Assembly: GCA_003149635.1 (NCBI GenBank)
Contig: QCWI01000002.1
Location: 25,188 to 89,187 of the forward strand
Origin: Fluviicola sp. XM-24bin1
GTDB lineage: Bacteria; Bacteroidota; Bacteroidia; Flavobacteriales_D; Crocinitomicaceae
Length of the DNA stretch: 64,000 nt
Direction of reading: 5' to 3'
Positions 1 to 64,000 of the stretch are shown one piece after another. Positions within the stretch are counted from its first letter, which is position 1. The number at the start of each line of letters is the position of its first letter. The translations under genes and the position numbers were made by a program. The notes under the pieces were generated by a model. It saw only the letters and a list, made by a program, of their open reading frames with translations, was not told the origin of the DNA and searched no databases.

Positions 1-558
1 CTTATCAAGATTGTCCAAGTTGAACTTGGCATCGGTCAAATTACCCGTTGCGATATTGGTTTTTGCCATCCACAATTCACCGACGTACAACGAAGGATCG
101 TTGCTGTAGAATTTACGAACGAACTTGAAACTTTTCATCGCTCCTTCGTAATCGCGGCGGTAGTACGAAGCAATTCCTATGGTTGTCCAGTTTTCATCAA
201 TCCAACGGTTATGCTCTGATTTTTTGCGTGCGGGACGATCGTTACTCGGCATAGAGTGATTCTGGATCACTTTCTTGCATTTTACAATCGCTGTGTCAAT
301 GGCAGGATAAAGTGCAGAAACTTCGGCAGTATCCGGAACAGGATCAATCGGAAGGATTTGGTAGTAATCTTCCACGCGACCGTCGCGGTAGCTGTTCATC
401 CCCTGATCAATGAGTTCGTTAGCATTATACCAACCGTTATAATGTGCAGTAAGGCTGTGGTAATTCCGGTTGATCCAGGTGTTTTTTTCCGTAGAACACC
501 CGACTACAATCATAGTTATGATCGCCAGTAAACCTCCTATTTTTGCCGTAGTTTTCAT
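1..558 (-). CDS. porW: PorW/SprE-like T9SS lipoprotein, N-terminal part (cut by window edge)
   Basis: The reading frame is open from an ATG at 558 to the window edge (186 codons), so only the N-terminus is seen. It starts with a lipoprotein signal: a hydrophobic stretch followed by VVGC, with the lipidated Cys at residue 21. The mature start (STEKNTWINRNYHSLTAHYN, then GWYNANELI) matches the conserved beginning of PorW/SprE, the large tetratricopeptide outer-membrane lipoprotein needed for type IX secretion and gliding. The later part (residues ~115-186) has TPR-like helices such as GIASYYRRDYEGAMKSFKFV. The T9SS cargo proteins elsewhere in the window fit this. The assignment rests on the N-terminus only, since the long TPR array lies outside the window. 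It sits 80 bp downstream of the methyltransferase gene on the same strand. Confidence 0.82.
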   Translation of the reverse strand, partial: MKTTAKIGGLLAIITMIVVGCSTEKNTWINRNYHSLTAHYNGWYNANELIDQGMNSYRDGRVEDYYQILPIDPVPDTAEVSALYPAIDTAIVKCKKVIQNHSMPSNDRPARKKSEHNRWIDENWTTIGIASYYRRDYEGAMKSFKFVRKFYSNDPSLYVGELWMAKTNIATGNLTDAKFNLDNLDK

Positions 559-638
559 TTGTAACGTATCGTTCTTCTGGAAGAAGAACTCAAAATTGTT
601 GATTTTATTGCCTGTTGCGCAAATATTTGCGCGTAAAA

Positions 639-1394
639 TTAGCGTTTCTTTTTCTTGCGGATCACAACTGCGGTGCTGTGCATGCTATTCTTTCGCTTGT
701 AAATCTCAATGTATTCGATCCAAGTTTCGAGATACGTCATCTCCGCTTCGGTCATATACACACTCTCAATACTTTCATCCATAAGGTAATCAACGAAGAC
801 TTTTAGTGTAGTATTGCTGAGCGTAGAATCTTGACCAAATCCTTTGTAATAAGCTGGAATAGAAGTATGTACATCTTCAATGATGTACAATCCCCCTTCG
901 TTTAGATGCTGAAACAAAAATCCAAGTGAAACTTGTTGGTGATCCATGTAATGTCCACCGTCGTCAATGATTACATCAAACATCCCACCGGAAGAATCGA
1001 TAAACGTTTGCAAGTGTTCACGATTTGCTTGATCGGCCAAATAAGTGTGAATTCCTAATTTCTCTACCCACGGTTTTTGCTTGATGTCGATGCCGTAGAC
1101 TTCCGCACTATCAAAATAGCACTTCCACATCTTGTGAGACGCACCGTTGAAAATTCCGATCTCCAACAAACGATGAGCGGAATCCTGAAGTGGTGTCAAA
1201 TGACGGTTGTACAGTTCGATGAAGTTATGAAACGAGGGCTGCTTGTCCGTATTGAAAATTTCCGACAACTCAATAAGATCGCGTTTATGAAGCGAATCCG
1301 GAAGTTCCTCCAAGGCTGGAGATCGAAGCTCGTTTAATTGAGCTTGAGTTGCGAATGCCAACAGCAGCGTAAGTAGGGTTAGTGCCTTTTTCAT
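639..1394 (-). CDS. exported class I SAM-dependent methyltransferase
   Basis: A 251-aa protein with a Sec signal peptide (MKKALTLLTLLLAFATQAQ, cleavage around residue 19). A class I methyltransferase fold follows: motif I is LLEIGIFNGASHKMW (residues ~77-91), the acidic end of strand 2 is VYGIDI, and motif IV is FDVIIDDGGHYMDHQQ. This layout resembles the Methyltransf_24/CmcI-like group of sugar and macrolide O-methyltransferases, including the acidic/His cluster after strand 4. The C-terminus is basic (RKKKKR). The start lies 3 nt after the yebC stop, so the two genes are probably co-transcribed. Cytoplasmic SAM would not normally be available outside the inner membrane, which makes the signal peptide odd. 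The substrate is unknown. Confidence 0.75.
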   Translation of the reverse strand: MKKALTLLTLLLAFATQAQLNELRSPALEELPDSLHKRDLIELSEIFNTDKQPSFHNFIELYNRHLTPLQDSAHRLLEIGIFNGASHKMWKCYFDSAEVYGIDIKQKPWVEKLGIHTYLADQANREHLQTFIDSSGGMFDVIIDDGGHYMDHQQVSLGFLFQHLNEGGLYIIEDVHTSIPAYYKGFGQDSTLSNTTLKVFVDYLMDESIESVYMTEAEMTYLETWIEYIEIYKRKNSMHSTAVVIRKKKKR

Positions 1395-1397
1395 GAC

Positions 1398-2108
1398 TTA
1401 GGCGATGTTTGTAAAGACTTGTTGAATATCGTCGTCATCTTCGATTTTATCCAACATCTTTTCGATGTCAACGTACTGCTCTTCCGTGAATTCTGTTGGC
1501 GACGTTGGGATGCGTTGCAGATTGGATTTCTTCACATCGATTTCCATTCCTTCTAGCGCTTCCGACAACGACCCGAATGATGTGTAGTCGCCATACACGA
1601 ATACCATCTCTTCTGCTTCTTCAATCTCTTCCAGTCCGGCGTCGATCAATTCCAATTCCATCATTTCGAGATCCATTTCTTCGGTTTTCTCGAATTCAAA
1701 TACTGCCTTTCTGTTGAACATATACTCCAAAGATCCGTTTGGAACAACACCCCCACCAGCTTTGTTGAAATACGACTTCACGTTAGCAACCGTGCGTCCT
1801 GGATTGTCCGTTGCACATTCTACAATCACCAAAACGCCGTGCGGCCCTTTTCCTTCATACACAATTTCAGTGTACGCGTCGGCGTCTTTGGCAGAAGCAC
1901 GCTTGATTGCCGCTTCGATATTGTCTTTGGGCATGTTTTGCGCCTTCGCGTTTTTAATCGCGGTACGCAATGTTGCATTCATATCAGGATCAGGCCCACC
2001 TTCTTTGGCTGCCATTGTGATTGCTTTCCCCAATTTTGGAAATAGCTTGGACATTTTGTCCCATCGTTTCTCCTTTGCCGCTCTTCGGTATTCGAATGCT
2101 CTACCCAT
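1398..2108 (-). CDS. yebC: YebC/PmpR family protein (TACO1-like)
   Basis: A 236-aa protein with the full YebC/TACO1 signature. The N-terminus is [20 protein letters not shown], followed by [20 protein letters not shown] and the [14 protein letters not shown] helix. The middle domain contains [19 protein letters not shown], and the C-terminal part is acidic. Family members were described as transcriptional regulators and more recently as ribosome-associated factors that help translate difficult proline stretches, so the cytoplasmic role is either of these. Length is normal for the family. A TAnnTTTG promoter element lies about 22 nt upstream of the ATG, and the gene leads a likely operon with the exported methyltransferase. 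Confidence 0.95.
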
Positions 2109-2130
2109 AGTTTACTTTTTTGCTTATGTG

Positions 2131-2138
2131 CAAAAGTA
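2131..2138 (-). promoter_or_regulatory. -7 promoter element upstream of yebC
   Basis: On the minus strand this reads TACTTTTG, a full match to the Bacteroidota -7 consensus TAnnTTTG, 22 nt before the yebC ATG. No clear -33 TTTG was found at the usual spacing. Confidence 0.5.
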
Positions 2139-2190
2139 AAAAATTGACAATTGAATTTTTGGAATGCATGTCCGAATTCAGAATTCCTTG

Positions 2191-2844
2191 TTAAAATTGG
2201 AATTGAATGTCGCGACGTCTTTCTTCAAAATCTTCATCACCACTATCTTCCAGGTATTCCATTATCCGTGTTTTCCCAAGATAAATATCCTGAAGTCTAA
2301 CGTTTCCATTTTTTACTCGAACATGAGCAGTGGCAAAGCCTCGAGCTCTGCGCAAAGCGAATTCTCCATCCTCAGCATAGTCCTCTGTGATGAAGTACTT
2401 TCCAAGATTGTTTGGCATTTCCACATCCACTGTTTTTCTACGGTATTCACCATTTCCTCCCAACATATCCCCCATAAAAACACCCGTATCGGAACGACTG
2501 AAACCATTCAATCGATTTACACGAGAGACCATGTAATCTCCATTTGACGGCGGTTCCTCTAAAGCTTCATCGAAGAATACGTATCCGTCTTGATCAACAT
2601 CAATACTTAAGTACACTGTCTCACCTGGAAGCCAGTCTTCCTTATCCGTAGGGATTCCACGAGTATCGATATTAACGCGTAGATAATTTCCTCTGAAGAA
2701 ATCAAAAGGGTCGTACCCTTCCATTCTGAATTTGTACAATTTTCCGTTGCTCAGAATATTTGCTGATGATCCTACCATGTATATCGGGATAAGCAGCACT
2801 AAAACCGCATACCCAATAAATATCCATTTTGTTTTACTTTCCAT
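2191..2844 (-). CDS. GDYXXLXY domain membrane protein
   Basis: A 217-aa protein with one N-terminal membrane segment (residues ~7-25, IFIGYAVLVLLIPIYMVG). An exported domain follows, with the PFDFFRGNYLRVNID motif near residue 45 that defines the GDYXXLXY family (GDY/GNY followed by L/Y). These proteins are usually encoded next to DUF2157 and DUF4401 membrane proteins. That is true here, because the broken DUF2157 gene lies directly upstream and overlaps it by about 11 nt. The molecular function of the pair is unknown. Length and start look normal, and this member of the pair appears intact. Confidence 0.8.
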   Translation of the reverse strand: MESKTKWIFIGYAVLVLLIPIYMVGSSANILSNGKLYKFRMEGYDPFDFFRGNYLRVNIDTRGIPTDKEDWLPGETVYLSIDVDQDGYVFFDEALEEPPSNGDYMVSRVNRLNGFSRSDTGVFMGDMLGGNGEYRRKTVDVEMPNNLGKYFITEDYAEDGEFALRRARGFATAHVRVKNGNVRLQDIYLGKTRIMEYLEDSGDEDFEERRRDIQFQF

Positions 2845-4153
2845 CGATAGTGCGTTTTTGGTTGCGTTGAACTTGATCTACTTTCTCCTTGACAAACATG
2901 TTGATTAGGAAGAATACAGCCCCAAAGGACATAAATAACAATCCCTTCCAAATGAATCCCATGTCGACATCAAAATAGCGGACGATTACCAGAAGTGCTA
3001 ACACTAATAGTCCACAAAGCATTTTGAGAAACCTACCTTGTTCACTTCCCGATACCATGACAGTTATGGCAAGGAAGAAGACATAAGCGTTCATAATAAG
3101 TGTTAAGAAGTCTAGTGTCATTAATGCTACCATTAGGAGTGGCGCGAAAATGATCATTTTGTTACTGTTTTCGTAGTGATCTCTTGATTTGAAAAAGTTG
3201 TAATAAATTCCTCCACATTAACGCCAACAAGAGCAAGAAGTAATACCATTCCCCCGCGTCATAGTCATCTAAGTTATAGAATGAATCCCTACGAAGCCTA
3301 CTCATGATCACAATGCGTGATGTAGCCAGTATTAGTAACAAAGCGATAGCCAGTTGGGTTGGAAAACTCATAAATCTAAGTGTTCCTAGATTTATAGTAG
3401 CGAAACGTTGTGTAATCATATAGAAACCAGCATTGTAGGTCAGTGCCCATACCAAATGATTGCCATCAACGCTTGCCATCAACGCACCGTATATGGAAAC
3501 GTATATGATGAGTGTAAGGAATCGAAAACGCAATCCCTGGGCGCGCCCTTCTCGATTTATGGACATATAATAATGCGGTAGCAGCGCAAGAATGAAAATC
3601 CAGAACCAAATGCTATTCCCTCCAAAGTCAATTGTTCCTGACAAGATATCTACACGAAGATCCAATGAAAGGTAGAGCAATGCCAAGAGCAAATAAAAGA
3701 ACGCAATTCCCGAAGCTCGTTTGATATAGAAAAGTGGAACCGTGGCACAGAGCATGGTTAAATAAAATCTTCATAATCGCCGCCCATGTGATAAATCCTC
3801 GAGATTGTGGCAATCGATGCTCCAATCATAAGCATAAGGAATAGCGATGTTGCTTCAATCCAAGCTGTTGAATTAGGATGTTTGGTGAGCATTCTGTAGT
3901 AAAAGAAAAGCGCCACAATGGTTGGGACGAAGCCTAAGAAAACACGTAACCATTCCGGGTAATCGTACCAATTATGCGATGAAATGGAATACACTCCCGC
4001 TGAAAAGACAATTGCCCCCAACATTCCACTAAGTACCAAAAACAGGTGCCAATGCGACGGACTTTCTTCTCTCCGTATGTACTTTCTGATTTTTCTGGCT
4101 TGATCAATTGAAACTATCTCCTTTTCCTCAAGTCGATCTGCGAATTTGACCAA
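2834..4153 (-). pseudogene. DUF2157 membrane protein split by two frameshifts
   Basis: Three consecutive reading frames together spell one DUF2157 polytopic membrane protein. The N-terminal part (4153-3758) ends ...YHMGGDYEDFI then stop. The middle part (3755-3162) starts LCATVPLFYIKRASG and contains PHYYMSINREGR. The C-terminal part (to 2834) ends with LVIVRYFDVDMGFIWKGLLF, typical of the family's last helices. At 3758-3761 adding one T restores DFILTMLCATVPL. Near 3190-3196 removing one T from a run of five restores NLLQLFKSRDHYENSN. No ATG is available for the N-terminal frame; TTG at 4153 is the best start. This is either a decaying gene or two sequence errors in T runs, and the intact GDYXXLXY partner downstream makes error plausible. 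Confidence 0.75.
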
Positions 4154-4278
4154 ATACTCACTGACATTATCTAATATAGTAGCATAGTGGTTTCATAATT
4201 TGTGTGATACAATATAGTAATTCTCTTCAAACTTATTCTCAACCTCTGATTCTCAGGGAGTGATCGATCTTTTTTGCC

Positions 4279-4286
4279 TACCTTTG
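4279..4286 (+). promoter_or_regulatory. -7 promoter element abutting a start codon
   Basis: TACCTTTG is a full match to TAnnTTTG and ends only 4 nt before the ATG at 4291. If used, the transcript would begin at or next to the start codon (leaderless or nearly so). Confidence 0.45.
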
Positions 4287-4290
4287 TTGT

Positions 4291-4965
4291 ATGAGACTTG
4301 CCATTATTTTTTTATTTATATGCCTTTCCTCGTCAGCGTTTTCGCAAGAGACAAAAGAAGCATATTTTCAATACCACATTAACGCACGTGCGATGGATAC
4401 ATCGATTCAAAAAAAGCAAGCTGCCGTTTTATACAACAACAACGTACAAAAGATTTATTTTCATGGCGACTCGCTCCGTGTAGATTACTCAATGGGAAGA
4501 GATATGTTGAAAACCACTGTTATTCTTGATTACAAAAAGGGGTTTGGGCTGATGCTCTCTGATGGACCAATGGGCAAGACCGCAAAGCATGACTATATAT
4601 CAAACATGAACTTCAACGCCATTACAAAAGACTCAACGGCAGTTCTTGTGGAATTTGAAGAGAGTAAAACAATTCTTGGCTACGAATGCAAAAAAATAAT
4701 GCTAAAGCATAACGGGGTATTATCAACGCATTGGGTAACACAAGAAATCGACATGAATATGCTACCTGAAGGCTTCACCAATCCGAATATTCCGGGATTC
4801 CCACTTGAATCGGTTGAAGTAGCCGACGGATTGGAAATCACACGTCGCGCTTCCGCTATTAAATTTGAGATTGACGATCCAGATACTGTGTTCAACTTAG
4901 TGAACCCTCCGGGATATCAATATCAATTCCATGGAAGCGATTCCGCTCAGCCTATTTCGGATTAA
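4291..4965 (+). CDS. secreted GLPGLI/DUF4412-like protein
   Basis: A 224-aa protein with a Sec signal peptide (MRLAIIFLFICLSSSAFSQ, cleaved about residue 19). The mature part has the features of Bacteroidota GLPGLI/DUF4412 proteins: an early yFqYhIN strand, a segment KTTVILDYKKGFGLML, and near residue 125 the hallmark KTILGYECKKIMLKHN followed by HWVTQEIDM. The family is predicted to be periplasmic or surface beta-rich proteins of unknown function. The 3' end overlaps the convergent OmpA fragment by 14 nt. A promoter element lies immediately upstream. The family call is by motif recognition only. Confidence 0.6.
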   Translation: MRLAIIFLFICLSSSAFSQETKEAYFQYHINARAMDTSIQKKQAAVLYNNNVQKIYFHGDSLRVDYSMGRDMLKTTVILDYKKGFGLMLSDGPMGKTAKHDYISNMNFNAITKDSTAVLVEFEESKTILGYECKKIMLKHNGVLSTHWVTQEIDMNMLPEGFTNPNIPGFPLESVEVADGLEITRRASAIKFEIDDPDTVFNLVNPPGYQYQFHGSDSAQPISD

Positions 4966-5485
4966 GTAAAATCAGCGCTACTCGATTCTTAGCGTGATCT
5001 GCTTCTGTACACGTTTTACAATCGATCTGTGGGTCTTCCTTACCCTTAGATTTTACTGTAATCTGACCATCACTAATCCCAGCATCAGTTAATTCCTTCG
5101 CTACGCGATCTGCACGCTTGTATCCAAGATTATAGTTGTAATCAATCGAACCTCTTCGGTCTGTGTGTCCTTCAATTACAATGGAACTCTTAGGATATTT
5201 CTTCAAAAAGACTATCAATTCATCAAGCTTGTTGAAGTCCTCCTCTAAATTAAACTTATTGTAATCGAAGTAAATTCTCGGCACTTTCCAATTATTCACA
5301 AAATCTGTAAACTCAGAAGAATCAATCGGTACTGGTGGCTGAACATATGGTTCTGAGAACTTTACAAAATACATGTCGTCATCACCAATTCCAGAGTTCC
5401 TGTTAGATGTATAAATCGCAGAATCCTGTGAGTCGTAATATTGGAAGTTGAAGTCATTCATGAAGCTATTCACTGGAGATTTCAT
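4952..5485 (-). pseudogene. C-terminal fragment of a PD40-OmpA outer-membrane protein
   Basis: The 177 codons begin inside a PD40/WD40-like beta-propeller blade (SPVNSFMNDFNFQYYDSQDS then YTSNRNSGIGDDDMYFV). They continue into an OmpA-type peptidoglycan-binding domain (residues ~68-177) with IYFDYNKFNL, VIEGHTDRRGS and the NR arginine near the end. Full-length relatives (PorE-like/OmpA proteins of Bacteroidota) have a signal peptide, TPRs and several PD40 blades upstream; all are missing. The only ATG available abuts the ATG of the opposing RCC1 fragment in a CATATG hexamer, so no room is left for a signal peptide or promoter. I infer a deletion or misassembly that removed the 5' ends of two divergent genes. 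Confidence 0.72.
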
Positions 5486-6922
5486 ATGCTCGGTGTTTCT
5501 GAAACTGGCGAATTGTACGCATGGGGTGAAAATAGCTCTGGTCAGCTAGGAAATGGAACTTATACTAGTTCTAATGTTCCTCAGCTTGTACCAACATTGT
5601 CAAACATCAAAACTGCGGCAACAAGTGAAAACAGTAGTGTTGCCGTGACAACTACGGGTGATCTTTACGTATGGGGTAACAATAGCCAGGGACAGTTAGG
5701 AACGGGTAATGGAGCAGTTATCAACTTTCCATTCCTCAACCCGAACATCAACAATGTTGATACAGTTGCGGGAGGTCGCGATCACTATGTCTTCTTAAGA
5801 AATGACGGAACGGTTTGGACTGTTGGTGATAACAGTGCAGGACAGTTAGGACAAGGGTTTGTTTCCGATAGTATTCTATCACCTGTACAAGTTGCTGGAC
5901 TATCTAACATTATTTCCGTTGGAGCAGGAGAATATCACAGTTTTGCTATCTCGAATACAAACGAGTTATATGTTTGGGGGAACAATGGTTCAGGACAGCT
6001 TGGTCTTGGAGACTTAAACAACCGTCTTGTTCCTACTCTTGCATCTTTGGACAATGTAGCCAACGCTCAAGGTGGAGCTGCTCATAGTATCTTCCTGACA
6101 ACAGACAACAAAGTTTATACTTCAGGAAATAATAGTTTCGGACAGTTGGGTACAGGAAATACGACCGATACGTTGAATCCGGTTCTTGTAGACGTACCAA
6201 GTGCCGCTTCAATCTCAGCTGGACAGTACACATCTCTTATCCTCCGATCTGATGCATCCGTGTTTGCATTTGGAAACAATATGGAGCAACAATTATCTAC
6301 ACTTCCAATTAGTGTTCCAACACCAACGCATTTAAGCAATGTTGATGGTGTTACCTTTATCGAAGCGAGTGCCTTCTCATCTCACTTCTTATATGGAGAG
6401 GAACAAGCGTGTGCATCTGCCGCGGTTACTGTTACGGTAAACGTAACTCCAGTTGTGACGGTTTCTGAAAACAACGGTGTCCTTACAGCGAACCCGGTTC
6501 CTGCAGTTCCAGGCGCTACGTATCAGTGGTACTTAAATGGAAACCCTATTGTCGCTCCTAACCCTACTGATCCAAGTATTACGATCACCGCTGGTGGAGA
6601 ATACTCGGTAGAAGTAATAACTACAGATGGTTGTACAGGAACAGCTTCTTACACTAGTACGTTGGATATTGAAGACATTTCATCTAACGATGTGTACTTG
6701 TTCCCTAACCCGGCACAGGAAGTCGTTACTATCAAATTTGGTACTGCTTCTAGCACGGAAATCACAATTACCGATCAAACGGGTCGTGTTGTATTCGTAG
6801 AAACATTCACAGAGAATGAAGCCAAATTAAATGTTGAAAGCCTTGCCACTGGAGTTTACAATGTAATTGTAACAAATGAGAATCAGCAGAATACCTTGCG
6901 TTTCGTGAAGAGTCAAAAATAA
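5486..6922 (+). pseudogene. RCC1-repeat T9SS protein lacking its N-terminus
   Basis: From 5486 the frame encodes about six RCC1 blades with repeated YAWGENSSGQLGNG-type motifs (residues ~10-290). An Ig/PKD-like segment follows (TYQWYLNGNPIV), then a C-terminal T9SS type A sorting domain starting VYLFPNPAQEVVTIKFG and ending RFVKSQK. A functional cargo protein would need a signal peptide and earlier blades, and both are absent. The frame is open upstream to 5441, but that stretch is antisense to the OmpA fragment. The first blade starts abruptly at HMLGVSETGELYAWG. The C-terminal part is intact, so the lesion is a 5' truncation shared with the neighbouring OmpA fragment. A perfect inverted repeat follows the stop codon. 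Confidence 0.7.
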
Positions 6923-6928
6923 TCTTTG

Positions 6929-6959
6929 GAGTACGTGTTAAATTAATTAACACGTACTC
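6929..6959. terminator. 13-bp inverted repeat after the RCC1 gene
   Basis: GAGTACGTGTTAA pairs perfectly with TTAACACGTACTC across a 5-nt loop, starting 7 nt after the stop codon. The following T tract is weak (TCTTCT), so it is a likely but not ideal intrinsic terminator. Confidence 0.55.
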
Positions 6960-6969
6960 TTCTAAAAGT

Positions 6970-6996
6970 TTTGTATTTAACACTTTGATAGGTTTG
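6970..6996 (+). promoter_or_regulatory. promoter of the saccharopine dehydrogenase gene
   Basis: TTTG (6970-6973) and TAGGTTTG (6989-6996) match the Bacteroidota -33 and -7 elements, but the 15-bp spacer is slightly short. The predicted leader to the ATG at 7034 is about 33 nt. Confidence 0.4.
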
Positions 6997-7033
6997 AATC
7001 ATTCAATACATTTGATTGAACAAACAATGAACT

Positions 7034-8374
7034 ATGCAGACTATACTCGTGCTCGGCGCAGGATTATCCTCCTCTTCTTTGATTCGCTACTTGTTAGAAA
7101 ACTCAAAAGAGCACGATTGGACGGTTCGCATCGTAGATCAGCATTTAGAAACGGTTGAAAGCAAGATTAACGGACATCCAAATGGTGTAGCACTGTCGTT
7201 TAATGCTTTAGACAGAAACGAAAGAAAACCGGAAATTGAAAAGGCCGACTTGATTATTTCCATGCTTCCTGCTCGTTTTCATATCGAAGTTGCCGAAGAT
7301 TGCATCGAACTTAAAAAGAACTTGATAACTCCTAGTTACATTTCGCCTGAAATGCGTGAATTGGATCAACAAGCAAAGGATGCCGGAATTGTCATCATGA
7401 ATGAAATTGGTGTGGATCCAGGAATTGACCACATGAGTGCGATGAAGGTTATTGATGAAATCAAAGAGCGAGGAGGAAATATTACCAGTTTTAAATCGTT
7501 TACCGGTGGATTGATAGCACCCGAAAGTGATGACAATCCATGGAATTACAAGTTCACATGGAACCCAAGAAATGTGGTGCTAGCTGGTCAAGGTGGCGCT
7601 GCTTCATTCTTACGTAATCACCGATTTAAACACATCCCGTACAACCGTTTATTCGGTAGATTGGATTATATGTCGGTTGAAGGATATGGCGATTTTGTTG
7701 GATACGCGAACCGGGATTCGTTAAAGTATCGTAGCACTTACGGTTTGGAAGATATCCCAACAATTTTCAGAGGAACATTGCGTCGCCCTGGGTATTGTGA
7801 AGCCTGGAATATTTTCATTGAATTGGGAATGACGGATGATACGTATAGAATGCAGGGGACGAAAAACATGACGCCGCGCGAATTCGTGAATACATTCCTC
7901 CCATACCATGCTTCCAAAACAGTTGAACAGAAATTCAAAGAATTCATCCGAGAGGATCGCATGCATTTGTTTAGCAAGTTCGAATGGCTAGGATTGTTTG
8001 CAAGCGAGCCACTAGTTGGAATCAAAGACGCAACACCTGCCCAAGTGCTACAGAAGATTTTGGTTGATAAGTTATCACTAAATGACGGCGACAAGGACAT
8101 GATCGTCATGATTCATGAATTCGAATTCGAGATGGGCAATGAATCACACAAGATTGTTTCGCACATGGTTAATATTGGTGAAGATCAGGTGTATACTTCT
8201 ATGTCAAACACAGTTGGATTACCTGTCGCTATATGTGCGAAGAAAATTCTGACGGGTGAAATAAAGGACAAAGGAGTTACACTTCCCGTGGAGAAACACC
8301 TATACCTACCCATTTTGGAGGAACTCGAAACATTCGACATCAGATTCGTTGAGAAAGAGTTGGTTTTGAATTAA
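7034..8374 (+). CDS. saccharopine dehydrogenase family protein
   Basis: A 446-aa cytosolic protein with an N-terminal Rossmann fold (ILVLGAGLSSSSLIRYLLEN, residues 4-23). The saccharopine dehydrogenase catalytic/C-terminal domain follows, with NEIGVDPGIDHMSAM near residue 125, SFTGGLIAPESDDNPWNYKF, and RGTLRRPGYCEAW. This matches the glutamate-forming Lys9/LYS9-type enzyme that splits saccharopine to glutamate and aminoadipate semialdehyde in lysine degradation. Length agrees with bacterial Lys9 homologues. It appears monocistronic, with its own promoter-like sequence and a 236-bp gap after it. A role in another carboxynorspermidine-like reaction cannot be excluded from sequence alone. Confidence 0.85.
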   Translation: MQTILVLGAGLSSSSLIRYLLENSKEHDWTVRIVDQHLETVESKINGHPNGVALSFNALDRNERKPEIEKADLIISMLPARFHIEVAEDCIELKKNLITPSYISPEMRELDQQAKDAGIVIMNEIGVDPGIDHMSAMKVIDEIKERGGNITSFKSFTGGLIAPESDDNPWNYKFTWNPRNVVLAGQGGAASFLRNHRFKHIPYNRLFGRLDYMSVEGYGDFVGYANRDSLKYRSTYGLEDIPTIFRGTLRRPGYCEAWNIFIELGMTDDTYRMQGTKNMTPREFVNTFLPYHASKTVEQKFKEFIREDRMHLFSKFEWLGLFASEPLVGIKDATPAQVLQKILVDKLSLNDGDKDMIVMIHEFEFEMGNESHKIVSHMVNIGEDQVYTSMSNTVGLPVAICAKKILTGEIKDKGVTLPVEKHLYLPILEELETFDIRFVEKELVLN

Positions 8375-8579
8375 GTTCACCTGTTGATATCTTAGATATC
8401 ATCGCTATAGCCTCCGATAACCGACATTTCAATCCACCAATTGTTAAATTGAATGTAAAGCTCCTCATTGGAATTGAAGAAATAAGTTAATTACAGTTCG
8501 TTTCGGTCCTCCCCTCACCCACTACTGGCTTTCCACTCAATTCATAACTCATATTTCAAGAATTCATCATTCAATAAAT

Positions 8580-8587
8580 TATCTTTG
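8580..8587 (+). promoter_or_regulatory. -7 promoter element of metG
   Basis: TATCTTTG matches TAnnTTTG perfectly and lies 23 nt before the metG ATG. The rest of the 8375-8610 gap holds nothing else that I recognise. Confidence 0.5.
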
Positions 8588-8610
8588 CACCTTATTTCTA
8601 TCATTTCAGA

Positions 8611-10671
8611 ATGTCAAAAGCAAAATATACGGTTACAGCAGCTCTTCCATACGCCAACGGCCCCCTTCATTTAGGACACGTTGCAGGCGTTTACCTCCCA
8701 TCAGATATCTTCGTGCGATTCCTTCGAATGAACGACCACGACGTTGCCTTTATTTGTGGAAGTGATGAACATGGAGCTGCCATCACACTACGAGCGAAAA
8801 AAGAAGGAACTACGCCAAAAAAAATTGTAGACAAATACAACGAAATCATTGGGAAGGCCTTCCGCGATTTTGACATCTCATTTGATATTTTTCACCGTAC
8901 TTCAGCAGAAATTCATCATGAAACTGCTCAGGATTTCTTCAAAGTACTCGATGAAAAGGGACATTTCACCAAGGAAACGAGTCAGCAGTATTACGACGAA
9001 GAATTTCAACAGTTTTTGGCAGATCGTTACATCACCGGAACTTGTCCAAATTGTGGACACGAGAATGCATACGGAGATCAATGCGAAAATTGTGGAACAG
9101 CATTAAGTCCAACCGATTTGAAAGATCCGAAATCTACCCTGAGCGGAAAAACGCCGATTATGAAGGAAACTTCACATTGGTATCTGCCAATGGAGCGTCA
9201 TGAAGATTGGTTGAAGGATTGGATTCAGCAAGGAACTTTGGACGGAGTACAGCAACATGATCCCAAAAAATGGCGGAATCAAGTGGTTGGACAATGTATG
9301 TCCTGGATTGATAACGGATTGCGTCCACGCGCAATGACCCGAGATTTGGATTGGGGTGTAAAAGTTCCGGTTACGGGTGGAGATGGAAAAGTACTGTACG
9401 TATGGCTGGATGCACCGATTGGATACATTTCAGCGACAAAACAATGGGCAGCGGATAACAATAAAAACTGGAAAGATTACTGGACAGGAGATCGAAAACT
9501 AATTCACTTTATTGGTAAGGATAATATCGTTTTCCACGCAATTATTTTCCCAATTCTTCTAAAAGCCCACGAAGGATTCGTTTTACCGGACAACGTTCCT
9601 GCATATGAATTCCTGAACCTGGAGGGAGATAAGTTTTCCACTTCAAGAAACTGGGCGGTTTGGTTGCATGAATATATCGAAGCATACCCAGACAAAACGG
9701 ATGAATTGAAGTACGTTTTGACGGCAATTGCTCCGGAAACAAAAGACAGTGAATTTACCTGGAAAGAATACCAAACTCGCGTAAATAGTGAACTAGCTGA
9801 TATCCTAGGAAACTTCGTAAATCGAGCACTTGTTCTGACCAATAAATATTATGATGGAGCCGTTCCTGAACAAGGAAATGTAACAGCCGAGGATCAAAAA
9901 ATATTGGACGAAGTAGCTGCCATTCCCGCGCGCATGTCCAAATTAGTATACGACTATAAATTGCGCGAAGCCCAGGCAGAAGCTATGAATCTTGCACGAC
10001 TCGGAAACAAGTATTTAGCCGATACCGAACCATGGAAACTGGTAAAGGATGAAGCAAATGCAGATCGCGTAAAAACGATCATGAATATTGCCCTGCAAAT
10101 TACCGCAAACCTTAGCATCGTTTTGAAACCATTCCTTCCGGCGACGGCAGCGAAAATTTCCGGATTCCTAGATTTCAATGTTAACGATTGGAATCAAGCT
10201 GGTGCATCTGATCTACTTGCTGCGGGACACGGAACCAACAAACCTTCCATTTTATTTCAGAAAATCGAGGATGAATTGGTTGAAAAGGAAGTAGAAAAAT
10301 TGAACGCCACGAAGGCATCAGAATCCAACTTCCCACCCCAAAAAGAGGAGACATCCTTTGATGATTTCACAAAAATGGATATCCGCTTAGGGAAAATTCT
10401 GGAAGCCGAAAAAGTGAAAAAAGCGGACAAGCTGCTAAAACTTTTGGTCGATACTGGAATTGACAAAAGAACAATCGTATCCGGAATTGCACAGCACTAT
10501 TCTCCTGAAGAAGTTGTTGGGAAAACCGTGACGGTATTGATGAATTTGGCACCGCGTAAAATCCGTGGAGTAGAATCTCAAGGAATGATTTTGATGGCAG
10601 AAGACACCGAAGGAAACTTGAGTTTCGTGTCGCCAGAAAAAGATTTCGCTCAAGGAGGAGAAGTGCGGTAA
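8611..10671 (+). CDS. metG: methionyl-tRNA synthetase
   Basis: A 686-aa class I synthetase that charges tRNA-Met in the cytosol. The HIGH motif is HLGH (residues 20-23). A zinc knuckle with four cysteines (CPNC...CENC, residues 145-161) sits in the connective domain. The KMSKS equivalent is KFSTS (about 341-345), as usual for MetRS. An anticodon-binding helical domain follows. After a charged linker, the C-terminus (residues ~575-686) is a separate EMAP/Trbp111-type tRNA-binding domain beginning FDDFTKMDIRLGKILEAE. This two-part form is typical of Bacteroidota. The gene is complete, has its own promoter element, and its stop codon directly abuts a minus-strand gene remnant. Confidence 0.97.
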   Translation: MSKAKYTVTAALPYANGPLHLGHVAGVYLPSDIFVRFLRMNDHDVAFICGSDEHGAAITLRAKKEGTTPKKIVDKYNEIIGKAFRDFDISFDIFHRTSAEIHHETAQDFFKVLDEKGHFTKETSQQYYDEEFQQFLADRYITGTCPNCGHENAYGDQCENCGTALSPTDLKDPKSTLSGKTPIMKETSHWYLPMERHEDWLKDWIQQGTLDGVQQHDPKKWRNQVVGQCMSWIDNGLRPRAMTRDLDWGVKVPVTGGDGKVLYVWLDAPIGYISATKQWAADNNKNWKDYWTGDRKLIHFIGKDNIVFHAIIFPILLKAHEGFVLPDNVPAYEFLNLEGDKFSTSRNWAVWLHEYIEAYPDKTDELKYVLTAIAPETKDSEFTWKEYQTRVNSELADILGNFVNRALVLTNKYYDGAVPEQGNVTAEDQKILDEVAAIPARMSKLVYDYKLREAQAEAMNLARLGNKYLADTEPWKLVKDEANADRVKTIMNIALQITANLSIVLKPFLPATAAKISGFLDFNVNDWNQAGASDLLAAGHGTNKPSILFQKIEDELVEKEVEKLNATKASESNFPPQKEETSFDDFTKMDIRLGKILEAEKVKKADKLLKLLVDTGIDKRTIVSGIAQHYSPEEVVGKTVTVLMNLAPRKIRGVESQGMILMAEDTEGNLSFVSPEKDFAQGGEVR

Positions 10672-10794
10672 TTAACGCTTCTTTCTGAACGTACCGCCCA
10701 ACATTCTCTGGAATTGGCGGCTGTAAGAAGCATCTTTTAGACTGAAGACAAATAACATTACGATTGGATCATAAGCGTTGAAAAAGGTGTAATA
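10672..10794 (-). pseudogene. C-terminal remnant of an unidentified gene
   Basis: Read on the minus strand, an open frame ends with a stop codon right next to the metG stop. Its last residues (FNAYDPIVMLFVFSLKDASY then SRQFQRMLGGTFRKKR) look like a natural protein C-terminus with a basic tail. The frame runs back only to about 10807, where it meets a stop inside the opposite-strand gene at 10795. I could not assign a family. It could be a chance frame, but the convergent placement against metG and the composition suggest the 3' end of a gene whose body has been lost. Confidence 0.35.
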
Positions 10795-11151
10795 ATGAGC
10801 TATCAACTAACAGAGCAACAATTTCTAGAGCATTTCCAAAACGCTGATTTCGTTCTCAAAACGCAAGAGCAAATCGCGAAGGATTTTGAACGCTTGGGAT
10901 ACGAAACCCCGAAAAGCCTTCGAGAAAAAGCTTTTTCCTACGATGAACTCGTAGACATTGTAGCCGATTTACTTATTGATGTCGTGAAACTGGGTGAATC
11001 TCAAACACTGCAATTGCTCTATACTATCGACATTCCACAGTCGAAATTTTTGGCCCTTACCACCGATCTTCATTTTGTAACGAAAGGTGCCGAACTCATT
11101 ATAAAAAGAGAAGCTCAAAAAGTATATCTGCGCTCCCAACTTTCGGATTAA
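10795..11151 (+). CDS. small hypothetical protein
   Basis: A 118-aa soluble, mainly helical, acidic-to-neutral protein (MSYQLTEQQFLEHFQNADFV... ending YLRSQLSD). There is no signal peptide, membrane segment or recognised motif. It is rich in Glu, Leu and Gln, with predicted helices around residues 5-30, 40-70 and 90-112. Codon use looks like the neighbours. A charged helical protein of this size could be a regulator or structural subunit, but nothing in the sequence says which. It lies between the metG-side remnant and the HYR protein gene and seems to be transcribed alone. Confidence 0.6.
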   Translation: MSYQLTEQQFLEHFQNADFVLKTQEQIAKDFERLGYETPKSLREKAFSYDELVDIVADLLIDVVKLGESQTLQLLYTIDIPQSKFLALTTDLHFVTKGAELIIKREAQKVYLRSQLSD

Positions 11152-11213
11152 ACGGTGCGTCTAACAGCCCGATTGGTTATTTCCTTATTTGTCTGTATCT
11201 TAGCCTTGGTTTA

Positions 11214-11230
11214 CGATCGAGTTTCGATCG
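11214..11230. promoter_or_regulatory. 7-bp inverted repeat upstream of the HYR gene
   Basis: CGATCGA and TCGATCG flank GTT, forming a perfect dyad 31 nt before the ATG at 11262. It could be a regulator binding site or a leader hairpin. No direct evidence for either. Confidence 0.3.
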
Positions 11231-11261
11231 GATTGTGCTTTTTCTAACCAATTAATCTACT

Positions 11262-13040
11262 ATGAAAAAAAAGCTACTCAAATTAACCTTTGGACTTTCT
11301 CTTTTGACCATCGGGCACAACGCCGATGCTCAATGTCCGGTCATTGTTTGCTCCAATGACACCATTGTAAATACCGATTCTTTATCGTGTTCAGCTGTAG
11401 TCAACTTCACAACGCCTTTAGCTACGGACACGTGTTCTGGAGGATTCCAAACGTTCAACTACACGGGAGCGCAACAAACGTGGGTAGTCCCGGCTGGAGT
11501 AACGAGTATCAGCGTTGATGCTTATGGCGCGCAAGGTGGATCCAATTCACCTACCACCAACGTCAATTACGGAGGACGAGTTCAGGCAGATCTTCCGGTA
11601 ACGCCAGGAACTACCATTTATATCTACGTCGGACAACAACCCAATGGAATCACCGGAGGTTGGAACGGCGGTGGAAATGGAGAAACTGGTGGACAAGCCG
11701 GCGGAGGAGCCACAGATATCCGCATCGGTGGAACTACTTTGAATGATCGTATGATTGTCGCTGGAGGTGCCGGTGGTGGCGGATTCTGGAGCGGACAAGA
11801 AGTTCATGGCGGCCTTGGAGGTGATCTGATTGGAGGTAATGGATACCGCAGCACTCCTACCACAGAAGGCGGTTTCGGTGGAACACAGACGTCATCTGCA
11901 AATGGAACGTGTGTAACCTTCAACAATCCATCTGTTACAGGTGGATTTGGATTTGGAGGTGCTCCTTCTGGATGTGGATGTGAAGGCTACGGAGGTGGCG
12001 GTGGATGGTACGGAGGTGCCGGAAGCGGAAACTGTCGTGGCGGCGGCGGTGGAAGTAGCTACACAGATCCTTCCGCAACCAACGTAATTCATACGCAAGG
12101 TGTACAACAAGGAAATGGATCAATTACGATTACATGGAGCGGTGGGTCTCCAACAGTAACACAAATCGCTGGGTTGGCAAGCGGTTCTTCTTTCCCTATC
12201 GGAACAACGGTTCAAACCTTCGTGGCTGAATCAGGAGGAGTGGCTGATACATGTTCATTTAACATTACAGTGGCTGATACAGAAGCTCCAACAGTTACAT
12301 GTGCTGGAAACACAATTGAAGTTTGTGAAGGAACACCAGTGAGCGCTCCGGCACCAGCAAGTGTAGACAACTGTACAAGCACACCTTCAATAACGTACAA
12401 TACTACAGGCGCGACATCAACTAGCGGAAACGATTCTATCAGCAATGTTGTATTCAATGTGGGAACAACTACTGTTTGGTATGTTGCAGCGGATTCCTCT
12501 GGTAACGTCGATTCTTGTTCGTTCGATGTAATTGTGAATCCCGCACCGATCGTAGCTTTGGCTGCATTCAGTGTAGATTCACTTTGTAACTATAGCGATC
12601 CAATTGGATTGCCTGTTGGAACACCAACAACGGGTACTTATTCGGGAACAGGAGTTAGTGGAGCAAACTTTGATCCTTCCATTGCAGGTAACGGGACATT
12701 CTACATCACATACACATACACTGATTCGCTTGGATGTACAGGAATGGACTCTACTTCTATCGTGGTGCACGGATGTGCATCAACAATTGAGTTTGACCCA
12801 TTTGCTAATCTTAACGTATATCCAAACCCATCACAAGGTGTCTTTAATGTGGTTACAAACGGTCAATCTGGTCAGGCTACTTACTACGTAACAACAGTTG
12901 ACGGAAGATTCATTCAAGAGAATAACTTCCAGTTAGGGGAAATGCTAAGTATTGATTTAAGTGAAGAACCAAATGGTTTCTACCTACTTCAGCTGAACGG
13001 TGAAAATGCAACAAAGAGTATCACACTGATCAAAGAATAG
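11262..13040 (+). CDS. secreted HYR/glycine-rich protein with T9SS sorting domain
   Basis: A 592-aa exported protein. The signal peptide (MKKKLLKLTFGLSLLTIGHN then ADA) is followed by the first half of a HYR domain (CPVIVCSNDTIVNTDSLSCS, ending in ATDTCSGG). Residues ~70-285 are a glycine-rich, ALK-like domain (VVPAGVTSISVDAYGAQGGS, several GGAGGGG runs). The second half of the HYR domain then resumes (AGLASGSSFPIGTTVQTF... ADTCSFNITVAD), followed by a second HYR domain (APTVTC to DSCSFDVIVN). A SprB/Ig-like segment leads to the T9SS type A sorting domain (LNVYPNPSQGVFNVVT... SITLIKE). The protein is probably surface-attached or released by T9SS, perhaps for adhesion. A strong terminator follows. 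Confidence 0.8.
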   Translation: MKKKLLKLTFGLSLLTIGHNADAQCPVIVCSNDTIVNTDSLSCSAVVNFTTPLATDTCSGGFQTFNYTGAQQTWVVPAGVTSISVDAYGAQGGSNSPTTNVNYGGRVQADLPVTPGTTIYIYVGQQPNGITGGWNGGGNGETGGQAGGGATDIRIGGTTLNDRMIVAGGAGGGGFWSGQEVHGGLGGDLIGGNGYRSTPTTEGGFGGTQTSSANGTCVTFNNPSVTGGFGFGGAPSGCGCEGYGGGGGWYGGAGSGNCRGGGGGSSYTDPSATNVIHTQGVQQGNGSITITWSGGSPTVTQIAGLASGSSFPIGTTVQTFVAESGGVADTCSFNITVADTEAPTVTCAGNTIEVCEGTPVSAPAPASVDNCTSTPSITYNTTGATSTSGNDSISNVVFNVGTTTVWYVAADSSGNVDSCSFDVIVNPAPIVALAAFSVDSLCNYSDPIGLPVGTPTTGTYSGTGVSGANFDPSIAGNGTFYITYTYTDSLGCTGMDSTSIVVHGCASTIEFDPFANLNVYPNPSQGVFNVVTNGQSGQATYYVTTVDGRFIQENNFQLGEMLSIDLSEEPNGFYLLQLNGENATKSITLIKE

Positions 13041-13059
13041 ATCAAACAAAATAGATTCG

Positions 13060-13094
13060 AACGCCCGACTGCCAATTGCAATCGGGCGTTTTTT
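13060..13094 (+). terminator. intrinsic terminator of the HYR gene
   Basis: AACGCCCGA pairs with TCGGGCGTT, followed by a T tract (13089-13094), beginning 20 nt after the stop codon. Confidence 0.8.
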
Positions 13095-13227
13095 ATGTGT
13101 AAAGATGAATGTTTATTCTTCAGTCAATGTGCCTAACAAATGGTCAAAAAAATGAAGAGATTAGACACTTCAAATAGGAATGCGTGAAATACCCCCAATT
13201 TGCCATCCTCAATTCCCAATCTTTCCC

Positions 13228-13235
13228 TAACTTTG
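13228..13235 (+). promoter_or_regulatory. -7 promoter element of sucA
   Basis: TAACTTTG matches TAnnTTTG and ends 22 nt before the sucA ATG. The nearest TTTG (13199-13202) is 25 bp upstream, longer than the ideal spacing. Confidence 0.45.
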
Positions 13236-13257
13236 ATAATTACAACTTCCGTAAAAA

Positions 13258-15987
13258 ATGGATAAAGTATCATACGTGGGAAATGCAGATGTAAATGCAA
13301 TTGACCATTTGTACAAAATGTATCTTCAAAACCCTGAAAGTGTAGATATTGGGTGGCAGAAATTTTTCGAAGGGTTTGACTTTGCCAGAACGAGTTACGA
13401 GGACGGTGGCGTTCCCGAAAACTTCCAGAAAGAATTCAAGGTGATCAATTTGATCAATGGGTATCGTTCGCGTGGACACTTGTTCACATCAACGAATCCA
13501 GTACGTGAGCGTCGTAAATATGCTCCAACTTTGGACATCGTAAACTTCGGATTGGAAGAAAGCGACCTGGACACAGTTTTTCAAGCTGGAGAAGAAATTG
13601 GAATCGGACCGGCAACACTTCGTGACATCATTGCAGACCTTGAAGAAACCTACTGTCGTTCTATAGGAATTGAATACATGTACATGCGTGAACCGGAACA
13701 ATTGGAATGGTTCAAAAACGCAATCGAGTTGAAAAATCGTCCGCATTACGACAAAGATACCAAGCGTGAGATATACCGTAAGCTGGCTATTACCGCCGGG
13801 TTCGAATCCTTCCTTGGAAAGAAATTCGTTGGACAAAAACGTTTTTCGGTTGAAGGATTGGAAGTTTTGGTTCCTGCTTTGGATGCTTTGGTTCAGAGGG
13901 GAGCAGATAGTGGTGTTGAGCAATTTGTAGTTGGAATGGCACACCGCGGTCGATTGAATACATTGACCAACATTTTTGAAAAACGACCTCGCGATATTTT
14001 CCGAGAATTCGAAGGAAAAGAATTCGACATGGAACAGCGTTTTGATGGAGACGTAAAGTACCATCAGGGATTCACATCGAAAGTGAAATCCGAAAGTGGA
14101 AAAGATGTAATCCTTACGCTTTCTCCGAATCCATCGCACCTTGAGGCGGTGAACCCGGTAGTAGAAGGAATTGCACGTGCGAAAGTAGATAACGTACTAG
14201 AGCACGATTACAAACGCGTTTGTCCGGTATTGATTCACGGTGATGCTGCAATTGCAGGTCAGGGTGTCGTTTACGAAACGGTGCAAATGGCACAATTGGA
14301 TGGATACAAAACAGGAGGTACGATTCATATCGTAACCAACAACCAGGTTGGATTTACCACCAATTATTTGGATGGGCGTTCATCGACCTATTGTACGGAT
14401 GTTGCCAAAACAACGTTGTGTCCAGTATTCCACGTGAACGGAGACGATGTTGAAGCAGTTTTACAGGTAATGGAAATTGCCATGGCATACCGTCAGCATT
14501 TCCAAAGCGATATTTTCATTGACCTCCTAGGCTACCGTAAGTACGGACATAACGAGGGAGATGAGCCAATGTTTACGCAACCTCAGTTATACAGCGCCAT
14601 CAAGAAACACCCGAATCCAGCGAAGATTTATTTGGATCAATTGGTAGGTGAAGGAGTGATGACCGCTGCAGAGGCCAAGAAAATGTCCGACGAATACAAC
14701 GCGTATTTGGAGGAAGAATTTGAGCAATCGAAAACACGCGACAAAGCGTTGGTATATGATTTCCTGGAAGACGATTGGAAAGGATTCCGATTTGGAAACG
14801 ACGACGATTTCAAGAAATCTCCAAATACCGGAGTAGATAAAAAACGTCTTTTGGAGTTGGGTCAGAAATTGGCAACGCTTCCAGAAGGGAAAAAATATTT
14901 CCGTAAGATTTCGAAAATCTTTAAAGACCGTTTGGCGGCAATTGAAGAAGATCGATTGGATTGGGGATCTGCCGAGATGTTGGCATACGCTACATTATTG
15001 GTGGAGGGACATCCAGTTCGTATGACAGGACAAGACATCGAACGTGGAACATTCTCTCACCGTCACGCGGTAGTAAAAACAGAGGATTCTGAGGAGGAAA
15101 TCATTACTCTGAACATGCTGGAAGATGGGCAGGCGAGCTTCTCTATCTACAACTCATTGCTTTCAGAGTACGGCGTTTTGGGTTACGAATACGGATACTC
15201 TTTGGCTACACCAAATGGACTGACTATTTGGGAAGCACAGTTCGGCGACTTCTACAACGGAGCGCAAATCATGGTCGATCAGTTCATCACCGCTGGTGAG
15301 GACAAATGGGCGACTCAAAGTGGATTGGTGATGTTACTTCCTCATGGTTACGAAGGACAAGGAGCCGAGCACTCAAGCGGTCGTATGGAGCGTTTCTTAC
15401 AGCAATGTGCGGACACAAATATTCAGGTAGTAAACACGTCTACACCGGCGAACCACTTCCATTTGTTGCGTCGTCAAATGAAGCGCGATTTCCGCAAGCC
15501 ATTGGTGGTATTCTCACCTAAAATGATCTTGCGTCATCCGAAAGCGACTTCGACATTGGATCAAATGGCCAAAGGAGGATTCCAAGAGGTTATTGACGAT
15601 GTAGATGCTAAAGCGGCAGATATCGATACAGTGGTATTCTGTTCCGGAAAGTTCTACTACGAAGCAAAAGAAGCAGCTGAAGAGCGTGGCATTACAAACA
15701 TGGCATTTGTACGTATAGAGCAATTGTACCCGCTTCCAAGACCGCAAATTGATGCGATTTTGAAGAAGTACAAGAACGCTAAGAACCTAATTTGGGCGCA
15801 AGAAGAACCAGAGAATATGGGAGCATGGCGCTACATGGCAATGCAGTTGCGTGAATTGAACTTGACGGGTGTATGTCGCTACTCATCGGCAGCTGCAGCA
15901 GAAGGATCGCACGATTTGCACAAACGTCGATTGGAGCGCTTGTGGAGCGAACTGTTTGAATACGGGAAAGCGAAAGTTAAAGCCTAA
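13258..15987 (+). CDS. sucA: 2-oxoglutarate dehydrogenase E1 component
   Basis: A 909-aa thiamine diphosphate enzyme that decarboxylates 2-oxoglutarate in the TCA cycle and passes the succinyl group to E2. The N-terminal E2-interaction segment is typical (YLQNPESVDIGWQKFFEGF). The E1 core has HRGRLNTL (about 226-233), GDAAIAGQGVVYETVQ (about 329) and HVNGDDVEAV, followed by the transketolase-like domain with ERGTFSHRHAVV and GYEGQGAEHSSGRMERFLQ. Length is normal for the family. It is followed 125 bp later by the E2 gene, the usual sucA-sucB order. The E3 gene is not in the window. Confidence 0.97.
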   Translation: MDKVSYVGNADVNAIDHLYKMYLQNPESVDIGWQKFFEGFDFARTSYEDGGVPENFQKEFKVINLINGYRSRGHLFTSTNPVRERRKYAPTLDIVNFGLEESDLDTVFQAGEEIGIGPATLRDIIADLEETYCRSIGIEYMYMREPEQLEWFKNAIELKNRPHYDKDTKREIYRKLAITAGFESFLGKKFVGQKRFSVEGLEVLVPALDALVQRGADSGVEQFVVGMAHRGRLNTLTNIFEKRPRDIFREFEGKEFDMEQRFDGDVKYHQGFTSKVKSESGKDVILTLSPNPSHLEAVNPVVEGIARAKVDNVLEHDYKRVCPVLIHGDAAIAGQGVVYETVQMAQLDGYKTGGTIHIVTNNQVGFTTNYLDGRSSTYCTDVAKTTLCPVFHVNGDDVEAVLQVMEIAMAYRQHFQSDIFIDLLGYRKYGHNEGDEPMFTQPQLYSAIKKHPNPAKIYLDQLVGEGVMTAAEAKKMSDEYNAYLEEEFEQSKTRDKALVYDFLEDDWKGFRFGNDDDFKKSPNTGVDKKRLLELGQKLATLPEGKKYFRKISKIFKDRLAAIEEDRLDWGSAEMLAYATLLVEGHPVRMTGQDIERGTFSHRHAVVKTEDSEEEIITLNMLEDGQASFSIYNSLLSEYGVLGYEYGYSLATPNGLTIWEAQFGDFYNGAQIMVDQFITAGEDKWATQSGLVMLLPHGYEGQGAEHSSGRMERFLQQCADTNIQVVNTSTPANHFHLLRRQMKRDFRKPLVVFSPKMILRHPKATSTLDQMAKGGFQEVIDDVDAKAADIDTVVFCSGKFYYEAKEAAEERGITNMAFVRIEQLYPLPRPQIDAILKKYKNAKNLIWAQEEPENMGAWRYMAMQLRELNLTGVCRYSSAAAAEGSHDLHKRRLERLWSELFEYGKAKVKA

Positions 15988-16112
15988 TTAATAAGGAAGA
16001 ATAAATAAAGAATAAGAAATTGGAGAATATTGAATGGTTGGAACTTCTTATAAATCGGTAGAACCAATTCATTATTTCTTATTCATGATTCAACATTCAT
16101 AATTACAGAAGT

Positions 16113-17390
16113 ATGTCAGTATTAGAAATGAAAGTACCAAGCCCGGGAGAGTCAATCTCTGAAGTGGAAATTGCTCAGTGGTTGGTATCTGACGGAGATT
16201 ATGTAGAAAAAGATCAGGCAATTGCCGAAGTGGATTCTGATAAGGCGACCTTGGAGTTGCCAGCGGAAGAAAGCGGAACAATTACGCTGAAAGCTGAAGA
16301 AGGAGATACAGTAGCCGTTGGTGCGGTTGTCTGTTTGATTGATACTTCAGCAGAACGTCCGGAAGGAATGGATGCGCCTGCGGCAGTCGAAGAGGCACCA
16401 GCAGCAGAAGCAGCACCTGCTCCAACTCCAGCGCCAGCAGCAAACAAAGCCGCTGCAGTGAGCCCGGATCCCGTGAACGAGAAGAAATCGTACGCTACAG
16501 GAACGCCTTCACCAGCAGCCGCAAAAATGATGGCTGAAAACGGAGTTGCCGCGCACCAAGTAAACGGAACGGGTAAAGACGGACGCATCACAAAGCAAGA
16601 TGTCGTTGCTGCCATGGCCGGTGGATTCTCAACTGCAGACGCTGCAGGCTGGGGTGGAACACGCGAGCAGAAGCGCGAGAAAATGAAAATGTTGCGTCGT
16701 AAGATTGCAGAGCGTTTGGTTTCTGTGAAGAACGAAACAGCAATGTTGACGACATTCAACGAGGTAGACATGAAACCCATCATGGATCTTCGTACGAAAT
16801 ACAAAAAAGCATTCGCGGAACATCACGAAGTGAACTTAGGATTTATGTCCTTCTTCACAAAAGCGGTAACAGAAGCATTGAATTTGTACCCAGCGGTTAA
16901 TGCGCAGATAGACGATAAAGAAATGATCTTCCACGATTATGCTGATATCGGAATTGCGGTTTCATCTCCAAAGGGATTGATGGTCCCAGTGGTTCGTAAC
17001 GCTGAGCAAATGTCATTGGCCGAAATCGAGCGTGAGATCAAGCGCTTGGCGATCAAAGCTCGTGATGGAAAAATCACACCGGATGAAATGGCGGGTGGAA
17101 CATTTACCATTACCAACGGAGGTGTATTTGGATCGATGCTATCGACACCAATTATTAATCCACCGCAATCTGCAATTTTAGGAATGCACAACATTGTGCA
17201 ACGACCTGTAGCGATTGATGGGAAAGTTGAGATTCGTCCAATCATGTACGTTGCGTTGTCATACGACCACCGCATCATTGATGGAAAAGAATCTGTAAGC
17301 TTCCTCGTGAAAGTGAAAGAAATGTTGGAGAACCCGGAGCGCATGATCTTCGGTTCAAAAGATCCATACGAAGTATTGTTGGGACTATAA
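16113..17390 (+). CDS. sucB: 2-oxoglutarate dehydrogenase E2, dihydrolipoyl succinyltransferase
   Basis: A 425-aa protein. The N-terminal lipoyl domain (residues 1-77) carries the lipoylated lysine in [10 protein letters not shown] (Lys44). An Ala/Pro-rich linker follows (residues ~88-125), then the peripheral subunit-binding domain ([31 protein letters not shown]). The catalytic domain (about 200-425) has the active-site HRIIDG near residue 386. It accepts the succinyl group from SucA and transfers it to CoA. It is complete and followed by a strong terminator. The intergenic spacer (15988-16112) is AT-rich with no other feature I can name. Confidence 0.96.
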
Positions 17391-17418
17391 AGAGTCCTCT
17401 GCAAGGGAAAATAGAAGG

Positions 17419-17449
17419 AGCGTCGCGGGAAACTGCGGCGCTTTTTTTT
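17419..17449 (+). terminator. intrinsic terminator of sucA-sucB
   Basis: AGCGTCGC pairs with GCGGCGCT (one G-U), followed by eight Ts. It starts 29 nt after the sucB stop codon. Confidence 0.85.
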
Positions 17450-17555
17450 GGTATTAGAGCCTCCCTCTTTGGAGTGTAATAATATGACTCGTGACAATTT
17501 TCGCTCTACCCCAATTCCTTCACATTTTTTACCAACCCCATCTCAAGAACTTGCG

Positions 17556-17563
17556 TATTTTTG
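17556..17563 (+). promoter_or_regulatory. -7 promoter element deciding the MutS-like start
   Basis: TATTTTTG matches TAnnTTTG and ends 14 nt before the ATG at 17578. This supports that start over an in-frame ATG at 17484-17493, which would lie upstream of the promoter. Confidence 0.45.
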
Positions 17564-17577
17564 GCAGTATCAAGCCT

Positions 17578-19353
17578 ATGGAACCGATTGAATTTTACCA
17601 TCAACGCCTCGACGCAATTCAGACCGATCTAAAATCTTTAAAATCGAGACTGCGTCTATTAGGAAGTTTGCGCTTGCTCGTCTTTATTTCTATTGGATTG
17701 GGCGTATATTTTCTCTTTGGTCAATGGCAGTTCGTTTTAGCGGTAATTGGAGTTGGCATCGTTGCGTTCTTATTCCTTCTGAATCGCTACGCTAATGTGC
17801 AGCGTAAATACCAATTTGCGGACGCATTGCGAAAAATCAATGAAACGGAAATCGCTCGATCGAAAGGAGATTTATCAGGAGCGGAAACTGGAAATAACTT
17901 CATTTTTGAAGAACACGATTTCAACCAAGACATCGATCTATTCGGAGAGGGATCATTGTTTCAGTGGATGGACAGAACCGCATTGACGAATGGGCAAAAA
18001 ACACTGGCAGATTGGTTCAACAGCAACGATATTTCTAACATTAAGGAGAAACAGGCGGCCGTTCAAGAATTGAAAGATTGGGCCGAATGGCGACAAGAAT
18101 ATACCGCAACAGCTGCTCTGATTAAATCGGAAATGCAATCGGAAGACGTGAACCAATGGATGCAAAATCATAAAGCCTTTGTTCCGAAAATTCACGCGTG
18201 GTTGCCCTTAGTTTTCTCTGTGATATCTGTGCTTTTAATTTCAACGTATTTCATTGGACTGATCAATGGTTGGTTTGTCGCAGGATGGTATCTTTTGGGA
18301 ATGGCCATCTCAGGTCCTTATGTGAAACGCATAACAGATGTATACAATATTACAAGCAAAATTGATGATCTATTAAGACAATATGCTAAGTTGATCGAAA
18401 AGATAGAATCGGCCAATTTTACAAGCGCACGATTAAAGCAGTGGCAAAAAACCGTCTTGACTGAGGGAAAAACGGCATCGAGCTCATTGAAAGAATTATC
18501 GCGAGAGATCGATAATCTGGGCAATCGAAACAACCTTTTATTTGGTTTCATCAGTAATGGATTAATGCTTTGGGATCTTCGTTGCACGTATCGAATAGAA
18601 CAATGGATCAAAGGGTTTGATGGTGCATTAGAAGAATGGTTCATTGCCGCAGAGAAAATGGATGCAATGAATTCCCTGGCGAACTATGCTTTCAACCATC
18701 CGACGTACATCTATCCGCAAATAGCAACGGATGAAAAGATGCAATTGTCGGCGAAATCTTTGGGGCACCCGTTACTCGACCCATCGAAAGTAATCACGAA
18801 CGACATCACGCTAAAACACGAAGATTTCTTCATAATTACGGGAGCAAATATGGCAGGGAAAAGCACATTCCTTCGCACTGTTGCCATGAATATTGTGATG
18901 GCAAACTCTGGATTACCTGTTTGTGCTGAAGCATTCGAATACAAACCTGTGAAATTGATTTCCAGTATGCGCACCAGCGACTCTTTGGTGAATGACGAGT
19001 CTTACTTCTTTTCTGAATTAAAACGATTGAAATACATCGTCAATAAGATCCAAAACGATACCTACTTCATCATTCTGGATGAGATCCTTAAAGGAACTAA
19101 CAGTGTTGATAAAGCGGAAGGTTCTAAGAAGTTTGTGGAGCGATTGGTGAAATCAAAATCTACAGGATTGATTGCCACCCACGACTTAAGTCTGTGCACC
19201 CTAGCCGATAAGTATTCGGAGATTCAAAATCACTATTTCGATGCTGAAATCGTCAACGATGAACTCTTCTTCGATTACCGTTTCAAAGACGGCATTTGCC
19301 AGAACATGAATGCGTCCTTCCTTTTGCGAAAAATGGAGATTGTAGAGGAATAA
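17578..19353 (+). CDS. membrane-anchored MutS-like ATPase
   Basis: A 591-aa protein. An N-terminal coiled coil (FYHQRLDAIQTDLKSLKSRL) precedes two membrane helices (about residues 30-68), and a second hydrophobic pair lies around 209-250. The C-terminal third is the MutS ABC-type ATPase: Walker A GANMAGKSTFLRT near residue 422, the MutS-specific MRTSDSLVNDESYFFSELKR segment, Walker B FIILDEILKGTNS, and the H-loop ATHD. It lacks the mismatch-binding and connector domains of MutS1. This membrane form is widespread in Bacteroidota and its function is not established; it should not be called a mismatch repair protein without proof. The start is chosen at MEPIEFYHQR because of the promoter element just upstream. 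Confidence 0.8.
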   Translation: MEPIEFYHQRLDAIQTDLKSLKSRLRLLGSLRLLVFISIGLGVYFLFGQWQFVLAVIGVGIVAFLFLLNRYANVQRKYQFADALRKINETEIARSKGDLSGAETGNNFIFEEHDFNQDIDLFGEGSLFQWMDRTALTNGQKTLADWFNSNDISNIKEKQAAVQELKDWAEWRQEYTATAALIKSEMQSEDVNQWMQNHKAFVPKIHAWLPLVFSVISVLLISTYFIGLINGWFVAGWYLLGMAISGPYVKRITDVYNITSKIDDLLRQYAKLIEKIESANFTSARLKQWQKTVLTEGKTASSSLKELSREIDNLGNRNNLLFGFISNGLMLWDLRCTYRIEQWIKGFDGALEEWFIAAEKMDAMNSLANYAFNHPTYIYPQIATDEKMQLSAKSLGHPLLDPSKVITNDITLKHEDFFIITGANMAGKSTFLRTVAMNIVMANSGLPVCAEAFEYKPVKLISSMRTSDSLVNDESYFFSELKRLKYIVNKIQNDTYFIILDEILKGTNSVDKAEGSKKFVERLVKSKSTGLIATHDLSLCTLADKYSEIQNHYFDAEIVNDELFFDYRFKDGICQNMNASFLLRKMEIVEE

Positions 19354-19376
19354 CGCGATCAGCGTATATTTATCCT

Positions 19377-19928
19377 ATGCGAATCACGCTGCTGCTTATT
19401 GCTTTATCCGGAATTCTTCTTTCCTGCAACAAAGGGAAGAAGAATACCAAATCCTGCAATGGCTCATCGACACGACGAGATGTCAAAATCTGTATTGACG
19501 ACGCTACTACTCAAATTGATTTGACCCCGACTACCATCGATGTGGCGAGCATAGGAGCTTTGGAGGTTCCTGAAATTGATAAAGACGATCCGCGTCAAGA
19601 TGCTGAGAAAAAAGTCTACACAATAACGGCAACCGTTCACAAATTGAGTAAGCACAGAGACGGCGATTGGAAAGTCAAACTAACTGATGGCAACGATAAA
19701 TACATCAACTGCGAAAACCCAAATCCCGGGTGCGAGTATGCAAAGGATTCTGATTTCTACGATGCCTTTTTAAATGTACGCGAATGGATTGAAGCCAATA
19801 AAAACGACCTTGTGGGCAAAACTGTAACAATTACTGGCGTTGGCTTCATAGACATCGATCACAAGTATCCCCGCAATGCCGCCGATAACGAAATGGAACT
19901 GCATCCAATTTTGAGCATTCATTATTAA
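19377..19928 (+). CDS. hypothetical lipoprotein
   Basis: A 183-aa protein with a lipoprotein signal peptide (MRITLLLIALSGILLSC, Cys17). The mature domain is acidic and beta-rich. It contains KVYTITATVHKLSKHRDGDW and DLVGKTVTITGVGFIDIDHK, which resemble an OB-like or nucleic-acid-binding-type barrel sometimes seen in exported proteins that hold small ligands. No family was assigned. The start at 19377 places the signal peptide at the N-terminus; the longer frame from 19296 would overlap the upstream gene. Its 3' end overlaps the convergent dinB by 4 nt. Confidence 0.65.
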   Translation: MRITLLLIALSGILLSCNKGKKNTKSCNGSSTRRDVKICIDDATTQIDLTPTTIDVASIGALEVPEIDKDDPRQDAEKKVYTITATVHKLSKHRDGDWKVKLTDGNDKYINCENPNPGCEYAKDSDFYDAFLNVREWIEANKNDLVGKTVTITGVGFIDIDHKYPRNAADNEMELHPILSIHY

Positions 19929-21007
19929 AACTCCATTTCCAATTGCTCGTCCAATGCTTCCGAAGTTGGATTTTCAGCATCCAGTTTCGACATTGAAATT
20001 CCCAACAAACGCACCGCATCTTTGACCGGTTCCTGTGCCAACAACTCTTTCACTACAGGGAAGAAATCCGCCTTCTCCGATACATACCGCTCTATCGTTT
20101 TGCTTCGGGTCTGAATCGTGAAATCGCTGTACTTCAATTTCAACGTGATCGTTCGGGCATTTACCTTCGATTTTTTCATGCGGCCCTCCAATGTATCAGC
20201 AATGCGTTCGAGATGCTCTAGCATAAAATCTTCCTGAGAAATATCTTTCTCCAACGTTCGCTCCGCCGCAATGGATTTACGAATACGATCGGGCTTGACT
20301 TCGCTGTGCTGGATTCCCCGCACAATGTTGTAAAAATGCGCGCCAGATTTCCCAAAATGTTCTTCCAGATAATCTTTTGAGAACCGTCTCAGATCCATTC
20401 CGTAGTGGATTCCGTGCAACTTCATTTTCTCCGCGGTGACCTTCCCAACTCCAAAAAACTTTCGAATGGGCAATTGCTCCAGAAATGGCAGTACTTCCTC
20501 TGGCGGAATGGTTTTCTGTCCATTGGGTTTATTGATATCCGAGGCAATCTTTGCGGTAAACTTATTGATGGAAATTCCCGCAGAGGCATTCAATCCAACC
20601 TCTTGTTTGATATGATATCGAATCTCTGAAGCAAGCAAGGTCGCGGAAGGATGTCCGATTTTGTTCTCCGTAACATCCAAAAACGCCTCATCCAAAGAAA
20701 GCGGCTCTACCAAGTCGGTGTATCGATGGAAAATCTCTCGAATTTTATTCGAAATTTCCTTGTAGCGTTCAAATCTTGGAGGCACGAAAATCAACTCGGG
20801 ACATTTCAAAACGGCCATTTTTGACGACATCGCAGATCGAACGCCAAACTTTCGGGCTTCATAACTGGCAGCCGCAATCACCCCACGTTCACGATTTCCA
20901 CCAACGGCCACTGGTTTTCCCATCAAATCAGGATTGTCCATCTGTTCCACCGACGCATAAAAAGCGTCCATGTCGATATGAATGATTTTTCGGATCGGGA
21001 AATCCAT
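19925..21007 (-). CDS. dinB: DNA polymerase IV
   Basis: A 360-aa Y-family polymerase for translesion synthesis. Catalytic acidic residues are in HIDMDAFYASVEQ (Asp12 at the start) and SLDEAFLDVT (about 100-109). The steric-gate region, helix-hairpin-helix (FFGVGKVTAEKM) and little-finger domain (RKSIAAERTLEKDIS onward) follow in order. The extreme C-terminus (LDEQLEMEF) fits a beta-clamp-binding peptide. Length is normal. No LexA-type site was obvious upstream. The gene is divergent from the small membrane protein at 21054 with a 46-bp gap. Confidence 0.95.
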   Translation of the reverse strand: MDFPIRKIIHIDMDAFYASVEQMDNPDLMGKPVAVGGNRERGVIAAASYEARKFGVRSAMSSKMAVLKCPELIFVPPRFERYKEISNKIREIFHRYTDLVEPLSLDEAFLDVTENKIGHPSATLLASEIRYHIKQEVGLNASAGISINKFTAKIASDINKPNGQKTIPPEEVLPFLEQLPIRKFFGVGKVTAEKMKLHGIHYGMDLRRFSKDYLEEHFGKSGAHFYNIVRGIQHSEVKPDRIRKSIAAERTLEKDISQEDFMLEHLERIADTLEGRMKKSKVNARTITLKLKYSDFTIQTRSKTIERYVSEKADFFPVVKELLAQEPVKDAVRLLGISMSKLDAENPTSEALDEQLEMEF

Positions 21008-21053
21008 AGAACACTAAAAATGGGAAAATTCTATCTTTACCAAAAGTACCCAC

Positions 21054-21404
21054 ATGTATCGATTCCTGCTCCTCTTTACGCTCATTTTCTTCGTAAATCT
21101 TGGTTATTCGCGCACCATGCCGAAAAAATTGGATACAGCATCCTCTTCAGCTTTTGTGGCACTGCCCAAGGATACTTCTTCTAAGAACACAATTACTGAT
21201 GCACCAGACACCGCTTCTGTAGTCCAGCCAGTAATTAAAGAAGGTCAATCCAAAGAAGAAGACGAGATCGATAAAGACAGCTTGGGATATAAAATTGGAT
21301 ACCAAATTGGATCTTGGCTCATCCCCGGAATTTTGATGATTCTTGCGACGCTGATGTTCTTCTACCTGCGCAAGAAAGGCCGCGATCAAAATCCTGGTGT
21401 GTAA
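21054..21404 (+). CDS. small single-pass membrane protein
   Basis: A 116-aa protein with a cleavable signal peptide (MYRFLLLFTLIFFVNLGYS). A polar, Ser/Asp/Glu-rich extracytoplasmic stretch (residues 20-75) follows, then a second membrane helix (about 82-103, IGSWLIPGILMILATLMFF) and a basic cytoplasmic tail (YLRKKGRDQNPGV). The topology would place the 55-residue linker in the periplasm. No family was recognised. It stands alone between dinB and the DUF2490 gene. Confidence 0.6.
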   Translation: MYRFLLLFTLIFFVNLGYSRTMPKKLDTASSSAFVALPKDTSSKNTITDAPDTASVVQPVIKEGQSKEEDEIDKDSLGYKIGYQIGSWLIPGILMILATLMFFYLRKKGRDQNPGV

Positions 21405-21526
21405 GCGAAAATAGACGGCAGAAAAGGTCATTTTCTGTGCGCACAGAGAAAAAAAATCAAATTTCACCTCAAGTTTCCTGAAAAAAGAGTTACTTAACAG
21501 ATAACGAACTTTTAATTACTCTCACT

Positions 21527-22267
21527 ATGCGTAAAGTACAGCAATGGCTGCTTGTATCTTTGCTGCTGCTTGTTTTCTCCCAAGCGAATGCACAAGATTC
21601 AACCACCGTCCAAGACTTGGAACTGTGGACGGGAGTCAATCTCAAAAAAAGTTTTCTCGACGACAAAATGCGCTTCGGTCTTACCCAAGAATTTCGTTTC
21701 GAGGACAACGCCACATCTATCAACAATTTCTTCACAGAAGCAGAATTAGGCTACAAATTCTTCAAAGGTTTCCGTGTAGATGTTGGATATAGATTCATCC
21801 GAAACAACCGAAATTCAGGATATCGAAGCGAAGGCAGAATCTTCACTGATGTCAATTACAAACACAAATTCGATCGTTTTAAATTCGGATATCGATTCCG
21901 TTTCCAGAACCAAAGTGTCTTGGGAAGCGATGCTACAGACGACGATATCATCAACAAGTATCGCGTTCGATTCAAATTGCAATACAACATCCGCAATTGG
22001 AAATTTGATCCGTACTTCGCTACGGAGGCATTTTTCGCTCAAACCACAAATCGCATCAATTACATTCCGACCATTACAGAGGAAGAAGCACGCGTTTCAG
22101 GATTCGAAAAAATTCGATTTACCCTTGGAACCAGCTACGATATCACGAAGAAAATCAATGTAGGAGCCTTCTACCGTTACGAACGAGAATTGGGATCGTA
22201 TCCAATGTATTACAACACGCCGCGCCAGTATTTCATTGCTGGACTTAACCTCAATTTTGATCTATAA
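21527..22267 (+). CDS. DUF2490 outer-membrane beta-barrel protein
   Basis: A 246-aa protein with a signal peptide (MRKVQQWLLVSLLLLVFSQA then NA). The mature chain of alternating aromatic/charged strands is typical of an outer-membrane barrel: LELWTGVNLKKSF, GYKFFKGFRVDVGYRFI, HKFDRFKFGYRFRFQNQ, ending FIAGLNLNFDL with a terminal aromatic-like pattern. This matches DUF2490, a Bacteroidota family with no known substrate. It is separated by only 4 nt from the CotH gene, so the two are almost certainly co-transcribed and may work together at the cell surface. Confidence 0.8.
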   Translation: MRKVQQWLLVSLLLLVFSQANAQDSTTVQDLELWTGVNLKKSFLDDKMRFGLTQEFRFEDNATSINNFFTEAELGYKFFKGFRVDVGYRFIRNNRNSGYRSEGRIFTDVNYKHKFDRFKFGYRFRFQNQSVLGSDATDDDIINKYRVRFKLQYNIRNWKFDPYFATEAFFAQTTNRINYIPTITEEEARVSGFEKIRFTLGTSYDITKKINVGAFYRYERELGSYPMYYNTPRQYFIAGLNLNFDL

Positions 22268-22271
22268 GCCT

Positions 22272-23702
22272 ATGAAAGCATTTAAAATAACCTTGGCACT
22301 TGGAGCACTATTGACGCTCGCTGCCTGTAAGAAAGAAGCAGTCATTAACGGCGGAAGCGGTTTGGATGATTGGACAGACGCAACCCACGGATATAACGCA
22401 ACACCGAATTACGATGTCGTTTTCAATCAGAATGAAGTGATGCGATTGGATTTTGTCATCGAACCAGAATACTGGCAAGCGATGCAAGACGATATCGAAT
22501 CCATTTACGGTGGATCAACTGGAGGCGGCCCTGGAGGCGGTGGCGGATTCAGCGATCAAACACCAATGTACATTCCGGTTCAAATGTTCTTTAACGGAAA
22601 GCAATGGTACGATGTAGGACTTCGATACAAAGGAAATTCCAGCCTATCATTTGCCTATCAATCAGGAAATGGGAAATTGCCTTTGCGCATCAAAACGAAT
22701 CACTTCGAAAATGAAAATCCGAACATCAACGGGCAATCCTTCTATGGATTCCAGCAACTTTCGCTTTCAAGCAACTACAAAGATGATTCGTACTTGCACG
22801 AAAAAATGGCGGCTGATGTCTTCCGTGATTTCGGAGTTCCAGCACCCAAAACAGCGTTCTACAGAATTTACGTCGACTATGGAGATGGCCCGATCTATTT
22901 CGGATTGTACACCATGTGTGAAGTGGTCTTCGATTCTCCGATGTTGAATCGATCTTTCGGAAATACCACCGGAAATGTCTACAAACCAGATGCAGACGGA
23001 GCTTATTTGAACAGCACTTCATTGTCCGCATTCAACGACATGGAATTTCCGTTGAAATCTGGAACGGATTACTCGTACGATGACGCGCGCGAGTTCATTA
23101 ACGCTTTGATTTCCGATACGCGAACAACGGATCCAGCTGCTTGGAGATCGACGTTGGAACAACACATCGACATGGAGTTGTACTTGAAGTATCTCGCGGC
23201 CAATACGACCATTCGAAATTGGGATACTTACGGATTAATGACGCACAATTACTATCTCTACAACAATCCTTCATCGAACAAATTCGTATGGATTCCTTGG
23301 GATAACAACGAAGCATTTACTGACGGCCCTGGAGGCGGAGGTGGAATGGGGGGCGGAATGTCTGCCATGGAGTTTGATTTCTCCAACCTTTCATCTACAC
23401 CAACCGGAGCGAATGGTGATGTCGCATGGCCATTACTCGAATACATCTACGATGATCCAGTGTACAAAGCGCAGTATGATTCGTACATCGATGAGTTCTT
23501 GTTGACAGCATTTAATACTTCAAATTTGACGAATCAAGCGAATTATTACCACAACCTCATTGCTCCTTACGTTACTGGTGCCGATGGGGAAATATCGGGA
23601 TACACCAATATTAGCAGTGCATCCGCATTTAATAGTTCAGTAACTGATTTTGTGAGCTTCATTTCCACTCGATGGACGGAAGCGGATAATTATACGCCTT
23701 AA
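22272..23702 (+). CDS. CotH-like kinase family lipoprotein
   Basis: A 476-aa protein with a lipoprotein signal (MKAFKITLALGALLTLAAC, Cys19). CotH-kinase features follow: YIPVQMFFNGKQWYDVGLRY with KGNSS, LPLRIKTNHF, a DDSYLHEKMAADVFRDFGVP segment, YFGLYTMCEVVF, NVYKPD, and the likely metal-binding FVWIPWDNNEAF. In spores and fungi CotH proteins are atypical secreted kinases or adhesins; what this one modifies is unknown. Two glycine-rich insertions (GGSTGGGPGGGGGF and GPGGGGGMGGGM) flank the core. The start at 22272 keeps the lipoprotein signal at the N-terminus. It follows DUF2490 by 4 nt and is closed by a good terminator. Confidence 0.82.
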   Translation: MKAFKITLALGALLTLAACKKEAVINGGSGLDDWTDATHGYNATPNYDVVFNQNEVMRLDFVIEPEYWQAMQDDIESIYGGSTGGGPGGGGGFSDQTPMYIPVQMFFNGKQWYDVGLRYKGNSSLSFAYQSGNGKLPLRIKTNHFENENPNINGQSFYGFQQLSLSSNYKDDSYLHEKMAADVFRDFGVPAPKTAFYRIYVDYGDGPIYFGLYTMCEVVFDSPMLNRSFGNTTGNVYKPDADGAYLNSTSLSAFNDMEFPLKSGTDYSYDDAREFINALISDTRTTDPAAWRSTLEQHIDMELYLKYLAANTTIRNWDTYGLMTHNYYLYNNPSSNKFVWIPWDNNEAFTDGPGGGGGMGGGMSAMEFDFSNLSSTPTGANGDVAWPLLEYIYDDPVYKAQYDSYIDEFLLTAFNTSNLTNQANYYHNLIAPYVTGADGEISGYTNISSASAFNSSVTDFVSFISTRWTEADNYTP

Positions 23703-23723
23703 TTGGGTTTACATAGATCGACA

Positions 23724-23762
23724 AAACGTCAGTGTGTATGAGTGACACATTGGCGTTTTTTT
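23724..23762 (+). terminator. intrinsic terminator of DUF2490-cotH
   Basis: AAACGTCAGTGTG pairs with CACATTGGCGTTT over 13 positions (two G-U), followed by seven or more Ts. It starts 22 nt after the stop codon. Confidence 0.8.
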
Positions 23763-24053
23763 ATGCCTTTTTGGAATGAACTCTGCCAAAATGGAAGTGA
23801 AAGCTATTTTCATTTTTCACCGATGATTTCTATTATCGATTTCAGTACAGCACTAATTGAAAGAAAATCAGAAAATATTCCTGCTTTTTTATGTGTACGC
23901 ATAATAAGTAGCACCCTTGAATAATTTGATTGAGTATCAATTAGTTACCTTCTCTTCTATTCGCCATAAACCACCTATCTTTTTGATAATCAATTAAGAA
24001 AATATGTTAAAAACGAAATGTGGATGTAATTTTTCGGAGCTTACTGCGTTCTT

Positions 24054-24073
24054 ATAAGTAACCATACGGTTGC
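24054..24073 (+). promoter_or_regulatory. putative upstream activator site, sRNA copy 1
   Basis: The 20-mer contains the dyad AACC-ATAC-GGTT and is repeated with one change in front of copy 2 (24371-24390). It ends 17 nt before the sigma-54-like element. This placement suits an enhancer-binding protein site, though it is closer to the promoter than usual. Confidence 0.45.
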
Positions 24074-24089
24074 CGAATCAGAAAAAAAT

Positions 24090-24105
24090 TGGCACACAAT
24101 TTGAA
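24090..24105 (+). promoter_or_regulatory. sigma-54-like promoter, sRNA copy 1
   Basis: TGGCACACAATTTGAA matches the sigma-54 consensus TGGCACRNNNNTTGCW at every fixed position except C to A in the -12 dinucleotide. GG is at 24091-24092. The expected start is about 24115-24117, exactly where the conserved RNA block begins. Confidence 0.6.
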
Positions 24106-24115
24106 CTGGTATCAG

Positions 24116-24199
24116 CAACTAAGTAGAAGTTAGTTTTCATAAGTAGTAGTAGTTTAGGTTTTGAAAGGGAGAGACGCCAGTCACTCCCTTTCTTCTTTT
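24116..24199 (+). ncRNA. predicted small RNA, copy 1 of 3
   Basis: An ~84-nt unit. It has a 5' hairpin AACTAA/TTAGTT with loop GTAGAAG (24117-24135). A linker rich in GTAG repeats (TTCATAAGTAGTAGTAGTTT, then AGGTTTT) is kept in all copies. The 3' hairpin GAAAGGGAGAGAC/GTCACTCCCTTTC with loop GCCA (one mismatch) is followed by a T-rich tail. There is no plausible open reading frame. The conserved block begins 11 nt after the sigma-54-like element. Function is unknown; a trans-acting regulatory RNA with the linker as pairing region is my inference. Confidence 0.65.
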
Positions 24200-24370
24200 A
24201 TATATACCTCAGTCCTCACTCAACACTTGCACCACACACTGCTCAAAAAGCACTTTTTGAGCCCTTCTTAGTATCATTTTGAACCTATCTTAAACCACTC
24301 ATCACAAAAACACGGTAAAAAAAAAGTTAAAAACAATGCGTACATAATAAAGAGTCCCTACCTTCGTTGT

Positions 24371-24390
24371 ATAAGTAACGATACGGTTGC
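24371..24390 (+). promoter_or_regulatory. putative upstream activator site, sRNA copy 2
   Basis: Nearly identical to 24054-24073 (AACG-ATAC-GGTT in place of AACC-ATAC-GGTT). It ends 18 nt before the sigma-54-like element of copy 2. Copy 3 has no such sequence. Confidence 0.45.
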
Positions 24391-24408
24391 AAAACGCAGT
24401 AATAAAAT

Positions 24409-24424
24409 TGGCACACAATTTGAA
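24409..24424 (+). promoter_or_regulatory. sigma-54-like promoter, sRNA copy 2
   Basis: Identical to the copy 1 element (TGGCAC, then ACAAT, then TTGAA), again exactly 11 nt upstream of the conserved RNA block. Confidence 0.6.
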
Positions 24425-24434
24425 CTGTACCTAG

Positions 24435-24516
24435 CAACTAAGTAGAAGTTAGTTTTCATAAGTAGTAGTAGTTTAGGTTTTGAAAGGAGAGACGCCCGTC
24501 TCTCCTTTCTTCGTTT
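24435..24516 (+). ncRNA. predicted small RNA, copy 2 of 3
   Basis: An ~82-nt unit. The 5' hairpin (24436-24454) and linker are identical to copy 1. The 3' hairpin is GAAAGGAGAGAC/GTCTCTCCTTTC with loop GCCC, a perfect 12-bp stem, followed by a weaker T-rich tail (TTCGTTTG). Compared with copy 1, stem bases have changed on both sides so that pairing is retained. Confidence 0.65.
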
Positions 24517-24520
24517 GTAT

Positions 24521-24550
24521 CCTCACCCCAGCCCTTCCAAAGGGGGAGGA
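24521..24550. repeat. C-rich/G-rich palindromic intergenic repeat
   Basis: A segment with CCTC...CCCTTCC followed by AAAGGGGGAGG that can fold on itself. A related segment lies at 24716-24745. Such C-tract/G-tract palindromes are common intergenic repeats in Bacteroidota genomes. Confidence 0.4.
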
Positions 24551-24608
24551 CTTGGAACGCATCCATCTAACTAACTTAACCTCAACAATATAATGCATGC
24601 ATAATTTT

Positions 24609-24624
24609 TGGCACGGGATTTGAA
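24609..24624 (+). promoter_or_regulatory. sigma-54-like promoter, sRNA copy 3
   Basis: TGGCACGGGATTTGAA keeps TGGCAC and TTGAA while the spacer differs from copies 1 and 2, so selection appears to act on the two boxes. It lies 11 nt upstream of the conserved block. A palindrome ATGCATGCAT (24594-24603) sits just upstream instead of the copy 1/2 activator-like site. Confidence 0.6.
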
Positions 24625-24634
24625 ATACCTATAT

Positions 24635-24714
24635 CAACTAAGTAGAAGTTAGTTTTCATAAGTAGTAGTTTAGGTATTGAACGGGAAGGACGCCAGTCTT
24701 TCCCGTTATTTTTT
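24635..24714 (+). ncRNA. predicted small RNA, copy 3 of 3
   Basis: An ~80-nt unit. The 5' hairpin (24636-24654) is identical; the linker has one GTA fewer. The 3' hairpin is AACGGGAAGGAC/GTCTTTCCCGTT with loop GCCA (12 bp, one G-U), followed by six Ts. The stem sequence is largely different from copies 1 and 2 but equally stable, while loop and linker are kept. This copy has the best terminator tail. Confidence 0.65.
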
Positions 24715-24715
24715 A

Positions 24716-24745
24716 TCCTCTCCCTAGCCCCCTCCAAAAGGGGGA
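24716..24745. repeat. C-rich/G-rich palindromic intergenic repeat
   Basis: TAGCCCCCTCCAAAAGGGGG-type palindrome related to 24521-24550. It lies right after the third small RNA and before the lepA promoter. Confidence 0.4.
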
Positions 24746-24786
24746 ATAAAATATCCCTAACCCATCATGTTCTCGGTATTTTCCTG

Positions 24787-24794
24787 TACTTTTG
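24787..24794 (+). promoter_or_regulatory. -7 promoter element of lepA
   Basis: TACTTTTG is a full match to TAnnTTTG, 31 nt before the lepA ATG. This housekeeping-type element contrasts with the sigma-54-like boxes of the RNAs next to it. Confidence 0.5.
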
Positions 24795-24825
24795 TACGCT
24801 ATATCCACAGCGGAATTAACCCTTT

Positions 24826-26622
24826 ATGAAGAACATTCGTAACTTTTGTATTATCGCACACATCGACCACGGGAAAAGTACCTTGGCCGATCGATTGCTT
24901 CAAACTACCGGAACTATTTCTGAACGTGAAATGCAAGATCAGGCATTGGACGATATGGATCTGGAACGCGAACGTGGGATTACCATCAAGAGTAACGCCA
25001 TTCAGATGGATTACGAACACAATGGCGAAAAGTACGTTCTGAACCTGATCGACACCCCGGGACACGTGGATTTCTCGTACGAAGTGTCGCGATCAATCGC
25101 CGCTTGTGAAGGGGCCTTGCTGATTGTAGATGCCGCTCAAGGAATTGAGGCGCAAACCATTTCGAATTTGTACCTCGCTTTGGAGCACGATCTTGAAATC
25201 ATTCCGATTTTGAATAAAATGGATCTTCCAGGTGCCATGCCAGAGGAGGTTACCGATCAGATTGTGGATTTGATTGGATGTAGTCCAGACGATATTATTC
25301 CGGCTTCCGGAAAAACGGGATTGGGAGTAGATAAGATTTTAGAGGCTGTTGTGGAACGCGTTCCAGCTCCCGAAGGAGATCCAGATGCACCATTGCAAGC
25401 TATGATCTACGATTCAGTCTTCAATTCATACCGTGGAATTATTGCGTATTACCGAGTGAAAAACGGAGTAATTCGCAAAGGAGATAAAGTGAAGTTCTTC
25501 AATACTGGTAAAAGCTATAACGCGGAAGAAATCGGAATCTTGAAATTAGACCTCAGTCCAAAGAACGAAGTTCGCACGGGTGATGTAGGCTACATTATTT
25601 CTGGAATCAAGAAAGCGGCCGAGGTGAAAGTTGGAGATACGATTACTTTGGAAGAGAATCCTTGTGATGAAGCGATCAAAGGTTTCGAGGATGTGAAGCC
25701 AATGGTATTCTCGGGAATTTATCCAGTGGATACAGAGGACTACGAAGAACTCCGTTACTCCATGGAGAAATTGCAATTGAACGATTCTTCCCTGGTTTTC
25801 GAACCGGAATCGTCAGCTGCACTTGGATTCGGTTTCCGATGTGGATTCCTTGGAATGTTGCACATGGAGATCATCCAGGAACGTTTAGAGCGTGAGTTCG
25901 GAATGACGGTTATTACTACCGTTCCCAACGTATCGTACAAGGCGTACATGAAAAAGACGCCGGACGAAGAAATTATCGTAAACAACCCTTCGGAGTTGCC
26001 AGATCCTTCAGGAATGGAAATGATCGAAGAGCCGTATATCAAAGCGCAAGTCATTACAAAGGCTGAATACGTGGGTCAGATTATGACCTTATGTATTGAA
26101 AAGCGAGGTGAATTGACCAATCAGGTGTACTTGACACAGGACCGTGTAGAGCTGAGTTTCGAAATGCCTATGGGAGAAATTGTCTTCGATTTTTATGACC
26201 GTTTGAAAACCGTTTCTCGTGGTTACGCATCTTTCGATTACCATCCAATTGGGTATAAGAAATCGGATCTGATCAAAATGGATCTTTTGCTTAACGGCGA
26301 GCAAGTCGATGCACTTTCAGCTTTGGTTCACCGAAGCAACGCCTTCGAATTGGGGAAAAAGATTTGTATCAAATTGAAGGAATTGATCCCACGTCAGCAA
26401 TTCGAAATTCCAATTCAGGCGGCAATTGGAGCGAAAGTAATCGCCCGTGAAACCATCAAGGCACTACGTAAAGACGTTACCGCAAAATGTTACGGTGGAG
26501 ATATCACGCGTAAGCGTAAACTCCTCGAAAAACAGAAAGCTGGTAAGAAACGTATGCGTCAGGTCGGAAAAGTTGAAATTCCACAAGAAGCATTCTTGGC
26601 TGTTCTGAAATTGAACGACTAA
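24826..26622 (+). CDS. lepA: elongation factor 4 (LepA)
   Basis: A 598-aa translational GTPase that back-translocates or monitors ribosomes. G1 is HIDHGKST (residues 12-19), G2 lies in [13 protein letters not shown]3 is DTPGH near residue 76, and G4 is NKMD near residue 129. EF-G-like domains II, III and V follow. The LepA-specific C-terminal domain contains [40 protein letters not shown] and ends [17 protein letters not shown]. Length is exactly typical. It is monocistronic with its own promoter-like element. Confidence 0.98.
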
Positions 26623-26725
26623 CGCTCGCTCTGACTTCGAGAGCCTCAGTCTTCGCGAGAATCCCGGAGTAGTTATTTTCAAACCATTTTATGCGCCGTT
26701 CAATTAGGCTCTCGAAATGATGGCA

Positions 26726-27089
26726 CTATTCATCCCAACCCGCCTGACGCTGAAGTATATAGTGATACGTCAAACTACCATCATTATCGATGTGATAGTT
26801 GCTCAAATTCCCATCCATTAGCGTACATAAAATTCAGTGCATCCACCATGCTATTGAAGGAAGAGCGTTCTCCACTTTCATCCTTGATGGTTTGCTGTCG
26901 CCATGAGAAATCTTGTCCATAATCCACAAAAACTTTGATTTTCGTGAGGTTGATAAAACGTGTCTGCCCGACCAATTCCACATACTGTAATTCGTCCATT
27001 TTATTGATGTCTACTCCATCGACGATTACCTGTGCATTCCCTTCAAAAGAGAACAATCCGAGTGCTAAGACTACTAAAATCTTCTTCAT
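26726..27089 (-). pseudogene. small secreted protein with a C-terminal frameshift
   Basis: The gene starts MKKILVVLALGLFSFEGNAQ (signal peptide) and continues IVDGVDINKMDELQYVELVG... to NGWEFEQ, where the first frame ends after LSHR at 26784. In the next frame the sequence continues YHIDNDGSLTYHYILQRQAG then WDE and a stop at 26726. That is the expected end for the Bacteroidota family with an ALNFMYxNGWEF...YHYxLxR pattern. One extra base near 26797-26801 explains the break. The function of the family is unknown. It may be a genuine mutation or a sequence error; the remainder of the gene looks well kept. Confidence 0.6.
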
Positions 27090-27173
27090 AATTAGCTGTA
27101 TGAAAGTTCGATCCAGAAATTACAAATTTTAGGCCATTGATTGATATTGGAAGTGCTGTGTTGGTAAAAAGTA

Positions 27174-27190
27174 GAAAGCGGAAGGCAGAA
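27174..27190. repeat. dispersed 17-bp repeat (copy 1)
   Basis: GAAAGCGGAAGGCAGAA occurs here and, inverted and exact, at 56064-56080. Both copies are intergenic. Purine-rich repeats of this kind are frequent in Bacteroidota genomes. Confidence 0.4.
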
Positions 27191-27232
27191 GGAAACTTTT
27201 CGCTTCTGACCTTTCCCTTCTTACCAATGAAC

Positions 27233-27259
27233 AAAAAAATAGGGACGATTGCTCGTCCC
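27233..27259 (-). terminator. terminator of the DUF3108 gene
   Basis: On the minus strand GGGACGA/TCGTCCC forms a 7-bp stem with a 4-nt loop, followed by a seven-T run, about 80 nt after the DUF3108 stop codon. Confidence 0.65.
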
Positions 27260-27339
27260 CACTTTTCTTTGTTCCGCTAGATCGCTTACTCTGAGTCTGA
27301 CGTCAAAGTGGTCAGCGGAACACTCGGATGATTTCGGTA

Positions 27340-28131
27340 TCAATCCACCTTACTACTCAACTCATTCTTCAAACCATTCCATTCTATAAGGTGCATCTTT
27401 ACCGTTCCAACCGGTATCTTTGCTTTGACCAATACTGGGATACGATTTTGATCCGCCGTTACCCAGAATTGAACATCTTCTTCGTTTTCGAAATAGCGCC
27501 CCGTTTGTACTACAGGCACGAACTTGTAACACTGGAATTCGCCTTTTCGAATTTTAATTTTCTCTTTTCCTTTGTACTTGATTTTCAAGTCATAAATCTC
27601 ATCATCCATGAAACACTTGAAAGAAAATACCTTTCCTGGTGTCATTCCTTTCATATTCAGCGTTCGTGCCTTGTAGAAAGAAGAGATCATATCTTGCATC
27701 CCCATGGTGATATTAAAATCTTTCGATCCGTTGTTCACCTTCTTCACATGGTGCTTAAACGTGTAATTCTGATTGATTTTATATCCGCCTTCGTCTACAT
27801 TTCGAACGAAGAACCAAGGCATCATCGATTTCTTATCAATGTAACTTTCATATACGTCGTGAACCTTGTAAATATTGTTGAAGCTTCCCAGTGTTTTACC
27901 TGTGGCAACCACATGCTGCAACTCTCTACCCTGCCCTTTCTTTGAAGTCGATTTCACCTCAATCGTGGCTTCTCCTGCATCCACAAATCCATAGGAAACA
28001 CGATACTTCAATTTCTCTCCCGTTTTGAAGGAGTTATTTCGAACGTATGGATACGATACCGAAGATGAAGATGCGCTCACCAATCCCCCTAGGATTGCGG
28101 CAAAGCCCAAAAAATATAGATACTTTTTCAT
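27340..28131 (-). CDS. DUF3108 periplasmic protein
   Basis: A 263-aa protein with an N-terminal signal or membrane segment (MKKYLYFLGFAAILGGLVSA). DUF3108 landmarks follow: FKTGEKLKYRVSYGFVDAGE near the start of the mature chain, SFNNIYKVHDVYESYIDKKS, PWFFVRNVDEGGYKINQNYT, and FQCYKFVPVVQTGRYFENEE toward the end. DUF3108 proteins are periplasmic and predicted beta-barrel-like; their function is unknown. The start MKKYLYF is preferred over an in-frame ATG three codons earlier because it gives a normal signal sequence. It is divergent from the receiver gene at 28326. Confidence 0.8.
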   Translation of the reverse strand: MKKYLYFLGFAAILGGLVSASSSSVSYPYVRNNSFKTGEKLKYRVSYGFVDAGEATIEVKSTSKKGQGRELQHVVATGKTLGSFNNIYKVHDVYESYIDKKSMMPWFFVRNVDEGGYKINQNYTFKHHVKKVNNGSKDFNITMGMQDMISSFYKARTLNMKGMTPGKVFSFKCFMDDEIYDLKIKYKGKEKIKIRKGEFQCYKFVPVVQTGRYFENEEDVQFWVTADQNRIPVLVKAKIPVGTVKMHLIEWNGLKNELSSKVD

Positions 28132-28325
28132 CGCTAACATTTTAACTGTTACTGTGAATAATACAAAGGCTGTGCCAAATAAAACGGCAAATTATCCGAA
28201 GCTATTGTATAATTTTATCATAACGATGCGCTAGGAAAACTTTTCATTGCGTTGGGAAATAGCGGCTTCGGTACCCGGACTTAACTCCTTAAATTAGGGA
28301 TTGTAGAACACCAAAATTTGAAATT

Positions 28326-28913
28326 ATGAGTCCTAAGAGTAATCTCGAGACCGGAACCAAAACCCGGTTGAGACTAAAAAGAACATTACTATTTGGAGCC
28401 AGTGCACTAGTCATTGGCGCCGTAGTTTGGAAAATCCTCTTTACCACTGTTGCGACGGTGTCCACCACAACGAATGTGCGCGCCATATTTACACCTGGAA
28501 GTGGAGCTGTAATTACTGGTCATACCTGGCAAGGAACCTTGGTAGAAGATCATCCTATCAATCAAATGCTCGCGATGAAAGTCCTAAAGGATTGGAACAT
28601 CGATGTAGCACTTGCGGAAAATGGACGCATCGCGCTCGAAATGGTCGCGAAAGATGACTACGATTTGATTCTCATGGACATCAGCATGCCGGAAATGGAT
28701 GGCTACACTGCAACCAAGGAAATCCGATCGGGAAATCATACGCACGATAAGGACATTCCAATCATCGCTATGACGGCTTCGGCATTGATTGGTGAGAATC
28801 AAAAATGCTTCAAAGCAGGAATGAATGATTACATCACCAAACCATTCGAACCTGAAAATCTAATGGAGAAGATTTACAACAATCTTCGCATCACTCACTT
28901 AAAAAGCGCTTAG
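28326..28913 (+). CDS. receiver domain fused to an unrelated membrane N-terminus
   Basis: A 195-aa protein in two unlike halves. Residues 1-70 hold a basic N-terminus, one membrane helix (about 21-42, TLLFGASALVIGAVVWKILF) and a Thr/Gly-rich stretch of no recognised family. Residues 72-195 are a receiver domain starting LVEDHPINQMLAMKVL, with phospho-acceptor Asp118 in LILMDISMPEMDGY, the AMTASA switch Thr and the KPF lysine. Such receivers normally end a hybrid histidine kinase; here the kinase core is absent. I infer that the N-terminus of one gene has been joined to the C-terminal receiver of a hybrid kinase near 28535-28540, by deletion or misassembly. It is followed 2 nt later by the HPt/AAA+ gene, its likely phosphorelay partner. 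Confidence 0.65.
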   Translation: MSPKSNLETGTKTRLRLKRTLLFGASALVIGAVVWKILFTTVATVSTTTNVRAIFTPGSGAVITGHTWQGTLVEDHPINQMLAMKVLKDWNIDVALAENGRIALEMVAKDDYDLILMDISMPEMDGYTATKEIRSGNHTHDKDIPIIAMTASALIGENQKCFKAGMNDYITKPFEPENLMEKIYNNLRITHLKSA

Positions 28914-28915
28914 TT

Positions 28916-30436
28916 ATGGAAAATACAATAATCAACCTAGACTACCTCCATAAAACGTGCGGAGGATCCGAAGAAATGGTGCAGATGATTATTGATATAT
29001 TCATCTCAACAACACCCGATTGCATGGCGGAATTGGAAACGCATTTCTCAAACGCAGACAGCGAAGAATTGCGGATGGTGGCTCACAAAGTGAAATCTTC
29101 CTTTCTCACCATCGGAGCAAAATCTGCGGGTGAGAAACTTCAGCAAATTGAAGATGCCGCAAAAGATTCTGACATCAGTCATCTCGGTCCTATCATTCAA
29201 CAAGTAATAAACGAATCGGATGCGATCATTCAGGAATTGCATCACAAAAACAACGCGGTTATGAAAACAAACATCCTCAAAATATTTATCGTAGAAGACG
29301 ATCCTTTCTATGGCGAAGTAGTGCAGCAGCAACTTCAAACTTTGGAGAACGTCGAAGTCACCCGATTTCAAACAGCCGATGAATTCGCATCTGCAAAAGA
29401 TCTCAATCCTGATGTGGTAGTCTTTGATTACGACATGCCGGTTCGCAATGGACTTCAACTTTTGGAAGAAGTGAAAAAGATAAATGACGATACATTCGTA
29501 GTAATGTTATCGGGTCAAATGGAATTGAATATAGTAGTAGATGCTTACAACAAAGGCGCCGATAAATACATCATCAAAGATGAAAAGGCCTTGGTTGAGC
29601 TTCGGCAGATCATCGAAAACTTCCGAAAAGTGTTCAACACGCGGAATGAACTGGATCATCTGAAAGATCGACTCATCGACATCAACCGCTATGAGAATCT
29701 CATCGGCGAAAGTTTGGTGATGAAAGAAATGTTCCACTTGATGGAAAAAGTGGAGAACATAAACATTCCTGTATTGATCACTGGCTCCAACGGAACCGGA
29801 AAAGAATTGGTGGCCAATGCGCTGCATTACAATTCCTCGCGAAAACAACGACAGTTCGTTGCGCTCAATGTTGCGGCAATTCCAGAAGATTTAATCGAAA
29901 GTGAATTATTCGGAGCCGAAAAAGGTGCATTTACACGTTACGGCAAGTTCGAAGAAGCCAATGGAGGAAGCATTTTCCTAGATGAAATTGGCGAAATGCC
30001 TTACCGTGTGCAAGCCAAATTACTGCGTGTGCTTAAGGAAAACAAAGTGACACGTCTCGGTGGTAAAAAAGAAATCAATTTGGACATCAAAGTGATGTCC
30101 GCCACGAACAAAGACCTTTGGAAAGAAGTGGAAGCGGGACGATTTCGGGAAGATTTATACTTCCGATTGCAAGGCTTCATTATTCGCATTCCCGACCTCA
30201 AAGACCGTGGCAACGATGTGATTCACTTGGCCAAGCACTTCGCTTCGGAATTCTGCAAACGTCAAGGATTGCCTGAAAAGCAATTCGAAGTGGACGCATT
30301 CAAGGCAATGATTGATTACCGCTGGCCAGGAAATGTCCGTGAATTGAAATCAATGGTGGAACACGCAGTTTTGATTAGCAATCAACCGAAAATAACGTCA
30401 GAGAACCTCGTGTTCCTGGAAAAACATATTGCCTAG
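28916..30436 (+). CDS. HPt-receiver-sigma54 AAA+ protein without GAFTGA or DNA-binding domain
   Basis: A 506-aa three-part protein. An HPt domain (residues 1-115) has the phospho-His in AHKVKSSF (His57). Next is a receiver beginning MKTNILKIFIVEDDPFYGEV with Asp171 in VVVFDYDMP. Then comes an NtrC-type AAA+ domain with Walker A TGSNGTGKE near 289, ESELFGAEKGAFT, FLDEIGEMP and the sensor WPGNVREL. The sigma-54-contacting loop reads GAFT-RYGKFEEAN instead of GAFTGA-xxRxGKFEEA, so about five residues including GA are missing (residues 337-342). The protein ends after the AAA+ lid with no Fis-type helix-turn-helix. HPt and response regulator are usually separate, and a normal start lies inside (MKTNIL). 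It may be a non-activating regulator or a damaged activator. Confidence 0.8.
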   Translation: MENTIINLDYLHKTCGGSEEMVQMIIDIFISTTPDCMAELETHFSNADSEELRMVAHKVKSSFLTIGAKSAGEKLQQIEDAAKDSDISHLGPIIQQVINESDAIIQELHHKNNAVMKTNILKIFIVEDDPFYGEVVQQQLQTLENVEVTRFQTADEFASAKDLNPDVVVFDYDMPVRNGLQLLEEVKKINDDTFVVMLSGQMELNIVVDAYNKGADKYIIKDEKALVELRQIIENFRKVFNTRNELDHLKDRLIDINRYENLIGESLVMKEMFHLMEKVENINIPVLITGSNGTGKELVANALHYNSSRKQRQFVALNVAAIPEDLIESELFGAEKGAFTRYGKFEEANGGSIFLDEIGEMPYRVQAKLLRVLKENKVTRLGGKKEINLDIKVMSATNKDLWKEVEAGRFREDLYFRLQGFIIRIPDLKDRGNDVIHLAKHFASEFCKRQGLPEKQFEVDAFKAMIDYRWPGNVRELKSMVEHAVLISNQPKITSENLVFLEKHIA

Positions 30437-30573
30437 AGGATGGGTACCCGATGTCGACGCACGAAAAAATGAACGATTCATAAGAAAGATTTGGTGATCT
30501 ATTTTCAGTCGGCGTCGGGTATATTCTCAGCATAGATAAAAGACAGAAAAGAGGAAAGAACAAAGACAATGGA

Positions 30574-30608
30574 AAGACTTAGTCGTAACCTTCGATTAGG
30601 TCTTTTTT
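30574..30608 (+). terminator. intrinsic terminator of the phosphorelay genes
   Basis: AAGACTTAGTCG pairs with CGATTAGGTCTT across 12 positions (two G-U), followed by six Ts. It lies 138 nt after the stop codon and just before the convergent TRIC gene. Confidence 0.75.
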
Positions 30609-30621
30609 CTAATTGTATCTT

Positions 30622-31248
30622 TTATACATCCATGCGAATCTTAGGCAATTGCCAGTTGTAGCGTACTGCAAATACGCGGAACAGAATCACCAAAACGATG
30701 GAGATTGGAAAACTGACCTCTGGAATAACATTCAAATAATTCAATCCGAGATAGGCAGAAGCTCCAGTTAATGCAGGAAGAGCGTACATCTCTTTTCGGA
30801 AAATCAATGGGATTTCATTACACAAAACGTCGCGTGTCAATCCACCGAAGCAACCGGTAATCATGCCACATAAAATCGCATACCCCGGACTGATGTCATA
30901 GCTCAACGCCTTTTCCATTCCTGCAATCGCGAAAGTGCCCAATCCGATAGCATCGAAAAGAAAAAATGACTTGCGAAACCGTTGTAATTGTCGGTGCAGA
31001 AAAAAGGCCAAAATGACGCCTACAACTGTAATTACGATGTAATGATAACTCTGCATCCATCCTACAGGATGCGAACCGATAAGTAGATCTCGAATGGTTC
31101 CACCACCGACTGCAGTGACAAAAGCAATGATCGCCACGCCCATTAAATCGAAGCGTTTCTCACCTGCGGCCAAAGCCCCGGAAATGGCAAATACAAGGGT
31201 TCCGACAATGTCGACTACGACAACGATATCATCGGTTGTGTAGAACAT
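30622..31248 (-). CDS. TRIC family (YicG/UPF0126) cation channel-like membrane protein
   Basis: A 208-aa protein with about seven membrane helices and two repeats of the UPF0126/TRIC domain. The repeats carry AISGALAAGEKRFDLMGVAI with GGGTIRDLLIG, and GTFAIAGMEKAL with CFGGLTRDVLCNEIPLI. Structural work on bacterial homologues shows trimeric intracellular-type cation channels, although older annotations suggested glycine transport. The start codon overlaps the leuS stop (ATGA), implying translational coupling and co-transcription with leuS. It is complete, and a terminator from the opposite strand closes in from the other side. Confidence 0.9.
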   Translation of the reverse strand: MFYTTDDIVVVVDIVGTLVFAISGALAAGEKRFDLMGVAIIAFVTAVGGGTIRDLLIGSHPVGWMQSYHYIVITVVGVILAFFLHRQLQRFRKSFFLFDAIGLGTFAIAGMEKALSYDISPGYAILCGMITGCFGGLTRDVLCNEIPLIFRKEMYALPALTGASAYLGLNYLNVIPEVSFPISIVLVILFRVFAVRYNWQLPKIRMDV

Positions 31249-34229
31249 CAGATCACCACGTTCACGATTTTTCCAGGCACCACGATCACTTTCTTAGGAT
31301 CTTTTCCTTCGAGCCATTTTTGAGCGTTTTCATTCGCTAGAACTTCTTTCTCAATTTGTTCTTTGCTCATATCCAATGGGAACTCCAATTTGAAACGCAT
31401 TTTTCCATTGAATGAGATCGGATATTCATGACTGGATTCTACCAAGTGCTCTTCGTTGAACTCAGGGAATTTCGCGTAGGAAATCGTTCCAGGTTCATTA
31501 CCCAAACGCACCCATAGTTCTTCCGCAATGTGCGGCGCATAAGGGGAAACGAGAATCGTCAATTGCTCCAAAATCTGCTTGTTGTTGCACTTCTGATCGG
31601 TCAACTCGTTCACGCAAATCATGAAATTGGAAACACCCGTATTGAAAGAGAAACGTTCCAAGTCGTCTCCGATTTTCTTGATGGTTTTGTGCAAGGTTTT
31701 CAAAGCGTCTTTGGATGGATCGCCCATATCCAAACTCACCTTATTGTTCTGATCGTGGAACAAACGCCACAACTTTCTCAAGAAGTTGTGCACTCCGTTG
31801 ATTCCCTTCGTATCCCAAGGCTTGCTTTGCTCCAAAGGCCCGAGGAACATTTCGTACATACGCAATGTGTCTGCTCCAAAGTCTTCGCACAAATCATCTG
31901 GCGTTTGTACGTTGTATTTCGATTTAGACATCTTCTCTACTTCGTGCCCGCAAACGTAAGTTCCGTCCTCTTCTGTGATGAACTCAGCATTAGCAAATTC
32001 AGGGCGCCATTTTTTGAAGACTTCCACATCCAAAATATCGTTATCGACCATGGAGATATCAGCATGGATCGCTTGAGCATCATTAAAATCAATTGAAATC
32101 GATAATTCTTTTGGATTCTCAATTTCCTTTGCTATTTCATTCTTTAATTTCTCAATTTGAGCTGAAATTCGTGGATTCGAGAAACTATAGGGATCAGATT
32201 TGTATTTATCTAAGATTGGCTTAGAAATGAAAACACTCCTTAATATAGAATCTAATTTTAGATTAAGATCCATTGATTTTTTGATAGTATTAATAACACC
32301 CTCATCTTCAATTTCAAGGTTTACCAATGGCTTTACTCGATAAACAAAACTCGAACGACCCAAAATCATCCCCTGGTTGATCATCTTCTGGAACGGCTCC
32401 TCGAAAGGAATGTATCCCAAATCGAACAAGAATTTTGTCCAGAAACGAGCGTACAATAAGTGTCCGGTTGCATGCTCAGAACCACCGATGTACAAATCGA
32501 CATTGTTCCAATAATCCACCTTCTCACGCGCTACAAACTCATTCTCATTCTTCGGATCCATATAACGCAAGAAATACCACGAACTTCCTGCCCAACCTGG
32601 CATGGTGTTGTATTCCATTCGGTCGCCTTCTTGGTAATTCCACGCACTTTTTTCGGCACGCGCCAATGGCGGTTCTCCGTCTTCTGTTGGCAAGTATTTA
32701 TCTACTTCTGGAAGCGTGATGGGCAAATCAGCATCCGGTACCAAATGTGGTACTTCATTCTTGTAGAAAACTGGGAATGGTTCCCCCCAATAACGCTGGC
32801 GAGAGAATACCGCATCGCGCAAACGATACTGCGTTTTTCCTTTTCCAAATCCTTGTTTTTCGATCTCGTGAATTGCCGTTTTGATAGCCTTTTTCGCTGG
32901 CAATCCGTTCAAGAATTCCGAGTTAGCAATTACGGCATCTTTCTCTGCATACGCCGCTTCAGAAATATCTACGTTTTCGAAAATATTGATGATCTCAATT
33001 CCAAAGTGTTTAGCAAAATCCCAATCGCGTTGATCTCCACAAGGAACCGCCATTACCGCACCTGTTCCGTAAGAAGCCAAAACGTAATCTCCGATCCAGA
33101 TTTGAACTTTCTCCCCCGTAAACGGATGAATGGCGAAAGCCCCCGTGTTTTGTCCGGTGATGTTTTTCACATCAGACTGACGATCACGCTCCGATTTCAA
33201 AGAAGCCTGACGTTTGTATTCTTCCACTCCCGCTGAAAATTCATCGGTTGTAATTTGATCTACCAAAGGATGTTCAGGTGCTAATACCATGAACGAAACT
33301 CCGTAAATAGTATCCGGTCGCGTGGTGAAGACTTCAATCGAATCCTCATGTCCATCTACCTTGAAATGTACCGATGCACCCTGCGATTTTCCAATCCAAT
33401 TGCGTTGTTGATCTTTGATGGAATCTGTCCAATCGATCGCGTCTAAACCTGTGAGCAATCGTTCTGCATACGCTTTGATTCGCATCGACCACTGACGCAT
33501 CAATTTCTGCTCTACTGGATGTCCACCGCGCTCTGAAACGCCATTCACCACTTCGTCATTGGCCAAAACGGTTCCCAAAGCTGGACACCAGTTTACCCAA
33601 GAATCGGCCAAATACGTCAATCGGTAAGACATCAACACTGTGCTTTGCTCCTTTTCGGACATTGCTTTCCATTCTTCAGCAGAGAACGTTCCTTCGAAAT
33701 CGTGCTCTGCATTTACGTTGGCATTTCCTTCGGTTTCGAACTTGGCAACCAACTCTAAAATTCGAACGGCTTTGTCCGCATCTTTATCATACCAGCAATC
33801 GAACAATTGTTTGAAGATCCATTGCGTCCATTTGTAATACTCCGGAGACGAGGTGCGTACCTCACGATCCCAATCGAATGAAAATCCGATTTTATCCATT
33901 TGACCACGGTAACGCGCAATGTTCTCTTTCGTTGTTTTTTCCGGATGTTGCCCCGTTTGAATTGCGTACTGCTCTGCCGGAAGTCCAAACGAATCATATC
34001 CCATGGGATGCAAAACATTGTACCCTTGCAATCGCTTGTAACGCGAAAAAATATCCGAAGCAATATATCCGAGTGGGTGACCTACGTGTAAGCCCGCACC
34101 TGATGGATAAGGGAACATATCTAGCACATAATATTTCGGTTTGTCCGAGAAATCATCCGCTTTAAACGTCTTATTCTCAGCCCAAAACTCACGCCATTCC
34201 TTTTCTATTTTTCGAAAATCGTATTCCAT
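31248..34229 (-). CDS. leuS: leucyl-tRNA synthetase with a long insertion
   Basis: A 993-aa class I synthetase. HIGH motif HVGH is at residues 48-51, the editing domain (TRPDTIYG region) at about 280-480, and KMSKS near 764-768. The C-terminal anticodon and tail domains are present and end GKIVNVVI. Between SSFVYRVKPL and HADISMVDNDILD (residues ~634-720, positions 32066-32330) it carries a charged, helix-rich, AT-rich segment of about 85 residues, where related Flavobacteriales enzymes have roughly 25-35. The frame remains open through it. A promoter element lies upstream and the TRIC gene overlaps the stop codon. Nothing suggests loss of aminoacylation activity. Confidence 0.95.
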   Translation of the reverse strand: MEYDFRKIEKEWREFWAENKTFKADDFSDKPKYYVLDMFPYPSGAGLHVGHPLGYIASDIFSRYKRLQGYNVLHPMGYDSFGLPAEQYAIQTGQHPEKTTKENIARYRGQMDKIGFSFDWDREVRTSSPEYYKWTQWIFKQLFDCWYDKDADKAVRILELVAKFETEGNANVNAEHDFEGTFSAEEWKAMSEKEQSTVLMSYRLTYLADSWVNWCPALGTVLANDEVVNGVSERGGHPVEQKLMRQWSMRIKAYAERLLTGLDAIDWTDSIKDQQRNWIGKSQGASVHFKVDGHEDSIEVFTTRPDTIYGVSFMVLAPEHPLVDQITTDEFSAGVEEYKRQASLKSERDRQSDVKNITGQNTGAFAIHPFTGEKVQIWIGDYVLASYGTGAVMAVPCGDQRDWDFAKHFGIEIINIFENVDISEAAYAEKDAVIANSEFLNGLPAKKAIKTAIHEIEKQGFGKGKTQYRLRDAVFSRQRYWGEPFPVFYKNEVPHLVPDADLPITLPEVDKYLPTEDGEPPLARAEKSAWNYQEGDRMEYNTMPGWAGSSWYFLRYMDPKNENEFVAREKVDYWNNVDLYIGGSEHATGHLLYARFWTKFLFDLGYIPFEEPFQKMINQGMILGRSSFVYRVKPLVNLEIEDEGVINTIKKSMDLNLKLDSILRSVFISKPILDKYKSDPYSFSNPRISAQIEKLKNEIAKEIENPKELSISIDFNDAQAIHADISMVDNDILDVEVFKKWRPEFANAEFITEEDGTYVCGHEVEKMSKSKYNVQTPDDLCEDFGADTLRMYEMFLGPLEQSKPWDTKGINGVHNFLRKLWRLFHDQNNKVSLDMGDPSKDALKTLHKTIKKIGDDLERFSFNTGVSNFMICVNELTDQKCNNKQILEQLTILVSPYAPHIAEELWVRLGNEPGTISYAKFPEFNEEHLVESSHEYPISFNGKMRFKLEFPLDMSKEQIEKEVLANENAQKWLEGKDPKKVIVVPGKIVNVVI

Positions 34230-34251
34230 TGCTTCGTGTCTTTTGAAGCGC

Positions 34252-34259
34252 CAAAGATA
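34252..34259 (-). promoter_or_regulatory. -7 promoter element of leuS
   Basis: The minus strand reads TATCTTTG, a full match to TAnnTTTG, 22 nt before the leuS ATG. Confidence 0.5.
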
Positions 34260-34362
34260 GTAAATGCATAGAGAAACAAACCACTTTAGAAGCGGGGAAA
34301 CACAAGGAATTCAGACGATTCAAATTCATCATACATTCTAGATTTTCTTAACTTAGCTTCTT

Positions 34363-36573
34363 ATGCTTAGAACCCTTCTCCTCTTCCTTTCATTTCTCGT
34401 TGTAGTGAGCTACAGCTCGGAAGTTCATGCGCAAGGGCGCGCCAAAGAAGAGCAACTCATTCGTTCGATTACCGCCGCAAGGTCTTCGCAGCAACGATTT
34501 GAAGCCATTCTGGATCTCGGGGATTACTACAAGCTCAACAATATAGACAAGGCCGATTCCCTCCGTAGAGAGATTCTTACAGACAGTCGAAAATTTGAAG
34601 ATTCCCTTCGTTTTTCAGCCTTGATGTATAGCGCCGAAGTGTACTTAATTCGCGGGGATTTGGAATCCTATTACAGTACCATTCTCGCGTGTCAACCCTT
34701 TCTGAACAAATTGAAAGGCGACGAAGTGCAGTTTACCATTTATCGACACCTCGGATTCTATCATAGTCAGATGCAAGAATTCGAAACGGCGAAGTCGTAT
34801 TTGAGATTGGCACTAAAAAAGGCCAAACGAATTCGTGATGTCGCCAAACAATCGGAGAGCTATCAGCATATCGCGCTGAACTTCATGCGCTACAATCAAA
34901 AGGATTCATCGCTATACTACGCAAACAAGGGAATTAGTGCCGGCCGACGCAGTGGGAACAAAGCAGAATTGGCCAAGGCGTTTAATACCATTGCACAGAT
35001 TTATAGCTTCTTTGGACAGGCGGAACTCGGCGTGGCGAAAAACCTCGTAGCACTCAATTTGGCACAGGGAGCTGGGAACACATTATTGCTGGCAAGGTAC
35101 TGCCGTGAGATTGGGCAAACACAGCGAGAAATCCTCAATTTGGACGATGCAGAATATTACTTCCGACGCTCTTTAGGCTATTCGCAGACCATCAACGACA
35201 AGCGTCAAATGGCCTTGGCATTGTCTTATCTGGCGACGGTTCAATTGGATCGCGATCAATATGATAAGGCCATTAAAAATGCGAATCGCTCCATTATCCT
35301 ATTGACTTCATTGAATGACTTGAATGGATTGGGACTCACGCACAACATCCTCGGATTGGTCTATAAGGAGCAAAAGAAATACAGCGATGCTTCCATCAAC
35401 TTCAACAAGTCACTTGTATTCTACGAATCAGTCAATAACAAAGAAGAAATTGCGGAGGTATATCACAACGTAGGTACTGTTTTTAAAGAGCAAAAACGAT
35501 ATCAAAACGCCTTAAACTACTTGAACCGATCCATTGAGAGTCGCGAGCAATATCAGGGACAAAGTCAGATTTATCAGACCTATCGCGTCATCGCAGATGT
35601 GTACAAAGAACTGAACAATAAAACGCTGGCGCTGGAGTACATGGAGAAGTACTTGGATTATGTAGATAGTAATACGACTGTTCAGGCGGCGACTCGAATT
35701 GCGGAATTGAGCGAATCGTATCGATCGGAACAACGTGAACGACTGATCAACGAGCAGGCAGATTCCATCCAGCGACAACGACAGGAACGTGAAATGACTA
35801 CCGCACGATTGGAATACAGTCAGCTGCGAAACAACTTCCAGATGTATATTATCATCGCCTTCATCATCATTATCGTGATGGCCGGATTGATTTTATTCTA
35901 TCGTTGGAATCAAACGCAAATCAAGCAGCAACAGCGGGAGGCCGAAATGTCTCAAACACTCCTCAGGACGCAGATGAATCCCCATTTTGTCTTCAATGCG
36001 ATGTCGGTAATTCAGAGTTATATCTACGATAACGACACGGAGAATTCGTCCAAATTCCTCGTGAATTTCTCCCGATTGATGCGATTGATTCTGGAGAACT
36101 CGCCGAAGGAACACATCCCAATGGAAACGGAAATGGAGATTTTGAGTAAATACCTCGCCATGCAGAAATTGCGCTTCCAGGAACGTTTTGAATATGAGAT
36201 TGAAGCTGATGATGAATTGATTGCAGAGGCAGCTCACATTCCACCGATGATTACGCAGCCGTTTATTGAGAATTCCATCGAACACGGACAATTGCACACA
36301 ATCGAAGGTGGATTCATTAAAATTTCTTTCAGAAAGGTAGACAAAATGCTCCATATTACGATTATCGATAACGGGATCGGCCGTAAAGCATCGAAAGCGA
36401 AGAAGAAAAGTTCAGCGCATAAAAGTATGGCGATGGAAATCACCGCGGAACGCGTGGAAAACCTGAATAAGAAGTTCCGAACAGACGGTTATCTTCTCAT
36501 TGAGGATTACAATAAAGAGGAAGAAACGGGGACAAAAGTGTTAATTTCATTACCTTACACTTCTGAAGCCTGA
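34363..36573 (+). CDS. TPR-containing LytS-type sensor histidine kinase
   Basis: A 736-aa protein. Residues 1-23 are a signal peptide. Residues ~30-450 hold a long array of tetratricopeptide repeats, for example AKAFNTIAQIYSFFGQAELG and AEVYHNVGTVFKEQKRYQNA. A coiled coil, one membrane helix (about 492-514, MYIIIAFIIIIVMAGLILFY) and a pfam06580 histidine kinase core follow. His541 lies in QMNPHFVFNAMSVIQSY, and the ATPase has PFIENSIEHG and IIDNGIGRKA. The periplasmic TPR sensor probably reads a protein or envelope state. It is followed 31 nt later by a LytTR response regulator, its cognate partner. Confidence 0.92.
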   Translation: MLRTLLLFLSFLVVVSYSSEVHAQGRAKEEQLIRSITAARSSQQRFEAILDLGDYYKLNNIDKADSLRREILTDSRKFEDSLRFSALMYSAEVYLIRGDLESYYSTILACQPFLNKLKGDEVQFTIYRHLGFYHSQMQEFETAKSYLRLALKKAKRIRDVAKQSESYQHIALNFMRYNQKDSSLYYANKGISAGRRSGNKAELAKAFNTIAQIYSFFGQAELGVAKNLVALNLAQGAGNTLLLARYCREIGQTQREILNLDDAEYYFRRSLGYSQTINDKRQMALALSYLATVQLDRDQYDKAIKNANRSIILLTSLNDLNGLGLTHNILGLVYKEQKKYSDASINFNKSLVFYESVNNKEEIAEVYHNVGTVFKEQKRYQNALNYLNRSIESREQYQGQSQIYQTYRVIADVYKELNNKTLALEYMEKYLDYVDSNTTVQAATRIAELSESYRSEQRERLINEQADSIQRQRQEREMTTARLEYSQLRNNFQMYIIIAFIIIIVMAGLILFYRWNQTQIKQQQREAEMSQTLLRTQMNPHFVFNAMSVIQSYIYDNDTENSSKFLVNFSRLMRLILENSPKEHIPMETEMEILSKYLAMQKLRFQERFEYEIEADDELIAEAAHIPPMITQPFIENSIEHGQLHTIEGGFIKISFRKVDKMLHITIIDNGIGRKASKAKKKSSAHKSMAMEITAERVENLNKKFRTDGYLLIEDYNKEEETGTKVLISLPYTSEA

Positions 36574-36604
36574 AACGAAACATGAACAAATAACCAGAAC
36601 AACT

Positions 36605-37348
36605 ATGAAGAAGGTATTGATTATCGATGATGAGAACAGAACACGAGAATTGATTGCTAAAATGATTGATTCTTTTGGATATGATGTAGAAACCATTCCA
36701 GAAGGAGAAAACGTGCAATCGGCCATTGCTGCGATCCAAAATCATCAACCAGATATCGTCTTTATTGACATTCAAATGCCCGACGGAACGGGATTCGATG
36801 TAATTCGTTCTATCGAAGACAAGCAATTCGAAGTGATCTTCATTACGGCACACGAAGAATTTGCTATCAAGGCGATCAAGTTCAGTGCCCTAGATTATTT
36901 GTTAAAGCCTGTTGATACTTCGGAGTTACGTGCAGCTTTGGAAAAAGCGCTTTCAACCATCGATGATCGCAAAGAAGTGAGTCAGTTCGAAGCATTGCAC
37001 AAAAACATCCAACCGAATGAAAAGCGTCGCTTGGTATTGAAAACACAAGAAAGCGTTCACGTTGTGGAATTAGATCAGATCATCCGTTGTGAGGCAGATC
37101 GAAACTACACTTCTTTCTTTTTAAAGGACAACAAGAAGATTTTGGTTTCAAAAACTTTGAAGGAATATGAAACGCTTCTTTCAGGACATAATTTCCTTCG
37201 TGTGCAGCAATCCCACCTCATCAATATTAATTACGTAGATCGTTACGATAAGAAAAATGGGGGTGCCGTTGTAATGAAAGATGGTTCGGAAGTGCCTTTG
37301 TCTCCAGCCAAAAGAGACGCATTCTTTACAAGTTTGGAGAATCTATAA
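36605..37348 (+). CDS. LytTR family response regulator
   Basis: A 247-aa protein. The N-terminal receiver (residues 1-120) has the acidic pair DDE at 8-10, phospho-acceptor Asp55 in VFIDIQMPDG, Thr in ITAHEE and Lys in LLKPVD. The C-terminal LytTR DNA-binding domain (about 145-245) contains IIRCEADRNYTSFFL, FLRVQQSHLININYVDRYDK and GSEVPLSPAKRDAF. It forms an operon with the TPR histidine kinase and presumably binds paired direct repeats at target promoters, none of which I could identify in this window. Confidence 0.93.
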   Translation: MKKVLIIDDENRTRELIAKMIDSFGYDVETIPEGENVQSAIAAIQNHQPDIVFIDIQMPDGTGFDVIRSIEDKQFEVIFITAHEEFAIKAIKFSALDYLLKPVDTSELRAALEKALSTIDDRKEVSQFEALHKNIQPNEKRRLVLKTQESVHVVELDQIIRCEADRNYTSFFLKDNKKILVSKTLKEYETLLSGHNFLRVQQSHLININYVDRYDKKNGGAVVMKDGSEVPLSPAKRDAFFTSLENL

Positions 37349-37708
37349 ATCGAAAAATCATTCTAAATCGATAAATATTCATGCAAAAGCCCTGAATATT
37401 CATTCTACCCAAAACTTTCGAAAAGAACTTCCTATACTTATTCTAAGAAATAAGGAGAAATGTCAGGTAATTTTCTTTGAGTTTCGCTTTGAAATATTAG
37501 AGGATTGCTGCTTGGAGAGGCAGTTTCATTTTCTAGTTTGATTAAAGAGTATAACAGTTCTTAGCCTCTGTTTTAAAGCACGTCTGAAGAGACAAGGCTT
37601 AAAGAAAATACCTGATTTTTTTATTTCTTGTTTGAATAAGGTTTTAACTACCTACTACGAATAAGATTGTTGTTACAACCACTACAGAAAAATTAACTTA
37701 CTATTGAC
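37349..37708. other. 360-bp gap without a gene
   Basis: AT-rich sequence with no supported coding frame on either strand. The 9-mer AATATTCAT occurs twice (near 37374 and 37397). Nothing else was recognised before the bidirectional terminator. Confidence 0.5.
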
Positions 37709-37742
37709 AGAAAAAGAGTTGACATTAATCAACTCTTTTTTT
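37709..37742. terminator. bidirectional terminator
   Basis: AAAAAGAGTTGA pairs perfectly with TCAACTCTTTTT over 12 bp with a 6-nt loop. A T tract on the plus strand and an A tract before it make it usable in both directions, ending the minus-strand cyclase-family gene. Confidence 0.8.
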
Positions 37743-37760
37743 GTTGCCCTAACTTTTCTC

Positions 37761-38510
37761 TTACTTCGATTGAATTTCATACAGCACCGGACGACTAGGT
37801 GATGCGTCGTTTTCAAAAGGTGCTACCTGAAGGTTTAATATATACTCCCCATCTGCAATTGTATCCGGAACGAATATCAATTCAGTAATGGTTCTTTCGT
37901 GATTGGGATTTTCCGGCACTTCCCAAAACTCATGATGAAATGCCAATTGTCCTTCATCGGACTCGCGATCCACGGACGGAAGATCCAATAAGAAATGTTT
38001 CACACCCTGAGAAATCAAATAAGAAGCGATCTCTTTTTCCAAATAGGCTGGGTTCGTATCCGAATAATTAAATGTGTTTTTCTCCATCCCATTCGGAAGG
38101 GTTCTTAGGATCAATGCCTCCTTATGGATCTCAATTGCCTGCATCTGCTCTAACGTAATCACGCGATCCTCCTCTTCCCCATTGTTTCTTGTTTCCGGTT
38201 TAAGAGAAATCACCTGGGCTTCAAAAAAGTACTCATTCAATTTTTCGTTGATCGAATACACCTCCTGCGTTATATGACCCAAGCATTCCGTGTGCGTTCC
38301 ATGTCCATGCGGATTGAAATAAATGTCCCGGAAATTCACGGAGCCGCCCTCTGCAACAGAACCCGTATAGTGCTCCGTCCGAACTGGCTCGAAGCTGGGT
38401 TGATCTACATACCAAGCTCTAGGATTCTCCGGAGTGTTGCTCAAACCCATTGAAATATCCAAAGGTTGGTTCGTATCTATATACCGCTGTTGATCAAGGA
38501 AAAACTTCAT
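37761..38510 (-). CDS. cyclase/kynurenine formamidase-like hydrolase
   Basis: A 249-aa soluble protein of the cyclase family (PF04199). The metal-binding signature HGHGTHTECLGH lies around residues 77-88. PLDISMGLSNTPENPRAWYV near the start and HFLLDLPSVDRESDEGQLAF toward the end fit the same swivelling beta/alpha/beta fold. In other bacteria such enzymes hydrolyse N-formylkynurenine or related amides with zinc or manganese. The Asp of the usual HxGTHxDxPxH motif is Glu here and the Pro is Leu. The substrate cannot be told from sequence, and no tryptophan-degradation genes are adjacent. Confidence 0.78.
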   Translation of the reverse strand: MKFFLDQQRYIDTNQPLDISMGLSNTPENPRAWYVDQPSFEPVRTEHYTGSVAEGGSVNFRDIYFNPHGHGTHTECLGHITQEVYSINEKLNEYFFEAQVISLKPETRNNGEEEDRVITLEQMQAIEIHKEALILRTLPNGMEKNTFNYSDTNPAYLEKEIASYLISQGVKHFLLDLPSVDRESDEGQLAFHHEFWEVPENPNHERTITELIFVPDTIADGEYILNLQVAPFENDASPSRPVLYEIQSK

Positions 38511-38567
38511 TTTCCGAAGATATATATTTCCAACAGATGAAAAAATTGTAAATATTTTCCTTGATTA

Positions 38568-38598
38568 TTGTTACCATGGTATTTAATTCATATATTTG
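38568..38598 (+). promoter_or_regulatory. promoter of the YceI gene
   Basis: TTG at 38568-38570 and TATATTTG at 38591-38598 are separated by 20 bp, the standard Bacteroidota -33/-7 arrangement, 20 nt before the ATG. Confidence 0.6.
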
Positions 38599-38617
38599 GT
38601 CACCCAAATTGATAAAA

Positions 38618-39256
38618 ATGAAAAAAGCAAGCGTATTTTTTTTGGCTGCAACAGTACTTTTTGTAGCCTCTTGTTCATCTGGAGAAGAGACAACTGATGA
38701 AAATGGAACAGATGAGAAAGTAGAAGCGGTAACGTATAAATTGGATGCGGCAGCATCTACACTTTCTTGGCACGGAGAAATGAGTCCTGAGTACGGACAC
38801 GATGGTATGGTTAAGATTTCTGAAGGATCCCTAACAATGATGGGAGATGCTTTGGAGTCTGGGTCATTTACAATTGACATGAACTCTATCGAAGTGACGG
38901 ATGAAGGAATGGATGACATGAAGAAAGGATACCTTGCGGCGCACTTGATGGGAACCGCTCCGGATGAGGATCACCCACAAAACATGTTCTGGAACACTCC
39001 AGATTTTCCAACGGCGACTGTTACATTGAACTCATACGAAGACGGACAATTGTCAATGACATTGAACGTTATCGGGAAAGAAGTGAAATCTACAGTTCCT
39101 GCAACAGTGAAAGTTGACGGTGATCGCGCGATGATCATGGGAGATTTCGCAATCAGCTTTGCAGAAATGGGAATCCCAGGATTTATTCAAGATCCAGAAA
39201 ACGGAGGAATTAACCCAAGCGTTGAATTCTCATTGAACGCCGTTCTTACAAAATAG
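38618..39256 (+). CDS. YceI family lipoprotein
   Basis: A 212-aa protein with a lipoprotein signal (MKKASVFFLAATVLFVASC, Cys19) and an acidic linker (SSGEETTDENGTDEKVE). A YceI-like lipocalin-type barrel follows: YKLDAAASTLSWHGEMSPEY, GSFTIDMNSIEV, HPQNMFWNTPDFPTATVTLN, and IMGDFAISFAEMGIPGF. YceI proteins bind polyisoprenoid-type lipids in the periplasm. The start at 38618 is chosen because it begins the signal peptide and follows a well-formed promoter; the upstream in-frame ATG would lie before that promoter. A perfect terminator follows the stop. Confidence 0.88.
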   Translation: MKKASVFFLAATVLFVASCSSGEETTDENGTDEKVEAVTYKLDAAASTLSWHGEMSPEYGHDGMVKISEGSLTMMGDALESGSFTIDMNSIEVTDEGMDDMKKGYLAAHLMGTAPDEDHPQNMFWNTPDFPTATVTLNSYEDGQLSMTLNVIGKEVKSTVPATVKVDGDRAMIMGDFAISFAEMGIPGFIQDPENGGINPSVEFSLNAVLTK

Positions 39257-39280
39257 TAGTAAGTTTCGTCTAAATAGTTG

Positions 39281-39309
39281 AGGGATTCACTTCGGTGAGT
39301 CCCTTTTTT
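39281..39309 (+). terminator. intrinsic terminator of the YceI gene
   Basis: AGGGATTCAC pairs with GTGAGTCCCT (one G-U) around a TTCG tetraloop, followed by six Ts. Confidence 0.88.
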
Positions 39310-39352
39310 GTTGGTTTCATTTTCACCGCAAAGTTAGTTGTACCTTTACGCC

Positions 39353-39967
39353 ATGAAATCTGAGTTCGAGAATATCATATTTGATTTTGGAGGTGTCATC
39401 ATCAACATAGATTACGAAGCGACCATAAATGCTTTTAAAGATTTAGGCATTTCCGATTTCGATGCTCTTTATTCTCAGGCTGCGCAATCTGATCTATTTG
39501 ACGCCATTGAAACAGGCCGAATCTCCCCTCAACATTTCATCAACGGCATTCTGCAACTCTTACCTGCAGGAGTCACTCCAAATCAAGTTGTACACGCTTG
39601 GAACGCAATGATTTTAGACATTCCTAAGGAACGGATCGAATTTTTGCAACAACTAAGTCAAACGCATGACATCTATCTCCTCAGCAATACCAATAGCATC
39701 CATATCGATAAAGCAATGCGTGAATGGAATAATAAGACTCAAGCCGATATCAATGATGTCTTCAAGAAGGTATATCTATCTCACGAAATGGGCATGCGGA
39801 AACCGGACGTAGAAATCTTCCGGCATGTATGCCAGGAACAAGGCTTAGATCCTTCCAAGACCTTATTTATCGATGACTCTATCCAACATATTCACGGTGC
39901 ACGAGAAGCTGGACTCCATGCGCATCACCTTTTATCTAACGAAACGATTCAATCGATTCTTTCCTGA
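39353..39967 (+). CDS. HAD family hydrolase (YihX-like phosphatase)
   Basis: A 204-aa cytosolic HAD superfamily protein. Motif I is IIFDFGGVIINID (residues 8-20; the second catalytic Asp is replaced by Gly, as in the YihX/epoxide-hydrolase-like group). Motif II is LLSNTNSIH, and motifs III-IV are MGMRKPDVEIF...LFIDDSIQHIHGAREAG. It probably dephosphorylates a sugar phosphate or similar small metabolite. The ATG at 39353 begins only a few bases after a TACCTTTA sequence that resembles a -7 element. The 3' end overlaps the convergent epimerase gene by 19 nt. Confidence 0.85.
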   Translation: MKSEFENIIFDFGGVIINIDYEATINAFKDLGISDFDALYSQAAQSDLFDAIETGRISPQHFINGILQLLPAGVTPNQVVHAWNAMILDIPKERIEFLQQLSQTHDIYLLSNTNSIHIDKAMREWNNKTQADINDVFKKVYLSHEMGMRKPDVEIFRHVCQEQGLDPSKTLFIDDSIQHIHGAREAGLHAHHLLSNETIQSILS

Positions 39968-40356
39968 CAGAGCTCAACGAGCAATCCGTGCGTAGATTTT
40001 GGATGTAGAAATGCGATGCGCTTGTTATCTGCGCCTCCTTTCGGTGTTTGATGGATCAATTGAAACCCTTCTCCGGCCAATCGTTCTAATTCCGCATCGA
40101 TGTCATCTACCTCAAACGCAACATGATGAAATCCTCCGCGGTTCTTTTGTAAATACTTAGCGATAGCCGAATCTTCATTGGTCGCTTCCAACAATTCAAT
40201 CTTGGAGGTTCCTACCATTAAAAAGGCAGTCCTCACCCCTTCCGATTCCACCATCTCTTCTTTATAGCACTCTGTACCTAGGAGCGTCTCAAATGTTTTC
40301 ACTGTTGCGTCGATGCTTTCTACCGCAATTCCAAGATGTTCAATTTGTTTTACCAT
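39949..40356 (-). CDS. mce: methylmalonyl-CoA epimerase
   Basis: A 135-aa glyoxalase-fold enzyme that interconverts (R)- and (S)-methylmalonyl-CoA in propionate metabolism. Typical residues include IEHLGIAVESID (His7 metal ligand), the SKIELLEATNEDSAIAKYLQ segment, GGFHHVAFEVDDID (His metal ligand) and HGLLVEL near the C-terminus. Length is standard. The mutase genes are not in the window. It shares 19 nt with the convergent HAD gene, and a strong terminator separates it from the upstream secreted protein gene. Confidence 0.93.
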   Translation of the reverse strand: MVKQIEHLGIAVESIDATVKTFETLLGTECYKEEMVESEGVRTAFLMVGTSKIELLEATNEDSAIAKYLQKNRGGFHHVAFEVDDIDAELERLAGEGFQLIHQTPKGGADNKRIAFLHPKSTHGLLVELCQERID

Positions 40357-40360
40357 GGCA

Positions 40361-40395
40361 TAAAAAAACCCTGACGATCTCGCGATGTCAGGGTT
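40361..40395 (-). terminator. terminator of the gene at 40416-41213
   Basis: On the minus strand AACCCTGAC/GTCAGGGTT form a perfect 9-bp stem followed by seven Ts. It lies between the two minus-strand genes, so the epimerase needs its own promoter or relies on read-through. Confidence 0.85.
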
Positions 40396-40415
40396 GATTG
40401 ATTTTATTCTTAAAT

Positions 40416-41213
40416 CTATTTCTTGATGAACTTTTCGTTCACGTTATCAAAATTGATGTAGTAAACTCCGCGAAGCAAGTTCGAACAGTTTACAGAAGCT
40501 CCCACACCTTTCTTCACGATGTTACCGTAGGCATCGTAAATCTCGTAACGTGTTTCAATCGGAGATCCATTTGCTAGGAACTTGATTTCGTTACGCACCT
40601 GAGCTGGTGTCTTCGTTACTGTAGGAATGTCTGAAGTAAATTTGATTTCATCAGAAGTACGTTTTGTACCTGAGTGATCCACCTGCACCACACGAACAGT
40701 GTTTACTCCTGAGTGCGGAGACACTAGGAATTCGTATGAGTTTGTCTCACCAGAACCTTTTCCTTGCACCTCACCAACAATTACCCATTTGTTCCAACGG
40801 TACTGCTCAATAGTAAAAGGAAGCTTACCGCGCTCGCCTTCTGTAGTCCAAGTCAATTTACCGTCATCAGAAATCTTCATTTCTTTTACAGTAAACGTAG
40901 AACGCGGACGTAATACCTCTGGATTCAAAATCTTTGGTTTACATCCTTCGTTGTGCTCAATTACGATGAACACTGGTTCTCCAATTTCAATATTGAATAG
41001 GGAGAAATCAATTTCAAAGGCCCCCATGCTCGTTCCACCTGGCATGATGTCTCCGTTTACTGTCACCTTTGTAGCACAGTAACCGAAACCTTCATCATCC
41101 AATGGATTAGAAACGTACAAGTTTTTTCCCTGATAAGTGCCGTCAACAGACAACGCAGCAAAAACTGTTACGTTTAATAAGAGAAAGCCAACAAGTAGTG
41201 TTAAGTTCTTCAT
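40416..41213 (-). CDS. secreted protein with a T9SS-like C-terminal segment
   Basis: A 265-aa protein with a signal peptide (MKNLTLLVGFLLLNVTVFA). The N-terminal half is a beta-rich domain, GTYQGKNLYVSNPLDDEGFG then YCATKVTVNG, a form found in conserved Bacteroidota secreted proteins. A fibronectin-like middle part (TWTTEGERGKLPFTIEQYRW ... VRVVQVDHSGTKRT) follows. The C-terminus (IYDAYGNIVKKG... LLRGVYYINFDNVNEKFIKK) resembles a divergent sorting domain. The function is unknown. It is transcribed alone with a strong terminator, and the upstream region contains a palindrome that may be a control site. Confidence 0.65.
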   Translation of the reverse strand: MKNLTLLVGFLLLNVTVFAALSVDGTYQGKNLYVSNPLDDEGFGYCATKVTVNGDIMPGGTSMGAFEIDFSLFNIEIGEPVFIVIEHNEGCKPKILNPEVLRPRSTFTVKEMKISDDGKLTWTTEGERGKLPFTIEQYRWNKWVIVGEVQGKGSGETNSYEFLVSPHSGVNTVRVVQVDHSGTKRTSDEIKFTSDIPTVTKTPAQVRNEIKFLANGSPIETRYEIYDAYGNIVKKGVGASVNCSNLLRGVYYINFDNVNEKFIKK

Positions 41214-41356
41214 TTGTCAAGTGAAATATAGTCAGTAGCGCCTGTCTTTTTTTGCCATTTCAGCAACTAGCAAACCATTGGCTGTAATTTCAACGACCAA
41301 ATATAATACCTTTTTGTTTTAAAATCGGCTATAAAAAGAATTATTTGGCAACTTTC

Positions 41357-41371
41357 ACGTTAATTTAACGT
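41357..41371. promoter_or_regulatory. 7-bp palindrome between divergent genes
   Basis: ACGTTAA and TTAACGT flank one T, a perfect 15-bp dyad in the 265-bp space between the genes at 41213 (minus) and 41479 (plus). It could be a shared operator; no other evidence was seen in this gap. Confidence 0.3.
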
Positions 41372-41478
41372 CAAATCAAAATTCTGGCAATCTAACGACG
41401 AACTTTGATCGTTCTTCGATGGATTGCAGTTTTTGATAGATTTTTGTTATTCTTGTATATTCATACTGATTGATTTAA

Positions 41479-43233
41479 TTGCCCTTGCTGAATAGAATAT
41501 CGCTCATCTTAATTTTGTCTCTTGTACTCTTTTCGTGCAGCGAAGAGGAACGTAAAGAATTTGAGCATGCAGGTGGAAAAATCACCATGGCGCTTGACAA
41601 TCAACCAACTACATACATTCCTCAACAGGTTGGTGACTTCTATTCCGCTACAGTTCTGAGCCAAATTACAGAGGGATTGGTGGGCATTGATCCGAAAACA
41701 TTGAAGATTGTTCCGAGGATTGCAACGCGTTGGACGCAAAGCGCAGATGGTAAAACTTACACCTTTCATCTCAGAAAAAACGTCAAATTTCATAAGCACA
41801 AGGTCTTTAAATCGGAAAAAGAGCGGATTCTTACCGCAAAAGATGTAATACGTAGTTTCGAAATTGGATGTACCAAGGATAAGAAAGGGGAACCTTTGAC
41901 GACGTACAGCATGATTTGTAAATCGTTGGTAAAAGGAGCTGATGCCTTTCACGAGGGTAACGCAAAGAATATCTCTGGGATTGTTGGCAAAGGAAACAAA
42001 GTAACCTTCCACCTTGAACACAGCGATCATAACTTCTTGTACAAACTAGCGCAAGTAAGCTGTCATATTGTTTCGAAAAAAGTTATTGACGGTGGTTACG
42101 CCGTAGATGTTATCGGAACAGGGCCGTTCAAATACAAGAAAGAAAAGTCGAATCAGGATTACAAAAGCTTATTGCTTGTTCGCAACAAGGACTATTACCT
42201 AAAAGATAAGGACGGCAACGCACTTCCGTATCTAGATGAATTGGAATTCGTTTTCCAAAGCCGTAAGATGGCACAGTTGGAAATGTTCGAAAATCGAAGC
42301 ATTGATTTGATTAAAGGAATTCCAACGAGCCAAATCACGAAGATGATGCAAGGTCGCTTGAAAGATTTCAACGGCAAGCCACCAAAATTGATTTTGGACG
42401 ACAACCCGCTTTTGGAAAGTAATTACTACTTGTTCAATATGCAGGACGAACGCTTTAGCGATCCGAAAGTTCGAATGGCATTCAATTATGCTATCAATAA
42501 AGACATCATCGGTAGCGACATCCTTCGCAATCAAATCAATGAGGTGGGATTGTATGGAATTACACCACCGGTTCGACGTACGTTGAAAGGATACGATTTT
42601 AAAGGCATCGGAGAATCGGGCTATTCGTTCAATCCTGAAAAAGCCAGAAAGTTGTTAGCAGAAGCTGGATATCCAAATGGCGAAGGATTCGGAACGGTTC
42701 AATTGCGCTACAACATCAATGACATTCATTCAGCAGTGGCCGATGAATTCTCGCGACAAATTCGCTCTGTATTGAACATCAACGTGAATATTGACGGTTC
42801 TACTTTCGAGCAATTGATCACAGATGCTGAATCTGGAAATGGAGACATCTTCCGATTGGGTTGGTCCGCAGATTACCCTAGTCCTGAATCATTCTTGGTT
42901 AACTTCTATGGTAAAAACATCCCAGCAGATCCTAACGAACCTTCAAAAGTGAACAAGTCGCGATACAAGAATCCGGTTTTCGATGAGTTCTACGAAAGAG
43001 CAGCTGGGACGAAAAAACAAACGGATCAATTGAAGTTCTTCGCGAAAGCAGAAAAGGTACTTTTAAGTGATCCACCATTAATTCCTCTTTGGTACAGCGG
43101 TGATTACGCTATCATCTATTCGGATGTGCGTAACTTCCACTTCAACTCGCTGAATTACCTAGATTTCACCTATGTCTACAAGAAGAAGTGGACGAAGGAG
43201 GAATTCCTCAAGAAACACGTTGGAGATAAGTAA
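41479..43233 (+). CDS. oligopeptide-type ABC transporter substrate-binding lipoprotein
   Basis: A 584-aa family 5 extracellular solute-binding lipoprotein. The signal ends LVLFSC with Cys20. The SBP_bac_5 fold is clear: ITEGLVGIDPKTLKIVPRIA, WTQSADGKTYTFHLRKNVKF, IGTGPFKYKKE, RFSDPKVRMAFNYAINKDII, and FRLGWSADYPSPESFLVNFY. It probably captures peptides or similar ligands in the periplasm. A TAA stop lies immediately upstream and no ATG is available before the signal, so the start must be TTG at 41479 (or an inner TTG/CTG). No permease or ATPase genes are next to it. Confidence 0.88.
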   Translation: MPLLNRISLILILSLVLFSCSEEERKEFEHAGGKITMALDNQPTTYIPQQVGDFYSATVLSQITEGLVGIDPKTLKIVPRIATRWTQSADGKTYTFHLRKNVKFHKHKVFKSEKERILTAKDVIRSFEIGCTKDKKGEPLTTYSMICKSLVKGADAFHEGNAKNISGIVGKGNKVTFHLEHSDHNFLYKLAQVSCHIVSKKVIDGGYAVDVIGTGPFKYKKEKSNQDYKSLLLVRNKDYYLKDKDGNALPYLDELEFVFQSRKMAQLEMFENRSIDLIKGIPTSQITKMMQGRLKDFNGKPPKLILDDNPLLESNYYLFNMQDERFSDPKVRMAFNYAINKDIIGSDILRNQINEVGLYGITPPVRRTLKGYDFKGIGESGYSFNPEKARKLLAEAGYPNGEGFGTVQLRYNINDIHSAVADEFSRQIRSVLNINVNIDGSTFEQLITDAESGNGDIFRLGWSADYPSPESFLVNFYGKNIPADPNEPSKVNKSRYKNPVFDEFYERAAGTKKQTDQLKFFAKAEKVLLSDPPLIPLWYSGDYAIIYSDVRNFHFNSLNYLDFTYVYKKKWTKEEFLKKHVGDK

Positions 43234-43310
43234 GCTGAACTTCGAACGCTCTAGGAGTAAGGAAATCTCTTTCTAAGAAAACCCCTTTGAACCAGTCGGT
43301 TATATTTTTA

Positions 43311-43339
43311 TTTGCGTTAATCGCAAGATGTTATCTTTG
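43311..43339 (+). promoter_or_regulatory. promoter of the TonB-dependent receptor
   Basis: TTTG (43311-43314) and TATCTTTG (43332-43339) are separated by 17 bp and match both Bacteroidota boxes. The leader to the ATG at 43413 is about 70 nt. Confidence 0.6.
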
Positions 43340-43412
43340 CATTGCGTAAATCGGGAATTGGTATCACCATTTTCGGGCTATGTTTGACGCAACAAACTAT
43401 AAAACTCTATTT

Positions 43413-45905
43413 ATGAAAGTAGTACTACTCCTACTCACGCTGTGCAGCTTTGCAGCTTATGGACAGTCTCCTACTCAATCGGTTCGCGGAAAAGTGTTTG
43501 ATTCCGAAACCAACTTTCCCATTTACGGAGCGAAAGTCCAGATTTTCACCAATGATTCCACATTAATGCTTCGAGCACTAACCGATTTCGACGGCGAATT
43601 CACTATCGCGGACGTACCTGTTGGAAAACATGAATTGGTATCCACTTATTTGACGTACGATGCAAAATCAGTGACCATTGAAGTAACCTCTGGGAAAGAG
43701 GTAATTGTTCAGGTTCCGATGCAGGAAAGTTTCGTTGAGCAAGAAGAAGTGGTAGTTGAAGCTCGAAAAAAAGGTGAGGTGAAAAATGAATACGCATTGA
43801 TGTCGGCACGACAGTTTAGTGTGTCCGAAAGTGATCGCTATCCCGGTTCACGATCGGATCCCGCACGTATGGCATCTAACTTTGCCGGTGTCGGTGGAGC
43901 TGATGACTCCCGAAATGATATCGTGATTCGTGGAAACTCACCGTTAGGCGTTGTTTGGCGCGTTGAAGGTGTTGACATTCCGAATCCCTCTCACTTCGCG
44001 ATTGCAGGAAGTACCGGTGGGCCAGTGACCATCTTGAACAACAAAATCCTCGCAAATTCCGATTTCTTTATGAGTGCCTTCCCGGCTGAATACGGAAACT
44101 CTACTTCGGGTGTATTTGATTTGAAATTGCGTAATGGAAATAACAATACGCACGAGATGACAGGTCAGTTCGGATTCCTCGGAACAGAAGTTTTGGCGGA
44201 AGGCCCGATGGGGAAAGATGGCAAGAACAGTTACCTCGTAATGGGTCGATATTCAACCCTTCGTCTTTTCGAAGTTATCGGACTGCAAATCGGAACGGAT
44301 GCCGTGCCTACCTATGGTGATGCAGCATTCAAATTCAACTGGAAATTGAAAAATGGTGGCGCCCTTTCCTTATGGGGAATGGGAGGAGCATCAGATATTT
44401 CCATTAAAATCTCGGATCAATACCCGTTGAACCTTTCTGAAAGTGCAGCATCGGAAGAATTGTATGGAGAAGGAGATCGCGATCAGTTCTTCGGAACGAT
44501 GATGGCAGTGACCGGAATCACCTACAAGAAACCTCTGAACGAAAAAACCTATCTAACGGCAACTGGGGCCTACTCTATTGAGCGCCAACGCTCGAATCAT
44601 AATTTCCTTTCACGTCGTGCAACAATTACAGCAGAAGGAGATTCCATCGTTGATTTGTTTGCTCCCGTAGGTGATAGCATCTACGCATTGATGGCCTACC
44701 AATTCCAGATTCAAAAAGCTTCGGGGTACGTTTCGGCGAACCACAAATTCAACCGTCGTCACTTGATCAAATACGGATTGAACGTAGACGTATTCATGTA
44801 CAACATGCAGGATTCAGTGCTTCAGGTGGGACATACGGCTGATCCATCAACGCACAACTGGGTGAACCGATGGGATTACGTTGGATCTGCGGCATTGATT
44901 CAGCCATTCGTACAATGGAAATGGCGTATGACTGAGAACATGCAATTCACCGCTGGATTACACAATCAGTACTTCACCTTGAGCAACAGTTTCAGCATCG
45001 CAGAACCGCGCGTTGGTTGGAAATTGAACATGAGAAACGGGCAATCGATTTCAGCTGGAGGAGGAATGCACAGTATGACGCAACCGATGTACACGTATTT
45101 CTACCACCAATTGGATCCGCAAGGAAACAAAGTTTACGAAAACATCGATATGGATTTCTCTCGTAGTATCCATTCGGGTGTAGGTTACGAAAAAGCATTC
45201 AAAAAGAGTTTGAACTTGAAGTTGGAAGCGTACTACCAGCATTTGTACAATGTTCCGGTAACTTTAGCTCCATCGGCATTCTCCTTGATCAACATGGGAA
45301 GTGGATTCCAACGTTTCTTCCCGGAAGATCTCCAGAATACAGGAACAGGTAAGAACTACGGAGCTGAAATTACCCTTCAAAAATTCTTCGATAAGTCGTT
45401 CTTCTTCTTGTTCTCAGGAACGGTGTTCAACTCATTGTACACAGGAAGTGATGGCATCGAGCGTTCGACTTCTTACAACGGAAACTACATCTTCAACTTG
45501 CTTGGAGGAAAAGAATTCCAGGTAGCTCCGAAACATACCATCTCTCTTGGTTTCAAGGCGACGTACGCAGGAGGTCAGTTGTACGGATATGTGGATACAG
45601 CGGCTACGAACGAATTACAGGAAATCATTTTCTTGGATGATCGTTTCAACGAGCGTCAGTTCCCAGATTACTTCCGTTTGGATGCGAAGATTAACTGGAG
45701 ATTCAACGCGAATAAAGTAATGCACGAAATCGGATTGGATTTGTTGAACATTACAGGGCAGCAAAACATCCTTGGATTGGCATATGCTCCAGATTTGTTC
45801 AATCCATCTGCGGAGCCAACTGCTGAACGTTACCAGCTAGGATTCTTGCCGTTGTTCTATTACAAGGCCGAATTCAAGATTCGCGGGAAGAAGTCGAAGC
45901 AGTAA
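43413..45905 (+). CDS. TonB-dependent receptor with carboxypeptidase-like N-domain
   Basis: An 830-aa outer-membrane transporter. After the signal peptide (MKVVLLLLTLCSFAAYG) comes a CarboxypepD_reg-like domain (VRGKVFDSETNFPIYGAKVQ to VTIEVTSGKEVIVQVPMQ). A plug domain follows (ESDRYPGSRSDPARMASNFA, DIVIRGNSPLGVVWRVEGVD), then a barrel of about 600 residues ending in a charged tail after FYYKAEFKIRGKK. No SusD partner gene is next to it, so it is a stand-alone receptor rather than a SusCD pair. The ligand is unknown. The start at 43413 is taken from the signal peptide; an in-frame ATG 33 nt earlier is less likely. Confidence 0.9.
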   Translation: MKVVLLLLTLCSFAAYGQSPTQSVRGKVFDSETNFPIYGAKVQIFTNDSTLMLRALTDFDGEFTIADVPVGKHELVSTYLTYDAKSVTIEVTSGKEVIVQVPMQESFVEQEEVVVEARKKGEVKNEYALMSARQFSVSESDRYPGSRSDPARMASNFAGVGGADDSRNDIVIRGNSPLGVVWRVEGVDIPNPSHFAIAGSTGGPVTILNNKILANSDFFMSAFPAEYGNSTSGVFDLKLRNGNNNTHEMTGQFGFLGTEVLAEGPMGKDGKNSYLVMGRYSTLRLFEVIGLQIGTDAVPTYGDAAFKFNWKLKNGGALSLWGMGGASDISIKISDQYPLNLSESAASEELYGEGDRDQFFGTMMAVTGITYKKPLNEKTYLTATGAYSIERQRSNHNFLSRRATITAEGDSIVDLFAPVGDSIYALMAYQFQIQKASGYVSANHKFNRRHLIKYGLNVDVFMYNMQDSVLQVGHTADPSTHNWVNRWDYVGSAALIQPFVQWKWRMTENMQFTAGLHNQYFTLSNSFSIAEPRVGWKLNMRNGQSISAGGGMHSMTQPMYTYFYHQLDPQGNKVYENIDMDFSRSIHSGVGYEKAFKKSLNLKLEAYYQHLYNVPVTLAPSAFSLINMGSGFQRFFPEDLQNTGTGKNYGAEITLQKFFDKSFFFLFSGTVFNSLYTGSDGIERSTSYNGNYIFNLLGGKEFQVAPKHTISLGFKATYAGGQLYGYVDTAATNELQEIIFLDDRFNERQFPDYFRLDAKINWRFNANKVMHEIGLDLLNITGQQNILGLAYAPDLFNPSAEPTAERYQLGFLPLFYYKAEFKIRGKKSKQ

Positions 45906-46038
45906 AGAGGTTAACTCAGTAAGTTCGGGGTTTCTTTTTTGAAATCCTAGGGAAAAGTGATTTTTTAAGTCGGCATTTCCCGACGAACCAAAATAGCAAT
46001 ATCACGTTATTCGAATATCGCAGAATTGCAAAAAACAC

Positions 46039-46068
46039 AAAAAGCCAGTCCTTCGGGATTGGCTTTTT
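46039..46068. terminator. bidirectional-looking terminator after the TonB receptor
   Basis: AAAAAGCCAGTCC pairs with GGATTGGCTTTTT around a TTCG loop (13 bp, one G-U). A-tract and T-tract flanks make it usable in either direction. Confidence 0.85.
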
Positions 46069-46112
46069 GCGTCGGAATGACTATTACTAGTCAACCATTT
46101 TATTTACTGAAT

Positions 46113-46952
46113 ATGAGCAACGCAACGCCAACGTGGCAAAACACCACATTAAACGATTATCTATACACAGACGGAAACATCCCAGCAGGATGGGAAGACT
46201 TCTTCAATGATGCCAAAACGAAATCGGCCATTGCTGAAATTTCAAAGGGTTTGACAGAAGCGCTTTCGAAAACTGCCACTTTAGATCCACCGCTACACAA
46301 AGTATTCAAAGCGTTTGAGTTGAGTCCGTTGGACAAAACGAAAGCAGTGATCGTAGGACAAGATCCGGCACCGGAACCAGGATTAGCACAGGGAATCTCC
46401 TTCTCTATTCCATCGAGCAAAAACACAAAACACGTACCTTCCATTCAACGCATTTTGTTAGAGGCTCAAAACGAAGGAATCAACGTGGATATTTACGATG
46501 GAAACCTAACTCCTTGGGCGGAGGAAGGTGTACTTCTCTTGAATGAAACACTAACGATTTCCTGTACCGAAGAATCATGTACTCCAGATAGCAACTTGCA
46601 ATATTGGACACCTTTCTTGCCTTTACTAATCGACTTCCTGAACGCATACAACAAACCATTGGTGTATATCCTTTGGGGAGAGAAGGCACAACAAAACAAG
46701 CCCCTCATTAAAGGGTCGAATCATAAAGTATTGACAGGCGGACATCCCTCACCAAAAGCGGATGGCAAGTATTTCTTCTGCGGACGCTACTTCCTGAATG
46801 CAAACGACTTCTTGAAAGAAAACGGTGTCGCTGAAATCGATTGGACACTTTCCGACAAACCGAAGAAAGATTACGGAGCCTGGGGATGGGGCTGGGATTC
46901 AAAAGAAGAAAAGTCCTACGAGCAAGAGAAGTGTACGGGGAGTGATCGGTGA
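46113..46952 (+). CDS. uracil-DNA glycosylase-like protein with altered active site
   Basis: A 279-aa protein with the Ung fold. The water-activating loop is GQDPAPEPGLAQGISFS (residues 82-98), where standard Ung has GQDPYHGPGQAHGLSFS: catalytic Asp84 is kept, but the thymine-excluding Tyr is Ala86 and the next His is Pro87. The uracil-reading Asn is kept in VLLLNETLTI, and the minor-groove loop is HPSPKA (His211) in place of HPSPLS. The C-terminus has an extra Gly/Trp-rich tail (GAWGWGWDSKEEKS). The start at 46113 follows a terminator. It is probably a DNA repair glycosylase with changed base specificity, or an inactive paralogue. Confidence 0.75.
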   Translation: MSNATPTWQNTTLNDYLYTDGNIPAGWEDFFNDAKTKSAIAEISKGLTEALSKTATLDPPLHKVFKAFELSPLDKTKAVIVGQDPAPEPGLAQGISFSIPSSKNTKHVPSIQRILLEAQNEGINVDIYDGNLTPWAEEGVLLLNETLTISCTEESCTPDSNLQYWTPFLPLLIDFLNAYNKPLVYILWGEKAQQNKPLIKGSNHKVLTGGHPSPKADGKYFFCGRYFLNANDFLKENGVAEIDWTLSDKPKKDYGAWGWGWDSKEEKSYEQEKCTGSDR

Positions 46953-46992
46953 TTGAGTAATGATTTCATATCGGTTGTACTAGTTAATTGTA

Positions 46993-47757
46993 ATGAAAAA
47001 AACTAATCAAATAAAACTACTTCTTCTCTTAGGGATTTTATTGGTAGTACTATCACCATTCTTTTTTACGAGGAGCCTCGGATGGCTTGATTTCACCCAA
47101 TCTGGACAAATTGGTGATACTACTGGCGGCATTACAGCTCCTGTCGTTAACCTGATAGGTGCAATTTTAGTGTATTATGCATTAAATGCTCAAATAGAGG
47201 CAAATAGAATCATTCAAGAACAAATTGATGACCAAAAGAAGGATAATGATGAAACTAAACGGTTGAAATATATCAACACGTTATTCTTAAATTTTAAGGA
47301 GGATGTTGACTCATTTCATTACTCAGAAAAAGTGCGCCTTAGAAATTCTACTGGTGCATTTGAGTCGATAAATAATCATCAAGGTGGAATTGCGATTTCC
47401 AAGTTTTTAGACAACATTAAGTTTTACGCAGATGATCCACACGATGAATCAACAACACATAAATACCCCCAACTTAGAGAGTTCATTGGTATAATTGAAT
47501 TAGGCAACATTTTAATCGATAAGATATACACTGAAAAAATAAAGAATGAGGATAAAAAATTCTATTTCGAGTATTTGAAGCATTACTTGGACTTTAAAAT
47601 CTGGCCTATGTTCGGAGAGGTTAGCAAAAATTTGATCAAGCAAGGGGCATGTGAACAGTGCGGGAAAGCTCATGGTAAAATACCCGTCAAGCTTTATGAT
47701 GCAATGCATAATTTTAAAGAAAGTATCGATAAACATACAGAAGCACTTGCGGCATGA
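46993..47757 (+). CDS. membrane protein resembling putative phage abortive infection proteins
   Basis: A 254-aa protein with two N-terminal membrane helices (about residues 8-28 and 48-66), joined by the segment GWLDFTQSGQIGDTTGGITA and followed by PVVNLIGAILVYYALNAQIE. A charged cytoplasmic domain with a coiled coil (EANRIIQEQIDDQKKDNDET) continues to the end; CEQCGKAHG near the C-terminus may be a metal or disulfide site. The 'QIGDTTGGITAP' helix pair is characteristic of proteins annotated as putative phage abortive infection (putAbiC, PF16872). The DNA is visibly more AT-rich than its neighbours, suggesting transfer. A defence role is inferred from family naming only. Confidence 0.5.
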   Translation: MKKTNQIKLLLLLGILLVVLSPFFFTRSLGWLDFTQSGQIGDTTGGITAPVVNLIGAILVYYALNAQIEANRIIQEQIDDQKKDNDETKRLKYINTLFLNFKEDVDSFHYSEKVRLRNSTGAFESINNHQGGIAISKFLDNIKFYADDPHDESTTHKYPQLREFIGIIELGNILIDKIYTEKIKNEDKKFYFEYLKHYLDFKIWPMFGEVSKNLIKQGACEQCGKAHGKIPVKLYDAMHNFKESIDKHTEALAA

Positions 47758-48320
47758 AACGTCTCACCATACTCCTCTTACTCCTCCTAATCGGATGCTC
47801 AAGCCCTGAAAAAGAAGTAGTGCCCAATCACTGGCCTGAGAAACTTCGCGGAAGGCAAATTGGTTTGAAAGTGACCCATTCTGTAGACACCGTATATGCC
47901 ACTTTAAACACCAAAGACCCAGAGAAATGGGGAACGTATCAACCACAATTTTCAACAACCGTGGAAGCCATGGATGAGGAATTGGAGATCGTGAAATTCG
48001 GAGGATATTTATGGGAAAATGGTAAATGGGTGCTCAGATCAATTTACGACCGTCCATTTAACAAAGACGAATTCGATAAATGGTACCACGCTAAAAACGG
48101 AAAAATTGAACCGGGTAAAAAGTACACCGATGATGACAACTGGCTGGGAAAAACGAACACTTTGAATGGCCAAACCTACAAAGGATTTTGGTATTTCATC
48201 GGTAAAAACGAACAAGGAGAAAAGTTCGTTGGAGGGAAGGAAATTATTGGAGTTTTGAGAACCAAACCTAAAAAGTATAAGCGAAGTTCAAACAAGTATC
48301 TTTCTCATTTCCACCCTTGA
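47754..48320 (+). CDS. hypothetical lipoprotein
   Basis: A 188-aa protein with a short lipoprotein signal (MKRLTILLLLLLIGC, Cys15) and a polar mature part rich in Lys, Trp and Tyr. Its segments RGRQIGLKVTHSVDTVYATL, GGYLWENGKWVLRSIYDRPF and LNGQTYKGFWYFIGKNEQGE suggest a beta-rich fold. No family was recognised. Its ATG overlaps the stop of the Abi-like gene (ATGA), so the two are translationally coupled and may act together, one in the inner membrane and one as a lipoprotein. Confidence 0.6.
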   Translation: MKRLTILLLLLLIGCSSPEKEVVPNHWPEKLRGRQIGLKVTHSVDTVYATLNTKDPEKWGTYQPQFSTTVEAMDEELEIVKFGGYLWENGKWVLRSIYDRPFNKDEFDKWYHAKNGKIEPGKKYTDDDNWLGKTNTLNGQTYKGFWYFIGKNEQGEKFVGGKEIIGVLRTKPKKYKRSSNKYLSHFHP

Positions 48321-48368
48321 TTCAATCAAAACTACTATCTTATTGCCTTTAACCTTTAAACTTACGCT

Positions 48369-49913
48369 ATGGAAGATATTGTACAAGACATAATATTTCG
48401 CCAGTTGCGGTATTATGGTATTGCCGTTTTCGGATTCACCATTATTTTATCCGCACTCTATTTGCTCCCTGGAATTCAGGCCTTGATTACTTACAACAAG
48501 AAAAGATGGCTTGAAAAACGATTCGCCGCCAACCCTTCATCGGGTGAGGCCGAAGACAAATTCCGCGATGACCTACTCGAAGCAGCAGAACCGGGACAAT
48601 CGTATCCCATCTATAAAATCTTTAAATTTTATTTCGCCTCTGCAGGTATCATGAGCATTATCATTGGATTCCTTTTAGTGGTACTGCCGGATGATCTTGG
48701 CCCTGACGCCATCGACTGGTTGCTCTTTATTCCAGGTATCATAGGAGCTGGTTTTTATGCCTTGTATCTCATGGCGCTGAAGGGTCATGGACTTTACCGC
48801 GAATTAGCCTCTGTATTTGCCTTTGTAGGGATTACGATTACCATGGTTACGGCCTACGGAAACTATGAAATGGACGAGTGGATGCGTTCCGATATTTTGG
48901 CATTCCTCATTCTTGGGGTCGGCGGATTTATCATTTGGCATTCGAAGTCCGTCTTAACTTCGTACCTCTACATGATTGGTGTAGCAATTGCCGGAGCGAC
49001 GGTTTACTTTACACTCGAAGACAACTGGCTCTATTTCTTGCCGCACCTATTATGGGTATTCGGAGTTGCAATTTTGTACATCTGGATCCCGAAACTAATA
49101 GCAGCGAAGGACATTGGGGCCAAAGAAATAATCTTCGGAATCTTATTCTGTGGAATGATCTTGAGTCTTACAATGACGCAATTATCTGCTTCCTCAGGAT
49201 TATTGTTCCCTTCATTGGCAATCGTACTTCCTGCGCTGTACATCTTCTCTAAGACGTACTTCTACAAGACGGAAAGCATCATAGGAAAGCCGATTGAGAT
49301 CTTCATTATTTCCATTGTAATCATCATGGCGTCTATGCTGATAGTAGAATCTTCAATGGAAGGCGCAAGCGACTCTATTTACTTGTTCGAAGAATACTCT
49401 TTCGAGAAGCAAGTTTCCTACTTCATCCTTCTAGGATTGATTGGAGGAATTTTCTGGATGTTGAATACGGATTTTGATGACTCCGACGCAGAAATCAACC
49501 CGATTATTGCATTGTTCCCGTTTGTAATTTTCATCGTTGCCTACATTTTAGGAGAGTACGGTGGACACTATATCGTTCTCCTTTCGCTTCTTGGACTCGG
49601 CTACTGGTACGTTCGGAAGGGTATCGAAAACAAGGACTCCATCCGAGTCGGACTGGGTGCAACCGTTTTCGTGTACACGCTTATTATCAAAGCCAACGAC
49701 TTATGGGCGGAGGACTTGTATGATGATAAGACCACAACGGGAATGTCGCTGATTCTATTCGGTGCACTTTTCCTTGGCTCAGTGATTTACATTCGCAGTC
49801 AATGGAATGTCACTGGATCTAACGATGCAGTTCAATCTTTCAATAGTGGCGATAGCGACTTATTGGATCGAAGCGAAGAAACGAAGTCAGATAGCGGTTC
49901 TGAAGAACAATAA
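48369..49913 (+). CDS. polytopic membrane protein of unknown function
   Basis: A 514-aa protein with about twelve to fourteen hydrophobic helices, beginning after a short amphipathic start (QLRYYGIAVFGFTIILSALY). A charged loop (residues ~45-80, KKRWLEKRFAANPSSGEAED) lies early. Evenly spaced helices continue to residue ~480, and the C-terminal tail is acidic/Ser-rich (SGDSDLLDRSEETKSDSGSE). The overall look resembles DUF2157/DUF2339-like bacterial membrane proteins, but I could not place it firmly. It lies 48 bp after the lipoprotein gene and ends with a good terminator, so it may be the last gene of a three-gene unit. Confidence 0.6.
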   Translation: MEDIVQDIIFRQLRYYGIAVFGFTIILSALYLLPGIQALITYNKKRWLEKRFAANPSSGEAEDKFRDDLLEAAEPGQSYPIYKIFKFYFASAGIMSIIIGFLLVVLPDDLGPDAIDWLLFIPGIIGAGFYALYLMALKGHGLYRELASVFAFVGITITMVTAYGNYEMDEWMRSDILAFLILGVGGFIIWHSKSVLTSYLYMIGVAIAGATVYFTLEDNWLYFLPHLLWVFGVAILYIWIPKLIAAKDIGAKEIIFGILFCGMILSLTMTQLSASSGLLFPSLAIVLPALYIFSKTYFYKTESIIGKPIEIFIISIVIIMASMLIVESSMEGASDSIYLFEEYSFEKQVSYFILLGLIGGIFWMLNTDFDDSDAEINPIIALFPFVIFIVAYILGEYGGHYIVLLSLLGLGYWYVRKGIENKDSIRVGLGATVFVYTLIIKANDLWAEDLYDDKTTTGMSLILFGALFLGSVIYIRSQWNVTGSNDAVQSFNSGDSDLLDRSEETKSDSGSEEQ

Positions 49914-49936
49914 TAATTTGACAATAAACAATTTAG

Positions 49937-49966
49937 AAAGGTCGACTACTAGTCGGCCTTTTTTAT
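49937..49966 (+). terminator. intrinsic terminator
   Basis: AAAGGTCGACTA can pair with TAGTCGGCCTTT (one G-U), followed by six Ts, 23 nt after the upstream stop codon. Confidence 0.8.
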
Positions 49967-50326
49967 TGAAACCAAAAATTGGATCAAACTGTTTCTATTT
50001 TTAAATCGTCTAATAGACTTAATGCCATACGAAGTCAATTTGTGCTAGACTCATGGTAAACAACGAAAACATGGGGAGCATAATGTTTTCTAAGAGCGAA
50101 TTAATTTGTGGGCCTTTAGCCAAATCATAACTGACCTGAAGTTTAATTGCAAGTACATTTGATATGCCGGAAATGTCCTAGGTATTTATACCTGTTTTTT
50201 AAACGAGTAAATGCTCATTTTATCCTTTTTCTAACAGAATATCACTTATAATCAATACATTTAAAGGAGACAAGACTCAATACTCCAAAAGGATTACAAC
50301 TGTACTGATCAATAAATCTATTCACT
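49967..50326. other. 360-bp AT-rich gap without a gene
   Basis: No coding frame, RNA fold or repeat that I can support. It presumably contains the promoter of the metalloprotease gene. The AT-richness continues into that gene. Confidence 0.5.
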
Positions 50327-51586
50327 ATGACTCTAAAGAAATTTATACTATCGAATGCTATATTGGCCCTCCATATTGGCATAGTCTTAATTAATCCTAT
50401 GGAACTTAGTGCACAAGAAATTTGCGGAACCATGCATAATAGAGATCAACTGGTAATAATGCATCCAGAACTAGATAGTATTTATGGGTTACAAGATGAA
50501 ATCTTGTTAGATTCTACGTACTTGAATAAGAATGTGGTCACTATTCCAGTGGTATTCCATGTCATATACAATACTCCTTCACAGCAAGTTTCAATGACAA
50601 TATTAAACCAAGCGATTGATATTCTTTCAAGAGATTTTCGTAGACAAAATCCCGATGCCAGTTTTACTGGTTACTATGGAGGATATGCAAATCCAAATGG
50701 TCTATGGGCGAATAATCATAATAACGTGGCTGCAGATTGTGAAATTCAATTCGAATTTTGCGGTGTAACCTATGATTATACTCCTTATTTTTCAATTGAC
50801 TTATCGCAAAACGCATACTTTTTAAAAGATAATTATCCATACTATCAAACATATCCTCCGGCCAACTATCTGAATGTATGGGTATGCAATCTTAGTGGTG
50901 GGTTACTGGGACTGGCTGAATTTCCCGGAAGCCCGGCTGACCAAGATGGTGTTTCAATAACATATTCGGCTTTAGGGTACAACAGCACGGATAACAGAGT
51001 TCTAACTCACGAGGTAGGACATTGGCTAGGATTAAGACATATTTGGGGTGATTGTTTTTGCTGCGATGATTTTGTCAATGACACTTACCCACAACAAGCT
51101 GATAATAGTACGATGGCAGCACAACCTCCATTTCCCACGTATCCGAATCAATACCCTTGTGCAACTTGGACGGCATGTCCAGGAATGAATATTTGGGGAG
51201 GTGTGAATTATCCATACGTCAATATGGGTGATAATTATATGGATTATTCACCTTCATCCTGCATGAATTTCTTTTCACTCGGACAGAAACAAAGAATGTG
51301 GTATTTCTTGAATAACTATCGCTCTGGTTTGTTTTCCAACATTGATTGCGATGTCAGCTTGGAGGAAAATTTATTTACTCATAATTCAATATTTATTTTC
51401 CCTAGTCCAACAAAAGATGTAATCAATATAGAAAATATTGAAAGTAGTACGGCGGTCGTAATTACAGATTTATTGGGGCAAAAGATTATCGAAACTGTTT
51501 CTTCCGATAATCTAACTCAAATTGATGTTTCTAGTTTATCCAATGGTATTTACTTGCTTAACGGCATGCGCTTTGTCAAAAACTAG
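50327..51586 (+). CDS. secreted M43 (pappalysin-like) metalloprotease with T9SS sorting domain
   Basis: A 419-aa protein. Signal peptide at residues 1-29 (MTLKKFILSNAILALHIGIV...LSA). The N-terminal segment VTIPVVFHVIYNTPSQQVSM is typical of M43B proteases. Zinc motif HEVGHWLGLRHIWGD is near residue 228, with a Met-turn region around NMGDNYMDYSPSSCMNFFS. The C-terminal T9SS type A sorting domain starts IFIFPSPTKDVINIENI and ends NGMRFVKN. The enzyme is probably exported by T9SS to degrade proteins outside the cell. The gene and the 360 bp before it are clearly more AT-rich than the surrounding genes, which may point to recent acquisition. Confidence 0.9.
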   Translation: MTLKKFILSNAILALHIGIVLINPMELSAQEICGTMHNRDQLVIMHPELDSIYGLQDEILLDSTYLNKNVVTIPVVFHVIYNTPSQQVSMTILNQAIDILSRDFRRQNPDASFTGYYGGYANPNGLWANNHNNVAADCEIQFEFCGVTYDYTPYFSIDLSQNAYFLKDNYPYYQTYPPANYLNVWVCNLSGGLLGLAEFPGSPADQDGVSITYSALGYNSTDNRVLTHEVGHWLGLRHIWGDCFCCDDFVNDTYPQQADNSTMAAQPPFPTYPNQYPCATWTACPGMNIWGGVNYPYVNMGDNYMDYSPSSCMNFFSLGQKQRMWYFLNNYRSGLFSNIDCDVSLEENLFTHNSIFIFPSPTKDVINIENIESSTAVVITDLLGQKIIETVSSDNLTQIDVSSLSNGIYLLNGMRFVKN

Positions 51587-51633
51587 AATAACACATTATT
51601 ACGTAAAATTGATTGACTTCGAGGATTGACACC

Positions 51634-52515
51634 TTACCACGTCGGGCAACTGTTACATCCATTCGTTGGGCGGATGTAAGCAAAGAATCCAACTACAGTA
51701 TTGAACTCTCCATACCCCAAACTTTGTTGTGCGTAAGACGATGCATTGTTCGGACGTGTGCGCACATTTCCTTGTCGAATGAATCCGGCTGATAAAGTCG
51801 GTTGGATAAAAAGGTGGTTGAAGAATTCAAATCTTGGAGCTACGTGTAATGCCGTTCCAAATCCAGACATACTTGTGGTTCTTTTCGTTTCCTGACCAGC
51901 AAACTTGAAATCGTTTCTGGAAAGAATTCCTCCCAAACTGAATCCGAGGTCCGTTGAGAATTTAAACTGATCGCGATTCCCGGCGCTGAACCAAGTATCG
52001 ACACGATGCAACTGCAAACGTATGAAGTTCATTCCATCAGAATTCTCGTAATGGAACAACTTTCGATTGGTAACAATAGGCTCCGCATTGTACGTTCCCG
52101 ACCAATTTGTAACATCATCGACTCCGGGATCAATCGTTCCACTCAGAAAGACTTCGTTGTCATCTGCGAAGATGTATTTGAAGTGATCGTACCCCAATGA
52201 AATGGCCCAATGATCGCGGAAATTGTATCCAAGACGTAGGTTGAACTGAGGTACCGTCAAATTTGAAAGTCGCAAGTAATTATTCGCGCTGATAATCGGT
52301 TGTTCATCGTGACCTTTAGCGTCGGCCAAGGTAAAATCATATCCCGGGCCTACAAAACGAATACTGCTATTGGTGTATCTGGTACGGTTGTATCCCCAAT
52401 AGCCCCAAAGTGTTCCCTTCGAGTCCGATTCTTTCTTCTTCATTCTTCGGTGCTGCGCATCAGCGGAAAAACTTCCACCAACGATAAGCAATACGATCAA
52501 TGTCCAACGCAACAT
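51634..52515 (-). CDS. outer-membrane beta-barrel protein (hypothetical)
   Basis: A 293-aa protein with a signal peptide (MLRWTLIVLLIVGGSFSADA). Alternating aromatic/polar strands are typical of a small outer-membrane barrel: TLWGYWGYNRTRYTNSSIRF, FNLRLGYNFRDHWAISLGYD, and LHVAPRFEFFNHLFIQPTLS. It ends with FAYIRPTNGCNSCPTW, so the last residues are not the usual single aromatic. Two Cys near the C-terminus could form a disulfide. No family name could be attached. Its start is 3 nt after the stop of the pseudouridine synthase gene, so they are probably co-transcribed, without an obvious functional link. Confidence 0.65.
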   Translation of the reverse strand: MLRWTLIVLLIVGGSFSADAQHRRMKKKESDSKGTLWGYWGYNRTRYTNSSIRFVGPGYDFTLADAKGHDEQPIISANNYLRLSNLTVPQFNLRLGYNFRDHWAISLGYDHFKYIFADDNEVFLSGTIDPGVDDVTNWSGTYNAEPIVTNRKLFHYENSDGMNFIRLQLHRVDTWFSAGNRDQFKFSTDLGFSLGGILSRNDFKFAGQETKRTTSMSGFGTALHVAPRFEFFNHLFIQPTLSAGFIRQGNVRTRPNNASSYAQQSLGYGEFNTVVGFFAYIRPTNGCNSCPTW

Positions 52516-52518
52516 GGT

Positions 52519-53415
52519 TTATGTGTTTTGTGTCATTTTCAAAAATCCAACTTCTCTCTCAGTCAAATGTCTGTATCTCCCTCGCGGAAGATCTTTCTTT
52601 GTCAATCCTGCAAAGGTCACACGATCCAACTTTCGCACCGTGTAGCCCAAAGATTCAAAAGTTCTGCGGACAATTCGGTTCTTTCCAGAGTGCAGCTCCA
52701 CTCCTACTTTGCGGCCATCTTCATCGTCCAAAAATTCCGCAGCATCAAAACGAGTCGTTCCGTCTTCCAATTTAATCCCTGCTGTCAATTGTTTCAAATG
52801 CACAGAAGTAACGTTTTTATCCAATTCTACTTCGTAGATCTTCCCTGCTTTGAAACGAGGATGCGTCAACTTCTTAGCCAAATCGCCGTCATTGGTAAAC
52901 AACAACAATCCCGTAGTTTCTTTGTCCAAACGACCTACCGGATAAATGCGCTCTTTACACGCTTTTTTGACCAATCCCATCACTGTTTTTCGCCCCATTG
53001 GATCATCCATCGTTGTGATGAATCCCTTTGGTTTGTTCAAGAGGACATAGCGCTTTGTTTCCGCGTTGATTGTTTCTCCATCGTAACGGATTTGATCGCC
53101 CGGCTTCACTTTGTATCCCATTTCAGTGATAATCTCACCGTTTACCGTTACAACACCCGTTTGGATCAAAACATCCGCCTCGCGACGGGAACAAATTCCA
53201 GCATTCGACAAAAATTTATTCAAACGAATTTCGTTGTCATTGAAACTTGGTAATGGATCGCCTTTCTTCTTGCTATCCTTAAAATCAATATACTTCTGCT
53301 TGCCTTTCTGCGCCTTGGATAGACCTGGTCTTCCTGTACGCGTTTTACCCTTAGATAACGGGCGCTTGTTGGATTTGTTACCGGATCTCCCACCGGAATT
53401 TCTTGAGTTCTTCAC
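52519..53415 (-). CDS. rluB: RluB/RsuA-type 23S rRNA pseudouridine synthase
   Basis: A 298-aa protein. A long basic, Gly/Ser/Lys-rich N-terminal tail (residues 1-60) precedes an S4 RNA-binding domain (IRLNKFLSNAGICSRREADV, residues ~63-110). The catalytic domain follows with the active-site Asp in YPVGRLDKETTGLLLFTNDG and FEVELHSGKNRIVRRTFESL-type motifs (VGVELHSGKNRIVRRTFESL). It isomerises a uridine in 23S rRNA; RluB is the likeliest member but RluE/RluF-type specificity cannot be excluded. It is complete. The basic tail is common in Bacteroidota homologues. Confidence 0.9.
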   Translation of the reverse strand: MKNSRNSGGRSGNKSNKRPLSKGKTRTGRPGLSKAQKGKQKYIDFKDSKKKGDPLPSFNDNEIRLNKFLSNAGICSRREADVLIQTGVVTVNGEIITEMGYKVKPGDQIRYDGETINAETKRYVLLNKPKGFITTMDDPMGRKTVMGLVKKACKERIYPVGRLDKETTGLLLFTNDGDLAKKLTHPRFKAGKIYEVELDKNVTSVHLKQLTAGIKLEDGTTRFDAAEFLDDEDGRKVGVELHSGKNRIVRRTFESLGYTVRKLDRVTFAGLTKKDLPRGRYRHLTEREVGFLKMTQNT

Positions 53416-53502
53416 GAGCTTAAGTTAAAATGTACGGCACCCAAAAATTGAGCGCGAATACAAAGGTACGCTATTCTGAACGAAATAAAGCCAGAAAAGG
53501 TT

Positions 53503-53862
53503 TCAAAGCGTTGGATAGAAGGCGTTTTGAATGTGGTCGATCCGTGTTTCGTACGCATTGTGAATGATGGAGATCACATCGAAGCGAACATCCAAATCCA
53601 ATTGGCGTTCCTGAATGTATGCATTTGCCGCCTTTATCAGATTTCGTTGCTTGACTCTAGTTACAGCATTTTCCGGTGCTCCATACGATTCATGTTTTCG
53701 CGTTTTCACCTCAATGATGATCAACTCATCCCCTTCCCTTGCTATAAGGTCAATTTCCTGCTTTTTCCATCTATAATTGGAATCCAAAATGAGCATTTTC
53801 TGATCTTTCAAAAAGCGTTTGGCAATGATTTCACCCTGTTTGCCGAGTTCTATGTGATTCAT
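53503..53862 (-). CDS. YraN family endonuclease-like protein (UPF0102)
   Basis: A 119-aa protein with the Holliday-junction-resolvase-like nuclease core: GKQGEIIAKRFLKDQ at the start, then EIDLIAREGDELIIIEVKTRKHESYG carrying the acidic and Lys residues of the PD-(D/E)XK active site. Family length is standard. The cellular role of YraN remains unknown, although a nuclease activity is expected. It lies 88 bp upstream of the pseudouridine synthase on the same strand. Confidence 0.88.
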   Translation of the reverse strand: MNHIELGKQGEIIAKRFLKDQKMLILDSNYRWKKQEIDLIAREGDELIIIEVKTRKHESYGAPENAVTRVKQRNLIKAANAYIQERQLDLDVRFDVISIIHNAYETRIDHIQNAFYPTL

Positions 53863-54000
53863 AGTATTTGATTAGTGGTTATTATAAGTTAGTAAGAATT
53901 AGCATGCTGTTTAGATCTGGGAAACAATTAATTAATACAGCAAGCCTTTCATAATTAAGGAATTCGCCGTAATTGGTCGACCACTGCTAAAACTAATGCT

Positions 54001-55955
54001 ATGAAAACATTCTGGTCAAGCTTGCTGACCGCCGTGGCTTTATGCTTCATTTTTGATGCAAACTCACAGTTAACGGTCAATAACGGGTTCACCGCGCAGC
54101 AACTGGGAAACAACCTTGCTGGAAACAACGTAAACGTATTTAACGCATCCATCACTGGAGATCCAGATCAGTACGGACAATTCAACTTTGTTGGATCTGG
54201 ATTGGGACTAAACTCAGGTGTTATCTTGAGTGCCGGAGATATCGCAGATGCGATCGGGCCGAACAGTGCTGGAAATACCACTACTGATTACAACTTGCCG
54301 GGAGATGCCGATCTTTCATCTTTGGCTGGGTTCAACACGAATGACGCCGTAGTTTTCGAATTTGAATTCGAAGTTCAGGGAGATGAAATTGAGTTCAAAT
54401 TCGCGTTTATGTCAGAGGAGTACAACGAATTCGTAAACTCTGGATTTAACGATGTCTTCGCCTTCTACATTTCGGGGCCGGGAATTGTTGGACAAGAGAA
54501 TTAAGCAGTGGTACTCGGAACGACAACTCCCGTTGCGATTAACACCATTAACAACGGATCATTCTTCCAGTATTACAATGACAATACGGGGAATTTAGTT
54601 GACGTAGAATTTGACGGTTTCACTACGCTCATGACGGCGGCTCGGGACAGTTTGACGCCTTGTGTAATCTACACACTTTCCCTTCGAATTGTGGATGGTA
54701 GTGATGGCGCGTACGATTCAGCCGTGCTCCTTCAAGAGAACTCTTTGGTGCAATCAAATATCTCAGCAACAAGCTCTACATTCAGTGGAAACAATACAGC
54801 CTTAGAAGGTTGTATCGACGCTAGTTTCACGTTCCAATTGGACAGTGCATTGACAACGGACGTGACCATTCCAATAGGAATTGGAGGTACGGCAACCAAT
54901 GGAGTAGATTATTCTCAAGTTGATACGCTAATTACCATACCGGCTGGTCAAACTTCGGCCACCATCATTATCGATGCCATCGCAGATGGTATTACCGAAG
55001 GTCAGGAAGTAATTGAGTTATACTACACACCTTCTCCATGTCAACCACAAGACACGATCTTCTTATTTATTGACGATTACACGCCTCTGGAATACCAGAT
55101 AACCCCAACCGACGTCACCTGTTTCGGTGCAATGGATGGAATGGTTGATCTTTCCATCACCGGTGGATTGGCACCTTATACCCTAACACTCACCGATTCG
55201 GCAACTGGAACTCAAACCCAATACACCAGTTTCCCTGTAACAGGCTTGGATATTGGAACCTACTACGTAGAAGTAATTGACGGATACGGATGTACAGCAG
55301 AAGATTTAGTAGCAGGTAACTTCTTCGATGCTGGTCAAACGTTCTTACCGGATGGAAACGGGGTCTCTTATACTAGTGACCTTACCATTTCGGGATTCCC
55401 GGTAGGACAAACGATCACCGATATTAACCAAATTGTATCCATTTGTGCCACCATGGAACACTCCTATGCCAATGACCTAGATATCGTCATTCAGGCACCG
55501 AACGGAGCCCAGGTGCAATTTAAAAACAATGGGCCAACAACGGCTCTCCATTCACATACTCGTGGAATACAGGGGCAACTTCACAAGACCTCACGTTCTT
55601 GTTACCTGGAACTTACACCGTGACAATCACAAATGTATGGGGTTGTACAACAACTGAAACTTACGAAATCAAAGATGTAACAGGGTTGGATGATTTATCA
55701 GCGTTCGAGATACTGGTGTTCCCGAACCCATCTCAAGGCATCTTCGAAGTTCAATTTGCTAATGCTGGATCGAATGATCTTCATTTGAAAGTTACCGACG
55801 CAACTGGACGCATTGTTCAAGATCTCGGAAAACTAGAAACCAATGAAGGATCCTTGAAATTGGATCTAAGCATGTACCAAACGGGAATGTACTTCCTACA
55901 AATTGAATCGTCAACGCGCACGGTTCACGTAGAAAGGTTAATTGTGAAACGTTAA
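54001..55955 (+). pseudogene. choice-of-anchor L / SprB-repeat T9SS protein, disrupted
   Basis: Three frame segments make one secreted protein. 54001-54504 has a signal peptide and the choice-of-anchor L domain (LTVNNGFTAQQLGNNLAGNN ... FYISGPGIVGQEN), then an in-frame TAA at 54502-54504. The same frame continues VVLGTTTPVAINTINNG with a Calx-beta-like part, a SprB repeat (ITPTDVTCFGAMDGMVDLSI) and a P-domain-like stretch to QFKNNG near 55535. From there the meaningful frame changes: ANNGSPFTYSWNTGATSQDL, GTYTVTITNVWGC and a T9SS sorting domain (ILVFPNPSQGIFEVQFANAG ... ERLIVKR). The P-domain also ends too early, so bases are missing there as well as a frame change. Intact it would be a T9SS cargo adhesin. 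Confidence 0.75.
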
Positions 55956-55972
55956 TCACTATCAGATAAATG

Positions 55973-56008
55973 AAAAGGGCTGGTCGTAATGACTGGCCTT
56001 TTTTTTTT
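55973..56008 (+). terminator. terminator of the choice-of-anchor L gene
   Basis: AAAGGGCTGGTC pairs with GACTGGCCTTTT (several G-U) around GTAAT, followed by ten Ts. Confidence 0.75.
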
Positions 56009-56024
56009 GGAAAGAGTTGTGTTT

Positions 56025-56090
56025 GTAGAAAGTTGAAAGTAAAAGGACAATTATCCTTCAACTTTCTGCCTTCCGCTTTCAACTTCTACC
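56025..56090. repeat. dispersed purine-rich repeat with internal dyad (copy 2)
   Basis: Contains the exact inverted copy (56064-56080) of the 17-mer at 27174-27190. It also has an internal dyad in which AAAGTTGAAAG...AAGGA faces TCCTTCAACTTT. Intergenic except for the last few bases, which enter the YqaA-like gene. Confidence 0.45.
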
Positions 56091-56526
56091 AACAATAAAA
56101 TATCAACCCGATAACAATATACCTTACCAACTTCCCCACAAACACCGTTGCGCATAACGGCCAGAACCGTGTTTTCAAGAATCCGAGAATTACCAACATT
56201 GGATCACCGACAAGAGGGAGCCAAGCGATTAATCCCAACCAAAATCCCCAACGATTGGAGCGTGCTTCCCACCGATGAATGCGTTCCATATTGATCCCAA
56301 ACTTCGACAGCATGCGATCACTATTGGCAACATAACCCAATCCATAGTTCGTCATGCCACCTAAAAAATTCCCGAAAGTTGCCACGGTTATCGCCAATAC
56401 AGGATGCATCCCCAATCCCAAGGAAGAAACGAGCAAAGCTTCAGACGGAAAGGGAATTAATGTCGCAGCAAGAAACGATCCTAGGAACAATCCTGCATAT
56501 CCGTATTCTATCCAATCCGCTGACAT
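56086..56526 (-). CDS. YqaA/DedA-like membrane protein (VTT domain)
   Basis: A 146-aa protein with four membrane helices and the DedA/VTT pattern typical of YqaA: EYGYAGLFLGSFLAATLIPF then PSEALLVSSLGLG at residues ~8-40, FGNFLGGMTNYGLGYVANSD, and the helix with GFWLGLIAWLPLVGDPMLVI then LGFLKTRFW. The conserved Arg/Gly segment of VTT proteins is present. YqaA is a short DedA relative thought to move or scramble lipids or solutes in the inner membrane; its substrate is unknown. Length agrees with YqaA (about 142 aa). Confidence 0.88.
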   Translation of the reverse strand: MSADWIEYGYAGLFLGSFLAATLIPFPSEALLVSSLGLGMHPVLAITVATFGNFLGGMTNYGLGYVANSDRMLSKFGINMERIHRWEARSNRWGFWLGLIAWLPLVGDPMLVILGFLKTRFWPLCATVFVGKLVRYIVIGLIFYCW

Positions 56527-56597
56527 CGAACAAAGGTACTATTCGTAAAAGAAGTTCTTGTATTGAACGAATGCCACCATCGCCTGTACGGTGAAGC

Positions 56598-57218
56598 ATG
56601 AAATACATCGTTCTTATCCTTTCCTTAATCTCTTTACAAGCGAGCGCTCAAATTGGCGATCGTGCGTTGGTGATGGGGAACGTAGATCGATTGTGTTTAC
56701 CCGATTCTCAACTGGTCATAATGGACAGTCTTCCTGCATCTCTGGATTCCTTTAATACCATTTTTCTGTTCTCGAACGCTACCAGTTTTTTGTCCTCAGA
56801 CGATGTCGTGATGATTGATTCATTCGTCATCAAAGGAGGTGGATTGTACAATGGTTCCGACAATTGGCCCTTGCAAGCAGAAGCCAATCAAATGACGCAG
56901 AAGTTGTATCGAAAAGAGAGTTTTGGAAACTACAAAGAAACCGTGGCAAAATCAGGAGAAGCAGGGAATTTGGATTTGGAAGAATTGGACACCATTCCTG
57001 CCGGAAAAACGACCTCGGCGTTTCCGATGGACTATCGTTTGAAGGTGGAAGCTTGGGTGGCAGATCAACCTTTAATTCTTTCGGGACATCATGGAAAAGG
57101 GCGGATTGTTATCGACACTGGGTATTCGCGTTTTTATTGCGACATCCGCGATGAAAATACCGATGCGATTTTTGAACGGGTGTATCGTTTTTTAAGAGGT
57201 GAGGTGGATTATCGGTAA
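56598..57218 (+). CDS. secreted hypothetical protein with a GATase-like fold
   Basis: A 206-aa protein with a signal peptide (MKYIVLILSLISLQASA). The mature part alternates beta strands and helices: IFLFSNATSFLSSDDVVMID, GGGLYNGSDNWPL, and ILSGHHGKGRIVIDTGYSRF then YCDIRDENTDAIFERVYRFL. This resembles class I glutamine amidotransferase-like or ThuA/DUF4350-type domains that often lack catalytic residues. No clear Cys-His dyad was seen. The function is unknown. It stands between divergent and convergent minus-strand genes with no operon partner. Confidence 0.6.
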   Translation: MKYIVLILSLISLQASAQIGDRALVMGNVDRLCLPDSQLVIMDSLPASLDSFNTIFLFSNATSFLSSDDVVMIDSFVIKGGGLYNGSDNWPLQAEANQMTQKLYRKESFGNYKETVAKSGEAGNLDLEELDTIPAGKTTSAFPMDYRLKVEAWVADQPLILSGHHGKGRIVIDTGYSRFYCDIRDENTDAIFERVYRFLRGEVDYR

Positions 57219-57229
57219 ATGTAATTAGA

Positions 57230-57345
57230 CTTGTCACCCCCTCTTTTATTCTGCCCTCAAGGGGACAGGAAGTTCTCCTCCTCCCTTGAGAAGAGGAAAC
57301 GACTCAGGAGTTTTCGATAACCACAGGCGGAGGGTGATAATTTGA
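57230..57345. repeat. C/G-rich intergenic repeat-like sequence
   Basis: Contains CCCTCAAGGGG and CTCCCTTGAGAAGAGG segments that can pair, related in character to the palindromes near the small RNA cluster. No gene was seen here. Confidence 0.35.
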
Positions 57346-57357
57346 ATCAAATCTTTT

Positions 57358-58077
57358 TTACAACTCCCCAAGCAGTTCCAAAGTCTCCTTAGATGCCGCC
57401 TGTTCTGCCTTTTTCTTAGATGATCCAGATCCTCGTCCGAATTCCTGCTCGTTGATGACCACACGTACTTTGTAGTTCCAAGCAGAACCCAAATTTTCTT
57501 CCGAAATTACTTCGAATTCTAATGGTAGACGATTCTTTTGGCTCCAGATAAAGAGTTTGGATTTGAAATCGATCTCTTCCTCCAAAATTTGGTTCAAGTC
57601 GATGTATTTTCGAAGGATGTGCTCGTTGAGGCTCTTCTTCACTTGAAGATATCCAGCATCTAGATACAAGGCTCCTACCAATGCTTCAAATGCATTTCCT
57701 TCAATCGTTGCCATTTTGATCGATCGACCGCGATTGTAGCGCAAGACCTTACCAATTTCCATCTCTTCTCCGATCAAACTGAGCGTTCGGCGGCTTACCA
57801 CCTTCGATTTGATTTTCGTGAGATGTCCTTCGTCTTCTTCAGGATAAAGAGAGAAGAGCATTTCTGCGATGACGGCATCCAAAATAGCATCGCCTAAAAA
57901 CTCCAAGCGCTCGTTGGAAATTTCGTCGTTGTTATGTGCGATGGATTTGTGCGTTAGTGCACGTCGGAATAACTCTAAATTTCTGGGACGGTATCCAAAA
58001 CTTTTCTCCACGAACTTAACGACGACCATATCGTCTTCGCTGTAACGTTTCGAGAAAAAAGGAAATAGTGCAAGCAC
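57358..58077 (-). CDS. rnc: ribonuclease III
   Basis: A 239-aa protein. The RNase III endonuclease domain (residues ~20-155) contains the signature ERLEFLGDAILDAVIAEMLF and the second catalytic set EGNAFEALVGALYLDAGY. A dsRNA-binding domain (about 170-237) follows, with FEVISEENLGSAWNYKVRVV and GSGSSKKKAEQAASKETLEL. It processes rRNA precursors and structured RNAs, potentially including the small RNAs predicted here. It starts 4 nt after the fabF stop, giving the conserved acpP-fabF-rnc order. Confidence 0.96.
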   Translation of the reverse strand: MLALFPFFSKRYSEDDMVVVKFVEKSFGYRPRNLELFRRALTHKSIAHNNDEISNERLEFLGDAILDAVIAEMLFSLYPEEDEGHLTKIKSKVVSRRTLSLIGEEMEIGKVLRYNRGRSIKMATIEGNAFEALVGALYLDAGYLQVKKSLNEHILRKYIDLNQILEEEIDFKSKLFIWSQKNRLPLEFEVISEENLGSAWNYKVRVVINEQEFGRGSGSSKKKAEQAASKETLELLGEL

Positions 58078-58081
58078 TGTG

Positions 58082-59335
58082 TTAACCGTTGTACTTCTTA
58101 ACGATCACAGTGGTGTTATGACCTCCGAAACCGAAGGTATTGGATAACGCGATATTCACTGTTCGTTCCTGAGCCTTATTGAACGTAAAGTTCATTTTCG
58201 GGTCAAGGTTCGGATCGTCGGTGAAGTGATTAATAGTAGGTGGCACAATGTCGTTCTTCACAGCAAGCACACAAGCAATTGCTTCTACGGCTCCCGCTGC
58301 TCCCAACAAGTGTCCCGTCATCGACTTAGTGGAACTAATGTTCAGGTTATAAGCATTTTCACCAAATACCTGCTGAATGGCTTTCACCTCAGCAACGTCT
58401 CCCAATGGTGTAGAAGTTCCGTGAACGTTCACGTAATCTACTTCAGAAGGATCGATTTCTGCGTCTTCAAGAGCCGCTTTCATGGTATTCTTCGCTCCAA
58501 GTCCTTCAGGATGTGGTGCCGTCATGTGATAAGCATCTCCTGACATTCCACCTCCGATAACTTCCGCGTATATTTTCGCTCCACGCGCTTTCGCGTGTTC
58601 GTATTCTTCCAAGATTAGTGCACCACTACCCTCTCCCAGAACGAATCCATCACGATCCAAATCGAATGGACGTGAAGCAGATTCAGGAGAATCATTACGA
58701 GTAGACAATGCTTTGAGGGCGTTAAAACCACCCATTCCCATTTCGTTTACACATGCTTCTGAACCTCCTGTTACAATCGCATCGGCTTTACCCAAACGAA
58801 TGTAGTTGTAGGCATCGATGATGGCATTTGTTGAGGAAGCACAAGCAGAAACCGTAACATAGTTAGGCCCGCGCAATCCGTATTTAATGGAAATATGTCC
58901 TGCGGCGATATCCGCAATCATTTTCGGGATAAAGAAAGGATTCAATCGAGGTGTCCCGTCACCTGTAAAGAAATCTTTGGCTTCATCCTGGAATGTTTGA
59001 AGTCCTCCGATTCCTGATCCCCAGATAACACCAATTCGGTCAGTATCAGGATTTGATTCCATCAACCCCGAATCTGCCATAGCTTCTGTAGAAGAAACCA
59101 TGGCATATTGGGAAAATGGGTCCAATTTTCTTGCTTCTTTACGGTCAAGGTGATCTTTAACATCAAACCCCTTTACCTCGCAAGCAAATTGTGTTTTGAA
59201 CTTCGATGCGTCAAAATGGGTAATTGGAGCAGCACCACTCTTTCCATTGGTTAGACCTTCCCAGTATTCAGAAACGGTATTTCCGATTGGGGTAAGCGCC
59301 CCTAGTCCAGTGACTACAACTCTCTTTAATTCCAT
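58082..59335 (-). CDS. fabF: 3-oxoacyl-ACP synthase II
   Basis: A 417-aa condensing enzyme of fatty acid elongation. The Cys-His-His triad is visible in VSACASSTNAI (Cys near residue 163), HGTSTPLGD (about 303) and STKSMTGHLLGAAGA (about 340). The C-terminal SNTFGFGGHN loop is intact. Length is standard. It lies between acpP (47 bp upstream) and rnc, so acyl carrier protein and condensing enzyme are produced together. Confidence 0.97.
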   Translation of the reverse strand: MELKRVVVTGLGALTPIGNTVSEYWEGLTNGKSGAAPITHFDASKFKTQFACEVKGFDVKDHLDRKEARKLDPFSQYAMVSSTEAMADSGLMESNPDTDRIGVIWGSGIGGLQTFQDEAKDFFTGDGTPRLNPFFIPKMIADIAAGHISIKYGLRGPNYVTVSACASSTNAIIDAYNYIRLGKADAIVTGGSEACVNEMGMGGFNALKALSTRNDSPESASRPFDLDRDGFVLGEGSGALILEEYEHAKARGAKIYAEVIGGGMSGDAYHMTAPHPEGLGAKNTMKAALEDAEIDPSEVDYVNVHGTSTPLGDVAEVKAIQQVFGENAYNLNISSTKSMTGHLLGAAGAVEAIACVLAVKNDIVPPTINHFTDDPNLDPKMNFTFNKAQERTVNIALSNTFGFGGHNTTVIVKKYNG

Positions 59336-59382
59336 AAAACGAATCGTTAGTTCAACAAAGTATTGTTATGTATAAACGGGGA

Positions 59383-59619
59383 TTAGTTTGCGTTCTCTTC
59401 GATGTAAGAAATCGCATCTCCAACCGTTTGGATGTTCTCAGCTTGATCGTCTGGAATAGCGATATTGAATTCTTTTTCAAATTCCATGATCAACTCAACT
59501 GTATCCAAAGAATCTGCACCAAGATCGTTTGTGAAGCTAGCCTCGTTTGAAACTTCTCCTTCTTCAACACCCAATTTATCTACGATGATAGATACTACTT
59601 TTGATTTAACGTCAGACAT
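59383..59619 (-). CDS. acpP: acyl carrier protein
   Basis: A 78-aa acidic protein. Ser37 in [16 protein letters not shown] is the 4'-phosphopantetheine site. The rest ([13 protein letters not shown] at the start, [20 protein letters not shown] at the end) is standard AcpP. It carries growing acyl chains for FabF, encoded 47 bp downstream. Confidence 0.98.
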
Positions 59620-59684
59620 TTCTTCTTTTTTTAAGGGTTAATTCAGCCGCAAAGAAAACCACAAATTATGAAAAGACAAAATTA

Positions 59685-60362
59685 TTACTCATAATATTCG
59701 ATCACCTCATCCTTGCCTTTGCGCTCCAAATCGGGGACTTGGACGTTATCGACAGGATATCCCACGGGGATCAATAGGAACGGTCGCTCATTATCAGGTC
59801 GTTCCAGCGCCTTTGCAATGAAATTCATCGGGCTTGGCGTATGCGTTAAAGCCACCAATCCGGCGTTGTGAACTGCCATTAGGAAGAAACCTGCTGCCAA
59901 ACCTACTGATTCATTTACATAGTAATTCTGGTGTTTTGATCCGTCTTCTTCAATTTCATACGGACGTTTCAGAATGATCACAATCCATGGGGCGATATCA
60001 ATGAATTCCTTCACCGCGTCTGTACCCAATGGTTCCAAGTCTTTCAACCACTCTTCGCTCATGCGGCCTCCGTAGGACTTTCGCTCTTCTTCTTCGGCCA
60101 ATTCACGGAGCTTTGATTTCAACTCAGTATTCGAGATCAGGCAGAACGTCCAAGGTTGTTTGTGTGCCCCAGAAGGAGCCGTTGAGCCCGTCATGATCAG
60201 ATGCTCCATTACTTCCTTTGGAACTGGTTTATCCGAGAAATCTCGAACGGATCTTCGCGTATCGGCCCATTCGTAAAACGACTTCGAGCGCTCCAGCATT
60301 TCTTCCGCACTATAGTGATCCCGTGTGTAAGGGACAAAAGGGTGATCTTTTTCTAATTCCAT
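59685..60362 (-). CDS. nitroreductase family flavoprotein
   Basis: A 225-aa FMN-dependent nitroreductase-fold protein. Signature segments are DTRRSVRDFSDKPVPKEVME (residues ~34-53), TGSTAPSGAHKQPWTFCLIS (FMN contact), SVGLAAGFFLMAVHNAGLVA then LTHTPSP, and RPFLLIPVGYPV near the end. The pattern is like the IYD/BluB-type subgroup, but the substrate is unknown. The start at 60362 (MELEKDHPF) fits the family; the longer frame to 60437 would overlap the upstream divergent gene's leader. It lies upstream of acpP in the same direction and could be read with it. Confidence 0.85.
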   Translation of the reverse strand: MELEKDHPFVPYTRDHYSAEEMLERSKSFYEWADTRRSVRDFSDKPVPKEVMEHLIMTGSTAPSGAHKQPWTFCLISNTELKSKLRELAEEEERKSYGGRMSEEWLKDLEPLGTDAVKEFIDIAPWIVIILKRPYEIEEDGSKHQNYYVNESVGLAAGFFLMAVHNAGLVALTHTPSPMNFIAKALERPDNERPFLLIPVGYPVDNVQVPDLERKGKDEVIEYYE

Positions 60363-60439
60363 GATTCGTTGCGTTCCTACGAAGATACGGATTGTCAGGT
60401 TTTCGTGCGTTACCGTATAATTCACTAATTTGTCCAATC

Positions 60440-61014
60440 ATGGAATCCCTACTTCGAGATATTCGTGCTTGTACGATATGTAAAGATCATCTCCCTAACG
60501 ATCCTTTACCTGTTGTATATGCCAGTGAAAAGAGCAAGATTCTAATTGTAGGTCAGGCGCCCGGAAGATTGGTGCACGAAACCGGCATTCCATGGAACGA
60601 TCCAAGTGGGAACCGATTGCGCGATTGGTTGGAAGTAGACCGAGACCTTTTTTATAATGAAGATGTCTTTGCGCTAATCCCGATTGGCTTTTGTTATCCG
60701 GGAACGGGAGACAGTGGCGATTATCCTCCTCGAAAAGAATGTGCTCCGCAATGGCACCAGCAATTATCGGAGGCTATGCCGAACATTGAACTGACCTTAT
60801 TAATAGGTGCGTACGCCCAGAAGTATTATTTGGGGTCGGATATGAAAAAAACTTAACGGAAACCGTGCGATCAACACATGAATATTATCCAAAGTTCATG
60901 GCGTTGCCCCATCCGTCTCCTCGAAATAATATCTGGATGAAGAAACATCCGTGGTTTGAAAAGGAGGTGTTGCCGCTTTTGAAGAGCGCTACTGCAGAGA
61001 TTTTATCGCACTAA
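60440..61014 (+). pseudogene. uracil-DNA glycosylase family protein with a frameshift in an A7 run
   Basis: From ATG 60440 the frame encodes a family 4/5-like UDG: ACTICKDHLPNDPLPVV, KILIVGQAPGRLVHETGIPW with NDPSGNRLRDWL, and TLLIGAYAQKYYLGSDMKK. It then stops at 60854-60856. One frame over, the rest of the protein continues NLTETVRSTHEYYPKFMALP, HPSPRNNIWMKKHPWFEKEV, LPLLKS, including the conserved HPSPRN motif, and ends at 61014. The change occurs in ATGAAAAAAACTT: an eighth A would restore a single frame. This may be a mutation, a sequencing error in a homopolymer, or a site where slippage lets some full-length protein be made. There is only one CxxC near the N-terminus, so an iron-sulfur cluster is uncertain. 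Confidence 0.78.
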
Positions 61015-61078
61015 TTTTTCTTAGGATCACTTACAGAAAAGAGTATTTTTAGTACTTTCTCTCTACAAAATTGAAATT

Positions 61079-61636
61079 ATGTGGATTGCCCTTGGAATTG
61101 TTGGATTCCTCCTACTTGTATTTGTAATCATGTATAACATGCTTGTTTCACGCAAAAATCAAGTGGAAAATGCCTTTGCAAGTATCGATGTTTATTTGAA
61201 GAAAAGAGCTGAACAGATTCCTTCTTTGGTGAGCACCGTGAAAGGGTATATGAAGCACGAAGAAGCAATACTGACCAAAATTACGGACCTGCGAAACAAG
61301 GCGAAAGACAGTTCATTGGGTTCAAACGATCGCGTGGATGTAGAAAACCAAATCACGGATTCTATGTCGAAAATCATGATTGCTGTGGAAGCTTATCCAG
61401 ATTTAAAAGCCAGTGAAAATTTTGTCATGTTGCAACGCAGTATCAATGAAATTGAGGCACAATTGGCGGCTTCACGACGCGCGTTTAATGCATCGGTAAA
61501 CGATTATAATAACGGGGTGGAAACCATTCCTATGAATACGGTTGCTGGCATGATGGGATACAAGCGTAAGAATTCGTTCGTGATTCCTTCCGAAAGCAGA
61601 GCCCAATTTGAATCTACTCCTGATATCGTTCTATGA
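61079..61636 (+). CDS. LemA family protein
   Basis: A 185-aa protein with one N-terminal membrane helix (residues 3-24) followed by the LemA helical bundle: YNMLVSRKNQVENAFASIDV, YLKKRAEQIPSLVSTVKGYM, and YPDLKASENFVMLQRSINEI then EAQLAASRRAFNASVNDYNN. LemA proteins are inner-membrane proteins with a mostly helical exported domain, and their function is not settled. The stop codon overlaps the start of the DUF3137 gene (ATGA), the common LemA-DUF3137 pairing. Confidence 0.93.
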   Translation: MWIALGIVGFLLLVFVIMYNMLVSRKNQVENAFASIDVYLKKRAEQIPSLVSTVKGYMKHEEAILTKITDLRNKAKDSSLGSNDRVDVENQITDSMSKIMIAVEAYPDLKASENFVMLQRSINEIEAQLAASRRAFNASVNDYNNGVETIPMNTVAGMMGYKRKNSFVIPSESRAQFESTPDIVL

Positions 61637-62604
61637 AAACCGAGGAGGAGTTTAAACAGTTTTACAATTTGGATTTAGTTGCAGCGCTAAGCGACTTAGA
61701 ACTGGACCGAAAGCGGGGCATAAAATTGACAGGTTTTCTGTTTATGTGCGTCTTGGGAGCCATTATTCTATGTTCGACATGCACCTCGATTATTTCTAAC
61801 GGCAATATTCTATCCGGGGTAATCGCGGTAATTGTACTGTCGACAATTGCCCTTGTTATCATTTTAACAATCAAGCTGTATCGCTTACGAAAGTCCATTA
61901 AGACCAGTTACAAACAGCGCGTTATAAAGGAAATGATCGCTTTTGTTGATCCCCATTTACAATACACTCCTAAGGGACGTATTTCCGAAACTGTATTCAA
62001 TGCAAGCAAGATTTTCCTGAAAGATCCTAATCAGTACAGCGGAGATGATTTGGTACAGGGAACCATTGGTAAAACGGATGTCAGCTTTTCTGAGCTTAAT
62101 GCAATACGCGTAAATCGATCTAAGAAGAACAATCAGTCTGAGCAGATCTTCAAAGGGATTTTCTTTATCGCTGATTTCCATAAAAATTTTATCGGCGAAA
62201 CATTCGTTCTTCCTGATACCGCTGAGAAAATGTTTGGAAAGTTTGGAACCTTCCTTCAGAAAATGAATGTTTCTCGACCCAAGCTAGTGAAGCTTGAAAA
62301 TCCAGAATTTGAAAGAACTTTTGCCGTTTATGGAACAGATCAGGTTGAAGCACGATATATTCTTACACCGGCTTTGATGGAACGGATCATGGATTTTAAA
62401 CGAAAATCAGGCAACGTTCATCTTTCATTCCTTCATTCCAAGGTTTATATCGCTATTGAAGTCAATAAAAATCTCTTCGAGCCACCTTTTTTCAAATCCA
62501 TGCTTGATTACAGCCTCATTTCGGAGTACTTCAGCTATTTGATTCTAACGGTGAATATTGTCGAGGATTTAGACCTCAATACCCGCATTTGGAGTAAGGA
62601 ATAA
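61633..62604 (+). CDS. DUF3137 membrane protein
   Basis: A 323-aa protein with two membrane helices (about residues 33-55 and 60-80) followed by the DUF3137 domain: INPHLQYTPKG-like FVDPHLQYTPKGRISETVFN, FKGIFFIADFHKNFIGETFV, and a C-terminal part with LVKLENPEFERTFAVYGTDQ then VEARYILTPALMERI, which marks the family. It is translationally coupled to LemA through an ATGA overlap, so the two likely form one membrane complex. Function is unknown. Confidence 0.88.
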   Translation: MKTEEEFKQFYNLDLVAALSDLELDRKRGIKLTGFLFMCVLGAIILCSTCTSIISNGNILSGVIAVIVLSTIALVIILTIKLYRLRKSIKTSYKQRVIKEMIAFVDPHLQYTPKGRISETVFNASKIFLKDPNQYSGDDLVQGTIGKTDVSFSELNAIRVNRSKKNNQSEQIFKGIFFIADFHKNFIGETFVLPDTAEKMFGKFGTFLQKMNVSRPKLVKLENPEFERTFAVYGTDQVEARYILTPALMERIMDFKRKSGNVHLSFLHSKVYIAIEVNKNLFEPPFFKSMLDYSLISEYFSYLILTVNIVEDLDLNTRIWSKE

Positions 62605-62615
62605 GTCCGCTCAAT

Positions 62616-64000
62616 TTAGAGCAATTTAAAGGAGGCTCCGTTAAAAGTGTATGTAGATTCGGCGATTGTAATGCGACCTCCCTTTCGAACATTTTCCAAA
62701 TTGATTCGTCTTCCGTTGACAAATACATTGCCTCCAGTTGCCTTTGCCAAATTGAGGTAACACTCGCGAACGGTCGTCACATCTCCCGCCACCAATACAT
62801 GTGTCTTCATTCGAATCTGAGAAAGTAAGTTCTCGTCTCGGACATCAGAGAAATTATCTACAATCAGTAGAAGCGCATCGGCATTCGATTGATGATTTTG
62901 TGCGGCTAGAACTGCTTCAAAGTCGTTTTCAACAATATCGCCTCCATTTCCATTGCGCATTGCTTCCATAAGCGTGGCGGGTAAATCTCTCAATTCTGTT
63001 CCGTGATAAATTCCTCCTGTTTTTCCCGACTTCTTTTTCTTATCGTCAATATTATCGCCATCATTGAAGAAAGTGTAATGAACTACGTTCAAACTATCGG
63101 CGCTATTTGCAACCCACCAGTTCATTGCGGCCAAATGAAGCGTCATACTAGAAGTTACATCCATAACCATGGCGACTTTTTCTCTGGTAATTACCTTCTC
63201 CATTGATTTGAATACGGAACTATTTTCCGCAGTTTCAATGCGTTTTTCTGCCTGTTCATCTTGCACTTCGTTGATGGCCGCAGCCCGAGCCGCTTCATCC
63301 TGTGAAAAACTTGGTTTTTTTCCATCTCGATAATACATTCCTCGTACGATGGGTGAATAGCTCAAACGTACATCCAAATTGACTTTAGAAGTAGTCGGTT
63401 TTCCATCCTTTAAGGCAGGTTTCCATTTGGGCATTTCTGATAAAATCTTGAGAATTGGTTCTTGATGGTAATCTTTGGGGTTTTCCCGAAATTGAATGTT
63501 GCTTATTTCTCCACTTTCGTCCACATCAAAAGTGAATTTCACCCAAATATCCTCTCGATTCAAAGAAACTTTTCCGCCCGCCGGCAGGTTTTTATGAAAG
63601 TATTGAAATAGTGCAAGGTTACCATCCGCGAAGTTGGCTTCGCTATCTTCTCCTGTAGTTACTTCAAGGGTAGATTCAGTTTTAGAAGACTCCGCTTGAG
63701 AAACTTGTTCAAAAATGGCGGAAGTTCCGGGATCGTTCTGCATTACAAATCCAGCGCTTGGATTTTTTAGAAAGGCCTCTAAATTGGCGATTTCTTTTTC
63801 ACGATCTTTCGCTGAAACTGCGGGTCTGTATTCCAAAACAAAACCGTGGAAGAAGGTTCTGCCCATTTTCGGTGAGGAGCATGCGGTTTGTTCAATGATT
63901 TTCCATTCCACGTATCGATTTTCCAGCACCTCTGGAATTTGCTTCGACAGTCTTCCAATACGTTGCCGGTTCAATGCTTTCTGATCGAAGGAAGAACTCT
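62616..64000 (-). CDS. TonB-C domain/vWA-like protein, N-terminus outside the window
   Basis: The frame is open from the stop at 62616 to the window edge; a TTG at 63974 is only an internal candidate, and the residues before it (SSSFDQKA) continue the protein, so the real start lies beyond 64000. The visible 461 residues contain a TonB-C-like energy-transducer domain (DIWVKFTFDVDESGEISNIQ, EPILKILSEMPKWKPALKDG, KPTTSKVNLDVRL). After a charged linker comes a von Willebrand A-like domain (KVAMVMDVTSSMTLHLAAMN with DVTSSM as the MIDAS DxSxS-type motif, ADALLLIVDNFSDVRDENLL). It ends FNGASFKLL. The upstream part may hold a membrane or M56-like domain, which cannot be seen here. Confidence 0.75.
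   Translation of the reverse strand, partial: SSSFDQKALNRQRIGRLSKQIPEVLENRYVEWKIIEQTACSSPKMGRTFFHGFVLEYRPAVSAKDREKEIANLEAFLKNPSAGFVMQNDPGTSAIFEQVSQAESSKTESTLEVTTGEDSEANFADGNLALFQYFHKNLPAGGKVSLNREDIWVKFTFDVDESGEISNIQFRENPKDYHQEPILKILSEMPKWKPALKDGKPTTSKVNLDVRLSYSPIVRGMYYRDGKKPSFSQDEAARAAAINEVQDEQAEKRIETAENSSVFKSMEKVITREKVAMVMDVTSSMTLHLAAMNWWVANSADSLNVVHYTFFNDGDNIDDKKKKSGKTGGIYHGTELRDLPATLMEAMRNGNGGDIVENDFEAVLAAQNHQSNADALLLIVDNFSDVRDENLLSQIRMKTHVLVAGDVTTVRECYLNLAKATGGNVFVNGRRINLENVRKGGRITIAESTYTFNGASFKLL

Follow-up and report, generated by a model that had tools for sequence, protein, structure and literature searches.

The window, a 64,000-nucleotide stretch of the Fluviicola sp. XM-24bin1 genome (contig QCWI01000002.1, positions 25,188 to 89,187), contains, in the interval from a CotH-family gene (22275-23702) to lepA (24826-26622), a sequence repeated three times. 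Each repeat resembles a full transcription unit, composed of a sigma54-type promoter (TTGGCAC-N4-TTTGAA), a predicted transcript start region opening with CAACTAAG, a conserved linker and, 3' of the linker, a GC-rich stem with a T-rich tail behind it; the predicted RNAs are ~80-85 nt long. All three copies share an identical 33-base core, which has 0.00 matches expected from shuffles and exactly three matches in the XM-24bin1 genome at up to three mismatches; a covariance model also returns three. The units and their flanking elements are as follows.

24053-24073, plus strand: dyad-like upstream element TATAAGTAACCATACGGTTGC of copy 1, conserved; candidate activator site
24089-24105, plus strand: sigma54-type -24/-12 promoter TTGGCACACAATTTGAA of copy 1, from sequence and the motif survey of copies
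24116-24200, plus strand: predicted sRNA of copy 1, start and end inferred, unmapped
24123-24159, plus strand: conserved single-stranded linker of copy 1, the proposed seed
24163-24192, plus strand: terminator stem-loop of copy 1, one mismatch
24370-24390, plus strand: upstream element of copy 2, like TATAAGTAACCATACGGTTGC of copy 1
24408-24424, plus strand: sigma54-type promoter TTGGCACACAATTTGAA of copy 2
24435-24518, plus strand: predicted sRNA of copy 2
24442-24478, plus strand: conserved linker of copy 2, the proposed seed
24482-24509, plus strand: terminator stem-loop of copy 2
24608-24624, plus strand: sigma54-type promoter TTGGCACGGGATTTGAA of copy 3
24635-24714, plus strand: predicted sRNA of copy 3
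24642-24675, plus strand: conserved linker of copy 3, one GTA triplet fewer
24680-24707, plus strand: terminator stem-loop of copy 3
24826-26622, plus strand: lepA (Pfam LepA_C, GTP_EFTU), downstream neighbour outside the sRNA units

Two similar C-rich/G-rich palindromic pieces, CCCCAGCCCTTCCAAAGGGGGA (24526-24548) and CCCTAGCCCCCTCCAAAAGGGGGA (24722-24746), lie downstream of the copy 2 and copy 3 terminators and are, by the pattern used, the only two within the window. A weak minus-strand match to the Rfam family whalefall-1 (18.8 bits, cut-off 37) overlaps the second piece.

Terminator helix and conserved linker

The stems at 24163-24192, 24482-24509 and 24680-24707 read as quoted in an earlier note, which had held that their bases change on both arms together while the loop and the upstream linker hardly change, pointing to selection on RNA structure rather than on DNA sequence. 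They are the Rho-independent (intrinsic) terminators of three predicted sRNA genes, tandem and paralogous. The copy 1 stem, one pair longer than the others, contains one internal A/A mismatch (92% complementary), the copy 2 stem is paired at all positions and the copy 3 stem has one G-U. Comparison of copies 2 and 3 reveals four two-sided changes (G-C to A-U, A-U to C-G, A-U to G-C and G-C to A-U) plus a single change confined to one arm. The region 23700-24830 holds five terminator-like sites versus 0.8 +/- 1.0 in shuffles, a list that includes copies 2 and 3 and lacks copy 1, whose absence is attributed to its stem mismatch. All three predicted RNAs fold better than shuffles (z of -3.1, -3.9 and -4.0).

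A MAFFT alignment of 50 distinct copies from relatives (A1), in which identical 90-base copies were merged so that 14 loci from named MAG records added no rows, shows the terminator helix paired in 97.8% of cells with two-sided changes in 12 of 13 pairs; the values are 98.2% and again 12 of 13 in an alignment of 34 copies from several genera, mostly other than the home genus (A4), all four figures being inflated by kinship, since the rows are related and the cells are not independent events. The whole-structure covariation score of A1, covering the terminator helix and a 6-pair 5' hairpin, was reached by 0 of 500 shuffles, as was the A4 score, and the count of two-sided pairs in A4 was reached by 128 of 500. 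Sliding the arms out of register removed most of the pairing in both alignments, 54.9-66.4% of cells still pairing in A4, and RNAalifold recovered the same 13-pair terminator helix and nothing more. Stem changes covary in these larger alignments as they do among the three copies, which is as expected of any conserved intrinsic terminator.

The linker is near-invariant across the 50 copies; the loop is constant only roughly, with GCCA, GCCC, GCUA, ACCC, UGGC and others occurring. The proposal of selection on structure is borne out by the covarying stem and falls short in its exclusion of sequence: the linker shows strong sequence conservation, so selection does not act on structure alone.

The 5' part of each unit, ~45 nt, is mostly unstructured. 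Within the linker, the single-stranded stretch GUUAGUUUUCAUAAGUAGUAGU is near-invariant in the 50 copies, and GTAGAAGTTAGTTTTCATAAGTAGTAGTAGTTTAGGT is invariant or nearly so over most of its length, except for the number of GTA triplets (2-4 per copy, with the motif type retained) and, in a few copies, a duplicated TTAGG. The cross-genus core, taken from a chosen set of 34 copies, shrinks to about TTAG[T/G]TTTCATAAGTAGTAGT. Reading the stop codons of the linker indicates that it holds no ORF. The units combine a conserved terminator hairpin with an unpaired conserved seed, as do trans-acting sRNAs with intrinsic terminators.

A 5' hairpin, AACUAA/UUAGUU, was considered and rejected: it is paired in 89.3% of A1 cells with one two-sided pair, is absent from the RNAalifold structure and gives way to other weak 5' pairings in single-sequence folds. 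Loss of its 5' arm in several copies argues that it is not a family feature. Arrays of genus g7 (L090, L091, L095 and L098) contain 3 to 5 copies with a shortened core, GTTAGGTTTCATAAGTAGTAGTGTTA.

Promoters and distribution

Sufficient upstream sequence made 49 of the 50 copies evaluable for promoters. The sigma54-type motif TGG[CT]N[CT]-N4-TTTG is present in 39 of the 49, lying exactly 13 nt before AACTAAG in 32 copies, compared with 4 of 10000 mononucleotide-shuffled upstream regions containing the motif. The remaining 10 copies, all of home-genus type, lack it. Outside the genus, a slightly loosened motif precedes 8 of 27 copies from 14 stretches (0 of 16 in g7, 8 of 11 elsewhere). The difference between g7 and the other genera indicates that the promoter type changed inside the family, and the 10/49 and 19/27 copies lacking the motif indicate that sigma54 control is not universal.

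The XM-24bin1 genome encodes rpoN and contains 11 Sigma54_activat matches, five of them strong. Sigma54 control of the array in this genome is, judged from sequence, very likely, and the fixed-distance -24/-12 promoter, rpoN and enhancer-binding protein genes in the genome suggest a Qrr-like organisation. A gene for a sigma54 activator lies at 28916-30436, ~4 kb away from the array and immediately behind a gene with a receiver domain (28326-28913); Pfam assigns the activator Hpt, receiver and AAA+ domains but detects no DNA-binding domain.

Additional motifs recur in the 49 upstream regions: TGTTAAA in 31 (shuffle mean 2.7), TAAC.ATAC in 17 (shuffle mean 0.1) and, about 20 bases on from TGTTAAA, TGTAAT in 19 (4.3 in shuffles). 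TGTTAAA and TGTAAT recur upstream of first-in-array copies, sigma54-less ones included, and occur in the window at about 24000-24035 and 24319-24350; several first-in-array copies without a sigma54 element retain a TGTTAAA...TGTAATTTTT block. TGTTAAA and TAAC.ATAC, the latter counted for the dyad-like element at 24053-24073 and 24370-24390, are possibly activator sites or a second promoter, and TGTTAAA with TGTAAT may likewise mark a second promoter.

A covariance model built from 46 of the 50 A1 copies (R1, from alignment A2) matches 142 of 240 Crocinitomicaceae genomes at E<=0.01, including 92 of the 151 that are >=90% complete and <=5% contaminated, and covers 18 of 24 genera with up to 8 matches per genome; chance may account for the weak matches, for instance those of g22, a genus with E values of about 1e-4 to 0.009. 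An even draw from the order yielded matches in 71 of 299 genomes. Matches outside the family came from 4/299 genomes, three being weak (E 0.001-0.009) and one strong (G088). The strong match likely reflects mis-binning, as G088 is a 71% complete MAG and the lepA on its contig is about 86% identical to that of the window, like those of family members. Taken with the conserved terminator, linker and promoters, this distribution makes it highly likely that the units form a real sRNA family, the tandem paralogous sRNAs of Crocinitomicaceae.

Relation to known sRNAs

An Rfam 15 scan of the window returned no family at gathering score, and hits with E values of 0.04-10, among them L20 leader, BTnc049 and whalefall-1, are dismissed as chance, the FopS alignment excepted. 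The literature searched contained no paper on an sRNA of Crocinitomicaceae or on this sRNA family. In a permissive scan, FopS (RF04319) aligns collinearly over its full length to copies 1 (16.5 bits, E 7.1) and 2 (15.8 bits, E 9.4), the E values applying to 4227 families and corresponding, by division, to about 0.002 for FopS alone. Both aligned copies stay below the gathering score of 56, and an RF04319 scan of the XM-24bin1 genome gave no match at E<=0.001.

For the reverse comparison, an unfiltered search with a model of 83 sequences (R2) covered 55 kb surrounding 18 FopS-model hits, of which 14 pass the Rfam cut-off and 4 do not. Twelve of the model's 14 best matches fall on FopS genes, although these are not independent results, as FopS copies are paralogues; 15 of the 18 loci are touched at E<=10, and the best match (E 0.013) lies on one of the four sub-threshold hits. 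The part common to FopS and the Crocinitomicaceae units, TTTTCAT-(A)GTA.TAG-..TT.AGGTT, is only partially identical, and among 4000 trials with dinucleotide-shuffled cores between 11 and 347, according to the variant compared, score as high as the FopS alignment. The Crocinitomicaceae family appears FopS-like without being a proven member, and common descent is possible.

According to excerpts of PMC11697453, FopS of Bacteroides thetaiotaomicron blocks translation of susC mRNAs by pairing with their start regions, and is bound and counteracted by RbpB. The array units share with FopS/GibS of Bacteroides their nature as multicopy paralogous Bacteroidota sRNAs, and with FopS the placement of a Rho-independent terminator immediately behind a single-stranded 5' seed, as well as complementarity of that seed to AUGAAAA. 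They differ from FopS in an extra 5' part, AACUAAGUAGAAGUUAG, in their GUAGUAGUAG triplets and in their tandem arrangement, as well as in promoter type, which is sigma54-type here versus sigma-ABfr for FopS (PMC11697453, excerpts).

Qrr sRNAs occur in multiple copies and, as a point of difference from the array, are Hfq-dependent. In Vibrio they are under the control of sigma54 and an enhancer-binding protein (PMC10162802, excerpts), resembling in working the paralogous sRNAs, sigma54 and, as proposed, enhancer-binding protein of the array; they belong to another phylum and have another seed, and no sequence relation is expected. Rfp36 of Flavobacterium psychrophilum, putatively a regulatory RNA, has a sigma54 (SM4) promoter (PMC9723704, Table 2A) and is like the array units in this promoter type and in having a host of the same order; in the draw of 299 genomes from that order, only four genomes matching R1 lie outside Crocinitomicaceae, three of them with weak matches.

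At about 1500-1570 of L248 (genome G514), which comes from a different family (f16) within the same class, the FopS model scores 43.9 bits, under the cut-off; FopS-like RNAs may be spread more widely than Bacteroidaceae.

Start-site complementarity and proposed mode of action

The seed is complementary to ACUACUACUUAUGAAAA and to start codons of MK... proteins. Four of the five non-self sites in the XM-24bin1 genome (<=2 mismatches) fall exactly at start codons of long ORFs, all four of which look, by eye, like signal-peptide proteins. The 26-base complement of the linker, searched in the same genome at <=3 mismatches, occurs only in sRNA copies 1 and 2. Across 34 genus genomes, near-complement sites show no excess: 138 matches, 51 of them sRNA copies, leave 87 non-self sites versus 107 and 96 for two shuffled patterns.

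Sites were scored as start-like when an ORF of >=60 codons ran from the ATG with <=40 open codons before it. By this measure 47 of 60 sites are start-like, compared with 18 of 40 controls (pooled Fisher p 0.001), the 60 having been selected from the 87 for an intact ATGAAA, with at least 5 more such sites outside the sample and three sRNA self-sites in L083 dropped, and the 40 controls having been hand-picked, ATGAAA intact, from 203. Taken apart, pattern 1 gives 12 of 20 start-like controls (p 0.14, not significant) and pattern 2 gives 6 of 20 (p 0.0002). The start-site evidence is only suggestive.

In the proposed mechanism, an enhancer-binding protein and sigma54-RNA polymerase would switch the array on, and the UUUUCAUAAGUAGUAG stretch of the transcripts would pair with mRNAs at their translation start sites (..AUGAAA..), blocking initiation as published for FopS in Bacteroides (PMC11697453, excerpts); a large share of these mRNAs would encode signal-peptide proteins and lipoproteins. 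Such pairing is the leading guess for the mechanism, at a little below an even chance. In F. psychrophilum, genes for chaperones, gliding and exported proteins lie under sigma54 promoters, as does one putative sRNA, Rfp36 (PMC9723704, excerpts). Given that chaperone and envelope-stress genes are among those driven by sigma54 there, the array may act as a brake on exported-protein synthesis under stress; if sigma54 has a similar role here, we infer that the sRNAs would lower exported-protein synthesis under envelope or folding stress. In Salmonella, sigmaE-dependent sRNAs reportedly act much like such a brake.

The overall reading, in which an sRNA family is controlled by sigma54 and start-site pairing is the leading guess for its action, is probable. 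Sigma54-driven sRNAs (Qrr) and multicopy start-site-blocking sRNAs (FopS) are each known already; their combination was not found in Rfam 15 or in the literature searched. A more far-reaching proposal, which we regard as speculative and rather unlikely, is that FopS and the present family each form a branch of an ancient Bacteroidota start-codon-blocking class (seed UUUUCAU plus GUAxUAG, complementary to AUGAAAA), the Crocinitomicaceae branch having been put under sigma54 and amplified as tandem arrays, a counterpart of the sigmaE/RybB-MicA envelope-protein brake, with another promoter type in g7. With its terminator covariation, near-invariant seed, clear promoter type and presence in many genomes, the family offers a practical entry to post-transcriptional control in Bacteroidota beyond Bacteroides, and would allow one to ask whether the ancestor of the phylum already blocked start codons in the manner of FopS, and whether such sRNAs serve sigma54 in limiting exported proteins.

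The main rival to start-site pairing, an improbable one by our estimate, is that the RNAs mainly titrate an RNA-binding protein, such as an RRM protein, via repeated GUAGUAGUAG/UUAG motifs, with no mRNA pairing. RbpB carries an RRM domain, and two RRM_1 genes are present in the XM-24bin1 genome, at C4:213064 and C11:38474. Binding of FopS by RbpB (PMC11697453, excerpts) fits titration, as do the variable number of GTA triplets (2-4) around a retained motif type and the lack of an excess of complementary sites, whereas the extension of conservation to GUUAGUUUUCAUAAG, outside the triplets, and the more frequent coincidence of complementarity with start codons than in pooled controls favour pairing.

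Two further readings were weighed. The position of lepA, downstream on the same strand at 30 of the 34 loci L048-L081 (mostly genera g1 and g18) and 134-301 bases past the core of the last copy, would suit a cis-acting leader or attenuator of lepA. Against this, 11 of the 14 ten-kb stretches taken from other genera (L088-L101) show no lepA near the array, every unit closes with a terminator and most open with a promoter of their own, and genomes contain up to 8 matches; this reading is rejected as highly improbable. Passive mobile or repetitive DNA with no role of its own, for which tandem arrangement and variable copy number would speak, is very improbable given that the three copies of the XM-24bin1 genome lie at one place only, that the neighbourhood and the promoter spacing are conserved and that the stem changes are compensatory.
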